Positions 1 through 64,000 of a stretch of DNA of 64,000 nucleotides are shown one piece after another; within the stretch, counting starts at the first letter, position 1; every line of letters begins with the position of its first letter. Position numbers and translations under genes: made by a program. Source of the stretch: Geodermatophilus pulveris (GTDB lineage: Bacteria > Actinomycetota > Actinomycetes > Mycobacteriales > Geodermatophilaceae); contig NZ_FZOO01000001.1 of assembly GCF_900188375.1 (NCBI RefSeq), positions 124,001-188,000 of the forward strand, read 5' to 3'. The notes beneath the pieces were generated by a model that was not told the DNA's origin, did not search any database, and worked only from the letters and a program-made list of their open reading frames with translations.

Positions 1-366
1 GTGACCAGCGCGCTGCTGATCACCGCCGCCGTCGGCGCCATGGTGCTGGCCCACATCGAGCACGAGCCCGGCACCCGGCGCACGCAGAAGGAGCTGTCGC
101 GGGCCCGGTTCCTCACCGACCGGCCGCAGACGCTGCCCGGGCCCGGCGTCTTCGCCCGCGGCAACTCCGTCGCCGTCCCGGCGCTGCTGCCCGACGGCCG
201 GCTGGCCGAGGACAGCTTCGCGACCGGCATCGAGCCGCAGGAGGCCGACCAGATGCCGCGTCCCACCGGCCGCGGGCAGCTCGGCTCCCCCGACGCGGCG
301 CTGGGCACCCTCGACCCCGCGCCCAGCGACACCCCGGGCGGCCGCGAGGGAGGGCAGCACAGGTGA
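1..366 (+). CDS. nuoJ: NADH-quinone oxidoreductase subunit J, C-terminal part (5' end outside window)
   Basis: This is the end of NuoJ, a membrane subunit of proton-pumping complex I. The visible part begins inside the last transmembrane helix ([16 protein letters not shown]) and continues into a polar, Pro/Gly-rich tail of about 90 residues. Actinobacterial NuoJ proteins often carry such a tail. Identity rests mainly on position directly before nuoK, nuoL, nuoM and nuoN. The GTG at base 1 is probably an internal Val codon, because a full NuoJ needs four more helices upstream. The TGA stop overlaps a GTG that opens a tiny reading frame (363-443). Confidence 0.8.
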
Positions 367-443
367 GCGAGCGTGCGAGCGGACCCATGAGCGCGGCACG
401 CCGCGTCGCGATGACGACGAGCGCCGGCGAGGAGGAGTCGTGA
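363..443 (+). CDS. possible 26-codon small ORF coupling nuoJ to nuoK
   Basis: A short frame starts with the GTG at 363, which overlaps the nuoJ stop. It ends with the TGA at 441-443, which overlaps the nuoK GTG at 440. The predicted peptide ([17 protein letters not shown] then TTSAGEEES) resembles no family I know. The four-base overlap at both ends would let ribosomes pass from nuoJ to nuoK by termination-reinitiation, so the frame may act as a coupling device and not as a protein. The nuoK ribosome binding site (GAGGAGGAG, 429-437) lies inside it. It may be chance. Confidence 0.2.
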
Positions 444-739
444 CGCTCACCTACTACCTCGTGCTGGCCGCGATCCTGTTCACCATCGGCGCGGTCGGCG
501 TGCTGGTGCGGCGCAACGCGATCGTCGTGTTCATGTGCGTCGAGCTGATGCTCAACTCGGTGAACCTCACGCTGGTCACCTTCGCCCGGGCCAGCGGCAC
601 CCTCGACGGCCAGGTCATGGCGTTCTTCGTCATGGTCGTCGCCGCGGCCGAGGTCGTCGTCGGCCTCGCGATCATCATGTCGATCTACCGCACCCGCCGT
701 TCGGCGTCGGTCGACGACGCCAACCTGCTCAAGTACTGA
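440..739 (+). CDS. nuoK: NADH-quinone oxidoreductase subunit K
   Basis: NuoK is a small membrane subunit of complex I (MrpC-like) and part of the proton-translocation path. The 99-residue product has the usual length and three hydrophobic helices. The second holds the conserved intramembrane glutamate in [13 protein letters not shown], and a second glutamate lies in [11 protein letters not shown]. The GTG start follows a purine-rich GAGGAGGAG. The gene sits between nuoJ and nuoL in the standard order, with 17 bases before nuoL. Confidence 0.95.
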
Positions 740-756
740 GGGACGGGGAACGGTAG

Positions 757-2652
757 ATGGAGACCGCACCGGCCGACGGGCTGATCGCCGCGTCCTGGCT
801 GCTCATCGCGCTGCCGCTGGCCGGCGCCGCCGTCCTGCTGCTCGGCGGGCGGCGCACCGACCGGTGGGGGCACCTGCTCGGCACCGGCACGGTCGTCGCG
901 GCCTTCGTGCTCGGCCTGCTGTGCACGCTGCAGCTGGACGGGCGGCGCCTGGACGTCGCGCTGTTCACCTTCATGTCCACCGGGTCGCTGGACGTGCGGG
1001 CCGGCCTGCTGTTCGACCCGCTGTCGGCGCTGTTCGTCCTGCTGATCACCGGCGTGGGCTCGCTCATCCACGTCTACTCGATCGGCTACATGGAGCACGA
1101 CCCGCGGCGCCGGCGGTTCTTCGCCTACCTCAACCTGTTCGTCGCCGCGATGCTGCTGCTCGTCCTCGGCGACAACTTCGTGGCCCTCTACGTCGGCTGG
1201 GAGGGCGTGGGCCTGGCGTCCTACCTGCTCATCGCCTTCTGGCACGAGCGCCCGTCGGCGGCCACCGCCGCGAAGAAGGCGTTCATCATGAACCGGGTCG
1301 GCGACGTCGGGCTGGCGCTGGCGATCTTCCTGATGTTCGCCCAGCTGGGCACCGTCTCCTACGACGGCGTGTTCGGCTCGATCGGCCTGCTGGCCGGCGG
1401 CACGGTCACCGCGATCGGCCTGCTGCTGCTGCTCGGCGCGTGCGGCAAGTCCGGCCAGTTCCCGCTGCAGGCGTGGCTGCCCGACGCCATGGAGGGCCCG
1501 ACCCCGGTCTCCGCGCTCATCCACGCCGCGACCATGGTCACCGCCGGGGTGTACCTCATCGCCCGGTGCGCGCCGATCTACGACGCGACGCCGACCGCGC
1601 GGACCGTCGTGCTCGCCGTCGGGGCGGTCACGCTGATGATCGGGGCGATCGCCGGCTGCGCGCAGGACGACATCAAGAAGGTGCTGGCCTACTCCACGGT
1701 CAGCCAGATCGGCTACATGTTCCTGGCCGTCGGGCTCGGGCCGATCGGCTACGTCGCCGGCCTGGCCCACCTGCTCACCCACGGCTTCTTCAAGGCCGGG
1801 CTGTTCCTCGGCGCCGGCTCGGTCATGCACGCCATGGGCGACCAGGTCGACATGCGGCGGTTCGGCGGTCTGGCGCCGCACATGAAGGTCACCTTCGTGA
1901 CGTTCGGGCTGGGCTACCTGGCGCTGATCGGCTTCCCGTTCCTGTCCGGCTTCTACACCAAGGACGCGATCATCGAGGCCGCGTTCGACCGCGGTGACGG
2001 CTGGGGCTACCTGCTCGGCGGGCTGGCGATCCTGGCCGCCGGGCTGACCGCCTTCTACATGACCCGGCTGATGCTCATGACCTTCTTCGGCCGGCCGCGG
2101 TGGGAGCCCGGCGTGCACCCGCACGAGTCGCCAGCGGTGATGACCGCGCCGATGGTGCTGCTGGCGGTCGGCTCGGTGGCCGCCGGCTTCCTGCTGGTGG
2201 TCGCCTTCCCGCTGGAGGAGTGGCTGGCCCCGGTCTTCGGCGAGCCGGAGGCCGCCGAGCACGTGGTGGCGCCGATCGTGGTGAGCGTCCTGGTCACCCT
2301 GGTCATGCTCGCGGGCGTCGTCACCGCCTGGCTGTTCGTCGGCCGCCGCGAGGTGCCGGTGACCCCGCCGGTGCGGGTCTCCCCGGTCACCCGGGCCGCC
2401 CGCCGCGCGCTCTACGCCGACGCGGTGAACGAGTCGCTGTTCATGCGGCCGGGGCAGTGGCTGACCCGCGCGCTGGTGTTCGTCGACAACCGCGGGGTGG
2501 ACGGCGCGGTCAACGGCCTGGCCGCCACGCTGGGCGGCTCGTCGTCCCGGCTGGGCCGCACGCAGACCGGCTTCGTCCGCTCCTACGCCCTGTCCATGCT
2601 CGGCGGTGCGGTGGTCGTCGCCGGCGCGCTGCTGGCGGTGACGACGGGATGA
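757..2652 (+). CDS. nuoL: NADH-quinone oxidoreductase subunit L
   Basis: NuoL is the largest antiporter-like membrane subunit of complex I and lies at the distal end of the membrane arm. The 631-residue protein has many hydrophobic helices and the family motifs [30 protein letters not shown] and [15 protein letters not shown], with the proton-path lysine region [21 protein letters not shown]. The C-terminal part contains the region expected for the long lateral helix. The ATG start is preceded by GGGACGGGGAA. The length is normal for the family. It is followed by nuoM after 31 bases. Confidence 0.96.
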
Positions 2653-2683
2653 GCTCCCCCTCCACGGACCGAGAGGCCACCTC

Positions 2684-4333
2684 GTGACTGACTTCCCCTG
2701 GCTGCTCGCCATGATCGCCGTCCCGGCGGTCGGTGCGGCGGTCGTCGCCGCGCTGCCGCGGGGCCGCGAGGAGACGGCCAAGCAGGCCGCCCTCGGCGTC
2801 AGCCTGGTCGTGCTGCTGCTCGCCGTGCTGGCGACGGCCGCCTTCGACGTCGGCGGCGAGCGGTTCCAGCTGACCACGTCGGTGCCCTGGATCCCCGACT
2901 TCGGCGTCGACTTCGCCCTCGGCGTCGACGGCATCGCGCTGGTGATGCTGCTGCTCATCGGCGTCCTGGTGCCGGTGGTGGTGCTGGCCTCCTGGCGCGA
3001 CGAGCCGGTCGGCCGCCGCTCGATGCGGACCTTCTTCGCCTGGCTGCTGCTGCTCGAGTCGTTCATGGTCGGCGTCTTCGCCGCCACCGACGTCTTCCTG
3101 TTCTACGTGTTCTTCGAGGCCATGCTGGTCCCGATGTACTTCCTGATCGGCAGCTTCGGAGGGCCGCGTCGGCAGTACGCGGCGGTGAAGTTCTTCCTCT
3201 ACAGCCTGGTCGGCGGGCTGGTCATGCTGGCCGCCGTCATCGGGCTGTACGTGGTCAGCGCCAACGAGCTCGGCGAGGGCACCTTCGCCTTCGACACGCT
3301 GCGCCAGGTCGAGATCGACCCGGACGTGCAGCGGCTGCTGTTCCTCGGCTTCTTCGTGGCCTTCGCCATCAAGGCCCCGCTGGTGCCGTTCCACACCTGG
3401 CTGCCCGACTCCGGGGCCGAGGCGCCGATCGGCGGGGCGGTGCTGCTGGTCGGCGTCCTGGACAAGGTGGGCACCTTCGGGTTCATCCGCTACTGCCTGC
3501 CGCTGTTCCCCGACGCCTCCCGCGACCTGGCGCCCTACGTGCTCGTCCTCGCCGTCGCCGGCGTTCTCTACGCCGCGCTGCTGGCGATGGGGCAGAGCGA
3601 CATGAAGCGGCTGGTGGCCTACACCTCGGTCGCGCACTTCGGCTTCATCGCGCTGGGCATCTTCGCCTTCACCACCGAGGCCACCACCGGCGCGGTGCTC
3701 TACATGGTCAACCACGGCCTCTCCACCGGGCTGCTGTTCCTGGTGGTCGGCATGCTCATCGCCCGCGGCGGCTCCCGGCAGGTCGGCGACTACGGCGGGG
3801 TGGCCCGGCAGGCGCCGCTGCTCGCCGGCGTCTTCCTCGTCGCCGGGCTGGCCTCGCTGGCGCTGCCGGGCACGAACAGCTTCGTCAGCGAGTTCCTGGT
3901 GCTGATCGGCTCGTTCCCGACCCGGCCGGTGTTCACCGTCCTGGCCACCGTGGGCATCGTGCTCGCCGCGCTGTACGTGCTGCTGGTCTACCAACGCACC
4001 ATGCACGGCCCGCCGCGCGGCGTGCTGCTGGAGCCCGCGCCGGAGGCCTCCGCGCCCGGGACCGGGTCGCCGGCCCCCGTCGGCGGGGGAGGGGCCACCG
4101 CGGCCACCGCCACGCTGGACGCCCCGGCGGCCGCGCCGGCCCGGCTGCGGGTGCACGACCTGACCCCGCGGGAGCTGGCCGTCGCCGCGCCCATGGTGGC
4201 GCTCGTCATCGCGCTGGGCGTCTACCCGCAGCCGCTGATCGACCTCGTCGAGCCGGCGGTCGCCGCGACGATGAGCGACGTCGGGGCCGACCCGGCCGGC
4301 GTCACGCCCGAGGCCCCCGGGGGGACGGACTGA
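2684..4333 (+). CDS. nuoM: NADH-quinone oxidoreductase subunit M
   Basis: NuoM is the second antiporter-like membrane subunit of complex I. Visible motifs include FFEAMLVPMYFLIG with the conserved glutamate, KAPLVPFHTWLPDSGAEAPIGGAVLL and GQSDMKRLVAYTSVAHFGFI. At 549 residues it is a little long, because a Pro/Ala/Gly-rich linker of about 45 residues (around residues 450-490) precedes the last helix. The start is GTG. The TGA stop shares one base with the nuoN ATG, so the two are translationally coupled. Confidence 0.96.
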   Translation: MTDFPWLLAMIAVPAVGAAVVAALPRGREETAKQAALGVSLVVLLLAVLATAAFDVGGERFQLTTSVPWIPDFGVDFALGVDGIALVMLLLIGVLVPVVVLASWRDEPVGRRSMRTFFAWLLLLESFMVGVFAATDVFLFYVFFEAMLVPMYFLIGSFGGPRRQYAAVKFFLYSLVGGLVMLAAVIGLYVVSANELGEGTFAFDTLRQVEIDPDVQRLLFLGFFVAFAIKAPLVPFHTWLPDSGAEAPIGGAVLLVGVLDKVGTFGFIRYCLPLFPDASRDLAPYVLVLAVAGVLYAALLAMGQSDMKRLVAYTSVAHFGFIALGIFAFTTEATTGAVLYMVNHGLSTGLLFLVVGMLIARGGSRQVGDYGGVARQAPLLAGVFLVAGLASLALPGTNSFVSEFLVLIGSFPTRPVFTVLATVGIVLAALYVLLVYQRTMHGPPRGVLLEPAPEASAPGTGSPAPVGGGGATAATATLDAPAAAPARLRVHDLTPRELAVAAPMVALVIALGVYPQPLIDLVEPAVAATMSDVGADPAGVTPEAPGGTD

Positions 4334-5880
4334 TGATCGAGGCCCCGGACCTGTCCCTCGGCGCCCTGGCGCCGTTCCTGCTGGTCTTCGGTGCCGCGTG
4401 CGTCGGCGTCCTGGTGGAGGCCTTCGCCCCCCGCGAGCGACGGCACCCGGTGCAGGTCGCCGTCGCCCTCACCGGCACCCTCGGCGGGCTGCTCACCACC
4501 CTGCTGCTGGCCGGCGAGCGGCAGGTCACCGCCGGCGGGGCGCTGGCCGTCGACGGCCCCGCGGTCTTCCTGCAGGCGACCATCGCCGGCCTGGGCGCGC
4601 TGTCGCTGCTGATGTTCGCCGAGCGCTCGCTGGACCCCGCCCGCTCGGCGTTCGTCGCCGCCGCGGCGGTGCCCGCGGGGAGCCCGCGCGACCGCGAGCT
4701 GATGACCGCGACCCGGGTGCAGACCGAGGTCTACCCGCTGACCACCTTCGCCATCGGCGGCATGATGCTGTTCGTCGCCTCGAACGACCTGCTCATCATG
4801 TTCATCGCGCTCGAGGTGCTCAGCCTGCCGCTGTACCTGATCTGCGGGCTGGCCCGCCGCCGGCGGCTGCTGTCCCAGGAGGCCGCGGTCAAGTACTTCC
4901 TGCTGGGGGCGTTCGCCTCGGCGTTCTTCCTCTACGGCCTGGCGCTGGTCTACGGCGCCACCGGCAGCATCCGGCTCTCGGTCATCCGGGAGTCCGCCGC
5001 CGCGCAGGCCGGGGGCGGCGTCCTGCTGGTCCTGGGGCTGGCCCTGCTCGTGGTCGGGCTGATGTTCAAGGCCAGCGTGGCGCCCTTCCACGCCTGGACG
5101 CCGGACGTCTACCAGGGCGCCCCGACGCCGGTCACCGCCTTCATGGCCGCCTGCACCAAGGTCGCGGCGTTCGGCGCCATCCTGCGGCTGCTCTACGTCG
5201 GCTTCGGCACCAGCGAGTGGACCTGGCGGCCGCTGGTCTACGGCATCGCCATCGTGTCCATGGTGGTCGGCGCCGTGCTCGGGCTGACCCAGACCGACCT
5301 CAAGCGGATGCTGGCCTACTCCTCGATCGCGCACGCCGGGTTCCTGCTCACCGGCGTGCTGGGCTACGGCGGCGGCGCCGACGGCACGGCCCTGGGGGTG
5401 TCCGGCACGATGTTCTACCTGCTCGCCTACGGGCTGACCACGCTGGGCGTGTTCGCCGTCCTCACCCTGGTCCGCGACGGCGACGGCGAGGCCACCCACC
5501 TGTCCAAGTGGGCGGGGCTGGGCCGCCGCTCGCCGCTGACCGCGGCGGTGATGGCGCTGTTCCTGCTCGCGCTGGCCGGCATCCCGCTCACCAGCGGCTT
5601 CACCGGCAAGTTCGCCGTCTTCCGGGCGGCGATCGACGACGGCGCCTGGCCGCTGGTGGTCGTGGCGCTGCTGGCCAGTGCCGTGGCGGCCTTCTTCTAC
5701 CTGCGGGTCATCGTGCTCATGTACTTCTCCGAGCCGGCGGCCGACGGACCGACGGTCGGCGTCCCCGGCCTGCCGACGACGCTGGTGCTCGCCGTGACGG
5801 TCACCGCGACGGTGGTCCTGGGCGTGATCCCCGGGGCGGTGCTCGACCTGGCCGAGCAGGCGGCTGGATTCGTCGGCTGA
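4333..5880 (+). CDS. nuoN: NADH-quinone oxidoreductase subunit N
   Basis: NuoN is the antiporter-like subunit of complex I nearest the peripheral arm. The 515-residue product has the expected multi-helix profile and the motifs FIALEVLSLPLYLICGLAR, EAAVKYFLLGAFASAFFLYG, FKASVAPFHAWTPDVYQGAP and TQTDLKRMLAYSSIAHAGFLL. It starts at an ATG overlapping the nuoM stop. Its own stop overlaps the ATG of the following prenyl synthase gene by one base, so the quinone-reducing enzyme and a probable quinone-tail enzyme are made from one transcript. Confidence 0.96.
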   Translation: MIEAPDLSLGALAPFLLVFGAACVGVLVEAFAPRERRHPVQVAVALTGTLGGLLTTLLLAGERQVTAGGALAVDGPAVFLQATIAGLGALSLLMFAERSLDPARSAFVAAAAVPAGSPRDRELMTATRVQTEVYPLTTFAIGGMMLFVASNDLLIMFIALEVLSLPLYLICGLARRRRLLSQEAAVKYFLLGAFASAFFLYGLALVYGATGSIRLSVIRESAAAQAGGGVLLVLGLALLVVGLMFKASVAPFHAWTPDVYQGAPTPVTAFMAACTKVAAFGAILRLLYVGFGTSEWTWRPLVYGIAIVSMVVGAVLGLTQTDLKRMLAYSSIAHAGFLLTGVLGYGGGADGTALGVSGTMFYLLAYGLTTLGVFAVLTLVRDGDGEATHLSKWAGLGRRSPLTAAVMALFLLALAGIPLTSGFTGKFAVFRAAIDDGAWPLVVVALLASAVAAFFYLRVIVLMYFSEPAADGPTVGVPGLPTTLVLAVTVTATVVLGVIPGAVLDLAEQAAGFVG

Positions 5881-6938
5881 TGACCGGAGCCAGCGCCGCC
5901 GTCGGCGGGGAGACCCCGACCGACACCTGGCAGCGGATCTCGACGCCGGCCTCCACGGTGGGACCGTGGCTGCCCGGCGGCGACCTCGGCGGCCGGCTGG
6001 CGGACTCCCTGGGGCGGGTCGAGGAGGCGCTGCACACGGCGGTGGGCAGCGACCACCCGTTCGTCCGGGAGGCCGCCGGGCACCTGGTCGCCGCCGGGGG
6101 CAAGCGGTTCCGCCCGCTGCTGGCGATGCTGGCCGCCGAGCTCGGCGACCCGTACGCACGGGGGGTCGTCGAGGCCGCGGTGGTCTGCGAGCTCACCCAC
6201 CTGGCCACGCTGTACCACGACGACGTCATGGACGAGGCCGCCGTCCGCCGCGGGGCGCCCAGCGCGAACAGCCGGTGGAGCAACAGCATCGCCATCCTCA
6301 CCGGCGACTTCCTCTTCGCCCGCGCCTCCGACCTGCTGGCCGACCTCGGCCCCGAGGCGGTGCGCATCCAGGCGCGGACCTTCGAGCGGCTGGTCACCGG
6401 ACAGATCCGGGAGACCGTCGGCGCCCAGCCGGGCGACGACCCGGTCGCCCACTACCTCGACGTGCTGGCCGACAAGACCGGCTCCCTGGTGGCCACCTCG
6501 GCGCGCTTCGGCGCCTCCTTCGCCGGGGTGGACGGCGAGCTGGTCACCGCGCTGACCGCCTTCGGCGAGGAGGTCGGGGTGGCCTTCCAGCTCTCCGACG
6601 ACCTGCTCGACATCGTCAGCCGGGACGGCGCCTCCGGGAAGTCGCCGGGCACCGACCTGCGGGAGGGCGTCGCGACGCTGCCCGCCCTGTTCGCCCTCGC
6701 CGGGGACGACCCGGCCGAGCAGCGGCTGCGCGAGCTCGTCGCCGGTCCCATCACCGACGACGCCGAGCACACCGAGGCCCTGGAGCTGCTGCGCTCGTCG
6801 GCGGCCCTGCAGCGGGCCGGAGCGGTGCTGCGCGAGTACGCCGACCGGGCGCAGACCCGGCTGGCCGTCGTCCCCGACGGGCCGGTCCGCGAGGCGCTCT
6901 CGGCCCTGTGCGACTACGTGGTCACCCGCACCAGCTGA
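5880..6938 (+). CDS. polyprenyl diphosphate synthase (probable menaquinone side chain)
   Basis: This is a trans-isoprenyl diphosphate synthase of 352 residues that adds isopentenyl units to an allylic diphosphate. Both aspartate-rich motifs are present: LYHDDVMDEA with downstream RRG, and QLSDDLLDIVS. GGKRFRPLL near residue 75 is the substrate-binding motif. The ATG overlaps the nuoN stop by one base. Placement at the end of the nuo operon suggests that it makes the long tail of menaquinone, the electron acceptor of complex I. That role is inferred from context, and chain length cannot be read from the sequence. Confidence 0.88.
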   Translation: MTGASAAVGGETPTDTWQRISTPASTVGPWLPGGDLGGRLADSLGRVEEALHTAVGSDHPFVREAAGHLVAAGGKRFRPLLAMLAAELGDPYARGVVEAAVVCELTHLATLYHDDVMDEAAVRRGAPSANSRWSNSIAILTGDFLFARASDLLADLGPEAVRIQARTFERLVTGQIRETVGAQPGDDPVAHYLDVLADKTGSLVATSARFGASFAGVDGELVTALTAFGEEVGVAFQLSDDLLDIVSRDGASGKSPGTDLREGVATLPALFALAGDDPAEQRLRELVAGPITDDAEHTEALELLRSSAALQRAGAVLREYADRAQTRLAVVPDGPVREALSALCDYVVTRTS

Positions 6939-6959
6939 AGGCGGGGGGATGCTGGGCGG

Positions 6960-8189
6960 GTGCGGACGCTGACCCCGGCCCTGCTGATCGGGCTCGTCCT
7001 GGTGTCCGGCTGTGCGGCGCCGGCCGCGGAGGAGCCCGACGCCGCCGCGCCGACCGCGCCCGCCTCGCCGGCCCCGCCGGTCACCTCGCCACCGACGACG
7101 TCCCCGGCCGCCCCCCGGATCCCCGAGCCGGTGCCCGCCCTCGACGTCGCCGTCGTCGCCGACGGCCTGGACCACCCGTGGGACGTGACGCAGGCACCGG
7201 ACGGCACCCTGCTGTTCGACGAGCGGGGCGGGGGGCTGACCGCGGTGCTGCCCGACGGGACGGTGCGCGCGCTCGACGCCGACGTCGGGGACCTCTTCGC
7301 CACCGGGGAGACCGGCCTGATGGGCCTGGTGCTGGACCCGGGCTTCGCCGACAGCCGCCGCCTCTACACCTGCCAGGGCGTCCGGGAGGACGGCGGCGCG
7401 GAGGTGCAGGTGACCGCGTGGACCGTCGACCCGGGCTGGACGGCGGCGACCCGGGTCGCCGACCCGCTGGTCGACGACATCCCGGTCAACGAGGACAGCG
7501 GACGGCACGGCGGCTGCCGGCTCCGCGTCGACGCGACCGGAGCGCTGCTGGTGAGCACCGGGGACACCGCCGACCCCGACCACCCCCAGGACGTCGGCTC
7601 GCTCGCCGGGAAGGTCCTGCGCGTCGACCCGGCCACCGGGGGACCCGCCCCCGGCAACCCGTTCGCGGGCCGGCCGGACGCCGACCCCCGGGTGTGGACC
7701 TACGGGCACCGCAACATCCAGGGGCTGACCATCCGCCCCGGCTCGGGGGAGGTCCTCGCCGCCGAGCACGGCCCCGACCGGGACGACGAGGTGACCCTGC
7801 TGCGGCCCGGGGGCAACGGCGCCTTCGCACCGGTCGGCCCCGGCTACGGCGAGTACGTGCCGATGACCGACCTCGCGCTCCCCGGCGCCCTGCCGCCCAG
7901 CTGGGTCTCGGGGGACTCCCGGCTCGCCCCCTCCGGCGCGACGTTCGCCGAGGGCGGGCAGTGGCAGGCGTACGAGGGGCTGCTGCTCGCCGGACTGCTG
8001 CGGGGCCGGGGGGTGCTGGCGCTGCGGCTGGCCGAGGACGGCAGCCAGGTCGAGCAGTTCCGGCTGCCCGAGCTGGACGGCACGTACGGCCGCATCCGCA
8101 CCGTGCAGCAGGGCCTCGACGGCGCCCTCTACGTCACCACCGACAACGGCGACGGCGACGATCAGCTGCTCCGGGTCACCCCGCGGTAG
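6960..8189 (+). CDS. PQQ-type glucose/sorbosone dehydrogenase-like lipoprotein
   Basis: This is a 409-residue exported beta-propeller of the soluble glucose/sorbosone dehydrogenase family. It opens with a lipoprotein signal, LLIGLVLVSGCAAP, with the lipobox cysteine near residue 19, then a Pro/Ala/Ser-rich spacer. Family motifs follow: ETGLMGLVLDP, DSGRHGGCRLR, STGDTADPDHPQD, LAGKVLRVDP, TYGHRNIQGL and AAEHGPDRDDEV. The substrate is unknown, and many relatives have no proven PQQ activity. The GTG start is 22 bases after the prenyl synthase. The 3' end overlaps the convergent gene by 28 bases. Confidence 0.87.
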   Translation: MRTLTPALLIGLVLVSGCAAPAAEEPDAAAPTAPASPAPPVTSPPTTSPAAPRIPEPVPALDVAVVADGLDHPWDVTQAPDGTLLFDERGGGLTAVLPDGTVRALDADVGDLFATGETGLMGLVLDPGFADSRRLYTCQGVREDGGAEVQVTAWTVDPGWTAATRVADPLVDDIPVNEDSGRHGGCRLRVDATGALLVSTGDTADPDHPQDVGSLAGKVLRVDPATGGPAPGNPFAGRPDADPRVWTYGHRNIQGLTIRPGSGEVLAAEHGPDRDDEVTLLRPGGNGAFAPVGPGYGEYVPMTDLALPGALPPSWVSGDSRLAPSGATFAEGGQWQAYEGLLLAGLLRGRGVLALRLAEDGSQVEQFRLPELDGTYGRIRTVQQGLDGALYVTTDNGDGDDQLLRVTPR

Positions 8190-8842
8190 CGCACGCGGTC
8201 GGGGACCGCGGTGCCCGGCGGGAGCTGCGGGCAGGGCTCCGGCTCGCCGGCCTCGGTCCGCAGCGGCAGCACGCCGGCCCACACCCCGCCGGGCAGGTCG
8301 CGCTCGTCGTCCGCCGGCGGGCCGGTGCGCACCTTGACGCTGGCCTCGGTGAGGTCCAGGGCGAGCAGCGCCGTGGCGGCCAGCTCCCGGCGGTCGGGCT
8401 GCCGGGTGGCCGTCCAGGACCCGGGCGCGAGGTGCTCGGTGAGCGCCTCCAGGCCGAGCAGGAGCTCGCCGGGGTCGGTGACCGGCCGGGCGAGCCCGTG
8501 CACGACCGCGCACCGGTAGTTCATCGAGTGGTGGAACGCCGAGCGGGCGTACACGACGCCGTCGACGAGGGTCACCGTGAAGCAGACCGGTCCGCCCGCC
8601 GCGGCGGCCCGCAGCGACGCCGCGCCGGTGGAGCCGTGCACGTAGAGGGTGTCGCCGCGCCGCCCGTAGCCGGTGGGCAGCACGACCGGGGCGCCGTCCA
8701 GCACGACCCCGAGGTGCCCGACCAGGCCGGCGTCCAGCACGGCGTGCAGCTCGGCGCGGTCGGTGCGGGCCCGCTTCGCGCCACGGCGCACGGTGCTGCG
8801 GGGGGTGGGGGAGAGGGGTGTCACGGTGTCCACGGTGCCCAC
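8162..8842 (-). CDS. pyridoxamine 5'-phosphate oxidase-like FMN split-barrel protein
   Basis: This 226-residue protein resembles the FMN-binding split-barrel (PNPOx-like) family. The conserved pattern is visible as HLGVVLDGAPVVLPTGYGRRGDTLYVHGST, split here between two strands, followed by VCFTVTLVDGVVYARSAFHHSMNYRCAVVHG. Relatives include flavin reductases and nitroimidazole-resistance-like proteins. The exact substrate cannot be called. It is divergent from a MocR-type PLP regulator, with 78 bases between start codons. That pairing suggests a link to vitamin B6 or flavin metabolism and control by the neighbour. Confidence 0.78.
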   Translation of the reverse strand: MGTVDTVTPLSPTPRSTVRRGAKRARTDRAELHAVLDAGLVGHLGVVLDGAPVVLPTGYGRRGDTLYVHGSTGAASLRAAAAGGPVCFTVTLVDGVVYARSAFHHSMNYRCAVVHGLARPVTDPGELLLGLEALTEHLAPGSWTATRQPDRRELAATALLALDLTEASVKVRTGPPADDERDLPGGVWAGVLPLRTEAGEPEPCPQLPPGTAVPDRVRYRGVTRSS

Positions 8843-8870
8843 CCTGCCCGCTCCGGTGGCCTGCTCCCAG

Positions 8871-8901
8871 GGCCACTACGCTGCCGTTGCGGCAGGCCAC
8901 T
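8871..8901. promoter_or_regulatory. probable operator: direct repeats flanking a palindrome between divergent genes
   Basis: Two identical heptamers GGCCACT (8871-8877 and 8895-8901) are spaced 24 bases start to start. They flank a 6-3-6 inverted repeat CTGCCG-TTG-CGGCAG (8881-8895). The cluster lies in the 78-base gap between the FMN split-barrel gene and the MocR-type regulator. MocR/PdxR proteins are known to bind direct repeats in such divergent promoters, so this is the likely autoregulatory site. No clear -35 was identified. Confidence 0.5.
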
Positions 8902-8920
8902 CGGGGAGGGGGGTGCGGTC

Positions 8921-10288
8921 GTGGTGGAGGTGCCCCCGGTGGTGCTGGACCGGGCGTCCGGGACGCCGCTGTCGGTGCAGCTGGCCGACGCGCTGCGGGC
9001 GGCTGCGTCCGACGGCACGCTGCGCCCCGGCGACCGGCTGCCCTCCACCCGCGGGCTCGCCACCGCCCTGCGGGTCAGCCGCACCGTCACCGCCGCCGCC
9101 TACGACCAGCTGCTGGCCGAGGGGTGGGCCGGCGGGCGCCGCGGCGTGGGCACCTTCGTCGTGGGCACGGCCGCCCCGGCGCCGGTGCGCGCGCCCGGGG
9201 AGCGGGCCGCGGCCGGTGCGGCCCTCGGGACGGTCGACCTGCGCGCCGGCTCGCCCTGCCTGGAGGTGCTGGACCGCGCGGCGTGGCGACGCGCCTGGCG
9301 GGCCGCCGGCGACCGGCCGCCCGACGACGGCCCGGAGCCGGCCGCGGACCCGGCCTTCCAGCGGGCGGTGACCGAGCACCTGCTGCGCCATCGGGGGTTG
9401 CCCGCCGCGCCCGGCGAGGTGCTCGCCACGGCGGGCACCTCCGCGGCCGTCGCCGAGGTGGCCCGGCTGCTGCCCCCGGGCAGCCGGGTGGGCGTCGAGG
9501 ACCCCGGCTACCAGCGGGTGGTCGGTGCGCTCCGCGACGCCGGTGTCACCGTGGTGCCGGTCCCGGTGGACCGCGACGGCCTGGTCGTCGACGCCGTCCC
9601 CGCGGGCCTGGCCGCCGTCTACTGCACGCCGGCGCACCACCACCCGCTGGGCCGGCGGCTGTCCGCGGCCCGGCGGGCGGCGCTGGTCGCGCGGGCCCGC
9701 GCCGAGGGCTGGTGGGTCCTGGAGGACGACTACGACGGCGAGCTGCGCTACGACGTCGCGCCGCTGCCGCTGCTCGCCGCCCTGGGCCCGGACGTCACGG
9801 TGCACCTGGGCACGACCAGCAAGGTGCTCAGCCCGACGCTCGGGGTGGGCTGGCTGGTGGCGCCGCCGGAGCTGCGCGCGGCGCTGGTCGCCCGGCGGAC
9901 GGCGACCGGCACCCGGCCGGCGCGGGCCGGCCAGCGGGTGTTCGCCGCGCTCGCCGGCAGCGGTGACCTCGCCCGGCACCTGCGCCGGCTGCGCCGGGAG
10001 CTCGCCGGGCGGCGCGCCGAGGTGCTGGCGGCGGTGGCCGCGGGCGGTGCCACGGCCGAGGGCGATCCGGCCGGCGCGCACGTGCTGGTGCCGCTGCCCG
10101 ACCGGGCGGCCGAGGACGCGGTCGTCGCCGCCGCGGCGGAGCGCGGGGTGGCCCTCGACGGGCTGGCCCGCCACTGGGCGGGTCCCGGGCCGCACCCGGC
10201 CGGGCTGGTGCTCGGCTTCGCCGCCCCGCCCCGTGCCGACCTCACCCGGGCGCTGCCGGTGCTGGGCGACGTCCTCGGCCGGACCTGA
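8921..10288 (+). CDS. MocR/PdxR-type regulator (GntR HTH fused to aminotransferase-like domain)
   Basis: The N-terminal 75 residues form a GntR winged helix (LSVQLADALRAAASDGTLRPGDRLPSTRGLA then VSRTVTAAAYDQLLAEGW, read as two pieces). About 350 residues of type I aminotransferase fold follow. PLP-binding features include EDPGYQRV, EDDYDGELRYD and the lysine in GTTSKVLSPTLGVGWLV. The GTG at 8921 is chosen because GGGAGGGG lies about nine bases upstream. Another in-frame GTG is at 8924. Length is 455 residues, normal for MocR. It probably senses PLP or an amino compound and controls the divergent flavoprotein gene. This is inferred from position. Confidence 0.85.
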   Translation: MVEVPPVVLDRASGTPLSVQLADALRAAASDGTLRPGDRLPSTRGLATALRVSRTVTAAAYDQLLAEGWAGGRRGVGTFVVGTAAPAPVRAPGERAAAGAALGTVDLRAGSPCLEVLDRAAWRRAWRAAGDRPPDDGPEPAADPAFQRAVTEHLLRHRGLPAAPGEVLATAGTSAAVAEVARLLPPGSRVGVEDPGYQRVVGALRDAGVTVVPVPVDRDGLVVDAVPAGLAAVYCTPAHHHPLGRRLSAARRAALVARARAEGWWVLEDDYDGELRYDVAPLPLLAALGPDVTVHLGTTSKVLSPTLGVGWLVAPPELRAALVARRTATGTRPARAGQRVFAALAGSGDLARHLRRLRRELAGRRAEVLAAVAAGGATAEGDPAGAHVLVPLPDRAAEDAVVAAAAERGVALDGLARHWAGPGPHPAGLVLGFAAPPRADLTRALPVLGDVLGRT

Positions 10289-10316
10289 TCGGTCGCCCCG
10301 GCAGGGGGACCTCCTC

Positions 10317-11408
10317 CTAGGCCCCCACGGTCCAGGTGTCGCTGCCGGCCAGCAGCCCGGTCAGGTCGGCGGGGGAGGAGGTGCGGGCCTCCTCGACCTG
10401 GTCGGCCATCATCCGGTCGTAGGTCGGCTTCTGCACCGCCCGGAAGACGCCCATCGGCGTGTACCGCAGGTCCTGGCTGGACAGCCGGGACAGCGCGAAG
10501 GCGTAGGACGGGTCCTCGCGGGTGGCGTCGTGCACGACGATGTCGTCGGCGTCCACCTGCGCGGTCTCGGCCACCCGCAGGCCGCCGGACTCGTCGCGCA
10601 CCACGCACGAGGCGCCGTCCGGGCCGAACACCAGCGGCTTGCCGTGGACCAGCGGGATCGACCACTGCACCCCGGTGGTCGGGTCCTTGAGCAGGTCGAA
10701 GGCGCCGTCGTTGAAGATGTTGCAGTTCTGGTAGATCTCCACCAGCGCGGTGCCCTGGTGCTCGGCGGCCTGCCGGAGCACGTCGGTGAGGCCCTTGCGG
10801 TCGGAGTCCATGGCCCGCCCGACGAAGGTGGCGTCCGCCCCGATGGCCAGCGACACCGGGTTGAACGGGTGGTCCAGCGAGCCCATCGGGGTGGACTTGG
10901 TGACCTTGCCGACCTCGCTGGTGGGCGAGTACTGGCCCTTGGTGAGCCCGTAGATCCGGTTGTTGAACAGCAGGATCGTCAGGTTGACGTTGCGGCGCAG
11001 CGTGTGGATCAGGTGGTTGCCGCCGATGGACAGCGCGTCGCCGTCCCCGGTGACGACCCACACCGACAGGTCCGGGCGCGAGGCGGCCAGGCCGGTCGCG
11101 ATCGCCGGCGCGCGGCCGTGGATCGAGTGCACGCCGTAGGTGTTCATGTAGTACGGGAAGCGCGAGGAGCAGCCGATGCCGGACACGATGACCATGTCCT
11201 CGCGGGCGATGCCGAGGCTGGGCAGGAAGCTCTGGACCGCGTTGAGGATGACGTAGTCACCGCACCCGGGGCACCAGCGCACCTCCTGGTCGGTCTTGAG
11301 GTCCTTCGCCTTGAGCGTGGTCTGCTTCTCGCCCTGGGTCTCCAGGGAGCGGGCGATGGCGTCGGCGATCGGGCCCTCGGCGGGCATGCCGAGCTCGATG
11401 GTGGTCAT
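10317..11408 (-). CDS. korB: 2-oxoacid:ferredoxin oxidoreductase, beta subunit
   Basis: KorB is the thiamine-diphosphate and iron-sulfur subunit of 2-oxoglutarate:ferredoxin oxidoreductase. The 363-residue product has WCPGCGDY (Cys46 and Cys49), GIGCSSRFPYYMNTYG, the ThDP motif GDGDALSIGGNH with downstream N residues, and a fourth cysteine in YQNCNIFNDGAF. These four cysteines fit one [4Fe-4S] cluster. Its ATG overlaps the korA stop (ATGA), so the two subunits are coupled. Actinobacterial KorAB can run 2-oxoglutarate oxidation to succinyl-CoA independently of the NAD-linked complex. Direction in this cell is unknown. Confidence 0.93.
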   Translation of the reverse strand: MTTIELGMPAEGPIADAIARSLETQGEKQTTLKAKDLKTDQEVRWCPGCGDYVILNAVQSFLPSLGIAREDMVIVSGIGCSSRFPYYMNTYGVHSIHGRAPAIATGLAASRPDLSVWVVTGDGDALSIGGNHLIHTLRRNVNLTILLFNNRIYGLTKGQYSPTSEVGKVTKSTPMGSLDHPFNPVSLAIGADATFVGRAMDSDRKGLTDVLRQAAEHQGTALVEIYQNCNIFNDGAFDLLKDPTTGVQWSIPLVHGKPLVFGPDGASCVVRDESGGLRVAETAQVDADDIVVHDATREDPSYAFALSRLSSQDLRYTPMGVFRAVQKPTYDRMMADQVEEARTSSPADLTGLLAGSDTWTVGA

Positions 11409-13375
11409 TCCGCGCCTCCGGCGGGGTCGGCGGCGAGCGGGGCGCCGCTGGTGGAGTCGATGACGTCCTGCACGGCCGCGGCGAGCTCGGCGGCCCGGAA
11501 GGGCAGCCCGCGCACCTGCGTGTGGCTCTGGACGTCGACGAGGTACTTGGCGCGCAGCAGCATCGACAGCTGCCCGAGGTTCATCTCGGGGCACACCACG
11601 CGGTCGTAGCGGCGCAGCACCTCGCCGAGGTCGGCCGGGAACGGGTTGAGGTGGCGCAGGTGGATCTGCGCGACCGACCGGCCGGAGCGGCGGATCCGCC
11701 GGCAGGCGGCGCCGATCGGCCCGTAGGTCGAGCCCCAGCCGATGACGGCGACGGACGCCGTCCGGCCGTCCGGGCCCACCGGGTCGTCGACGTCGGTCGG
11801 CCCGATGCTCGCCGCGATGCCGTCGACCTTGGCCTGCCGCAGCCGGGTCATCAGGTCGTGGTTGGCCGGGTCGTAGGAGATGTTGCCGGTCTTGTCGGCC
11901 TTCTCCAGCCCGCCGATGCGGTGCTGCATGCCGGCCGTGCCCGGGACCGCCCACGGGCGGGCCAGCGTCTCGGGGTCGCGCAGGTAGGGCAGGAACTCCG
12001 GGGTCCCGTCGGGGGTGGCCCCGTTGGGCTCGGTGGCGAACTGCACCCGCAGGTCGGGCAGGTCCTCGACGTCCGGGATCTGCCAGGGCTCCGCGCCGTT
12101 GGCGAGGTAGCCGTCGGAGAGCAGCACCACCGGGGTGCGGTAGGTCAGCGCGATCCGCGCGGCCTCCAGGGCCGCGTCGAAGCAGTCGGCGGGGGAGCGG
12201 GGCGCGATCACCGGCAGGGGGGCCTCGCCGTTGCGGCCGAACATCGCCTGCAGCAGGTCCGACTGCTCGGTCTTGGTGGGCAGCCCGGTCGAGGGGCCGC
12301 CGCGCTGCACGTCCACGATCACCAGCGGCAACTCGGTCATGACCGCCAGGCCGATGGTCTCGGACTTCAGCGAGACACCGGGGCCGGACGTCGTCGTGAC
12401 GCCGAGCGCGCCGCCGAAGGAGGCGCCGAGCGCCGCGCCGATGCCGGCGATCTCGTCCTCGGCCTGGAAGGTGCGCACGCCGAAGGACTTGTGCCGGGAC
12501 AGCTCGTGCAGGATGTCCGACGCCGGGGTGATCGGGTAGGCGCCGAGGAAGACCGGCAGGCCGGACCGCTGCCCGGCGGCGACCAGCCCCAGTGACAGCG
12601 CCTGGTTGCCGGAGATGTTGCGGTACCGGCCCGGCGCCATCAGGGCGGGCTTGATCTCGTAGGAGACCGCGAAGGCCTCGGTCGTCTCGCCGTAGTTGTA
12701 GCCGGCGCGGAAGGCGGCGATGTTGGCCGCGGCGATCTCCGGCTTGCGGCGGAACTGCCGCTCGAGGAAACGGACCGTGCCCTCGGTGGGCCGGTGGTAC
12801 ATCCAGCTCAGCAGGCCGAGGGTGAACATGTTCTTGCTGCGCTCGGCCTCCTTCTTGCCGAGGCCGGAGTCGGCGAGCGCGTCGAGGGTCATGCTGGTGA
12901 GCGGCACGCTGACCAGCTGCCAGCCGTCCAGCGAGTCGTCCTCGAGCGGGTTGGTGGCGTAGCCGACCTTGGCCAGGTTGCGGGGCGTGAACTCGTCGGC
13001 GTCGACGATCAGCAGCCCGCCCCCGGGCAGGTCGGAGAGGTTGGCCTTGAGTGCGGCCGGGTTCATGGCGACCAACACGTCCGGGGCGTCGCCCGGCGTC
13101 ATGATGTCGTGGTCGGCGAAGTGCAGCTGGAAGGAGCTGACCCCGGGCAGGGTCCCCGTCGGCGCGCGGATCTCGGCGGGGAAGTTCGGCAGCGTGGAGA
13201 GGTCGTTGCCGAAGGACGCCGTCTCGCTGGTGAACCGGTTGCCGGTGAGCTGCATGCCGTCGCCGGAGTCACCGGCCAGCCGGATGACGACGCGGTCGAG
13301 CTCGACGACGCTCTTGACGAAGGGCGCCGAGCCCCCCGCCGTGTCCGTGCCGACGGACGGATCGGTCGTGGTCAT
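11405..13375 (-). CDS. korA: 2-oxoacid:ferredoxin oxidoreductase, alpha subunit (gamma-alpha fusion)
   Basis: KorA is 656 residues and joins the gamma domain (about residues 25-200, beginning RLAGDSGDGMQLTGNRF) to the alpha domain (from about 240, YPITPASDILHEL). The motif TTSGPGVSLKSETIGLAV and the run GGPSTGLPTKTEQSDL are typical of the family. It partners with KorB in CoA-dependent 2-oxoacid oxidation with ferredoxin as acceptor. The gene is first in a two-gene operon. The upstream 194-base gap to the divergent htpX contains a perfect 7-1-7 palindrome at 13482-13496. Confidence 0.94.
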   Translation of the reverse strand: MTTTDPSVGTDTAGGSAPFVKSVVELDRVVIRLAGDSGDGMQLTGNRFTSETASFGNDLSTLPNFPAEIRAPTGTLPGVSSFQLHFADHDIMTPGDAPDVLVAMNPAALKANLSDLPGGGLLIVDADEFTPRNLAKVGYATNPLEDDSLDGWQLVSVPLTSMTLDALADSGLGKKEAERSKNMFTLGLLSWMYHRPTEGTVRFLERQFRRKPEIAAANIAAFRAGYNYGETTEAFAVSYEIKPALMAPGRYRNISGNQALSLGLVAAGQRSGLPVFLGAYPITPASDILHELSRHKSFGVRTFQAEDEIAGIGAALGASFGGALGVTTTSGPGVSLKSETIGLAVMTELPLVIVDVQRGGPSTGLPTKTEQSDLLQAMFGRNGEAPLPVIAPRSPADCFDAALEAARIALTYRTPVVLLSDGYLANGAEPWQIPDVEDLPDLRVQFATEPNGATPDGTPEFLPYLRDPETLARPWAVPGTAGMQHRIGGLEKADKTGNISYDPANHDLMTRLRQAKVDGIAASIGPTDVDDPVGPDGRTASVAVIGWGSTYGPIGAACRRIRRSGRSVAQIHLRHLNPFPADLGEVLRRYDRVVCPEMNLGQLSMLLRAKYLVDVQSHTQVRGLPFRAAELAAAVQDVIDSTSGAPLAADPAGGAE

Positions 13376-13481
13376 GTCTGCTGCACCTCCACCGGCCGAG
13401 GTTACGTGGACGTGGCGTCTCGCGGACCTGTGAGCCGGACGACAGTGGGGACGCCGCGGTCCCCGTACCTGTCGGGCGCAA

Positions 13482-13496
13482 CCGGACCCGGTCCGG
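13482..13496. promoter_or_regulatory. perfect 15-base palindrome between korA and htpX
   Basis: CCGGACC-C-GGTCCGG forms a 7-1-7 inverted repeat in the divergent intergenic region. It lies about 106 bases upstream of korA and 74 bases upstream of htpX. The position suits a repressor site, but short GC palindromes are common at this base composition. Confidence 0.25.
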
Positions 13497-13569
13497 GGCC
13501 ATTCCGTGACCGCGGTCGCACCCGCGGGCGGCGGGGAACGGCCTCCGCGGGCGCCACGTTGGTCGGGAC

Positions 13570-14448
13570 GTGCAGCGCTGGGGCAACGGACTGAAGACCG
13601 CGGTGCTCCTGGGCCTCATGGGCGGGCTCATCCTGGCCGTCGGGGCCCTCGTCGGCGGCCGCGGCGGCCTGCTGGTCGCCCTGCTGGTGGCGCTGGCGGT
13701 CAACGGGTTCGCGTACGTCAACTCCGACAAGCTGGCCCTGCGGGCGATGCGCGCCTTCCCGGTCACCGAGACGCAGGCGCCGCAGCTGTACGCGATGGTG
13801 CGCGAGCTGGCCACCGAGGCGCGGCAGCCGATGCCCCGCCTCTACGTCAGCCCGACCAGCCAGCCCAACGCCTTCGCCACCGGGCGCAACCCGCGCAACG
13901 CCGCCGTCTGCGTCACCCAGGGCATCCTGGAGCTGCTCGACCGCCGGGAGCTGCGGGGCGTGCTGGCCCACGAGCTGTCGCACGTCTACAACCGCGACAT
14001 CCTGATCAGCTGCGTCGCCGGCGCGATGGCGACCGTGGTCACCTACCTCGCGCACATGGCGATGTTCGCGTCGCTGTTCGGCGGCCGCTCGGAGGACGAC
14101 CGCGGCGGGGGCAACGCCCTCGGCAGCCTGCTGCTGGTCTTCCTCGGCCCGCTGGCCGCCGGCCTGGTGCAGATGGCGGTCAGCCGCAGCCGGGAGTACC
14201 AGGCCGACGCCTCCGGCGCAGCGCTGTCCCGGGACCCGCTCGCGCTCGCGTCCGCGCTGCGCAAGATCGCCGCCGGTGCGGCGGCGCGGCCGCTGCCCCA
14301 GGACGACCGGCTGGTGACCCAGAGCCACCTGATGATCGCCAACCCGTTCCAAGGCCCGGGCCTGGCCTCGATGTTCGCCACCCACCCGCCGATGCCCGAG
14401 CGGGTCGCCCGGCTCGAGCAGATGGCCCGGGAGCCCGGCCAGCGCTGA
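13570..14448 (+). CDS. htpX: membrane zinc metalloprotease HtpX
   Basis: HtpX is an M48-family inner membrane protease that degrades damaged membrane proteins. The 292-residue product has two N-terminal hydrophobic helices ([20 protein letters not shown] and the [17 protein letters not shown] segment). The zinc motif is [12 protein letters not shown] (HExxH form), followed by another hydrophobic stretch and the glutamate ligand region [10 protein letters not shown]. Length matches the family. The GTG start lacks a strong ribosome binding site. It is divergent from korA and convergent with yajQ. Confidence 0.93.
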
Positions 14449-14479
14449 CGCTCGGCCGGGCCCCGCCGCGGGTCCCCGC

Positions 14480-14971
14480 TCAGCGGTAGTTGTCGAACTG
14501 CAGGGCGACGTCGAGGTCCTTGCCCCGCAGCAGCTGCTGCACCGCCTGCAGGTCGTCCCGCTTCTTGCCGCTCACCCGCAGCTGGTCGCCCTGGATCTGC
14601 GCCTGGACGCCCTTGGGCCCCTCGTCGCGGATGATCTTGGCGATCCTCTTCGCGGTGTCGGACTCGATGCCCTGCTTGATCCGCGCCGACAGCTTGTGGG
14701 TCTTGCCCGACGCCTGCGGCTCGCCGGCGTCCAGGGCCTTGAGCGAGATGCCGCGCTTGACCAGCTTGTCCTTGAAGACGTCGAGGGCGGCCGTGACCCG
14801 CTCCTCGGTGTCGGCCTGCAGCGTGACCCCGTCCTCGCCGGCCCAGGCGATCGAGGCGTTGGTGCCCCGGAAGTCGAAGCGCTGCGCGAGCTCCTTGGCG
14901 GCCTGGTTGAGGGCGTTGTCGATCTCCTGGCGGTCGACCTTGCTCACCACGTCGAACGACGAGTCGGCCAT
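14480..14971 (-). CDS. yajQ: YajQ family nucleotide-binding protein
   Basis: The product is 163 residues, the standard length, and starts with the family signature [13 protein letters not shown]. Other conserved parts are [31 protein letters not shown] and [19 protein letters not shown]. The start is placed at the ATG at 14971, since the longer frame would add unrelated residues. YajQ proteins bind RNA or nucleotides, and a Xanthomonas member binds c-di-GMP. A GGDEF-EAL gene lies about 1.3 kb away, but the two are not in one operon. Confidence 0.92.
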
Positions 14972-15053
14972 GTGTCGCTGCTCCTTGTCTCCTGCCGTCG
15001 ACCGACCCCGGAACGGCCCGGGGCCGCTCCCGGAGCGGGCCTCCGGTGTCTTG

Positions 15054-15059
15054 TACGCT
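15054..15059 (+). promoter_or_regulatory. candidate -10 box of tRNA-Tyr
   Basis: The hexamer TACGCT lies 18 bases before the first base of tRNA-Tyr. It matches the TAnnnT pattern seen before other stable RNA and ribosomal genes in this window. No good -35 is visible. Confidence 0.4.
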
Positions 15060-15077
15060 CTCTCCCGGCACCACCAC

Positions 15078-15159
15078 GGCGGGTTGCCCGAGCGGCCAAT
15101 GGGAGCGGACTGTAAATCCGTCGGCACAGCCTACGAAGGTTCGAATCCTTCACCCGCCA
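15078..15159 (+). tRNA. tRNA-Tyr (anticodon GTA)
   Basis: The 82-base sequence folds as a class II tRNA with a long variable arm. The seven-base acceptor stem GGCGGGT pairs with ACCCGCC (15152-15158), with discriminator A. The anticodon loop reads CTGTAAA, giving GTA for Tyr. The T arm contains GGTTCGAATCC. CCA is not encoded. A strong hairpin follows 12 bases downstream. Confidence 0.95.
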
Positions 15160-15171
15160 CACCCGGTGCGC

Positions 15172-15204
15172 AGCGGCCCCGACCTCCCCGAGGTCGGGGC
15201 CGCT
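15172..15204 (+). terminator. terminator hairpin after tRNA-Tyr
   Basis: A perfect 15-base-pair stem (15172-15186 with 15190-15204) closes a three-base loop. No U-tract follows, as is common for actinobacterial terminators. It could also serve the minus-strand gene ending at 15229. Confidence 0.75.
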
Positions 15205-15228
15205 GCCGTCGGGGGTGCGGGTCCGGTC

Positions 15229-15660
15229 TCAGGGCACGGTCGGTGCGCGGGCACCGGCGACCGCGGTCCGCTCCAGCGGCCGGCCGCCGAGGAAGAGCCA
15301 GCCGAACGCGATCTCGACGTGGCGGGTGCAGCGCACCGTGACGTCGACGCCGTCGGTCTCGGTGCCCCAGGAGTCCAGCGGGGTCCCGCCGTCGGCGAGC
15401 TGGTCGGCCACGGCCGCCTGGGTGCTCGCCCGGGTCAGCGGCAGCGTCGTCCCCACGCCGGTGGCGTACACGGTGGCCTCGTCGGTGGCGTTGGCGGCGG
15501 CCAGCGCCGCCCCGTCGCACACCGACTGCACCTGCTGCTGCTCGAGGAAGGCGTCGGACGCCGCGATGGCGCCGAAGGCCATCAGCGCGGCGACCAGCCA
15601 GCACACCAGGACCAGCGGCAGCGTCGAGCCGCGCTCGGCGGCGTCGCCCGTCCCTCGCAC
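15229..15660 (-). CDS. TadE/TadG-like secreted or pilus-assembly-type protein
   Basis: The 143-residue product starts with a type IV-pilin-like N-terminus: a short basic stretch, then RGSTLPLVLVCWLVAALMAF as one membrane helix, then QQVQSVCDGAALAAANA. This arrangement is typical of TadE/TadG-like helicase-associated "Rv3660c-type" loci in actinobacteria. Here it stands alone, with no tadA or tadB beside it. GTG at 15660 is chosen because upstream residues are low complexity. Function is unknown, and it may be an orphan pseudopilin-like protein. Confidence 0.6.
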   Translation of the reverse strand: MRGTGDAAERGSTLPLVLVCWLVAALMAFGAIAASDAFLEQQQVQSVCDGAALAAANATDEATVYATGVGTTLPLTRASTQAAVADQLADGGTPLDSWGTETDGVDVTVRCTRHVEIAFGWLFLGGRPLERTAVAGARAPTVP

Positions 15661-15839
15661 GCGGCGCAGCGTAGGGCCCGGTCGGCGGCCCGGGCGTCCG
15701 TCCGTCCGGTGTGGACCCGATCGTGCGACGGCCGGCAGTGGTGTCGATCCGCCGGAGCCGTACCAGGAGCCGGAGCCGCGACCGCCTGGCGGAGCCGTTG
15801 GGGCGCGGCTGGATCCCATACGGCACGATCTCCCCTCGT

Positions 15840-15969
15840 GTCACACCAATGGGTGACCGTGCGCCTACACGGGGTCACCACAGGTGACGGCGCGTCGCCC
15901 TCGACGACTTCGTCGTCGCCCAGGCAGGTTGCGCTCTTGCTCCGATCGGGTGACAGGCCGCAGTGTCAC
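15840..15969. promoter_or_regulatory. cluster of GTCAC/GTGAC half-sites in divergent intergenic region
   Basis: The 395-base gap 15661-16055 holds no gene. It contains six GTCAC or GTGAC pentamers forming three pairs: 15840-15857 (spacer 8), 15874-15888 (spacer 5; extended palindrome GTCACC-ACA-GGTGAC) and 15950-15969 (spacer 10, reversed order). The cluster lies between the TadE/TadG-like gene and the TRWGRS-repeat peptide. It looks like a multi-site operator for one or both. The regulator is unknown. Confidence 0.4.
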
Positions 15970-16055
15970 AGGCGCAGTCAGTACCGGATGACGCCCAGCC
16001 CCCGCGCCTGGACGACTGCCATCAACGGACAGCAGCTCTCATACCAGGAGGCGTC

Positions 16056-16160
16056 ATGACCATGACCTCGAACACCTCTGCCCGCGCCACGCGCTGGGGC
16101 CGTTCCACCCGGTGGGGCCGGTCCACCCGCTGGGGCCGGTCCACCCGCTGGGGCTGCTGA
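16056..16160 (+). CDS. 34-residue peptide with tandem TRWGRS repeats
   Basis: I do not recognise this gene. An ATG preceded by CCAGGAGGCGTC (strong ribosome binding site) opens a 34-codon frame. The first eleven residues (MTMTSNTSARA) are polar. Then come three TRWGRS units and a final TRWGC, after which the frame stops. The peptide has four Trp and nine Arg... it is basic, lacks acidic residues, and ends in its only Cys. The DNA repeats are 18 bases with changes at silent or near-silent sites. A c-di-GMP gene starts 141 bases downstream on the same strand. Possible roles are a modified peptide precursor, a signalling peptide or a translated leader. Confidence 0.6.
   Translation: MTMTSNTSARATRWGRSTRWGRSTRWGRSTRWGC
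16089..16157 (+). repeat. four tandem copies of an 18-base coding repeat
   Basis: Units lie at 16089-16106, 16107-16124, 16125-16142 and 16143-16157 (last one shortened to TRWGC). They stay in frame. Unit 2 uses CGG where the others use CGC for the conserved Arg, and unit 1 uses ACG and CGT where later units use ACC and CGG. Such synonymous differences suggest selection on the peptide and not recent slippage alone. Confidence 0.85.
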
Positions 16161-16301
16161 CCCTCCGAGCAGTGCGGCGGGCGGACGGCGATACGCCGGC
16201 TACCCACATCGAGTGCCGTCAGTGCTTCGTCCCAGGAAGGTCGCCGTTGCAGGCTGTTAGCCTCAGCGCGCATTTTCCCTTCCCCGAGAGACCGGACGGC
16301 C

Positions 16302-18842
16302 GTGGCGGATCCCCGCGAGAAGACCGCGCTGCGTCTGTCGTCCCTGAGGCAACCGGGGATGGTGGCGGCGGGAGCTGCCGCGCTGGCCCTGCCCTTCGTC
16401 GTCTTCCTCCTGCACGGGACTCCCGGTCGGTTCCAGCTGTTGGCAGTCGCTGCCCTGGTGGCCGCCTTCTTCGTGTCGGAGTCCGTGACCCTGGACATCG
16501 AGGCGCGTTCGCACGCCTTCCAGTGCACGGTGAGCGAGGTCGTGCTGGTCGTCGCCCTGGTGGAGATGGGCGGCACGTGGACTGCTCTCGCCTGGGGGAC
16601 CGCGACCTTCCTGATCAACGTCCGCGACCGCGTCTCGCTCGCGAAGACCGTGGTCAACGTCGCTGTCGGAGTCGTGCAGGTGGGCGTCGCCGTCGCGCTG
16701 CTGCGCTGGCTACCTGCCGGGGATCTCGCCGACCCACTGACGTGGGTCGCGTACATGCTCGCCATCATCCCGGCGACCGCCACCGGGACGCTCATCGTGG
16801 TCGCAGCCATCACGATCACCCAGGGCTACCCGGGCTTCTCCATGCTGGCCCGGTTGTTCGTCCCGGTGTTGGTGGTGTACCCGGTCTCGGTCGTCGTGGG
16901 GCTGGCCGGCGCGCTGCTCGTGGAGCGGACGCCGTGGGCGTGGCTGCTGGTGCTCCCCGTCGTCGCCGTCCTGGGTCTGCTGTACCGCCGCTTCGCACGA
17001 GTGACCCGGGACAGTGAGCGCCTGGAGCGCGTCTACGACTTCGCTCGCCGCGTCGAGCAGGTCGGGTCGGACGAGGACGTGGCGCGACGCATGGTCGAGG
17101 CCATCCGCGAGCTCCTCAACGCCGAACGCGTCGCGCTGTGGCTGCCGCCGTACCTCGACGAGGAGCCGCGGCTGCTCGTCGCGTCCGACGACGGAGACGC
17201 GTGGTACGAGGGACCGAGCGACCCCGACGACCTCTTCCGGCGCCGGGCGACCGAGGGAGCCAGTGACGGGCCGGTGCTCGTCTCCCTCGCCCGGGCCACC
17301 GAGGCCGAGGCGGCCGCCCTCGCCCGTCGCGGCGCCCGGGACCTGCTCGTCGCCTCGGTGGCCACCGCGGCCGGTGAGCCTGGCTACCTGGAGATCTGCG
17401 ACCGCCGCAGCGACGTCGTCTCCTTCGCCGACGGCGACCGAGCCGCACTGGACTCCATGCTCACCCACGTCAACGCCGCCATCCGCCAGCAGCAGCTGTT
17501 GACCCAGATCCGCTACGACGCCGACCACGACCGGCTCACCGGCCTGCCCAACCGGCAGCGGCTGGCGGTGGAGGTCGACCAGCTGCTCGCCGCGGACCCG
17601 GTCGGCGGCCGGGCGGGGCTGATCCTCGCCTCGCTGGACAACTACACCGAGGTCACCGACACCCTGGGCCACGCCGCCAGCGACGAGCTGCTGCTGGTCA
17701 CCGCCGGCCTGCTCCGCGAGCACGCCCCGCCGCAGGCCCTGGTCGCGCGGATGGAGGGCGACCAGTTCGCCGTCCTGCTCCCCGGGCTGTCGCTGCCCGC
17801 GACCGAGCGGGCCGCCCGCCGGCTGCGGGAGGCCACCTCGACGCGCGCCCGCGTCGCCGGCCTGGACCTCGAGGTCACGCTCACCATCGGCGTCGCCGCC
17901 GCCCCGGTGCACGGCGCGGACGCCGGCACGCTCATGCAGCGCGCCGACGTCGCCCTGCTGGCCGGTGTGGGCAAGAGCGGGGTGGCCAGCTACCACCCGG
18001 TGCTCGACCAGCAGAGCCTGCGCCGCCTGCAGCTGGGCACCGAGCTGGAGCAGGCCATGGCCGACGGCGACATCGGCGTCGTCTTCCAGCCGATCATCGA
18101 CGCCCGCAGCTCCGACATCGTCTCCGTCGAGACGCTGGTGCGCTGGGCGCACCCCCGCTACGGCTCGATCGCGCCGGACGAGTTCATCCACCTCGCCGAG
18201 CAGATCGGCCGGATCGGGCCGCTCACCGATCACGTGCTCGACCTGGCGCTGGCCCGCTGCCGCCGCTGGCTGGACCAGGACATCGCGCTGTCGGTGGCGG
18301 TCAACCTCTCTGCCCGCTGCCTGACCGAGCCGGACCTGGTCGACCGGGTGCAGCGGGCGCTGCGGCGGCACGCCGTCCCCGGTGAGCTGCTCACCCTGGA
18401 GCTCACCGAGGGCAGCGTCGTCGACGACTCGGTGCGCAGCAGCACCGTCCTGGCCGACCTGCACGCCCTGGGGCTGCGCCTGTCCATGGACGACTTCGGC
18501 ACCGGCTACTCCTCGCTGTCCCAGCTGCGCCAGCTCCCGATCGACGAGGTGAAGATCGACAAGTCCTTCGTGCTGGGCATGTCGACCAGCCAGGGCGAGT
18601 CGTTCATCGCCCGGTCGATCATCGAGCTGGCGCACAACCTGGGCCTGCGGGTGGTCGCCGAGGGCGTGGAGGACGAGCTGACCCGCAACCTCCTCGCCGA
18701 GATGGGCTGCGACAAGCTGCAGGGCTTCCTGGTCAGCCGCCCGCTGGCCGACGAGCGGCTGGAGAGCTGGATCCTGGCCCGCGCGGGCGTCCGCTCCGCC
18801 GTCCCCGGCATGCCCCACCGCCGGCTGTTCGTGCGTTCCTGA
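16302..18842 (+). CDS. membrane GAF-GGDEF-EAL protein, probable c-di-GMP phosphodiesterase
   Basis: The 846-residue protein begins with several hydrophobic helices (about residues 15-230), then a GAF-like region (about 240-390), GGDEF (about 400-565) and EAL (about 580-835). The GGDEF site reads MEGDQF, so the signature Gly-Gly-Asp-Glu-Phe is altered and cyclase activity is doubtful. The EAL half keeps VETLVRW, NLSAR, LELTEG, DDFGTGYSSL, EVKIDKSFV, AEGVED and QGFLVSRPL, so c-di-GMP hydrolysis is likely. The GTG start is used. It follows the repeat peptide by 141 bases with no terminator seen between. The membrane part may sense an external signal. Confidence 0.88.
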   Translation: MADPREKTALRLSSLRQPGMVAAGAAALALPFVVFLLHGTPGRFQLLAVAALVAAFFVSESVTLDIEARSHAFQCTVSEVVLVVALVEMGGTWTALAWGTATFLINVRDRVSLAKTVVNVAVGVVQVGVAVALLRWLPAGDLADPLTWVAYMLAIIPATATGTLIVVAAITITQGYPGFSMLARLFVPVLVVYPVSVVVGLAGALLVERTPWAWLLVLPVVAVLGLLYRRFARVTRDSERLERVYDFARRVEQVGSDEDVARRMVEAIRELLNAERVALWLPPYLDEEPRLLVASDDGDAWYEGPSDPDDLFRRRATEGASDGPVLVSLARATEAEAAALARRGARDLLVASVATAAGEPGYLEICDRRSDVVSFADGDRAALDSMLTHVNAAIRQQQLLTQIRYDADHDRLTGLPNRQRLAVEVDQLLAADPVGGRAGLILASLDNYTEVTDTLGHAASDELLLVTAGLLREHAPPQALVARMEGDQFAVLLPGLSLPATERAARRLREATSTRARVAGLDLEVTLTIGVAAAPVHGADAGTLMQRADVALLAGVGKSGVASYHPVLDQQSLRRLQLGTELEQAMADGDIGVVFQPIIDARSSDIVSVETLVRWAHPRYGSIAPDEFIHLAEQIGRIGPLTDHVLDLALARCRRWLDQDIALSVAVNLSARCLTEPDLVDRVQRALRRHAVPGELLTLELTEGSVVDDSVRSSTVLADLHALGLRLSMDDFGTGYSSLSQLRQLPIDEVKIDKSFVLGMSTSQGESFIARSIIELAHNLGLRVVAEGVEDELTRNLLAEMGCDKLQGFLVSRPLADERLESWILARAGVRSAVPGMPHRRLFVRS

Positions 18843-18885
18843 CCCGGCGCGGGACCCCCTGCGACGGGCGCTCCGGGGTGTCGGG

Positions 18886-18891
18886 TATCGT
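18886..18891 (+). promoter_or_regulatory. candidate -10 box of tRNA-Thr
   Basis: TATCGT lies 19 bases before tRNA-Thr. The same hexamer forms the -10 of the rpsL promoter (37116-37121). No clear -35 was found. Confidence 0.45.
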
Positions 18892-18910
18892 TCTCCTCGG
18901 CGTCAGGCCC

Positions 18911-18983
18911 GCCCCTTTAGCTCAGTCGGCAGAGCGTCTCCATGGTAAGGAGAAGGTCTACGGTTCGATTCCGTAAAGGGGCT
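18911..18983 (+). tRNA. tRNA-Thr (anticodon GGT)
   Basis: This 73-base cloverleaf has acceptor stem GCCCCTT pairing with AAGGGGC (18976-18982) and discriminator T. The anticodon loop is ATGGTAA, giving GGT for Thr. The T arm contains GGTTCGATTCC. CCA is not encoded. It is followed by tRNA-Met and rpmG, an order also seen in mycobacteria. Confidence 0.95.
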
Positions 18984-19041
18984 CTGGAACACACCGGCCG
19001 CTCGGCCCGGTCACCCGAGATCGGGCCGCACGGTCACGTCC

Positions 19042-19115
19042 GGCGGTGTAGCTCAGCCAGGCAGAGCAAGCGGCTCATAATCGCTGTGTCACCGGTTCAA
19101 ATCCGGTCACCGCTA
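19042..19115 (+). tRNA. tRNA-Met (anticodon CAT, elongator)
   Basis: The 74-base cloverleaf has acceptor GGCGGTG pairing with CACCGCT (one G-T pair at the end) and discriminator A. The anticodon loop CTCATAA gives CAT. The anticodon stem AGCGG/TCGCT lacks the three G-C pairs of initiator tRNA, so it is called elongator. A lysidine-modified Ile tRNA is possible but less likely given the thrT-metT-rpmG neighbourhood. Confidence 0.9.
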
Positions 19116-19195
19116 CCCCTGACGGACCCCGGCCCCGGGGTCCGTCGCCGTGTCCGGCGCCCGCCGGTCGCGCACCGACAAGGCGAGGAGCCTCC

Positions 19196-19360
19196 GTGGC
19201 AGCCACCGACGTCCGTCCGAAGATCACCCTGGCCTGCCAGGAGTGCAAGAGCCGGAACTACATCACCCGCAAGAACCGGCGCAACGACCCCGACCGGCTG
19301 GAGCTGAAGAAGTTCTGCCCCCGGGACCGCAGGCACACCGTGCACCGCGAGACCCGCTGA
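19196..19360 (+). CDS. rpmG: 50S ribosomal protein L33
   Basis: L33 is a small protein of the large subunit near the E site. The 54-residue product matches the family: [19 protein letters not shown] then [17 protein letters not shown] and HTVHRETR. The start is GTG, with GGCGAGGAG upstream. The first zinc pair CQEC is intact, but the second reads CPRD, so the expected fourth cysteine is Asp. The gene follows tRNA-Met and precedes hadA, as in mycobacteria. Confidence 0.93.
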
Positions 19361-19389
19361 CCCAGCGGTCCGGCGAGGAGGGCGGGAGC

Positions 19390-19836
19390 ATGGCGCTCGA
19401 TCAGGGACTGATCGGCCGCAGCTACCCGCCCTCCGCCGTCTACGAGGTGGGCCGGCAGAAGATCGCCGAGTTCGCCGACGCGATCGGCGCGACCGACGCC
19501 GTGCACCGCGACACGGGGGCGGCCCGCGCCGCCGGCCACCCGGACGTCATCGCCCCGCCCACCTTCGCCATCGCGCTGACGCTGTCGGCGGCCGGCGTCG
19601 TCGTGGCCGACCCCGACGTGGCGCTGGACTACAGCCGCGTCGTCCACGGCGAGCAGCGCTTCACCCACCACCGGCCCATCCGCGCCGGGGACCGGCTGGT
19701 CGCCACCCCCACCATCGAGGCGGTCCGCACCGTCGGCGGCAACGACCTGCTCACCACCCGGGTCGACGTCGCCACCGAGGACGGCGAGCCGGTCTGCTCG
19801 GCGACGTCGATGCTCGTCGCCCGGGGGACGTCGTGA
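19390..19836 (+). CDS. hadA: (3R)-hydroxyacyl-ACP dehydratase subunit HadA
   Basis: The 148-residue protein has the FAS1-like/MaoC N-terminal dehydratase fold: GRSYPPSAVYEVGRQKIAEFA, IAPPTFAIALTL and VVHGEQRFTHHRPIRAGDRL. HadA is the non-catalytic, substrate-holding partner of HadB in mycolic-type fatty acid elongation. The family serves FAS-II, and what chain it acts on here is not known. It starts at ATG after GAGGAGGGCGGGAG. The last four bases overlap hadB (GTGA), so the pair is coupled. Its place after rpmG matches the mycobacterial locus. Confidence 0.85.
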   Translation: MALDQGLIGRSYPPSAVYEVGRQKIAEFADAIGATDAVHRDTGAARAAGHPDVIAPPTFAIALTLSAAGVVVADPDVALDYSRVVHGEQRFTHHRPIRAGDRLVATPTIEAVRTVGGNDLLTTRVDVATEDGEPVCSATSMLVARGTS

Positions 19837-20261
19837 GCGCCGGCGTGCGCGCCGCCGACGTCGCCGTCGGCACCGAGCTGCCCGAGCAGACCTATCCGGT
19901 GACCCGCGCGGACCTGGTCCGGTACGCCGGCGCCTCCGGGGACCTCAACCCCATCCACTGGAGCGACCGCGTGGCCACGGCCGTCGGCCTGCCCGGCGTG
20001 ATCGCGCACGGGATGCTCACCATGGCGCTGGCCGCGCGCGCCGTCACCGCCTGGGCCGGCGACCCGGGCGCGCTGGTCGAGTACCACGTGCGCTTCGGCC
20101 GGCCGGTCGTGGTCCCCGACGACGACACCGGGGCCCGGGTGACCGTCCGCGGGCGGGTGGCGGCACTGGGCGAGGACGGCCGGGCACGGGTCGACCTGAC
20201 CGTCACCAGCGGCGGCGAGAAGGTCCTGTCCCTCGCCCGCGCCACCGTCCAGCTGGCCTGA
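19833..20261 (+). CDS. hadB: (3R)-hydroxyacyl-ACP dehydratase subunit HadB
   Basis: This 142-residue MaoC-like hot-dog protein is the catalytic partner of HadA. The catalytic Asp and His are visible in YAGASGDLNPIHWSD, and GVIAHGMLTMALAARAV follows as the conserved helix. Dehydration of 3-hydroxyacyl-ACP during fatty acid elongation is the expected reaction. The GTG start overlaps the hadA stop. There is no third hadC gene, so a HadAB enzyme alone is expected. A hairpin follows directly after the stop. Confidence 0.87.
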   Translation: MSAGVRAADVAVGTELPEQTYPVTRADLVRYAGASGDLNPIHWSDRVATAVGLPGVIAHGMLTMALAARAVTAWAGDPGALVEYHVRFGRPVVVPDDDTGARVTVRGRVAALGEDGRARVDLTVTSGGEKVLSLARATVQLA

Positions 20262-20287
20262 GCACCGGGCCGGTCCCGGCCCGGTGC
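20262..20287. terminator. bidirectional hairpin between hadB and aspC
   Basis: Stem of 11-12 pairs (20262-20273 with 20276-20287) right after the hadB stop and 13 bases before the end of the convergent aminotransferase gene. It could stop transcription from both sides. Confidence 0.65.
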
Positions 20288-20300
20288 CGCCGGCCGGGGA

Positions 20301-21557
20301 TCAGGTCGCCGAGCCGAGCAGGCGCTGCAGCCGGCCGACGCCCTCGACCAGGTCGTCGTCCCCGAGCGCGTAGGACAGCCGCAGGTACCCCGGCGTCCCG
20401 AACGCCTCGCCGGGCACGACCGCGACCTCGGCCTCCTCCAGCACGACCTCGGCCAGCTGCACGCTGTCGTGCGCGGTGCGCCCGGCGATCTCCCGGCCCA
20501 GCAACCCCTTGACCGACGGGTAGACGTAGAAGGCGCCGCGCGGCTCGGGGCAGGCCACCCCGGGGATCTCGCGCAGCATCGACACGATCGTCCGGCGGCG
20601 CCGGTCGAAGGCCTCCCGCATCGTCGCCACGGCCGACAGGTCACCGCTCAGCGCGGCGACGGCGGCCGCCTGGGACACGTTGGCCACGTTGGAGGTGGCG
20701 TGCGACTGCAGGTTGGTCGCGGCCCTGACGACGTCGGCCGGGCCGACCACCCAGCCCACCCGCCAGCCGGTCATCGCGTAGGTCTTGGCGACCCCGTTGA
20801 CGACGACGCAGCGGTCGGCCAGCTCCGGGACGACGACCGGCATCGACGGCGCGGTCGCCCCGTCGTAGGTGAGGTGTTCGTAGATCTCGTCGGAGAGCAC
20901 CCACAGCCCGGCCTCGTGCGCCCAGCGGCCGATCTCCTCCACCAGCTCCGGGGGGTACACCGCGCCGGTCGGGTTGGACGGCGAGCAGAACAGCAGCACC
21001 TTGGTCCGCGGCGTCCGGGCGGCCTCGAGCTGGGCGACCGAGACCAGGTAGCCGCTCTCCTCGTCGGCCACCACGGGCACCGGCACGCCGCCGGCCAGCG
21101 CGATCGCCTCCGGGTAGGTCGTCCAGTACGGCGCGGGCAGCAGCACCTCGTCACCCGGGTCGAGCATCGTGGCGAAGGCCTCGTAGACGGCCTGCTTGCC
21201 GCCGTTGGTGACCAGCACGTTCGCCGGGGTCACCTGCAGCCCGGAGTCCCGTGCGGTCTTGGCGACGATCGCCTCCTTGAGCGCCGGCAGCCCGCCCGCG
21301 GGGGTGTACCGGTGCATCGCCGGCTGCGCGCAGGCGGCGACGGCGGCCTGCACGATGTAGTCCGGGGTGGGGAAGTCCGGCTCGCCGGCGCCGAAGCCGA
21401 TCACCGGCGTGCCCGCGGCCTTGAGCGCCTTCGCCCTCGCGTCCACCGCCAGCGTGGCCGACTCGGCGATCGCGGCGATGCGGCGGGAGACGCGCCGGTC
21501 GGCGTTCGACGGCGCGGGCGAGGGGGCGGCGGGCTCCTGGCGGGAGACGGCGGTCAT
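20301..21557 (-). CDS. aspC: PLP-dependent aminotransferase, probable aspartate aminotransferase
   Basis: The 418-residue enzyme belongs to class I aminotransferases. Visible motifs are [68 protein letters not shown] and the PLP lysine in [17 protein letters not shown]. Substrate-binding Arg is in [10 protein letters not shown]. The ATG at 21557 is used; upstream frame is low complexity. In Streptomyces an aspartate aminotransferase gene lies beside tRNA-Trp and secE in the same way. The exact amino acid range cannot be fixed from the sequence. Confidence 0.88.
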
Positions 21558-21628
21558 GTCCCCATCATGTCGGAGGCGCCGCCGCGGGACCGCCCCCGAT
21601 CCCGGCCGCGGGTTCCGGCCCGGCGGGG

Positions 21629-21659
21629 TTGGTGGGTGCCCTCCGCGGTCCCGTACACT
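21629..21659 (+). promoter_or_regulatory. candidate promoter of tRNA-Trp / secE
   Basis: The -10 box TACACT (21654-21659) matches the local TAnnnT pattern. TTGGTG at 21629-21634 may be the -35, though the 19-base spacer is long. tRNA-Trp starts 91 bases downstream. Confidence 0.45.
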
Positions 21660-21749
21660 GACGACCCTGGGGCCACTGACCCCGCCACCGGCGTGCCCCG
21701 GAACCCCCAGGGGCCGGTGCGGACCGGAGCGGGCGACGCTGTCCCGCCA

Positions 21750-21822
21750 AGGGGTGTAGCTCAACTGGCAGAGCAGCGGTCTCCAAAACCGCAGGCTGCA
21801 GGTTCAAGTCCTGTCACCCCTG
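21750..21822 (+). tRNA. tRNA-Trp (anticodon CCA)
   Basis: The 73-base cloverleaf has acceptor AGGGGTG pairing with CACCCCT (21815-21821) and discriminator G. The anticodon loop CTCCAAA gives CCA. The T arm contains GGTTCAAGTCC. It precedes secE by 107 bases, the usual actinobacterial order. Confidence 0.96.
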
Positions 21823-21928
21823 CCCGTGCCGCCGGCGACCGCGCCGGGGGCGCCACCCGCAGGACAGCACGACCACCGACCGTCGGCCGAGGGACAGAGG
21901 CCACCACCAGCGAGGCGAGCGAGGCGCA

Positions 21929-22477
21929 GTGAGCGACGAGAAGCCGGCACGCGAGGGCGACCCCCGCGCCGCCTCCGGCGCCGAGCCGACCGACGAGCAG
22001 CTCGACCGCGAGGCGCCGGGCGTGGCCGACGCCGCCGAGCTGGAGGCCGCGGAGGCCGAGCTCGCCGCCGAGGCCGAGTCCGACGAGGACAAGGTCGTGG
22101 CCGCCCGGCCCCCCGGCACCCGACGGGGCGGCCGGATCACCGCCGGCGACGACGAGGACGACGACGAGGCGCCCCGCGGTCGCCGTGCCGCCCGCGAGCG
22201 CACCCCCGCCCGCCCGGCCGGCCGGTCGCCCGAGGGCGGGGCCACCCGGTCGCGCGCGGCCGCCGAGCGCGACCGCGCGGCGGAGGCCCGGCAGCGGCGC
22301 AGCCTGCGCCGCTTCCTGCGCGAGGTCGTCGCCGAGCTGCGCAAGGTCATCTGGCCCGGCCGGCGGGAGCTGATCACCTACACGACCGTCGTCATCGTCT
22401 TCGTGGCCTTCATCGTCGCCCTGGTGGCCGGCCTGGACCTCCTCTTCGCCCAGGGCGTGCTCGCCGTCTTCGGCTGA
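21929..22477 (+). CDS. secE: preprotein translocase subunit SecE
   Basis: SecE clamps SecY in the SecYEG protein channel. The C-terminal 60 residues are the recognisable domain: [20 protein letters not shown], then [21 protein letters not shown] as the single membrane helix. The N-terminal 120 residues are charged and low complexity, first acidic ([21 protein letters not shown]) then basic. Actinobacterial SecE often has such an extension. The GTG start overlaps the end of a purine-rich GAGGCGCA stretch. It lies directly before nusG, as in most bacteria. Confidence 0.92.
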
Positions 22478-22521
22478 GCCCACCCCGCCCCCACCCACGA
22501 CGCCGACGAGGAAGAGACACC

Positions 22522-23442
22522 GTGACCGACCCCCGCGAGCCCTTCGACACCGACAGCGCCGTCGAGGCCACCGACCTCGACGACGCCCGATTCGACGCGC
22601 GCGGCACCGTGGACGTCGAGACCGGCGTGCGCGAGGCCGGCGCCGCCGAGGGTTCCGCCGACACCGCCGACCTGACGGCCGACAACCCGATGGCCGACGC
22701 CACGGCACCGTCCGACGGGGCCGGCAGCCGGCGCGCCGTCGACGCCGCCCTGGCCGGGGACCCGCTCGCCGCCCCGGCCCCCGACCACGACCCGATCGTC
22801 GTCGAGACCCTCGAGCAGGCCGAGGAGGAGGACGAGGACCCGGCCGAGGCCATGCGCAAGGTGCTGCGCGGCCAGTTCGGCGACTGGTACGTCATCCACT
22901 CCTACGCCGGCTACGAGAACAAGGTGAAGACCAACCTGGAGTCGCGCATCCAGTCGCTGGACATGGAGGACTACATCTTCCAGATCGAGGTGCCCACCGA
23001 GGAGGTCACCGAGATCAAGAACGGCAAGCGCACCCAGGTGAACCGCAAGAAGCTGCCCGGGTACCTGCTCGTCCGCATGGACCTCAACGACGAGTCGTGG
23101 GGCGCGGTCCGCAACACCCCGGGCGTCACCGGGTTCGTCGGGGCCACCTCGAAGCCCTCGCCGCTGAGCATCGACGAGGTCGTCAGCCTGCTCGCGCCGG
23201 CGGCCACCCCGCAGGCGTCCCGGACGGCGGAGGCGACCAGCACCACCGCCGCGGCCGCTCCCGCCGCCGTCGTCGACTTCGAGGTCGGGGAGTCCGTCAC
23301 CGTCATGGACGGCCCGTTCGCCACCCTCCCCGCCACGATCAACGAGATCAACGCCGAGCAGCACAAGCTGCAGGTGCTGGTCTCCATCTTCGGCCGGGAG
23401 ACGCCGGTCGAGCTGTCGTTCAACCAGGTCCAGAAGCTCTAA
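22522..23442 (+). CDS. nusG: transcription termination/antitermination protein NusG
   Basis: NusG binds RNA polymerase and links it to Rho or ribosome. The 306-residue product has an acidic, low-complexity N-terminal extension of about 115 residues. The NGN domain ([61 protein letters not shown]) follows, then a KOW domain ([19 protein letters not shown] then [14 protein letters not shown]). The GTG at 22522 follows GAGGAAGAGACACC. Actinobacterial NusG proteins commonly carry such tails. The gene is followed by a hairpin and rplK. Confidence 0.94.
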
Positions 23443-23452
23443 CCGGACCGCA

Positions 23453-23469
23453 GGCCCCGCACCGGGGCC
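23453..23469 (+). terminator. hairpin between nusG and rplK
   Basis: A 7-pair GC stem (23453-23459 with 23463-23469) closes a three-base loop, within the 56-base gap. The stem is short and could attenuate rather than terminate. Confidence 0.45.
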
Positions 23470-23498
23470 GGTTCCATCCCGTCACCCAGAAGGAAGTC

Positions 23499-23927
23499 AT
23501 GCCCCCCAGGAAGCGGTTGACCGCGGTCATCAAGCTCCAGATCAAGGCCGGCGCGGCCACCCCCGCCCCGCCCGTGGGTCCGGCGCTCGGCCAGCACGGC
23601 GTCAACATCATGGAGTTCTGCAAGGCGTACAACGCGGCGACCGAGTCGCAGCGCGGTGACGTCGTCCCCGTCGAGATCTCCGTCTACGAGGACCGCTCGT
23701 TCACCTTCGTCACCAAGACCCCGCCGGCGGCGCGCATGCTGCTCAAGGCGGCCGGCGTGGAGAAGGGCTCCGGCGAGCCGCACAAGACCAAGGTCGCCAC
23801 CGTCACGCGCGACCAGGTCCGGGAGATCGCCCAGACCAAGATGGTCGACCTCAACGCCAACTCCCTCGACGAGGCCGAGAAGATCATCGCCGGCACCGCC
23901 CGGTCGATGGGCATCACCGTCAAGTGA
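23499..23927 (+). CDS. rplK: 50S ribosomal protein L11
   Basis: L11 forms the stalk base and the GTPase-associated centre with 23S rRNA; it is also the target of thiopeptides and the sensor arm for RelA. The 142-residue product shows [38 protein letters not shown] and the C-terminal RNA-binding part [19 protein letters not shown]. Length is standard. The ATG follows AGAAGGAAG. An intergenic structured element starts at 23929, one base after the stop. Confidence 0.97.
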
Positions 23928-23928
23928 C

Positions 23929-23972
23929 GGACCCCGCTGCCGCCCGGCAGCGGGGCCGTTGCAGCACGTCAC
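23929..23972 (+). repeat. intergenic structured element, copy A (after rplK)
   Basis: This is the shortest of six related elements. GGACCCC is followed by a 10-pair stem (23932-23941 with 23946-23955), then the shared tail GGCCGTTGCAGCACGTCAC (23954-23972). The tail is identical in copy B. The element begins one base after the rplK stop and ends 77 bases before rplA. Confidence 0.7.
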
Positions 23973-24048
23973 CACCGTGGGAGGGCCTGCGCCGGGCCCG
24001 ATCGACCACACGACTCCCGGCCGGAGCGCCGGGGGAGAGGACACCACC

Positions 24049-24768
24049 ATGGCGAAGCACGGCAAGAAGTACCTCGAGGCCGCGGCGAAGGTCGACCGCG
24101 AGAACCTCTACTCCCCGCTGCAGGCGGCCACGCTGGCCAAGCAGACCTCGCCGACGGCCTACGACGCCACGGTCGAGGTGGCCATGCGCCTGGGCGTCGA
24201 CCCGCGCAAGGCCGACCAGATGGTCCGCGGCACGGTGAACCTGCCGCACGGCACCGGCAAGACCGCCCGCGTCATCGTCTTCGCGACCGGCGACAAGGCC
24301 GCCGAGGCCGAGGCGGCCGGCGCCGACGTCGTGGGCTCCGAGGACCTGATCGAGCGCATCCAGGGCGGCTTCCTGGACTTCGACGCCGCGATCGCCACCC
24401 CGGACCAGATGGCCAAGGTCGGCCGGATCGCCCGCATCCTCGGCCCCCGCGGCCTGATGCCGAACCCGAAGACCGGCACGGTGACCCCCGACGTCACCAA
24501 GGCGGTCAACGACATCAAGGGCGGGAAGATCAACTTCCGCGTCGACAAGCAGGCCAACCTGCACCTGGTGATCGGCAAGGCCTCCTTCGACGAGACCCGG
24601 CTGGTGGAGAACTACGCCGCCGCCCTGGACGAGATCCTGCGGGCCAAGCCGGCCGCCGCCAAGGGCCGGTACCTGAAGAAGGTCACCATCTCCACCACGA
24701 TGGGCCCGGGCATCCCGGTGGACCCGAACCGCACCCGCAACCTGACGGTGGACGAGCCGACCGCCTGA
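24049..24768 (+). CDS. rplA: 50S ribosomal protein L1
   Basis: L1 sits at the mobile stalk near the E site and in many bacteria represses its own operon. The 239-residue product begins [19 protein letters not shown] and shows [40 protein letters not shown] and [20 protein letters not shown]. All are family hallmarks. The ATG is preceded by GGGGGAGAGGACACC. rplK and rplA form a pair separated from rplJ by a strong terminator. Confidence 0.97.
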
Positions 24769-24772
24769 CAGA

Positions 24773-24844
24773 GGACCCCCTCGCCCCCACCGCTCGCTGA
24801 CTCTCGCGGCCGGCCCCTGCGAGGCGGCCGTTGCAGCACGTCAC
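24773..24844 (+). repeat. intergenic structured element, copy B (after rplA)
   Basis: It opens with GGACCCCC four bases after the rplA stop. Outer stem CCTCGC pairs with GCGAGG, an inner C-rich run and CCGC/GCGG inner stem follow. It ends in the shared tail GGCCGTTGCAGCACGTCAC (24826-24844). It abuts a strong terminator hairpin. Confidence 0.7.
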
Positions 24845-24845
24845 G

Positions 24846-24876
24846 GGGCCCCGTCGCGCACCGCGCGGCGGGGCCC
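24846..24876 (+). terminator. terminator after rplA
   Basis: A 14-pair stem with one G-T wobble (24846-24859 with 24863-24876) closes a three-base loop. It separates rplKA from rplJL. The 385-base gap 24769-25153 also holds copy B and the rplJ promoter and leader. Confidence 0.8.
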
Positions 24877-24920
24877 TCGGGTGTCCCGGGGGCCGTGTGC
24901 GGCACGCCGGGCCCCGCGTG

Positions 24921-24926
24921 TACCCT
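24921..24926 (+). promoter_or_regulatory. candidate -10 box of rplJL
   Basis: TACCCT lies just downstream of the rplA terminator and 228 bases before rplJ. The long leader 24927-25153 is the expected location of the L10 autoregulatory binding site, but I could not delineate it. No good -35 was seen. Confidence 0.35.
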
Positions 24927-25153
24927 GGTCGTCGTTCCCCCCACGACCGCTAGGTCGTCGCACGTCCGCGTGCGATCGAAGGTCCCGGATCCCGGGCGGC
25001 CCGCGCAGGAGGACGGTTCGACCGACGTGCCGCCGCGTGCGCCCGTCCCTCGCCCCGTGCGCCTGCGCCGGGGCGTTCCTCGTCTCCGGGCCCGTCGACC
25101 GCCCGCCGTCGTGTGCCGGCCGGTGGTCCCGCCCCACAGACGAGAGGAGGCCC

Positions 25154-25786
25154 ATGCCCACGCAGGCGAAGGCCGCGGTGATCGACGAGATCACCGAGCG
25201 GTTCCAGTCGTCCAGCGCAGCGGTGCTCACCGAGTACCGCGGGCTGACCGTGGCCCAGCTGACCCAGCTGCGCCGTTCCCTCGGTGAGGGCAGCAGCTAC
25301 GCCGTCGTCAAGAACACCCTGACGAAGCGGGCCGCGGAGCAGGTCGGCCACGCCGACCTCGCCCCGCTGCTCACCGGCCCGACCGCGATCGCCTTCATCG
25401 AGGGCGACCCGGTCAACGCGGCCAAGGCCATCCGTGACTTCGCGCGCACCAACCCGCTGCTCGTCGTCAAGGGCGGCGTGGTCGAGGGCCGCACGGTCGG
25501 CGCCGCCGAGGTCACCGCCCTCGCCGACGTCGAGCCGCGCGAGGTGCTGCTGGCCAAGCTGGCCGGCGCGATGAAGGGCAACCTGACCAAGGCCGCCGGC
25601 CTGTTCCAGGCCCCGCTGTCGCAGGTCGCCCGCCTGGCCGCCGCGCTGCAGGAGAAGCGTGAGTCCACCGAGGGCTCCCCGGATCCCTCCGCCGACACCG
25701 CTGCTGCCGACACCCCCGGCGACACCGCTGCTGCCGACACCACCACCACCGCCGACGCCGCCGATGCCGCGGCCGGCACCGACTGA
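25154..25786 (+). CDS. rplJ: 50S ribosomal protein L10
   Basis: L10 anchors L7/L12 dimers to form the ribosomal stalk and usually represses rplJL by binding its leader. The 210-residue product has the N-terminal RNA-binding domain ([37 protein letters not shown]) and the helix that holds L7/L12. After about residue 172 comes a 38-residue Ala/Asp/Thr-rich tail with a repeated TAAADT motif, beyond the usual length. The ATG at 25154 follows GAGAGGAGGCCC. rplL starts 17 bases after the stop. Confidence 0.96.
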
Positions 25787-25802
25787 CCGAGAAGGAGAGA
25801 TC

Positions 25803-26195
25803 ATGGCCAAGCTGTCCACCACGGAGCTGCTCGACGCGTTCAAGGAGATGACGCTGCTCGAGCTGTCCGAGTTCGTGAAGCAGTTCGAGGAGACCTTCGA
25901 GGTCACCGCGGCTGCCCCGGTCGCCGTCGCGGCCGCCGCCCCGGGCGGTGGCGGCGGTGGCGACACCCCCGTCGTCGAGGAGCAGGACGAGTTCGACGTC
26001 ATCCTCGAGGCCGCCGGTGAGAAGAAGATCCAGGTCATCAAGGAGGTGCGCGGCCTGACCTCGCTGGGCCTCAAGGAGGCCAAGGACCTGGTCGACGGCG
26101 CGCCCAAGCCGGTCCTGGAGAAGGTCGCCAAGGACGCCGCGGAGAAGGCCAAGGCCGCCCTCGAGGGCGCCGGCGCCACCGTCACCGTCAAGTGA
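25803..26195 (+). CDS. rplL: 50S ribosomal protein L7/L12
   Basis: L7/L12 recruits translation factors to the ribosome as flexible dimers. The 130-residue product has the N-terminal dimerisation part ([20 protein letters not shown]), an Ala/Gly-rich hinge with six Gly in a row, and the C-terminal factor-binding domain ([39 protein letters not shown]). The ATG follows GAGAAGGAGAG. It is the last gene before a 518-base gap that holds element copy C, a terminator and the rpoB promoter. Confidence 0.97.
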
Positions 26196-26196
26196 A

Positions 26197-26269
26197 GGAC
26201 CCCGGCGCGCCCCAGCCCCCGCTCCGTTCGGGCCGGGTCCTCGCGCCGGGGCCGTTCCAGCGCGTCACC
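26197..26269 (+). repeat. intergenic structured element, copy C (after rplL)
   Basis: It begins one base after the rplL stop. A perfect 10-pair outer stem (26200-26209 with 26242-26251) encloses an inner CCCGCTCC/GGGCCGGG-like stem. The tail is GGCCGTTCCAGCGCGTCAC. A partial second tail, GCCGTTCCACCGCGTCC, follows at about 26274. Confidence 0.75.
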
Positions 26270-26290
26270 TGACGCCGTTCCACCGCGTCC

Positions 26291-26326
26291 GCAGGGGCCG
26301 TCCTCCGACCGGGGGGCGGCCCCTGC
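26291..26326 (+). terminator. terminator after rplL
   Basis: A 10-pair stem (26291-26300 with 26317-26326) follows element copy C and its partial second tail. The 518-base gap 26196-26713 otherwise contains the rpoB promoter and leader. Confidence 0.7.
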
Positions 26327-26490
26327 GCCGTCCGTGCGCCCGGCCCGGCCGGCGCCGACGCGCGGGTCGTGGTGTCCCCACGGCCGCCGGCGGGCTGGCA
26401 TCATGGTCGCGCCGTCAGCCGACGGCCCGACCCGGCCCCGGCCGGCCGGTTGCGCCCCTCGGGTGCGGTCCCCTCGTGCGGACCCCCGAC

Positions 26491-26519
26491 GTGGACAGCC
26501 GGCCGTTCCGGGGGTAGGG
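26491..26519 (+). promoter_or_regulatory. rpoB promoter
   Basis: TGGACA (26491-26496) and TAGGGT (26514-26519) are separated by 17 bases, a near-consensus housekeeping promoter. The transcript would have a leader of about 190 bases before the TTG start of rpoB. Confidence 0.65.
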
Positions 26520-26713
26520 TTCCCTGTTGCGCTGCCCCCTGACTGCCTGCCCGCCGAGACGGGTCGCCTGGGGTGCCCGGGGGACCACTCCCCGGTCGCC
26601 CGTCGACCGTCCCGGGCAGGACCGACGCGGACAGCCCGGCCATCACCAACGACGACCCAGGACGAAGAAGCACCGACCGCCCGCACGTCGTGAGGTCCTT
26701 GGAAGGACGCATC

Positions 26714-30223
<3,510 letters not shown>

Positions 30224-30233
30224 GCCGACCCGT

Positions 30234-30263
30234 CGGCCGGCCCCGGTGCGCCGGGGCCGGCCG
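30234..30263 (+). terminator. hairpin between rpoB and rpoC
   Basis: A perfect 13-pair stem (30234-30246 with 30251-30263) with loop TGCG lies in the 89-base gap. rpoC has no clear promoter of its own, so this is more likely an attenuator or processing site than a full stop. Confidence 0.55.
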
Positions 30264-30312
30264 GCTCCGACTCCTGACACACATTGAGAACTAGCCCCGG
30301 AAAGGGGTCCCC

Positions 30313-34218
<3,906 letters not shown>

Positions 34219-34222
34219 GGAA

Positions 34223-34290
34223 GGACCCTCGTCCCCCCACGCCTCGCTCGCTCGGCGCGGGCCCCTGACGACGGCCGTTCCAGTAGGTCA
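34223..34290 (+). repeat. intergenic structured element, copy D (after rpoC)
   Basis: GGACCC begins four bases after the rpoC stop. The outer stem TCGTC pairs with GACGA. An inner GCC/GGC stem encloses a CTCGCTCGCTC loop. The tail GGCCGTTCCAGTAGGTCA (34273-34290) varies in its second half and runs straight into the terminator. Confidence 0.65.
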
Positions 34291-34328
34291 GGAGGGCCCC
34301 GCAGACCGGCAGGTCTGCGGGGCCCTCC
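34291..34328. terminator. terminator after rpoC
   Basis: A perfect 17-pair stem (34291-34307 with 34312-34328) with loop GGCA lies 85 bases before the end of the convergent LLM gene. It is one of the strongest hairpins in the window and may act in both directions. Confidence 0.85.
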
Positions 34329-34413
34329 CGTCTCCCACGACAGCTCTGCGGCGGTGTCCCTGCCCTGCGGGTCCGGCAGCACCCGCAGAGCACGAGGAAC
34401 GCCCGCAGAGCCC

Positions 34414-35457
<1,044 letters not shown>

Positions 35458-35536
35458 GTGCACTCCTCGGGTCGCCGGCGCCCTCGTCGGCGCCGCGCCG
35501 ACCGTATCGAGTGGCGGGGGAGTGGGGGGCCCGGCG

Positions 35537-35752
35537 TCAGAGGGGGCGGACGACCCCGACGACCTCGGTCACCACGCGGACGCCGTCCACGTCGCCGGGC
35601 ACCCGCTCCGCGGCGCGCACGTCGGAGAGGTCGACCTTCACCACGTAGCCGCTGTCCCGGCGGGCCAGCCCGACGCCGACGACCCCCGGGTCCGCGGCCA
35701 GCCGGGAGCTCAGGGCCCGCTTGGCGGCTCGGGCGGACGCGCGGTCGGTCAT
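35537..35752 (-). CDS. small conserved-looking protein of 71 residues
   Basis: I do not recognise a named family. The sequence has a basic helical N-terminus (DRASARAAKRALSSRLAAD) followed by an alternating pattern, VVGVGLARRDSGYVVKVDLS, then VRAAERVPGDVDGVRVVTEV. That beta-alpha-beta layout resembles a region in the N-terminal part of the protease encoded just upstream, where a similar hydrophobic pattern occurs (LGLAPVGPGRAHLAIRLAAK). The ATG start and the position 96 bases downstream of the protease gene suggest shared transcription. It could be a detached pro-domain-like protein. Confidence 0.5.
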   Translation of the reverse strand: MTDRASARAAKRALSSRLAADPGVVGVGLARRDSGYVVKVDLSDVRAAERVPGDVDGVRVVTEVVGVVRPL

Positions 35753-35848
35753 GCGCCCATGGTGCCCCCGATCAGGCCGCCGCGACAGTAGGCGGACGCC
35801 GCCCCACCCCCGTGGGCCGGGCGGGGGGCGCGGCCGGGACGGCGTCCC

Positions 35849-36823
35849 TCAGCCGGCGACCCACTGCAGGTCCAGAACGGCCAGCACGGTGGCGAGGGGG
35901 TTGGCGAAGGTGACCCCGCCGCCCTCGCGCCCCCCGGTGTCGCTGCCGGCGAACAGCAGGCCGAGCGGTGCCCGGTCCGCGCTGCGCCAGACCACCGACC
36001 CGCTGTCGCCGCCGGCGCTGAAGCCGCCTCCGACCCCGTCGATCTCCAGCTGGTCGTCGAAGGTGTACACCGCGTCGTCGTACTGGACGGCCACGCCGTC
36101 GACCTCCACCGCGCTGACCCGGCCCACCGTGTGCCCGGTGGTCCGCCCGACCTTCTCCACCCGCTCGTCGGGCTCGACGTCGTCGACCTGCAGCGGGTCG
36201 GCCCCCAGCGGGCCGCCGGGGAACCGGCCCGGATCCAGGGGCACCTCGGCGTCGACCACCGCGGCGGCGGCGTCGACCAGGTTGGCCGGCCCGCCCGCGC
36301 CGAACCGCTCGACCGCGGCCAGCGTCGCGACGCGGTCGGCCGCCGGGTCCCCGCCGTCGGCCGGGCCCGGCTGCAGCACCGGGTCGCCCACCGCGGCGGT
36401 GTCACGGGCGGCCAGCACGTGGTTGTTGGACAGGACCGCCAGCCGGCCGCCGACCCGCACGAAGCCGCCGAGCGTCCCCGCCGTCACCGCCGGGTGGCCC
36501 ACCGACAGCCCGGGGACCAGCGGCCGGGCGCGCCGCTGCAGCTCCCCGGGGGTGGGGGAGGACAGTGCGTGGACCGGGCCGATGACCCGGACGTCGACCT
36601 CGTCGAGCACCGCGTCGTCCAGGCCCGCCAGCAGCACGTCGGCGTCCTCCTTGGCCGCCAGCCGGATGGCCAGGTGGGCGCGGCCGGGACCCACCGGTGC
36701 CAGCCCGAGGGCCGGCCGGGCCCACCGCCGGCCCCCGAGGTCGCTGGCGGAGACCGGCCCGGCCGAGCGGGCGAGCCGCGCGGCCAGGTGGGCCTTGAGC
36801 TCCCGGGCGAGGTCGACGTGCAC
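35849..36823 (-). CDS. trypsin-like serine protease-domain protein
   Basis: The 324-residue protein has a chymotrypsin-fold signature: the His in RLAVLSNNHVLAA and the nucleophile in SAGGDSGSVVWRS. KVGRTTGHTVGRVSAVEVDG lies between them, as in Nal1-like and related trypsin-like proteins. The Asp of the triad probably lies in the Asp-rich VDAEVPLDPGRF region. The N-terminal 110 residues form a separate alpha/beta region. No signal peptide is visible, so a cytoplasmic site is likely. GTG start, GGAGG four bases before. Substrate is unknown. Confidence 0.72.
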   Translation of the reverse strand: MHVDLARELKAHLAARLARSAGPVSASDLGGRRWARPALGLAPVGPGRAHLAIRLAAKEDADVLLAGLDDAVLDEVDVRVIGPVHALSSPTPGELQRRARPLVPGLSVGHPAVTAGTLGGFVRVGGRLAVLSNNHVLAARDTAAVGDPVLQPGPADGGDPAADRVATLAAVERFGAGGPANLVDAAAAVVDAEVPLDPGRFPGGPLGADPLQVDDVEPDERVEKVGRTTGHTVGRVSAVEVDGVAVQYDDAVYTFDDQLEIDGVGGGFSAGGDSGSVVWRSADRAPLGLLFAGSDTGGREGGGVTFANPLATVLAVLDLQWVAG

Positions 36824-37092
36824 GTGTCCTCCGGTGGCGGTGGGTGGGCGTCCTGGTACCGACGGTAGGGCCCGGGTACGACAGTCGCCCGCGTGACCGG
36901 GCCTCCGGTCCCGATCGGGTGGTCGTGTCCTCCGACCCGGCGGTGCCCGGCGGAGCCGCTACAGTCGGTCGCCGTACCGCCGGGAGCTCCCCGGGTCCGC
37001 CCCGGAACACCACCGCACCCCCGGCAGTTGCACCGCACGTCGACCCCTGCGGACGGTCCCCGTGACCGCCTGCCGGCGTGCTGGACCCGGCT

Positions 37093-37121
37093 TTGACCGG
37101 CCTCCGGAGCGCGGGTATCGT
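37093..37121 (+). promoter_or_regulatory. rpsL (str operon) promoter
   Basis: TTGACC (37093-37098) and TATCGT (37116-37121) are spaced by exactly 17 bases. This is the best promoter match in the window. The leader before rpsL is about 270 bases. The 572-base gap 36824-37395 contains nothing else I can identify; small open frames there look like noise. Confidence 0.75.
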
Positions 37122-37395
37122 GGTCAGCCGTGCCCAGGGTGCCCTGGGCCTGCTCCCGTTCGCGGTGCGCCTGCCGGCTAGGTGGTGGCGCCGAGTCGCG
37201 GGGGGCGACCGATCCGGTTCGAACCACCGGCCGGTCCCGGGGACGGCGACACGCCCGACCGCGGGGGCCGGTGGTGCACCGCGGCCGGACCCGGGTACGA
37301 CCCCAGCAGGACCGGCACCCCGGGCACGACAGCGCACTTCCAGCAGAGCACCGTCCGCAGTACGACCCAGCGCAGGTAGGAGATCCAGGCCACCC

Positions 37396-37770
37396 ATGCC
37401 CACGATCAACCAGCTGGTCCGCAAGGGCCGCGAGGACAAGGTCGAGAAGACCAAGACCCCGGCGCTGAAGGGCTCCCCTCAGCGTCGCGGCGTGTGCACG
37501 CGCGTGTACACGACGACGCCGAAGAAGCCGAACTCGGCGCTGCGCAAGGTCGCTCGCGTCCGCCTCACCAGTGGCATCGAGGTGACCGCGTACATCCCGG
37601 GTGTCGGCCACAACCTGCAGGAGCACTCGATGGTGCTCGTGCGCGGCGGCCGTGTGAAGGACCTCCCCGGCGTGCGCTACAAGATCATCCGCGGGTCGCT
37701 CGACACCCAGGGCGTCCGCAACCGCAAGCAGGCTCGCAGCCGGTACGGCGCGAAGAAGGAGAAGAGCTGA
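37396..37770 (+). CDS. rpsL: 30S ribosomal protein S12
   Basis: S12 lies at the decoding site. The 124-residue product is typical: [40 protein letters not shown], and [20 protein letters not shown]. The lysines altered in streptomycin resistance (in TPKKPNS and GRVKDLP) are wild type. The ATG is preceded by GTAGGAGATCC. rpsG starts two bases after the stop. Confidence 0.98.
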
Positions 37771-37771
37771 C

Positions 37772-38242
37772 ATGCCGCGCAAGGGCCCCGCGCCGCGCCG
37801 CCCGCTGGTCGCCGACCCGGTGTACCAGTCGCCGCTGGTGACCCAGCTGGTCAACAAGGTGCTCGTCGACGGCAAGCGCTCGGTCGCCGAGGCGATCGTC
37901 TACGGCGCCCTCGAGGGTTGCCGCACCAAGACCGACACCGACCCGGTCGTGACGCTCAAGCGCGCGCTGGACAACGTCAAGCCGGCCCTCGAGGTCCGCA
38001 GCCGCCGCGTCGGCGGTGCGACCTACCAGGTGCCGGTCGAGGTCCGTGCCTCGCGCAGCACCACCCTCGGCCTGCGCTGGCTGATCCAGTACAGCCGGGC
38101 CCGTCGCGAGAAGACGATGACCGAGCGCCTGATGAACGAGCTGCTCGACGCGAGCAACGGTCTCGGCGCCGCGGTCAAGCGTCGTGAGGACACCCACAAG
38201 ATGGCCGAGTCGAACAAGGCCTTCGCGCACTACCGCTGGTAG
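37772..38242 (+). CDS. rpsG: 30S ribosomal protein S7
   Basis: S7 nucleates assembly of the 30S head and contacts the E-site tRNA. The 156-residue product has [33 protein letters not shown]-like [16 protein letters not shown], and the C-terminal [11 protein letters not shown]. The ATG lies one base past the rpsL stop, with AAGGAGAAGAG inside the end of rpsL. Length is standard for the family. In E. coli S7 represses the str operon, and the same may hold here. Confidence 0.98.
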
Positions 38243-38248
38243 GCGCAC

Positions 38249-38283
38249 CCCGCCGGCGGGAGCCGGCACCCGCGGCCGGCGGG
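38249..38283 (+). terminator. hairpin between rpsG and fusA
   Basis: A nine-pair stem (38249-38257 with 38275-38283) closes a 17-base GC-rich loop that can itself pair partly. It may modulate fusA expression, as the gap is only 99 bases and no promoter is evident. Confidence 0.4.
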
Positions 38284-38341
38284 CGAGTCCGGGCCACCCC
38301 CGGACGTCCGCACGCGGACCCAGAGCACAGAGGAGTGAGGA

Positions 38342-40441
<2,100 letters not shown>

Positions 40442-40453
40442 CCGCAACCGTCC

Positions 40454-40480
40454 GGACGGCGGGCCCCCGGCCCGCCGTCC
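40454..40480 (+). terminator. hairpin between fusA and tuf
   Basis: An 11- to 12-pair stem (40454-40464 with 40470-40480) lies 13 bases after fusA and 62 bases before tuf. tuf may have an extra start of its own, but none is obvious. Confidence 0.6.
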
Positions 40481-40541
40481 CCCCAGCGAGCCCACCCCCA
40501 GAGTTCGCGCACCACTGCGACACCACGAGGAGAGGAACCCA

Positions 40542-41735
40542 GTGGCCAAGGCCAAGTTCGAGCGGACCAAGCCGCACGTCAACATCGGCACCATCGGGCA
40601 CATCGACCACGGCAAGACGACGCTGACCGCGGCGATCACCAAGGTCCTGCACGACAAGTACCCCGACCTCAACGAGGCGTCGGCCTTCGACCAGATCGAC
40701 AAGGCGCCCGAGGAGAAGGCCCGCGGCATCACGATCTCGATCGCGCACGTGGAGTACCAGACGGAGAACCGTCACTACGCGCACGTCGACTGCCCCGGCC
40801 ACGCCGACTACATCAAGAACATGATCACCGGTGCGGCGCAGATGGACGGCGCCATCCTGGTGGTCGCGGCGACCGACGGCCCGATGCCGCAGACCAAGGA
40901 GCACGTCCTCCTGGCCCGCCAGGTCGGCGTCCCCTACATCGTCGTGGCGCTCAACAAGGCCGACATGGTCGACGACGAGGAGATCCTCGAGCTCGTCGAG
41001 CTGGAGGTCCGCGAGCTGCTCAGCGAGTACGAGTTCCCGGGCGACGACGTCCCCGTGGTCCGCGTGTCGGCGCTCAAGGCCCTCGAGGGCGACGCCGAGT
41101 GGGGCGACAAGCTCATGGAGCTCATGAACGCGGTCGACACCGCGATCCCCGAGCCCGAGCGCGAGATCGACAAGCCCTTCCTCATGCCCGTCGAGGACGT
41201 CTTCACCATCACCGGTCGCGGCACCGTCGTCACCGGTCGCGTGGAGCGCGGCGTCGTCAAGGTGTCGGAGACCATCGAGATCGTCGGCATCCGCCCGAAC
41301 TCGACCTCCACCACCGTCACCGGCGTCGAGATGTTCCGCAAGCTGCTCGACCAGGGGCAGGCCGGCGACAACGTGGGCCTGCTGCTGCGCGGCATCAAGC
41401 GCGAGGACGTCGAGCGCGGCCAGGTCGTCGTGAAGCCGGGCTCGATCACCCCGCACACGAACTTCGAGGGCTCGGTCTACATCCTCTCGAAGGACGAGGG
41501 TGGGCGTCACACGCCCTTCTTCAACAACTACCGTCCGCAGTTCTACTTCCGGACCACGGACGTCACCGGCGTCGTGACCCTGCCGGCCGGCACCGAGATG
41601 GTCATGCCGGGCGACAACACCGAGATGACGGTCGAGCTGATCCAGCCGATCGCCATGGAGGAGGGCCTGCGGTTCGCCATCCGTGAGGGTGGCCGCACCG
41701 TCGGCGCCGGTCGCGTCACCAAGATCCTCAAGTAG
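40542..41735 (+). CDS. tuf: translation elongation factor Tu
   Basis: EF-Tu delivers aminoacyl-tRNA. The 397-residue product shows G1 [19 protein letters not shown]3 [21 protein letters not shown]4 NKADMV and the C-terminal [18 protein letters not shown]. The GTG start follows GAGGAGAGGAACCCA. The residues that contact kirromycin and GE2270 look ordinary. It is the last gene of the str operon, with a strong hairpin behind it. Confidence 0.98.
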
Positions 41736-41741
41736 TCCCCT

Positions 41742-41776
41742 GACGGGCGGCGGCCGCTGGTCGGCCGCCGCCCGTC
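41742..41776 (+). terminator. terminator after tuf
   Basis: A perfect 15-pair stem (41742-41756 with 41762-41776) closes a five-base loop. It separates the str operon from the S10 operon, whose first gene starts 60 bases later. Confidence 0.8.
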
Positions 41777-41835
41777 ACCGGGTCAGCAGACCCACTCGAA
41801 CGTTCACACCCGATCGGCAGGAGTAGAAGACAGCG

Positions 41836-42141
41836 ATGGCGGGACAGAAGATCCGCATCCGGCTGAAGGCCTACGACCACGAGGCGATCGACGCCTCGGC
41901 GCGGCGCATCGTCGACACGGTGACCAAGACCGGTGCGCGCGTCGTCGGCCCGGTGCCGCTGCCGACGGAGAAGAACGTGTACTGCGTCATCCGCTCGCCG
42001 CACAAGTACAAGGACTCGCGCGAGCACTTCGAGATGCGCACGCACAAGCGGCTCATCGACATCCTCGACCCGACGCCGAAGACGGTCGACGCGCTCATGC
42101 GCATCGACCTGCCGGCCTCGGTCGACGTCAACATCCAGTAA
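41836..42141 (+). CDS. rpsJ: 30S ribosomal protein S10
   Basis: S10 (NusE) belongs to the 30S head and also to the NusB antitermination complex. The 101-residue product shows [40 protein letters not shown] and the C-terminal PASVDVNIQ. The ATG follows GGCAGGAGTAGAAG. It opens the S10 operon and is 16 bases before rplC. Confidence 0.98.
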
Positions 42142-42156
42142 GGGCAGTCAGCAGAC

Positions 42157-42822
42157 ATGGCGAGCACATTCCGCGGACTCCTCGGGGAGAAGCTGGGCAT
42201 GACCCAGGTCTTCGACGAGAACAACCGCATCGTGCCGGTGACCGTCGTCAAGGCGGGCCCGTGTGTGGTGACCCAGGTGCGCACCCCCGAGGTGGACGGC
42301 TACTCCGCCGTCCAGCTCGGCTTCGGCGAGATCGACCCGCGCAAGGTGAACAGGCCCGAGGGCGGGCACTTCGCCAAGGCCGGCGTCACGCCGCGGCGGC
42401 ACCTGGTGGAGCTGCGCACGAAGGACGCGTCGGAGTACACGGTCGGCCAGGAGCTGACCGCCGAGGTCTTCGACGGCGTGGCCCGGGTCGACGTCATCGG
42501 CACCAGCAAGGGCAAGGGCACCGCCGGTGTCATGAAGCGCCACGGGTTCAAGGGCCTGGGCGCCGCGCACGGCACCCAGCGCAAGCACCGGTCGCCCGGG
42601 TCCATCGGCGGGGCCTCGACCCCCGGCCGCGTCTTCAAGGGCCTGCGCATGGCCGGCCGCATGGGCGCGGTCAAGACCACCACCCTGTCGCTGACCGTCC
42701 ACAAGGTGGACGCCGAGCGCGGGCTGCTGTTGATCAAGGGCGCCATCCCCGGCCCGAAGGGCGGCCTCGTGCTCGTCCGATCGGCCGTCAAGGGCGGCCC
42801 CGTGGGGAGTGAGGACCAGTGA
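42157..42822 (+). CDS. rplC: 50S ribosomal protein L3
   Basis: L3 reaches toward the peptidyl transferase centre. The 221-residue product begins [20 protein letters not shown] and contains [20 protein letters not shown] and [18 protein letters not shown], the family core loop. The stop overlaps rplD (GTGA), so L3 and L4 are coupled. Length is normal for actinobacteria. Confidence 0.98.
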
Positions 42823-43781
42823 GCACGTCCGTCCAGGGCGGGGCGACCCGGGACCGGAGCGACCGCCAGGTCGACGTCCGGACCCCGGCGGGGTCGAGCA
42901 CCGGCAGCGTGACGCTGCCCGGCGAGATCTTCGACGCGTCGGCCAACGTCTCCCTCATGCACCAGGTCGTGGTGGCCCAGCTGGCCGCCGCGCGCCAGGG
43001 CACGCACTCGACCAAGACCCGCGGCCAGGTCAGCGGCGGTGGCGCCAAGCCCTACCGCCAGAAGGGCACCGGCCGGGCCCGCCAGGGCTCGACCCGCGCG
43101 CCGCAGTTCGAGGGCGGTGGCATCGTCCACGGCCCCCAGCCGCGCGACTACTCGCAGCGGACCCCGAAGAAGATGAAGGCCGCCGCCCTGCGCGGGGCCC
43201 TGTCCGACCGGGCCCGCGAGGACCGCGTGCACGTGGTGAGCACCTTCGTCGACGGGGACGCCCCGAGGACCCGGGCCGCGCTGGCGACGCTGCAGTCGAT
43301 CACCCAGGCCAAGCGGGTGCTCGTGGTCCTCGACCGCGACGACGTCCTCAACTGGGTGAGCCTGCGCAACCTGCCGCAGGTCCACCTGCTGGAGGCCGGC
43401 CAGCTCAACACCTACGACGTGCTGGTCGCCGACGAGGTCGTGTTCACCGAGACCGCGCTGGCCGAGTTCGTCGCCGGCACGGGCCGTGGCCGCGAGCTCG
43501 TCCAGCCCGACCTGACGACGCCGGACATCCCCGGCTCCGTCCCCTCCATCGCGCCCGCCGAGGGTGCCGGCACCGTCGACACCCCGACCGGTGCCGGCGC
43601 GGCCGACGGGTCCACGGCGGCCCAGCCGGCCGCGGTCGACCCCGCGGACCCGGCCCCGGCCGACGCGGTGCAGGCGGCGAAGACCCCGGCGGCGGCGGCC
43701 GAGGCCGCCAACGCCGGGCCGGACGCCACCGCGCCGACCGAGGACGGCACCACCGACGCGAGCACCGAGGAGAAGGCATGA
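42819..43781 (+). CDS. rplD: 50S ribosomal protein L4 with acidic C-terminal tail
   Basis: L4 lines the exit tunnel and in E. coli represses the S10 operon. The core (about residues 1-228) shows [40 protein letters not shown] and [20 protein letters not shown]. About 92 residues of Ala/Pro/Asp/Thr-rich sequence with no basic run follow, beyond the normal family length. GTG start overlapping rplC. The stop overlaps the rplW ATG by four bases. Confidence 0.96.
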
Positions 43782-44080
43782 GCGTCCGCGACCCCCGGGA
43801 CGTCCTGGTGTCCCCGGTCATCTCCGAGAAGAGCTACGGGCTGCTCGACGAGAACCAGTACACCTTCGTCGTGCTGCCCGAGGCCAACAAGACGCAGATC
43901 AAGATCGCGGTCGAGCAGGTCTTCAACGTGAAGGTCCTCGGCGTGAACACCATCAACCGCCAGGGTAAGCGCAAGCGGAGCAAGGGCAACAAGCTCGGCA
44001 AGCGCAAGGACACCAAGCGGGCCATCGTCTCGCTGGCCCCCGGCGACCGCATCGAGATCTTCGGTGGTCCCGGCGCCTGA
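43778..44080 (+). CDS. rplW: 50S ribosomal protein L23
   Basis: L23 sits at the tunnel exit and docks trigger factor and SRP. The 100-residue product shows [40 protein letters not shown] and the basic [19 protein letters not shown]. The ATG at 43778 overlaps the rplD stop. Length is standard. Confidence 0.97.
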
Positions 44081-44123
44081 GCGCCGGTGACCGTCCGGAC
44101 CAGAGACAGAGGGACCGAGAGCA

Positions 44124-44957
<834 letters not shown>

Positions 44958-44980
44958 GCGGGTAGAGGAGTCCGACAGAC

Positions 44981-45262
44981 ATGCCACGCAGCCTGAAGAA
45001 GGGCCCGTTCGTCGACGACCACCTGCTCAAGAAGGTGGACGCGCAGAACGACAAGGGCACCAAGAACGTCATCCGGACCTGGTCGCGTCGTTCCACGATC
45101 ATCCCGGACATGCTCGGCCACACGATCGCCGTCCACGACGGCCGCAAGCACGTCCCGGTCTTCGTGACCGAGGCGATGGTCGGGCACAAGCTCGGCGAGT
45201 TCGCACCCACGCGCACCTTCCGTGGGCACGTGAAGGACGACCGCCGGTCCCGGCGCGGCTGA
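44981..45262 (+). CDS. rpsS: 30S ribosomal protein S19
   Basis: S19 binds the 30S head next to S13. The 93-residue product has [40 protein letters not shown] and [20 protein letters not shown]. All are family hallmarks. The ATG follows GAGGAGTCCGACAGAC. Length is standard. Confidence 0.98.
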
Positions 45263-45282
45263 CCAGGTAGAGAGAGACACCC

Positions 45283-45747
45283 ATGACATCCCAGCTGGGA
45301 GAGGAGACGCCGGTCGCCCGGGCCACCGCCCGCTTCGTCCGCGTCACCCCCATGAAGGCACGCCGGGTGGTGGACCTCGTCCGCTACCTGCCGACCGAGG
45401 AGGCCCTGGCCCTGCTGCGCTACGCGCCGCAGGCCGCCAGCGAGCCGGTCCTCAAGGTGGTCGCCAGCGCGGTCGCCAACGCCGAGCACAACCTGCGGCT
45501 CGACCCCGCCGCGCTGGTCGTCAGCGCGGCGTACGTCGACGAGGGCCCGACGCTCAAGCGGATCCGCCCGCGGGCGCAGGGCCGGGCCTACCGCATCAAC
45601 AAGCGGACCTGCCACATCACCGTCGAGGTCGCGGAGGTCTCCTCCAGCACCGACCTCGCCGGCAAGTCGCGCACGGCCCGTCGCCGCACCGGACAGTCCG
45701 GCCCGGCCAGCCAGCAGCAGGGCAACACGAGGGGAGGGACCCGCTAG
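45283..45747 (+). CDS. rplV: 50S ribosomal protein L22
   Basis: L22 reaches into the exit tunnel with its long hairpin. The 154-residue product shows [40 protein letters not shown] and [21 protein letters not shown] short Ser/Gly/Gln-rich tail of about 25 residues follows the core. The stop shares one base with the rpsC GTG (TAGTG). Confidence 0.97.
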
Positions 45748-46667
45748 TGGGTCAGAAGGTCAACCCGCACGGGTTCCGGCTGGGCATCACCACCGACTAC
45801 AAGTCCCGGTGGTACGCCGACAAGCTCTACAAGGACTACGTCAAGGAAGACGTCGCGATCCGCAAGCTCATGTCCAAGGGCATGGAGCGGGCCGGCATCT
45901 CCAAGGTGGAGATCGAGCGCACCCGTGACCGGGTCCGCGTCGACATCCACACCGCCCGGCCGGGCATCGTCATCGGCCGCCGCGGCGCGGAGGCCGACCG
46001 GATCCGCGGCGAGCTGGAGAAGCTCACCGGCAAGCAGGTGCAGCTGAACATCCTCGAGGTGAAGAACCCCGAGTCCGACGCCCAGCTGGTCGCCCAGGGC
46101 GTGGCCGAGCAGCTGTCCAGCCGGGTGAGCTTCCGGCGGGCCATGCGCAAGGCCATGCAGTCGGCCCAGCGCAGCCCGCAGGTCAAGGGCATCCGGGTGC
46201 AGTGCTCCGGTCGCCTGGGCGGCACCGAGATGAGCCGGTCGGAGTTCTACCGCGAGGGCCGGGTGCCGCTGCACACCCTCCGGGCGAACATCGACTACGG
46301 CATCTACGAGGCCCGGACCACCTTCGGCCGCATCGGCGTCAAGGTCTGGATCTACAAGGGCGACGTCAGCGGCTCGCGTGCCGAGCGGGAGGCCCTCGAG
46401 GCCCTCGCCGCGCGCCAGCAGCGCCGCGAGCGGGCCCAGCGCCCGCAGCGGCGGTCCGGCTCGTCGGGCACCACCGCCGGCGGGACCGAGGCCGGCCGGG
46501 CGGCCGCCGAGACGCCGTCGACCGGCCCGGCCGCCGACAGCACCCCGGTGCAGACCTCCGGTGAGGCCGCGCCCGAGCAGACCGTCGCCGAGGCCGCCGG
46601 CCCCGAGGCCACCGCGGCCGCGGAGACGGCAGCCACCGAGAACACCCCGTCCGAGCAGGGGAGCTGA
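45747..46667 (+). CDS. rpsC: 30S ribosomal protein S3 with acidic C-terminal tail
   Basis: S3 lines the mRNA entry site and has helicase-like activity. The core begins [20 protein letters not shown], contains the KH motif [19 protein letters not shown], and ends near [13 protein letters not shown]. After a basic stretch, about 70 residues rich in Ala, Glu, Pro and Thr form a tail (residues about 235-306), more than the usual length. The GTG start shares one base with the rplV stop. Confidence 0.97.
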
Positions 46668-46670
46668 CCG

Positions 46671-47087
46671 ATGCTGATCCCACGGCGCGTCAAGCACCGC
46701 AAGCAGCACCACCCGAGCCGCTCCGGCCAGGCCAAGGGCGGCACCGAGATCAACTTCGGTGACTACGCCATCCAGGCCCTGGAGCCGGCGTACGTCACCA
46801 ACCGGCAGATCGAGTCCGCCCGTATCGCCATGACCCGCCACATCCGCCGTGGCGGGAAGGTCTGGATCTCCATCTACCCGGACCGCCCGCTCACCAAGAA
46901 GCCGGCCGAGACCCGCATGGGCTCGGGCAAGGGCTCGCCGGAGTGGTGGGTCGCCAACGTCAAGCCCGGCCGGATCATGTTCGAGCTGTCCGGCGTGGCC
47001 GAGCCGGTGGCCCGCGAGGCCATGCGCCGCGCGATCCACAAGCTGCCGATGAAGTGCCGCTTCATCACCCGTGAAGGAGAGGTGTGA
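46671..47087 (+). CDS. rplP: 50S ribosomal protein L16
   Basis: L16 positions the A-site tRNA. The 138-residue product begins [20 protein letters not shown] and shows [39 protein letters not shown] and [18 protein letters not shown]. The ATG is three bases after the rpsC stop, with GGGGAGCTG ahead. Its TGA shares a base with the rpmC ATG. Confidence 0.98.
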
Positions 47088-47320
47088 TGGCCGCCGGCCT
47101 GACCGCTCCCGAGCTGCGTGAGCTCTCCGCCGAGGACCTCGCCACGCGGCTGCGCGAGTCGAAGGAAGAGCTGTTCAACCTGCGGTTCCAGGTGGCCACC
47201 GGCCAGCTGGACAACAACCGGCGGCTGCAGACCGTGCGCCGCGACATCGCGCGGATCTACACGATCATGCGCGAGCGCGAGCTCGGCCTGTCGGCTGCCC
47301 CGAACGAGGGTGTGGCATGA
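47087..47320 (+). CDS. rpmC: 50S ribosomal protein L29
   Basis: L29 sits near the tunnel exit. The 77-residue product shows [40 protein letters not shown] and [19 protein letters not shown] choose the ATG at 47087 over the GTG at 47084 because GGAGAGG lies four bases upstream of the pair and the ATG overlaps the rplP stop by one base. The stop overlaps rpsQ by four bases. Confidence 0.95.
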
Positions 47321-47628
47321 GCGAGAGCCAGTCGGCGACCGCCAACGAGGCGATCGCCACCGGTCCCGGCCTGGCCGGCCGTGGCTACCGCAAGGTCCGC
47401 GAGGGTCTGGTGGTCAGCGACAAGATGGACAAGACCATCGTCGTCGAGGTCGAGGACCGCGTGAAGCACGGCCTCTACGGCAAGGTCATCCGCCGGACCA
47501 GCAAGCTGAAGGCCCACGACGAGCAGCAGGTCGCCGGCATCGGTGACCGGGTGCAGATCATGGAGACCCGGCCGACGTCGGCCACCAAGCGGTGGCGGCT
47601 GGTCGAGGTCCTGGAGAAGGCCAAGTAG
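47317..47628 (+). CDS. rpsQ: 30S ribosomal protein S17
   Basis: S17 helps fold the 5' domain of 16S rRNA. The 103-residue product has a short N-terminal extension, then [39 protein letters not shown] and the C-terminal [19 protein letters not shown]. The ATG overlaps the rpmC stop. It is the last gene of the S10 operon here, and a hairpin follows. Confidence 0.97.
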
Positions 47629-47631
47629 TCC

Positions 47632-47661
47632 CCTCCGGGGGCCCTCCGCGGTCCCCGGAGG
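47632..47661 (+). terminator. terminator after rpsQ
   Basis: A nine-pair stem (47632-47640 with 47653-47661) lies three bases after rpsQ. A second small stem GGAGCC/GGCTCC follows. It separates the S10 and spc operons. Confidence 0.65.
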
Positions 47662-47692
47662 AGCCGCCCTGCGGGGTGGCTCCGGGGGCGAG

Positions 47693-47698
47693 TATCCT
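47693..47698 (+). promoter_or_regulatory. candidate -10 box of the spc operon (rplN)
   Basis: TATCCT lies 32 bases past the hairpin and 156 bases before rplN. It matches the TAnnnT pattern of this window. No clear -35. Confidence 0.4.
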
Positions 47699-47853
47699 GG
47701 ACCACTGGCGCGCTCGGCACCACTGCGCGCCCATCCCGGTGACCGTGCTCGGACGCACCGGCGGCTGCGCCGCCGGTGCGTCCGCACGTGGGCACCGGAC
47801 AGCCGGTTCACCGTTCCGGTCCGGCTGTCACACCCACAGATCAGGAGTAGGAC

Positions 47854-48222
47854 GTGATCCAGCAGGAGTCGCGACTGCGGGTCGCCGACAACACCGGTGC
47901 GAAGGAGATCCTCTGCATCCGGGTGCTCGGCGGCTCCGGGCGACGCTACGCCGGCATCGGTGACGTCATCGTCGCCACCGTCAAGGACGCGCTGCCGGGC
48001 GCAGGGGTCAAGCGGGGCGACGTGGTCAAGGCCGTCGTCGTCCGCACGGTCAAGGAGCGCCGTCGTCCCGACGGTTCCTACATCCGCTTCGACGAGAACG
48101 CCGCCGTGATCATCCGCGACAGCGGCGACCCGCGCGGAACGCGCATCTTCGGCCCGGTCGGCCGGGAGCTCCGCGACAAGCGCTTCATGCGGATCATCTC
48201 GCTCGCCCCGGAGGTGCTGTGA
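47854..48222 (+). CDS. rplN: 50S ribosomal protein L14
   Basis: L14 is on the inter-subunit face. The 122-residue product shows [40 protein letters not shown] and [20 protein letters not shown]. The GTG follows CAGGAGTAGGAC. It opens the spc operon after a 225-base gap. The stop overlaps the rplX GTG. Confidence 0.98.
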
Positions 48223-48590
48223 CCATGGCGACCAACAAGAAGCAGGCTGCCCACTCGAAGGCCAAGGCGCCGTCGATGAAGGTGAAGAAGGGCGACACGG
48301 TCGTCGTGCTCGCCGGCCGGGACAAGGGCGCCCGGGGCCGGGTCATCGCGGCCTACCCGGAGCGGCAGAAGGTCCTCGTCGAGGGCGTGGGCCGGGTCAA
48401 GAAGCACACCCGGATCAGCTCCAACCAGCGCGGTGCCCAGTCGGGCGGGATCGTCACGCAGGAGGCGCCGATCCACGTCAGCAACGTGATGGTGCTCGAC
48501 TCCGAGGACAAGCCGACCCGGGTCGGCTACCGCAAGGACGAGGAAGGCCGCAGCATCCGGGTCTCGCGGCGCACCGGTAAGGACCTCTGA
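48219..48590 (+). CDS. rplX: 50S ribosomal protein L24
   Basis: L24 starts assembly of the 50S subunit. The product of up to 123 residues has a basic N-terminus, the KOW core [20 protein letters not shown], then [20 protein letters not shown] and RTGKDL. The GTG at 48219 overlaps the rplN stop, with GGAGG four bases before. An ATG at 48225 with ten-base spacing is an equal alternative. Length is slightly above average. Confidence 0.95.
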
Positions 48591-48595
48591 TCCCC

Positions 48596-49195
48596 ATGTC
48601 GTCGATGACCGAGAGCGCACCCACCCGCGAGCTGCCCCGCATGCTCGCCCGCTACCGCGACGAGATCCTGCCCGCGCTGCAGGCCGAGTTCGGCTACGAG
48701 AACGTCATGCAGATCCCGCGGCTGACCAAGATCGTCGTCAACATGGGCGTCGGCGAGGCCACCCGCGACGCCAAGCTGATGGACGGCGCGGTCCGCGACC
48801 TCACCGCCATCACCGGGCAGAAGCCGGCCGTCGTCCGGGCGCGCAAGTCCATCGCCCAGTTCAAGCTGCGCGAGGGCATGCCGATCGGCGCGAAGGTCAC
48901 CCTGCGCGGTGACCGCATGTGGGAGTTCCTGGACCGGCTGCTGAGCCTGGCCCTGCCCCGCATCCGCGACTTCCGCGGCCTGTCGGCCAAGCAGTTCGAC
49001 GGCCACGGCAATTACACGTTCGGCCTGACCGAGCAGTCGATGTTCCGCGAGATCGACGTGGACAAGATCGACCGTCCGCGCGGCATGGACATCACGCTGG
49101 TCACCACCGCCACGAACGACGAGGAGGGTCGCGAGCTCCTCCGCCTGCTGGGCTTCCCGTTCGCCGGCCAGCCCGTCGTCACCACCACCCGCTGA
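48596..49195 (+). CDS. rplE: 50S ribosomal protein L5
   Basis: L5 binds 5S rRNA. The 199-residue product shows [38 protein letters not shown], and [19 protein letters not shown]. Both ATG 48596 and ATG 48605 are in frame. AAGGA 12 bases before the first favours it. Length is normal for actinobacteria. Confidence 0.97.
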
Positions 49196-49216
49196 GCCGG
49201 GGGAGGAGACACCCAG

Positions 49217-49402
49217 ATGGCCAAGAAGGCGCTGATCAACAAGGCGGCCCGCAAGCCGAAGTTCGCGGTCCGCGGCTACACCCGGTGCCAGCGGTGCGGC
49301 CGCCCGCACTCGGTCTTCCGCAAGTTCGGCCTGTGCCGGATCTGCCTGCGGGAGATGGCGCACGCCGGCGAGCTGCCCGGCGTGAGCAAGAGCTCCTGGT
49401 GA
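49217..49402 (+). CDS. rpsZ: 30S ribosomal protein S14, zinc-binding type (S14Z)
   Basis: S14 belongs to the 30S head. The 61-residue form is the short, zinc-binding type: [20 protein letters not shown] then [20 protein letters not shown]. All four cysteines are present. The ATG follows GGGGAGGAGACACCCAG. Element copy E begins one base after the stop. Confidence 0.97.
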
Positions 49403-49403
49403 A

Positions 49404-49474
49404 GGACCCGGCTGCCCCCCACGACGCGCTCCGCGCGCCGCGGGTCCTGCAGCCGGGCCGTTCCAGCAAGTCAC
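49404..49474 (+). repeat. intergenic structured element, copy E (after rpsZ)
   Basis: GGACCC starts one base after the stop. A nine-pair outer stem (49407-49415 with 49449-49457) encloses a GCGC/GCGC inner stem. The tail is GGCCGTTCCAGCAAGTCACC. Alternatively GGACCC (49404-49409) can pair with GGGTCC (49442-49447), so two mutually exclusive folds are possible. Confidence 0.75.
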
Positions 49475-49564
49475 CTACCGCGCACCACTGATCACCGAGA
49501 GGCCGCGCCCGACGGCACCGAGCCGTACGGCGAGAGGAACCGCGGTGAGAGAGGCACGACACCC

Positions 49565-49975
49565 ATGACGATGACCGACCCGATCGCGGACATGCTGACG
49601 CGGATCCGGAACGCCAACCAGGCGTACCACGACTCCACGACCATGCCGTCGTCCAAGCTGAAGACGCACATCGCCGAGATCCTCCAGCAGGAGGGCTACA
49701 TCGCCGGCTGGACCGTCAACGAGGTCGACAAGGACGGCACCACCTTCAAGGAGCTGGTGGTGGACCTCAAGTACGGCCCCAACCGTGAGCGGAGCATCGC
49801 CGGCGTCCGGCGCGTCTCCAAGCCCGGCCTGCGGGTGTACGCCAAGTCCACCGCGCTGCCGAAGGTGCTGGGCGGCCTCGGGGTGGCGATCATCTCGACC
49901 TCCACCGGTCTGCTGACCGACCGCCAGGCGAACAAGAAGGGCGTGGGTGGGGAAGTCCTCGCCTACGTCTGGTGA
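49565..49975 (+). CDS. rpsH: 30S ribosomal protein S8
   Basis: S8 binds 16S rRNA and represses the spc operon in E. coli. The 136-residue product begins [20 protein letters not shown] and contains [20 protein letters not shown] and the C-terminal GGEVLAYVW. The ATG lies after GAGAGAGGCACGACACCC. Length is standard. Confidence 0.98.
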
Positions 49976-49987
49976 GGAGCGAGTGAC

Positions 49988-50527
49988 ATGTCGCGGATCG
50001 GACGACTGCCGATTCCCGTGCCCGGGGGCGTGGACGTCTCCATCGACGGCCAGACGCTGAGCGTCAAGGGTCCCAAGGGCACGCTGAGCCACACCGTCGC
50101 CTCGCCGATCACCGTCGAGCGCGGCGAGGACGGCACGCTGCAGGTGCAGCGGCCGGACGACGAGCGGGAGAGCCGGGCCCTGCACGGGCTGTCGCGCACG
50201 CTCATCGCCAACATGATCACCGGCGTCACCGAGGGGTACACCAAGACCCTCGAGATCGTCGGTGTCGGGTACCGCGTGCAGGCCCGCGGGTCGGACCTCG
50301 AGTTCGCCCTGGGCTTCAGCCACCCGGTGCCGGTGAGGGCCCCCGAGGGCATCACCTTCACCGTCGAGTCCCCGACCCGCCTGCGGGTCACCGGGATCGA
50401 CAAGCAGCTGGTGGGCCAGGTGTCGGCCAACATCCGCGGTCTGCGCCGCCCGGACCCCTACAAGGGCAAGGGCGTTCGCTACCAGGGTGAGGTCGTCAAG
50501 CGCAAGGTCGGGAAGACGGGTAAGTGA
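49988..50527 (+). CDS. rplF: 50S ribosomal protein L6
   Basis: L6 is near the factor-binding site. The 179-residue product shows [40 protein letters not shown] and [20 protein letters not shown]. The ATG follows GAGGAGCGAGTGAC. Its stop shares one base with the rplR ATG. Confidence 0.98.
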
Positions 50528-50937
50528 TGGCACGGACCGACAAGAGTGTCGCTCGGGTGCACAAGCCCGTGGGCACCGACATCAGCACCGCGCGGCGGGT
50601 CTCCCGCCTGCGCCGGCACACCCGGCTGCGCAAGCGGGTGGCCGGTACCCCGGAGCGTCCGCGCCTGGTGGTCAAGCGCAGCTCGCGGCACATCCACGTC
50701 CAGGTCGTCGACGACACCGTCGGCCGTACCCTGGTCAGTGCCTCGACGCTGGACGCGAGCCTGCGCACCGCCGAAGGGGACAAGTCCACGCTGGCCCGCC
50801 GGGTCGGCTCCCTGGTCGCCGAGCGCGCCCGGGCCGCCGGCATCACCGCGGTCGTCTTCGACCGGGGCGGTAACCGCTACCAGGGCCGCATCGCGGCGCT
50901 GGCCGACGGCGCCCGCGAGGGCGGGCTGGACTTCTGA
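50527..50937 (+). CDS. rplR: 50S ribosomal protein L18
   Basis: L18 binds 5S rRNA. The 136-residue product has a short N-terminal extension, then [40 protein letters not shown] and [20 protein letters not shown]. The ATG at 50527 overlaps the rplF stop; a GTG one codon upstream is less likely. Confidence 0.97.
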
Positions 50938-50989
50938 TGGGCGCCGAGCAGCGCCGACACGACACGATGCAGATCGAGAGGGACGTCTG

Positions 50990-51604
50990 ATGCCAGGACC
51001 ACAGCGACGCGGCGGCGGCGCCGGCGGCGGGAACGACCGCCGCGACCGTCGTGACGGCGGGCGGGGCCCCGGCGGCGCGCCTGCCGAGAAGAGCACCTTC
51101 ATCGAGCGCGTGGTGGCCATCAACCGCGTGTCCAAGGTCGTCAAGGGCGGTCGGCGCTTCAGCTTCACCGCGCTGGTGATCGTGGGCGACGGCGACGGCA
51201 CCGTGGGCGTCGGGTACGGCAAGGCCAAGGAGGTGCCCGCGGCGATCGCCAAGGGCGTCGAGGAGGCCAAGAAGCACTTCTACAAGGTGCCGCGCATCGC
51301 CAGCACCATCCCGCACCCCGTGCAGGGTGAGGCGGCGGCCGGCGTCGTGCTGCTCAAGCCGGCCAGCCCCGGTACCGGTGTCATCGCCGGTGGCCCGGTG
51401 CGTGCCGTGCTGGAGTGCGCCGGCATCCACGACGTGCTCTCCAAGAGCCTCGGGTCGTCCAACCCGATCAACATCGTGCACGCCACCATGCAGGCGCTGC
51501 GGGACCTCGTCCGTCCCGAGGAGATCGCGGCCCGCCGCGGCCTGCCCCTCGAGGACGTCGCCCCGGCCGCCATGCTGCGGGCGCGGGCGGGTCAGGGGGT
51601 CTGA
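50990..51604 (+). CDS. rpsE: 30S ribosomal protein S5
   Basis: S5 helps translational accuracy. The 204-residue product starts with a Gly/Arg-rich stretch (about 35 residues), then [20 protein letters not shown], the core [20 protein letters not shown] and [20 protein letters not shown]. The ATG follows GAGAGGGACGTCTG. The spectinomycin loop region VVKGGRR looks normal. Confidence 0.97.
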
Positions 51605-51605
51605 G

Positions 51606-51785
51606 ATGGCGCAGCTGAAGGTCACCCAGGTCCGGTCGGCGATCGGCTCGAAGCCCAACCAGCGCCAGACGCTGCGCTCGCTGGGCCTCAAGCGGATCAA
51701 CGACTCGGTCCTCCAGGAGGACCGTCCCGAGATCCGCGGGATGGTCGCGACGGTGCCGCACCTGGTCGCCGTCGAAGAAGTCTGA
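51606..51785 (+). CDS. rpmD: 50S ribosomal protein L30
   Basis: L30 is a small 50S protein near 5S rRNA. The 59-residue product shows [20 protein letters not shown] and [20 protein letters not shown], typical of the family. The ATG is one base past the rpsE stop, with an upstream purine run. It is too short for many gene finders. Confidence 0.96.
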
Positions 51786-51798
51786 GCGAGGACACCCG

Positions 51799-52242
51799 AT
51801 GACTCTCAAGGTCCACCACCTGCGTCCGGCCCCCGGCGCCCACACCCGCAAGACCCGCGTGGGTCGCGGTGAGGGCTCCAAGGGCAAGACGGCCGGTCGC
51901 GGCACCAAGGGCACCGGCGCGCGGGGCACCACCTCCGCACGCTTCGAGGGCGGGCAGACGCCGCTGCACATGCGGCTGCCCAAGCTCTCGGGCTTCAAGA
52001 ACCGCAACAAGGTCGTCTTCCAGGTCGTCAACCTCGGCCGGATCGCGTCCCTGTTCCCCCAGGGCGGCTCGGTCGACCCGGACTCCCTGGCCGCTGCCGG
52101 CGCCGTGCGGCGCGGGCACCCGGTGAAGGTCCTGGGCACCGGCGACCTGGGCGGGGTCCAGGTGCACGTGCACGCGCACGCCTTCTCCGCGTCGGCCGCC
52201 GAGAAGATCGGCGCCGCCGGGGGCAGCACCAGCCGCCTCTGA
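51799..52242 (+). CDS. rplO: 50S ribosomal protein L15
   Basis: L15 is a late assembly protein. The 147-residue product begins [20 protein letters not shown] and shows [20 protein letters not shown] and [20 protein letters not shown]. The C-terminal [13 protein letters not shown] is normal. A very strong terminator follows, setting secY apart. Confidence 0.98.
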
Positions 52243-52248
52243 CACGCC

Positions 52249-52285
52249 GACGACCCCGGGGCGCCCACGGCGCCCCGGGGTCGTC
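52249..52285 (+). terminator. terminator after rplO
   Basis: A perfect 17-pair stem (52249-52265 with 52269-52285) closes a three-base loop six bases past rplO. It splits rplO from secY, which in many bacteria share a transcript. Confidence 0.85.
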
Positions 52286-52324
52286 CGCTGTCCGGCCCTC
52301 GCACGGCCCCGCCGTGCTCGTTGC

Positions 52325-52330
52325 TAATCT
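52325..52330 (+). promoter_or_regulatory. candidate -10 box of secY
   Basis: TAATCT lies 26 bases before the secY GTG and 39 bases past the rplO terminator, in an unusually AT-rich patch (TTGCTAATCTCATCC). No -35 is clear. Confidence 0.5.
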
Positions 52331-52355
52331 CATCCGACCGAGCAGGGGAGGGCAC

Positions 52356-53666
52356 GTGCTGCAGGCGTTCGCCGCGGCGTTCCGGACGCCAGACCTCCGG
52401 CGCAAGCTGCTGTTCTCCCTGGCGATCATCGCCGTCTACCGCCTGGGGGCGGCGATCCCCGGCCCCGGCGTCTCGGTCGAGGCCATCAACAGCTGCCTCG
52501 AGCAGGCCCAGGCCTCCGACCAGCGGGACCTGTACTCGCTGGTCAACCTGTTCTCCGGCGGCGCGCTGCTGCGGCTGAGCGTCTTCGCGCTCGGGATCAT
52601 GCCCTACATCACGGCGAGCATCATCGTGCAGCTGCTGGTGGTCGTGATCCCGCGCTTCGAGCAGCTGAAGAAGGAAGGGCAGTCGGGTCAGGCCAAGCTG
52701 ACCCAGTACACCCGCTACCTGACGATCGCCCTCGCCGTCCTGCAGAGCACCGGCATCATCGCCCTGGCCCGCAGCGGCCAGCTGTTCCCCGGCTGCCCGC
52801 AGGACATCATCCCGTCCAACTCCGTCTGGACGACGATCGTCCTGGTGATCGCCCTGACCGCCGGCACCGCGGTGATCATGTGGCTCGGCGAGCTGCTGAC
52901 CGAGAAGGGCATCGGCAACGGCATGTCCGTGCTGATCTTCACCTCGATCGCGGCCCGCATCCCCGCCGAGGGCGGCGCCATCCTGCAGACCCGCGGCGGC
53001 ATCGTCTTCGCGCTGGTCTGCCTGCTGGCCCTGCTGATCATCGGCGCGGTCGTCTACGTCGAGCAGGCACAGCGGCGCATCCCGGTCCAGTACGCCAAGC
53101 GGATGGTCGGCCGCCGCATGTACGGCGGGACGTCGACCTACCTGCCGCTGAAGGTCAACCAGGCCGGTGTCATCCCGGTCATCTTCGCCTCCTCGCTGCT
53201 CTACCTGCCGCAGTTGCTCACCCAGCTGCAGGGCAACGAGACCGGTCCGGTGCGGCAGTTCTTCGAGAACTACGTCATCGACCAGAGCAGCCCGGTGCAC
53301 GTCGCCCTGTACTTCGGGCTGATCGTGTTCTTCACCTACTTCTACGTGTCGATCACGTTCAACCCGGAGGAGCGGGCCGAGGACATGAAGCGCTACGGCG
53401 GCTTCATCCCGGGCATCCGCCCCGGCCGGCCCACCGCGGAGTACCTGCAGTACGTGCTGTCCCGGATCACCCTGCCCGGGTCGCTCTACCTCGGCATCGT
53501 GGCCGTACTGCCCAACTTCTTCCTGTCGGTCACGCAGGAGGGGCAGAACCAGAACTTCCCGTTCGGTGGCACCGCGGTGCTGATCATGGTCGGAGTGGGG
53601 TTGGAGACGGTGAAGCAGATCGAGACACAGCTGAACCAGCGCAACTACGAAGGGTTCCTGAAGTAG
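52356..53666 (+). CDS. secY: protein translocase subunit SecY
   Basis: SecY is the protein-conducting channel. The 436-residue product has ten predicted helices. Motifs are [20 protein letters not shown], the plug region after AAIPGPGV, and [20 protein letters not shown] in the cytosolic loop that binds SecA and the ribosome. GTG at 52356 is preceded by GGGGAGGGCAC; upstream frame is not conserved. Its stop overlaps the adk start. Confidence 0.96.
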
Positions 53667-54280
53667 TGCGCGTCGTGCTGCTGGGCCCCCCGGGAGCGGG
53701 CAAGGGGACCCAGGCGCAGGTCATCGCCGGCCAGCTCGGCGTCCCGGCCATCTCGACCGGTGACATCTTCCGCGCCAACGTGAGCGGGGAGACCGAGCTG
53801 GGCCTGCAGGCCAAGAGCTACATGGACGCCGGGGACCTCGTGCCCGACGAGATCACCGTGGCCATGGTCAAGACCCGGCTCGCCGAGACAGACGCCAAGG
53901 GCGGCTTCCTGCTCGACGGCTTCCCGCGGACCATCGCGCAGGCCGAGCAGCTCAAGGAGTCCCTGCACGAGCTCGGGGACGCCCTGGACTGCGTGCTGGA
54001 GCTGGTGGTGGACGAGGACGAGCTGGTCCGCCGGCTCTCCGGCCGCCGGACGCTGGTCGACGGCCAGTGGGTGCAGCGCTCCGACGACGAGCCGGAGACC
54101 GTGCGACACCGGCTGCAGGTCTACCGGGAACAGACCGCCCCGCTGTCGGGTTGGTACGAGGCCGAGGGGCTGCTCTCGCGCATCGACGCCATCGGCGCGG
54201 TCGAGGAGGTCACCCAGCGGGCACTGGACGCGCTGGAGGCCTGCCGCGGCACGCGGTCCGACGGGCCGGGCGCGGGCTGA
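53666..54280 (+). CDS. adk: adenylate kinase
   Basis: Adk interconverts ATP, ADP and AMP. The 204-residue product starts [20 protein letters not shown] (P-loop), then [18 protein letters not shown] and RRLSGRR. The LID is short (about [20 protein letters not shown]) and lacks the four-cysteine zinc site, as in many actinobacteria. The GTG overlaps the secY stop by one base. Confidence 0.95.
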
Positions 54281-54352
54281 GGACAGGCGGCCCGGATGAC
54301 GGCCGCGCGGATCCTCGACCGGATCCCGCTGCTGGCGAAGTGGAGTGGACGG

Positions 54353-55156
54353 ATGATCCAGATCAAGACGCCGCAGGAGCTCGAGCTCATGCGGGCAGCC
54401 GGGCTCGTCGTGGCCGGGGCCATCGCCGCCGTCCGCGCGGCCGTGCGGCCGGGGGTGACCACCGGTGAGCTGGACGCCATCGCCGAGGACCACATCCGCA
54501 GCGCCGGCGCGGTGCCGTCGTTCCTCGGGTACCACGGGTTCACCGGCAGCATCTGCGCGTCCATCAACGACGAGATCGTGCACGGCATCCCCGGCCCGGA
54601 CCGCGCGCTCGCCGAGGGCGACAACATCTCCATCGACTGCGGCGCCATCCTCCGCGGCTGGCACGGCGACTCGGCGGTCACCGTCACCGTCGGGCCCCCG
54701 TCGGCGGAGGACGCCGCGCTCATGGACGTCACCGAGCGGTCGATGTGGGCCGGGCTGGCGCACGCCCTGGCCGGCGGGCGGCTGACCGACATCAGCCACG
54801 CCGTGGAGCAGACGATCACCGCCGAGCAGCACCCGTACGGGATCGTGGACCACTACGGCGGGCACGGCATCGGCACCGAGATGCACCAGGACCCGCACGT
54901 GCTGAACTACGGCCGGCCCGGCCGCGGGCCCCGGCTGGTGCCGGGTCTGGCGCTGGCCATCGAGCCGATGGTGACCGTGGGGGACCCGGCGACCGTCGAG
55001 CTGGAGGACGGCTGGACCGTCGTCACCAAGGACGGGTCGCGGGCGGCCCACTTCGAGCACAGCGTCGCCATCACGCCCGAGGGCCCGTGGGTGCTCACGG
55101 CCGAGGACGGCGGCGTCGCGGGGCTCGCCCCCTTCGGGATCACCCCCCGCCACTGA
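54353..55156 (+). CDS. map: methionine aminopeptidase, type I
   Basis: Map removes the N-terminal Met. The 267-residue product starts IQIKTPQELELMRAAGLVVA. Metal ligands are visible in NISIDCGAILRGWHGDSAVT (two Asp), HYGGHGIGTEMHQDPHV (His), LAIEPMV (Glu) and HFEHSVAI (Glu). The ATG at 54353 with GGAG seven bases before is preferred over ATG 54296, which would add 19 residues. Element copy F begins four bases after the stop. Confidence 0.95.
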   Translation: MIQIKTPQELELMRAAGLVVAGAIAAVRAAVRPGVTTGELDAIAEDHIRSAGAVPSFLGYHGFTGSICASINDEIVHGIPGPDRALAEGDNISIDCGAILRGWHGDSAVTVTVGPPSAEDAALMDVTERSMWAGLAHALAGGRLTDISHAVEQTITAEQHPYGIVDHYGGHGIGTEMHQDPHVLNYGRPGRGPRLVPGLALAIEPMVTVGDPATVELEDGWTVVTKDGSRAAHFEHSVAITPEGPWVLTAEDGGVAGLAPFGITPRH

Positions 55157-55160
55157 CGGA

Positions 55161-55228
55161 GGACCCCTCCGCCCCCCGCCACTCGCAGGCTCGCGGCGGG
55201 ACCCTGCGGAGGGGCCGGCCCGACACCG
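55161..55228 (+). repeat. intergenic structured element, copy F (after map)
   Basis: GGACCCC begins four bases after the map stop. Outer stem 55164-55172 pairs with 55206-55214 (nine pairs), and an inner stem CCCGCC/GGCGGG (55175-55180 with 55195-55200) is clear. The tail reads GGGGCCGGCCCGACACC, so it lacks the GTTSCAG of the other five copies. Confidence 0.65.
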
Positions 55229-55281
55229 CGCCGGGCCGGCGGCGTGCTCCTGCCGGGGCCGTCCGTGTGACGGAGGCCGGG

Positions 55282-55311
55282 TTGGAGGGCCCCGTCGCAG
55301 CGGGGTACAGT
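55282..55311 (+). promoter_or_regulatory. candidate promoter of infA-rpmJ-rpsM
   Basis: TTGGAG (55282-55287) and TACAGT (55306-55311) with an 18-base spacer. The leader to infA is about 165 bases. Together with copy F it fills the 325-base gap 55157-55481. Confidence 0.6.
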
Positions 55312-55481
55312 GGCCGACGGCGCTTGCGCCGCTCTGCTGTCGTGCTGTGGCCGTACGACCCGGAGCGCCCTCGCGGGAGCGCCTGCACCACCGTTCCGCA
55401 CACCACCGAGCACGCCCGCCGGGTCCCGGCGTGGGCGCGTGAGGACACCAGCACCACCGAGTCAGGGAGGCCGTGTAGGGC

Positions 55482-55703
55482 ATGGCGAAGAAGGACGGGG
55501 CCATCGAGGTCGAGGGTCGCGTCGTCGAGCCGCTGCCCAACGCGATGTTCCGGGTCGAGCTGCAGAACGGGCACCGGGTGCTCGCCCACATCAGCGGCAA
55601 GATGCGGCAGCACTACATCCGCATCCTGCCCGAGGACCGCGTGGTCGTGGAGCTGTCGCCCTACGACCTCACCCGCGGTCGCATCGTCTACCGGTACAAG
55701 TGA
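55482..55703 (+). CDS. infA: translation initiation factor IF-1
   Basis: IF-1 occupies the A site during initiation. The 73-residue product [20 protein letters not shown] then [20 protein letters not shown] is nearly invariant among bacteria. The ATG lies after AGGGAGGCCGTGTAGGGC. It opens the infA-rpmJ-rpsM-rpsK-rpsD-rpoA-rplQ cluster. Confidence 0.98.
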
Positions 55704-55764
55704 TCGCCGGCCCGTCCCGCGCGGGCGGCCGGCCTACGAGCATGAGGAATGAGGGGCGGCACCG

Positions 55765-55878
55765 GTGAAGGTCCAGCCGTCGGTGAAGAAGATCTGCGAC
55801 AAGTGCAAGGTGATCCGCCGGCACGGCCGGGTCATGGTCATCTGCGACAACGCCCGCCACAAGCAGCGGCAGGGCTGA
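55765..55878 (+). CDS. rpmJ: 50S ribosomal protein L36
   Basis: L36 is a tiny zinc protein of the 50S. The 37-residue product is [20 protein letters not shown] then [17 protein letters not shown]. The Cys-Cys-Cys-His zinc set is intact. GTG start, with GAATGAGGGGCGGC upstream. Spacing to rpsM is 15 bases. It is too short for many ORF finders. Confidence 0.97.
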
Positions 55879-55893
55879 GGGAGTACCTGAGAC

Positions 55894-56274
55894 ATGGCAC
55901 GACTGGCCGGCGTCGACCTGCCCCGCGAGAAGCGGATGGAGATCGCGCTCACCTACATCTACGGCATCGGCAAGGCCCACGCCAAGGAGACCCTGGCCGC
56001 GACGGGTGTCAGCCCCGACCTGCGTGCCCGGGACCTCTCCGACGAGGACCTGCTGAAGCTGCGCGACTACATCGACGAGCACTTCCGCGTCGAGGGTGAC
56101 CTGCGCCGCGAGGTGGCCGCCGACATCCGCCGCAAGGTGGAGATCGGCTGCTACCAGGGCCTGCGGCACCGCCGCGGCCTGCCGGTGCACGGGCAGCGCA
56201 CCCGCACCAATGCGCGCTCGAGCAAGGGCCCGCGCAAGACCATCGCCGGCAAGAAGAAGGCCGGCAAGAAGTAG
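55894..56274 (+). CDS. rpsM: 30S ribosomal protein S13
   Basis: S13 contacts the P-site tRNA and the 50S. The 126-residue product begins [20 protein letters not shown] and contains the helix-hairpin-helix [11 protein letters not shown] and [20 protein letters not shown]. The C-terminus is basic (KKKAGKK). A GC hairpin lies between it and rpsK. Confidence 0.98.
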
Positions 56275-56281
56275 CCGCGCC

Positions 56282-56324
56282 GCGCGCCGTCGCACGACCC
56301 GTGAGGGCGGGGGCGACGGCGCGC
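56282..56324 (+). terminator. hairpin between rpsM and rpsK
   Basis: A perfect 12-pair stem (56282-56293 with 56313-56324) lies in the 95-base gap. No clear promoter follows, so it is probably an attenuator or processing site. Confidence 0.5.
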
Positions 56325-56369
56325 CCGCGTGCTGTACCTGGCCACTGAACCGAAGGAATCCGGAGAGAC

Positions 56370-56777
56370 ATGCCTCCCAGGGCTCGCGCCGCGGCTGGTG
56401 CCAAGAAGGTCCGCCGCAAGGAGAAGAAGAACGTCGCCCACGGCGCCGCGCACATCAAGAGCACGTTCAACAACACGATCGTGTCGATCACCGACCCCAC
56501 CGGCAACGTGATCAGCTGGGCCTCCGCCGGCCACGTCGGCTTCAAGGGCTCGCGCAAGTCCACGCCGTTCGCCGCGCAGATGGCCGCTGAGAACGCGGCC
56601 CGCAAGGCGCAGGAGCACGGCATGCGCAAGGTCGACGTCTTCGTCAAGGGCCCCGGCTCCGGCCGTGAGACGGCCATCCGGTCGCTGCAGGCCACCGGCC
56701 TCGAGGTCGGCCAGATCCAGGACGTGACCCCGCAGCCGCACAACGGCTGCCGCCCCAAGAAGCGCCGCCGGGTCTGA
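56370..56777 (+). CDS. rpsK: 30S ribosomal protein S11
   Basis: S11 lies on the platform beside mRNA. The 135-residue product has [40 protein letters not shown] and [16 protein letters not shown] at the C-terminus. The ATG follows AAGGAATCCGGAGAGAC. Length is standard for actinobacteria. Confidence 0.98.
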
Positions 56778-56812
56778 CCGGCCACTGACGAGACTGACGA
56801 GGAGTACCTGAC

Positions 56813-57439
56813 GTGGCCCGTTACACCGGAGCCGACTGCCGCATGTGCCGGCGCGAGAAGATGAAGCTGTTCCTCAAGGGCAGCAAGTGCGAGTCCCCGA
56901 AGTGCCCGATCGAGATCCGGCCGTACCCGCCGGGCGAGCACGGCCGGGGCCGCAGCAAGGACAGCGAGTACCTCCTGCAGCTCCGCGAGAAGCAGAAGGC
57001 CCGCCGCATCTACGGCGTCCTGGAGAAGCAGTTCCGCGGCTACTACGAAGAGGCGAACAAGAAGTCGGGCAAGACCGGTGAGGTCCTGCTGCAGATCCTC
57101 GAGTCGCGCCTGGACAACGTGGTCTACCGGGCCGGGTTCGCCGAGTCCCGCGACATGGCCCGCCAGCTGGTGCGCCACGGCCACATCCGGGTCAACGGCC
57201 GCAAGGTCGACATCCCGTCCTACCGGGTCAGCGCCAGCGACATCATCGAGGTCGCCGAGAAGTCCCGGCGGATGCTGCCGTTCGAGATCGCCCAGGCCCG
57301 CGCCGGCGAGCGCCCGGTACCGCCGTGGCTGGAGGTCATCAGCAGCCAGCTGCGCGTGCTGGTCCACAGCGTCCCGGCGCGCCAGGTCATCGACACCCCG
57401 GTCCAGGAGCAGCTGATCGTCGAGCTCTACTCCAAGTAG
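56813..57439 (+). CDS. rpsD: 30S ribosomal protein S4 (zinc type)
   Basis: S4 starts 30S assembly and in many bacteria represses its own operon. The 208-residue product begins [20 protein letters not shown] and then [13 protein letters not shown], the four-cysteine zinc form. [20 protein letters not shown] and the S4-type RNA-binding [20 protein letters not shown] follow. GTG start after GACGAGGAGTACCTGAC. Confidence 0.97.
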
Positions 57440-57460
57440 CAGCTCGCGCACCGCAGTACC

Positions 57461-57494
57461 GGCTCCGGCGGGCGGACAGATGCCCGCCGGAGCC
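57461..57494 (+). terminator. hairpin between rpsD and rpoA
   Basis: A perfect 13-pair stem (57461-57473 with 57482-57494) with loop GGACAGAT lies 22 bases after rpsD and 62 bases before rpoA. It could reduce rpoA transcription relative to the ribosomal genes. Confidence 0.55.
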
Positions 57495-57555
57495 AGCACC
57501 ACCCCCTCACGGCGTCATATGGCGGTCGCCGGAGGACCACGAGGAGAACAGCACC

Positions 57556-58632
57556 ATGCTCATCGCCCAGCGCCCCACCCTCACCGAGGAGACCCTCACC
57601 GAGTCCCGCTCGCGGTTCGTCATCGAGCCGCTGGAGCCCGGTTTCGGCTACACCCTCGGCAACTCCCTGCGCCGCACCCTCCTGTCGTCGATCCCCGGTG
57701 CCGCGGTCACCAGCATCCGGATCGAGGGCACCCTGCACGAGTTCACCACCGTGCCGGGGGTCAAGGAGGACGTCACCGAGATCATCCTCAACCTCAAGGG
57801 CCTGGTCGTCAGCTCCGACGCCGACGAGCCGGTGACCATGTACCTGCGCAAGCAGGGCCCCGGTGAGGTGACCGCCGCCGACATCGCGCCCCCCGCCGGT
57901 GTCGAGGTGCACAACCCGGACCTCCACATCGCCACGCTCAACGGCAAGGGCCGGCTGGAGGTCGAGCTGGTCGTCGAGCGGGGCCGCGGCTACGTGCCCG
58001 CGCCGCAGAACAAGCAGCCGGGCCAGGAGATCGGGCGCATCCCCGTCGACTCGATCTACTCCCCGGTGCTCAAGGTCACCTACGCCGTCGAGGCCACCCG
58101 CGTCGAGCAGCGCACCGACTTCGACCGCCTGGTGGTCGACGTCGAGACCAAGCCCTCGATCGCCCCGCGGGACGCGATCGCCAGTGCCGGGTCCACGCTG
58201 GTCGAGCTCTTCGGCCTGCTCCGCGAGCTGAACATCGACGCGGAGGGCATCGAGGTCGGCCCGAGCCCGGCCGAGGCCGCCGACATCGCGAACTTCTCGA
58301 TGCCGATCGAGGACATGGACCTCACCGTCCGGTCCTACAACTGCCTCAAGCGCGAGGGCGTGCACACCGTCGGGGAGCTCGTCACCCGCTCCGAGGCCGA
58401 CCTGCTGGACATCCGCAACTTCGGGGCCAAGTCCATCGACGAGGTCAAGATGAAGCTGGCGGCCATGGGCCTGGCGCTCAAGGACAGCCCGCCCGGGTTC
58501 ATCCCCACCTCCGTCGAGAGCTACGACGAGGGCTACGAGACCGACGCCTACCAGGGCCACGGCGAGTTCGCCGCCGGCTACGACCAGGCGCAGTACGACG
58601 ACGGCTCCTACCAGGAGACCGAGCAGCTCTGA
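57556..58632 (+). CDS. rpoA: DNA-directed RNA polymerase subunit alpha
   Basis: Alpha dimerises to start RNA polymerase assembly; its C-terminal domain contacts UP elements. The 358-residue product shows [40 protein letters not shown] and alpha-[24 protein letters not shown] Tyr/Asp/Glu-rich tail of about 38 residues ([20 protein letters not shown] and on) follows the CTD. The ATG at 57556 lies after GAGGAGAACAGCACC. Confidence 0.97.
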
Positions 58633-58639
58633 GCGCGGA

Positions 58640-58667
58640 CCGGACGGCGGGTGGACCCGCCGTCCGG
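58640..58667 (+). terminator. hairpin between rpoA and rplQ
   Basis: A perfect 12-pair stem (58640-58651 with 58656-58667) with loop TGGA lies eight bases past rpoA. rplQ starts 123 bases later. Confidence 0.65.
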
Positions 58668-58790
58668 CGCCGCCTCCGGGCCCGCCACACTGGCCCGGAC
58701 GCACCACCCGCGCGCTGCGCGCACCAGTTCGTCAGCACCACCACGGAACGCAGCCGGCACCGCGGCCCGGCAGCCTGAGGAAGGACCGAC

Positions 58791-59447
58791 ATGCCCACCC
58801 CCACCAAGGGCCCCCGTCTGGGCGGTTCCCCCGCGCACGAGCGGCTGATGCTGGCCAACCTGGCCACCTCGCTGTTCGAGCACGGGCGGATCACCACCAC
58901 CGAGACGAAGGCCAAGCGGCTGCGTCCCCTGGCCGAGAAGCTGGTGACCTTCGCCAAGCGCGGTGACCTGCACGCCCGCCGCATGGTGATGACGACCATC
59001 CGCGACAAGGACGTCGTCCACACGCTGTTCGCCGAGATCGGTCCGCGGTTCGCCGACCGGCCCGGTGGCTACACGCGCATCACCAAGGTGGGGCCGCGCA
59101 AGGGCGACAACGCCCCCATGGCCGTCATCGAGCTCGTCGAGGGCCGGACCGTGGCCCAGCAGGCCGTCGGCGAGGCCGAGCGGGCGCGCGGCACCCGGTT
59201 CGCCGGTGCCACCGCGGGCGCCGGTGCCGCGGCCGCCTCCGGTGAGGTGACCGCCGACGCGCTGGAGACCGCGGAGGCCCCCGAGGCCGCCGTCGACAGC
59301 GCCGCCGGCGACACCCCCGCGGCGGACGCCGGTGCCGTGGACGTGGGTGCCGTGGACCCGCCCGTCGCGACCGAGGGCGCCACCGCGTCCGCCGGGACCG
59401 AGACCGAGACCCCGGCGGAGCCCGAGGGCACGGACGGCGCCCGGTGA
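58791..59447 (+). CDS. rplQ: 50S ribosomal protein L17 with acidic C-terminal tail
   Basis: L17 sits near the tunnel exit. The core (about residues 1-120) shows [40 protein letters not shown] and [20 protein letters not shown]. About 95 residues of Ala/Glu/Thr/Asp-rich, low-complexity sequence follow. The stop overlaps the next ORF by four bases (GTGA), so the acidic ORF is coupled. Confidence 0.96.
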
Positions 59448-59827
59448 GCGACCGGGACACCCCCGGCGAGGGCGGCGACGCCGGCGCCTCCGGCGTCACC
59501 ACCGGCGGCGGCGACCAGGGCGCGACCCTCATGGGGGAGACCACCGGCCCGGGCGGCGACACGTCGCCGGCCGTGACCGCCGACGACGTCGACACCGAGG
59601 CCCAGGAGGTCGTCACCGACCTCTACAACCCCGACGGTGACCGGCAGGACGACGGCGCCGTCACCCCGGAGCCGACGGCCGAGAACCTCGCGGTCGTCGA
59701 CGACCCCCAGCTGTCCCCGGACGTGGCCGCCGCGGCCGCCGCGGAGGTGGAGGCCGCCGAGATGGGCGACGCCGCCACGGCCGGCACGCACGCACCCGGG
59801 GGCGAGGCCGCCCCCGACCCGAAGTGA
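59444..59827 (+). CDS. free-standing acidic, low-complexity ORF coupled to rplQ
   Basis: I do not recognise this gene. The 127-residue product is acidic and disordered-looking, rich in Gly, Asp, Ala, Thr and Glu, with no basic run and no Cys. Its composition resembles the C-terminal tails of L17, L4 and S3. The GTG overlaps the rplQ stop. A short conserved-looking part is [14 protein letters not shown] followed by [18 protein letters not shown]. It could be a detached tail, a chaperone-like acidic protein, or a passenger. Confidence 0.45.
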
Positions 59828-59834
59828 GCCGTCG

Positions 59835-60707
59835 CTGACCACGACGCCACCCGGTGCCGGGTCCTGCACCGGACGTCCCGACGAGCCCGCCACCGACCCC
59901 GGTGGCGGGCTCGTCCGTCTCCGGCTCGCGATCGGCTACGACGGCACGGCCCTGCACGGCTGGGCGCGGCAGCCCGGCCGGCGCACCGTGCAGGGGGAGC
60001 TGGAGGCGGCGCTCTCGACCGTGCTGCGCTGCCCGGTGCGGCTCACGGTCGCCGGCCGCACCGACGCCGGCGTGCACGCCACCGGCCAGGTCGCCCACGC
60101 CGACCTGCCGCGCGCGGTGTGGGAGCAGCAGCGCGACCGGCTGGTGCGCCGGCTGCGCGGGGTCCTGGCGAACGACGTCGCCGTCCACGCCGTCGGTGAG
60201 GCGCCGCCGGACTTCGACGCCCGGTTCGGCGCGCTGCGCCGGCACTACGTCTACCGGCTGAGCGACGCCGACGGCGGCCCGCCGCCACTGCGCCGGGCGG
60301 ACACGATCGGCTGGCCGCGGCGGCTGGACGCCGACGCGATGGCGGACGCCGCCCGGCGCCTGCTCGGCCTGCACGACTTCGCCGCCTTCTGCCGGCGCCG
60401 GGAGGGCGCGACGACGATCCGCACCCTGCTCGCCCTGGACGTGGCGCGGGACGGCGACCTGGTGACCGTGCGGACCTCGGCGGACGCCTTCTGCCACTCG
60501 ATGGTGCGCAGCCTCGTCGGCGCGCTGACCGCTGTCGGCCAGGGACGGCGTCCGCCCGAGTGGCCGGCGGCGCTGCTGACCGCCACGCAGCGGTCGAGCG
60601 AGGTGCCGGTGGTCCCGCCGGGCGGGCTCACGCTGGTGGGTGTCGACTACCCGCCGGACGACGAGCTGGCCGCCCGGGCGGTGGTCACCCGCGGACTGCG
60701 GGCCTGA
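59835..60707 (+). CDS. truA: tRNA pseudouridine(38-40) synthase TruA, start uncertain
   Basis: TruA makes pseudouridine in the anticodon arm. The core shows [20 protein letters not shown], the catalytic Asp in [27 protein letters not shown] and the C-terminal [20 protein letters not shown]. No ATG, GTG or TTG lies in frame near the core. The nearest candidates are CTG at 59835 (290 residues, used here) and GTG at 59637, which would add 66 more residues overlapping the acidic ORF. A 15-pair hairpin at 59880-59915 abuts the core. Confidence 0.85.
59880..59915 (+). terminator. hairpin just before the truA core
   Basis: A perfect 15-pair stem (59880-59894 with 59901-59915) with a six-base loop lies immediately before the conserved TruA core. 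It looks like the other terminators in the window, but if truA translation starts upstream it would lie in coding sequence. Confidence 0.5.
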
Positions 60708-60713
60708 CCCGGC

Positions 60714-61373
60714 TCACAGCCCCGCGACCGCCGCCGCCACCGGGGTGTCCCCGCCGACCAGCTCGACGACCGCGCCCGCCGTCCCGGCGTCGAGCAGCGC
60801 GACCAGCACCGCGGCGACGTCGTCCCGCGGCACCTCGCCGTACTCCACGCCGCGGGCCAGGGTGACCCGCCCGGTGCCCGGGGAGTCGGTGAGCCGGCCC
60901 GGTCGCAGGACCACCGTGTCCAGCCCCGGCCGGGGCAGGACGGCGTCCTCGGCGGCCAGCTTGGCCTGCAGGTAGACGGCGAACACCGGGTCCACGTCCG
61001 GCGGCGCCCCGGAGCGGGCCCGCTCGACGCCCATCGACGACACCAGCAGGTAGCGCCGGACCCCGGCCCGCTCCGCCGCGTCGGCCAGCAGCACCGCCGC
61101 CCCCCGGTCCACGGTGTGCTTGCGGGCCTCGCCGCTGCCCGCACCGGCGCCGGCCGCGAAGACGACGGCGTCCGCGCCCGCGACCGCCTCCGCCACCTGC
61201 TCGACCGGGGCCTGCTCGAGGTCGAGGACCACCGGCTCGGCACCGTCGGCGCGCAGGTCACCGGTGTGCGCGGGGTTGCGGACGATGCCGACCACCGTGT
61301 CCCCGCGGGCGGACAGCAGGCGGGTCAGGCGGCGGGCGACCTGCCCGTGGGCCCCGGCGATGGCGATGCGCAC
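60714..61373 (-). CDS. NAD(P)-binding Rossmann protein (SDR-like)
   Basis: The 219-residue protein opens RIAIAGAHGQVARRLTRLLS, an atypical short-chain dehydrogenase dinucleotide motif. VVFAAGAGAGSGEARKHTVD and RYLLVSSMGVERARSG follow. Relatives include NAD(P)H-binding, epimerase-like proteins without firm function. GTG start. Only six bases separate its stop from that of truA, so transcription is convergent. It lies next to mobA but has no obvious role in the cofactor pathway. Confidence 0.8.
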   Translation of the reverse strand: MRIAIAGAHGQVARRLTRLLSARGDTVVGIVRNPAHTGDLRADGAEPVVLDLEQAPVEQVAEAVAGADAVVFAAGAGAGSGEARKHTVDRGAAVLLADAAERAGVRRYLLVSSMGVERARSGAPPDVDPVFAVYLQAKLAAEDAVLPRPGLDTVVLRPGRLTDSPGTGRVTLARGVEYGEVPRDDVAAVLVALLDAGTAGAVVELVGGDTPVAAAVAGL

Positions 61374-61383
61374 GAACCGGGCC

Positions 61384-61989
61384 CTACCCCCGCGGGCGGC
61401 GCGGAACCCGGCGGGCGGCGGCGGCGCGGGCGCGGGCCAGGTCGGCGGGCGTGTCGCAGTCGGTCCACGGCGCCGGCTGCCCGGGCGCCACCTCGGGGTG
61501 CAGCCGGCGGACGGCGAGCGGGGCGAGCACCCGGCGCACCGACGTGGGCCCGTGGACGTCCGCGACCGCCGCGCGCAGCGCCGCCGTGCGCCAGACGCCG
61601 AGCAGCAGCTGGTCGCGGTCGGTGTCGTCGACGACGAGCACCCCGTCGCCGGTCAGCCGCTCGCGCAGCGCCCGGACCAGCCCGGCGGTGAGGAACGGCA
61701 GGTCGCCGGCGAGCAGCGCCACCACCCCGGTGGGGACGTGCGCCAGGCCGGCCCGCATCGCGGCGACCGGCCCGCCCCGCGGCGGGTCCTCGCGGACCAC
61801 GACGACGTCGGCCGGCACCGGCTGCGGGGGGCCGACGACGACCCGCGGCGCGGCGTCCGGGACGGCGGCGAGGACGGCGGCGAGGATGCTGCGGCCGCCG
61901 ACGTCGAGCTGCGGCTTGGCCTGCCCGCCCATCCGGGCCGCGCGGCCGCCGGCGAGGACCACGGCGGCGTAGGGCTCGGGTTCCGGCAC
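61384..61989 (-). CDS. mobA: molybdenum cofactor guanylyltransferase MobA
   Basis: MobA adds GMP to molybdopterin. The 201-residue product shows the nucleotidyltransferase motif VVLAGGRAARMGGQAKPQLD, PRGGPVAAMRAGLAHV and LLAGDLPFL, the last with the metal Asp. The C-terminal PWTDCDTPADLARARAA is typical. It lies 11 bases from the preceding gene in the same direction and is divergent from fdhD with a 41-base gap. Confidence 0.88.
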   Translation of the reverse strand: MPEPEPYAAVVLAGGRAARMGGQAKPQLDVGGRSILAAVLAAVPDAAPRVVVGPPQPVPADVVVVREDPPRGGPVAAMRAGLAHVPTGVVALLAGDLPFLTAGLVRALRERLTGDGVLVVDDTDRDQLLLGVWRTAALRAAVADVHGPTSVRRVLAPLAVRRLHPEVAPGQPAPWTDCDTPADLARARAAAARRVPRRPRG

Positions 61990-62030
61990 ACCGCCGACCG
62001 TAGGGGCCCGGCGTGGGTACCGTCGCCCCC

Positions 62031-62924
62031 GTGGGACGAGTGACGAGCAGGACGCCGGTGCTGCGGATCCGCGGCGCGGCGCACAGCACCCGCCCGGACA
62101 CCGTGGCCGCCGAGGAGCCGCTGGAGATCCGGCTGGGCGGGACGCCGCTGGCGGTCACCATGCGCACGCCCGGCGACGACTTCGACCTGGTGCACGGCTT
62201 CCTGGCCACCGAGGCGGTGATCGCGTCGGCCGACGACGTGGCCGGCCTGCGCTACTGCAACTCCGTGGACGCCGAGGGCCGCAACACCTACAACGTGGTC
62301 GACGTCGACCTCGCGCCGGGCGTGCAGCCGCCGGACACCGCGCTGGACCGCAACTTCTACACGTCGAGCTCGTGCGGGGTGTGCGGCAAGGCCAGCATCG
62401 ACGCGATCCGCACGAAGACCCGCCACGACGTGGCCGGCGACGGCCTCCGGGTGCCGCTGGCCACGCTGCTCGCCCTGCCCGACCGGCTGCGGGCGGCCCA
62501 GCAGGTGTTCGACAAGACCGGCGGGCTGCACGCGGCCGGCCTGTTCACCGCCGACGGCGAGCTGGTGGCCCTGCGGGAGGACGTCGGCCGGCACAACGCC
62601 GTCGACAAGGTGGTCGGGGACGGCGTGCGCGCCGGGCGGCTGCCGCTGGCCGGGCACGTGCTGATGGTGAGCGGGCGGGCCAGCTTCGAGCTGACCCAGA
62701 AGGCGGCGATGGCCGGCATCCCGGTGCTGGCCGCGGTCTCGGCGCCGTCGTCGCTGGCCGTCGAGCTGGCCGCCGACGTCGGCATCACGCTGGTCGGCTT
62801 CCTGCGCGGCGACGGCTGCAACGTCTACACGTGCACGGAGCGCATCGTGCTGCCGGACGGGGCACAGGAGGCTCGACGCACGTCTGCGGCTCGCGACACG
62901 TGGGGAGAGCCTCCTGTGCCCTAG
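62031..62924 (+). CDS. fdhD: sulfurtransferase FdhD
   Basis: FdhD passes sulfur to the molybdenum cofactor of formate dehydrogenase. The 297-residue product has [32 protein letters not shown], the catalytic [18 protein letters not shown] and [15 protein letters not shown]. The GTG at 62031 starts [13 protein letters not shown], matching the family. TACCGT (62018-62023) lies just upstream, so a leaderless transcript is possible. The last 20 residues are encoded within a 14-base inverted repeat. The stop overlaps mog by four bases (convergent). Confidence 0.93.
62861..62920. repeat. long inverted repeat across the end of fdhD
   Basis: Perfect 14-base arms (62861-62874 with 62907-62920) enclose 32 bases. 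The hairpin overlaps the last codons of fdhD and ends one base before the mog stop. It may be a bidirectional terminator carried within coding sequence, or a mobile palindromic unit that supplied the FdhD C-terminus. Confidence 0.6.
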
Positions 62925-63412
62925 TGGTCGCCGCCGCGGAGCTGGGTGACCACGTGCGGCAGCAGCGGGCCGAGCACGGCCAGGGCGTCGCGCACCCCGC
63001 CGGTCGAGCCCGGCAGGTTCACCACCAGCGTGCGCCCGGCGGTGCCGGCCAGCCCCCGGGAGAGCACCGACGTCGGCACCTGCGGCTCGCCGTACCGGCG
63101 GACCGCCTCGGCGATGCCCGGCGCCTCGCGCTCCAGCACCCGGCGGGTCGCCTCGGGGGTGACGTCGGTGGGCGACAGCCCGGTGCCGCCGGTGGTGAGG
63201 ACGACGTCCGCGCCCGACGCCACCGCCTCGCGCAGGACGGTGACGAGCGCGTCGACGTCGTCGGGCCGCACGTGCGGACCCTCGACGGCGAACCCCAGTC
63301 CGCGCAGGCCCTCGGCCAGGGCCTGCCCGCTGCGGTCCGCGTAGACCCCGGCGGAGGCGCGGTTGGACGCGGTGACGACGACGGCGCGCGCGTCGCCCGG
63401 CAGCTCGCTCAC
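62921..63412 (-). CDS. mog: molybdopterin adenylyltransferase-type MogA/MoaB protein
   Basis: The 163-residue protein adenylates molybdopterin before metal insertion. It shows [40 protein letters not shown] and [19 protein letters not shown], all family motifs. The GTG at 63412 overlaps the moaC stop by four bases, so the two are coupled. The stop overlaps the fdhD stop on the other strand. Confidence 0.9.
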
Positions 63413-63879
63413 CGGCGCCACTCCCCGCTCTTGCCGCCGGACTTGGCCAGCAGCCGGACGTCGGTGACCGACGCCCGCGGGTCGACGGCCTTGACCATGT
63501 CGATGACGGTCAGCCCGGCCACGGCCACGGAGGTGAGCGCCTCCATCTCCACGCCGGTCCGGTCCGCGGTGCGGGCGGTGGCGACGATCTCGACGGCGTC
63601 GTCGGCCACCGTCACGTCCACTGTCACCCCGTGCAGGGCGATCGGGTGGCACAGCGGCACCAGGTCCGGCGTGCGCTTGGCCCCGGCGATGCCGGCGATG
63701 CGGGCGACGGCGACGGCGTCGCCCTTGGGCACCCCCTCGCCGCGCAGCAACGCAACCACCTCCGGGCTCACCAGCACCCGGCCGGCAGCGGTGGCCTCGC
63801 GGGCGGTGACCGGCTTGGCGGAGACGTCGACCATCCGGGCGGCGCCGGCCTCGTCGACGTGCGTGAGCCTGTCGCTCAT
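63409..63879 (-). CDS. moaC: cyclic pyranopterin monophosphate synthase MoaC
   Basis: MoaC completes the first stage of molybdopterin synthesis. The 156-residue product shows LTHVDEAGAARMVDVSAKPV, LVPLCHPIALHGVTVDVTV, GVEMEALTSVAVAGLTVIDM and the C-terminal KSGGKSGEW. All key residues are visible. The ATG lies after AACGGAGGAGCGCTGCG. It is followed by mog and preceded by a gene that crosses the window edge. Confidence 0.95.
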   Translation of the reverse strand: MSDRLTHVDEAGAARMVDVSAKPVTAREATAAGRVLVSPEVVALLRGEGVPKGDAVAVARIAGIAGAKRTPDLVPLCHPIALHGVTVDVTVADDAVEIVATARTADRTGVEMEALTSVAVAGLTVIDMVKAVDPRASVTDVRLLAKSGGKSGEWRR

Positions 63880-63961
63880 CGCAGCGCTCCTCCGTTCGTC
63901 TCCGGTCCTGCTCCGCTCCCCGCTCGCCGGCGCTCGCTGCGATGCGCACAGGACCGTCGAC

Positions 63962-64000
63962 TCACTGGAGTGCTCCTTCGATCAGCACGACGTCCACCGG
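63962..64000 (-). CDS. C-terminal fragment of a gene crossing the window edge (possibly moeA)
   Basis: Twelve codons and a TGA are visible on the minus strand, ending VDVVLIEGALQ. The gene runs into moaC with an 82-base gap. In actinobacteria moeA (glp) often precedes moaC and mog, so moeA is the best guess from context. The residues alone cannot confirm it. Confidence 0.35.
   Translation of the reverse strand, partial: PVDVVLIEGALQ

Follow-up and report, generated by a model that had tools for sequence, protein, structure and literature searches.

The window (the whole 64,000-nucleotide stretch of Geodermatophilus pulveris DNA analysed here) contains a short forward-strand ORF encoding a peptide made largely of tandem units, with a gene for a membrane-bound GAF-GGDEF-EAL protein, here termed the receptor, downstream on the same strand. 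From the peptide stop to the receptor GTG (16302) is 141 nt. The features of the locus are as follows.

15937..15966, forward strand: promoter-like element TTGCTC-N18-CAGTGT, inferred from conservation
15973..16008, forward strand: strongly conserved 5' leader block, GCGCGGTCCGTA..ACGACGCTCTGCCCCCGCGC in relatives, recognised by conservation
16046..16051, forward strand: Shine-Dalgarno (SD) sequence AGGAGG, 4 nt 5' of the ATG; consensus in relatives GGAGGCGTCATG
16056..16160, forward strand: repeat peptide ORF, 34 aa; leader MTMTSNTSA, then four units R-[A/S]-T-R-W-G, the last followed by C
16256..16263, forward strand: GTTAGCCT box, probable extended -10 of the receptor gene, from conservation against shuffles
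16302..18842, forward strand: receptor gene, 846 aa, GTG start; membrane domain, GAF, GGDEF and EAL, from Pfam and motifs
16302..16997, forward strand: N-terminal membrane domain of the receptor, residues 1-232; fold like ECF S-components in an AlphaFold2 model

The translation of 16056-16160 (+) is MTMTSNTSARATRWGRSTRWGRSTRWGRSTRWGC, followed by a stop codon, and contains no acidic residue and one Cys. There is a second in-frame ATG at 16062; the start consensus of the relatives, GGAGGCGTCATGA, corresponds to the first ATG. The first-pass annotation of this DNA described a strong ribosome binding site and a distance of 141 nt to the GAF-GGDEF-EAL gene, and both are borne out by the AGGAGG and by the coordinates above. 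An SD-like motif precedes the peptide ORF in 100 of 103 family loci. The 18-bp repeat of the ORF has the top score (115) among the 98 tandem-repeat rows in the window. The peptide has no match in Pfam, NCBIfam or PHROGs, in keeping with the first-pass annotation, which knew of no family with this layout.

A search with the peptide alone gave matches in 13 of 26 genomes of the genus and 40 of 112 genomes of the family Geodermatophilaceae, and the receptor gene is present in all 21 long loci compared (20 loci of up to 20 kb around peptide matches, plus the window). When the first 253 residues of the receptor were used as query, an orthologue was found in 106 of the 112 family genomes, at 112 places. 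L147, which gave no tblastn match, was dropped beforehand, leaving 111 fetched loci with a located receptor, window included. The genera represented among 33 named loci are Geodermatophilus, Blastococcus, Modestobacter, Klenkia and Goekera. A short Trp-periodic repeat ORF lies directly upstream of the receptor in 103 of the 111. Because Trp spacing was the criterion for recognising arrays, the finding of W in all units partly reflects the method. Omission of the broken arrays of L053 and L097 from the 103 leaves the 101 unbroken arrays described below.

Eight loci (L136, L142-L146, L148 and L149) lack such an array. On closer reading L136 encodes a one-unit peptide, MSATRSARTSPRSVRTVRWG, and L142, L143 and L145 have other Trp-repeat ORFs upstream of the receptor. 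In L148 and L149 the upstream ORFs are Trp-tailed and subtilase-like (PF00082 was confirmed for L148, the one tested), and no clear case of a Trp-repeat ORF was seen upstream of the receptor in L144 and L146. A profile built from 42 of the 103 peptides matched 70 of 298 genomes of the order. Outside the family its single match below E 1e-4 (G190, 6.6e-7) lies within a 633-residue frame, and most other matches are in frames of more than 60 residues; these were not taken as evidence for orthologues of the peptide outside the family. The ORF is a genuine conserved small gene. The first-pass annotation had advised a search of relatives for repeat ORFs ahead of GGDEF-EAL genes, and the 103 family loci are the outcome. 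Absence from relatives and frame-breaking changes in repeat number, either of which it would have taken as a sign of a chance microsatellite, were both checked, and the ORF survived.

The unit is R-[G/S/T/N]-x-[K/R]-W-[G/S/N/T/A], present in 2-5 copies per family peptide (2, 3, 4 and 5 copies in 33, 44, 21 and 3 of the unbroken arrays, respectively). Writing y for the residue after W, there are 51 different x-K/R-W-y cores among the 101 arrays. The K/R place is occupied by K or R in 97 of 101. Two residues beyond W there is always an R in the unit that was compared across arrays; the final unit of an array frequently stops at W-y and lacks it. Family peptides are 18-42 residues long with a net charge of +3 to +9. 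The absence of acidic residues and the single terminal Cys were correctly described for the window peptide, but the Cys is not a general trait of the family: it is rare, occurring anywhere in 8 and terminally in 6 of 103 peptides.

Comparison of adjacent units reveals 179 silent codon differences versus 3 that change the amino acid (873 comparisons, all six positions), against a random expectation of about 3.5 non-silent per silent change, and of 192 base differences 177 affect third codon positions. Position x is hypervariable between species: 14 different residues occur, and x differs in 4486 of 5050 species pairs (89%). Within arrays, x differs in 3 of 321 unit pairs, of which 86 differ silently. 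The silent to non-silent ratio and the pattern at x together indicate concerted change: all units of an array shift between species, after which selection on the protein keeps them the same. The ORF is thus under strong purifying selection. A microsatellite that happens to be open in one frame would equally present as a tandem 18-bp repeat in G+C-rich DNA. However, the 179:3 ratio, the synteny and the conserved start and SD are against this, and the combination of unit identity under selection within genes and variation of x between species excludes it for practical purposes. The repeat ORF at 16056-16160 therefore stands as first described, as real and beyond chance.

Copy number falls as the bulk of x rises (Spearman -0.72 over the 101 arrays; -0.63 in 60 distinct combinations of unit and number). 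The trend persists in phylogenetic contrasts (r -0.58 in 99 contrasts; 44 in opposite versus 16 in the same direction, sign p 4e-4), and there is no trend with the Kyte-Doolittle hydrophobicity of x (0.08). Arrays in which x is W or F always have two units, and 92 of 101 arrays contain 3 or 4 W and F residues in all. This near-constant number looks like a fixed total of aromatic contacts.

The peptide gene appears to have its own promoter. TTG and [C/G]A...T of the promoter-like element are kept in relatives, and a loose pattern, applied without a control, occurs upstream of the peptide in all 100 of 100 loci. Several GTCACC/GGTGAC boxes lie upstream of this promoter, at 15840-15890 in the window; they resemble AGTGA-n-TCACC, the consensus of the c-di-GMP-responsive regulator BldD. 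The 5' leader block was found by loose pattern in 97 of 100 loci. Downstream of the peptide stop there is a terminator-like hairpin (mean z -3.1 over 103 loci, 66 of 103 below -2, each locus being compared with only 12 mononucleotide shuffles), but in the window it does not stand out (z -0.43). The GTTAGCCT box is found between peptide and receptor in 90 of 103 loci versus 1 of 103 when shuffled. The promoter-like element, the hairpin after the stop and the box before the receptor suggest that the peptide and receptor genes are probably separate transcription units rather than a leader and its main frame.

Position just upstream of the receptor on the same strand, the strong conservation of the 5' leader block, the hairpin and a Trp codon in every unit (though partly a product of how the arrays were recognised) would also be expected of a translated regulatory leader, in which receptor expression would be governed by ribosomes translating the Trp/Arg codons or by the hairpin beyond the stop. 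Leader peptides of attenuated operons share this arrangement of short ORF, hairpin and longer gene; a difference here is the promoter-like box before the longer gene. In addition, such control depends on W codons and not on the identity of x and y between units, whereas here it is the amino-acid identity of the whole unit that is selected and not just the codons for one amino acid. Other clades have peptides with signal peptides, or subtilases, at the same place, and nothing was seen that ties tryptophan supply to c-di-GMP. Nor does the 5' leader offer an RNA structure supported by covariation. The consensus fold of 66 leaders with enough upstream sequence, out of 100, has five predicted pairs, one with a change on both sides, and three leaders fold no better than shuffles. 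At gathering score, Rfam matches in the window are four tRNAs only, none overlapping the leader, and in six loci searched at E<=5 the tRNAs and weak matches obtained all lay outside the leader. A structured RNA in the 5' leader has no support on these grounds. Anti-SD pairing (GACGC with GCGTC) was also dropped, as one genus group loses GACGC yet keeps GCGTC. The regulatory leader suggested in the first-pass annotation keeps some plausibility from the hairpin that often follows the peptide, but is made less likely by the promoter-like box between the two genes.

The receptor most likely acts as a c-di-GMP phosphodiesterase, a prediction made because its GGDEF motif is degenerate and its EAL catalytic motifs are conserved. 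The window receptor has MEGDQF at this place, and canonical GG[DE]EF occurs in 0 of 100 family receptors with letters there. In contrast, the EAL motifs E-T-L (E-L-L in two), ELTE-type, DDFGTGYSSL, K and AEGVE are kept, in all of the 99-100 of 101 receptors with letters at those places.

The membrane domain has no Pfam match. Its AlphaFold2 model (pLDDT 90.4, pTM 0.86) resembles the small-ligand-binding S-components: the first 12 PDB neighbours found by Foldseek are all ECF S-components or metal-transporter M subunits, with weak E-values (best 3.5e-3, none <0.001). Among them are 4m5b (NikM; TMt 0.62) and 5kbw_A (TMt 0.71). The sequence does not confirm an S-component fold, since a delta opioid receptor chain (E 0.0047) tops the PDB matches and RibU comes fourth (E 0.18). 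The receptor would thus share a predicted fold with S-components (RibU, ThiT, BioY) and with CbiM/NikM; it differs in a negligible sequence link to them and in the fusion of the domain to GAF-GGDEF-EAL or HisKA. The N-terminus of NikM lies outside the cell. If the receptor has the topology of NikM, a beta-hairpin at residues 62-77 would, in the model, face outward, in the position that the gate loop has in S-components. The charges of loops 107-116 and 137-144 agree with an outer hairpin; the basic N-terminus and the mildly basic hairpin itself disagree.

Relatives of the receptor are present in 112 of 298 genomes of the order (51 of them Geodermatophilaceae), 55 of 296 in a class sample and 59 of 296 in a phylum sample, the two samples overlapping slightly. 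The distant partners described here were found through this receptor search and not through the peptide profile; spurious repeats from the first repeat scan were discarded and only Trp-periodic frames kept. Many of these relatives have a Trp-motif ORF of a different design in front of them. Short ORFs of the form (DGNTWTFV)n and (DGGSWTFA)n precede receptors L193 and L196, and a leaderless MSQTVIATDVTPGALWGYTSGALWG ORF precedes L183. ORFs with signal peptides, judged by eye, end in GVVWL, GAIWG, GLRWY, GRRWI and GTRWGSADRGTRWG (L181, L197, L213, L212 and L252, respectively), and the counterpart in L237, also outside the family, has a signal peptide by the same judgement. Long ORFs with tails such as (GRTWA)n, (GLRWN)n and (GSTWT)n also lie before related receptors. 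All 24 Trp-tailed long ORFs tested against Pfam are subtilases (PF00082); their nearest NCBIfam is mycosin TIGR03921, below cut-off in the two tested. The genome to which the window belongs has two more receptors, L240:3697-5799 and L241:67-1920, each preceded by a Trp-tailed subtilase (PF00082), with tails RTWAGEEWSA.. and DDWQRMSWRA...

A strict rule was applied to these pairings: an ORF with an SD in front of it that stops between -420 and +40 nt relative to the gene start, contains G..W and has <=12 residues beyond the W. It holds for 85 of 108 family receptors (including second copies and the distant L142-L145) and 26 of 53 other receptors, versus 7 of 309 control genes. The controls are the remaining gene calls from the 21 syntenic loci and thus not mutually independent. 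The window peptide itself fails the rule because A or S takes the place of G. Four looser or stricter endings gave control rates of 2.6-11.3%. Receptors with too little upstream sequence (L220, L225, L228, L229) were left out of the 53, and duplicate fetches of one place (L242-L244, L246-L255, L257-L259) were left out of the counts. In the phylum sample the rule holds for 10 of 26 receptors, L311 being left out, and five more (L293, L296, L302, L306, L309) have differently spelled Trp tails. The other 27 of the 53 distant receptors fail the upstream rule, and there is no Trp ORF before some receptors, e.g. L146, L147, L224 and L245. Counted among the failures are L194, L199 and L216, preceded by repeats without Trp (SSGEVGS, GSSVN and GASLT); in these lineages the Trp anchor may have been replaced. 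At the level of whole genomes, with counts taken for those that have 3 or more matches, an excess of a (GxxWx)4 DNA pattern was found in 26 of 55 genomes with the receptor versus 5 of 241 without (p 2e-17). The excess was taken over a reversed-pattern control because the background in G+C-rich genomes is large.

L296, L297, L305 and L318, from other Actinomycetota, join this membrane domain to histidine kinases, and L319 joins it to GGDEF alone. Trp-tailed subtilases also precede the histidine-kinase versions in L296, L305 and L318, which argues that the Trp motif probably pairs with the membrane domain rather than with c-di-GMP chemistry; in L297 and L319 there is no Trp-tailed subtilase within reach. 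Arg-rich peptides that bind c-di-GMP are known, for example CleD. The conserved Arg and Trp, the lack of a signal peptide in the family and a neighbour whose product breaks or makes c-di-GMP would suit an intracellular peptide that binds c-di-GMP itself, by Arg and Trp stacking, or binds the EAL/GGDEF domains. As the motif accompanies histidine-kinase outputs and elsewhere carries signal peptides, this is improbable.

Two further explanations bear on the genes around the peptide. Pfam names could be given to 11 of the 14 neighbouring window genes (eight of metabolic or housekeeping type, namely polyprenyl synthetase, GSDH, pyridoxamine oxidase, POR, aminotransferase, SecE and two MaoC/FAS1 dehydratase-type; and M48, Tad and DUF520), and the other three match no family. 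No RiPP modifying enzyme was recognised among the 14; nor was an immunity gene, or one dedicated to export, recognised in these searches of window neighbours. A RiPP precursor, as raised in the first-pass annotation, would have a leader and identical cores as seen here, and an R at a constant distance from W would suit modification by an unlinked enzyme, for example to a W-x-R cyclophane. The lack of a maturase recognised by Pfam among the 14 neighbours, the last units that end before this R and the occurrence of the motif in relatives on long subtilase tails and secreted-looking peptides make this option highly improbable. A cationic, Trp-rich product might instead be an antimicrobial, secreted or acting on membranes, whose gene lies beside the receptor gene only incidentally, but the probability of this is slight, given its syntenic and near-universal presence in the family, the phylum-wide pairing with one receptor domain and the lack of recognised immunity or export genes.

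The region around the beta-hairpin also shows some co-change between peptide and receptor. By mutual information, the strongest single column for y is residue 74 (z 6.6), and K/R points to residue 63 (z 5.8), both in the hairpin; for x, 9 of the 12 best columns are in the cytosolic domains. These raw values are confounded by ancestry. Co-change was measured on a tree built from the cytosolic part of the receptor only. Co-change with residues 60-92 exceeded that with the rest of the membrane domain for x (p 0.007), K/R (p 0.002) and copy number (p 0.003), p-values that are optimistic because the hairpin was picked after the mutual-information result had been seen. There was no enrichment in this region for y, in spite of its mutual-information column, or for position G. 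A very low p for G against cytosolic branch rates vanished against other membrane-domain columns and was not used.

The conserved pairing, units that vary between species yet are identical within arrays, some co-change with the membrane domain and the phylum-wide pairing with Trp motifs together make it reasonably probable that the peptide is a stand-alone, species-tuned, dedicated ligand or regulatory partner of the adjoining receptor; its contact with the receptor, its export and its function are inferred from these comparisons. The suggestion in the first-pass annotation that the membrane protein senses the peptide has therefore gained strong comparative support. Within each unit, Trp would serve as the anchor for recognition by the S-component-like membrane domain, with the hairpin 62-77, counterpart of the gate loop, as the probable contact site; x and K/R would provide species-specific contacts. 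Binding could alter the output through the GAF-(degenerate GGDEF)-EAL region, such that the peptide raises or lowers c-di-GMP breakdown. The equal copies may act as one multivalent ligand, or cleavage of a precursor at Arg may release short peptides of identical sequence; the former is favoured by the near-constant 3-4 W/F per array. The peptide might act from outside after export, or from inside. No hydrophobic signal was seen by eye in the family peptides, which counts against a ligand for an outer site, although many of the counterparts beyond the family have one.

A broader reading, put forward tentatively and held at a little under even probability as a whole, is that this locus belongs to a widespread, undescribed peptide-sensing module of the Actinomycetota. 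GxxW polypeptides (tandem-copy peptides, small secreted peptides and subtilase tails) would be paired with S-component-like receptors wired to c-di-GMP breakdown or to histidine kinases. In the Geodermatophilaceae the ligand would have shrunk to a peptide of 20-40 residues, its variable residue serving as a species address that co-evolves with the gate hairpin.

Similar arrangements are known among peptide pheromones and their receptors, such as the yeast alpha-factor with its tandem precursor and the autoinducing peptides of Gram-positive bacteria. Shared features are a ligand gene beside the receptor gene, variation between species with constancy within them, and, as in alpha-factor, tandem identical copies separated by basic residues. 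By contrast, the family peptide has no signal peptide by eye and its cleavage is only proposed, while the receptor is of another fold, with c-di-GMP or kinase output and without evidence here of density sensing. The Trp-repeat C-terminal tail of the subtilases (PF00082) occupies the place of the short peptide beside related receptors; the window peptide corresponds to the repeat part alone, without a peptidase. The period-5 Trp tails of two subtilases weakly match pentapeptide repeats (L318, PF13599, below cut-off; L314, PF00805, 20.5 bits against a cut-off of 20.2), and these two tails may fold like pentapeptide-repeat helices. The family peptide differs in having period 6, and other short ORFs period 8, with Trp at a fixed place.

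To our knowledge, the control of most membrane-bound GGDEF-EAL proteins is unknown, and we know of no member in the Actinomycetota with a known peptide ligand. A gene-encoded partner beside the receptor across a whole family would open this question, and the rule of internal identity of the units can be tested by simple swaps. A peptide-sensing membrane domain would give the S-component fold a new use. A full-text search, with subscription journals mostly outside it, found no published description of the peptide, of the pairing of Trp tails with receptors or of an S-component-like GGDEF sensor. The passages found in PMC8325347 and PMC9686282 do not describe the peptide.

Two neighbours of the peptide gene recur in the 21 syntenic loci (the window and L039-L058). 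A YajQ/DUF520 gene (14480-15127, reverse strand, in the window) is near the peptide gene in 18 of the 21; YajQ is elsewhere a c-di-GMP-binding protein. A gene for an M48 (Ste24/HtpX-type) membrane peptidase (13570-14448, forward strand, in the window) is present in 10 of the 21, and its product would be a candidate for the processing step, should the peptide be cleaved.
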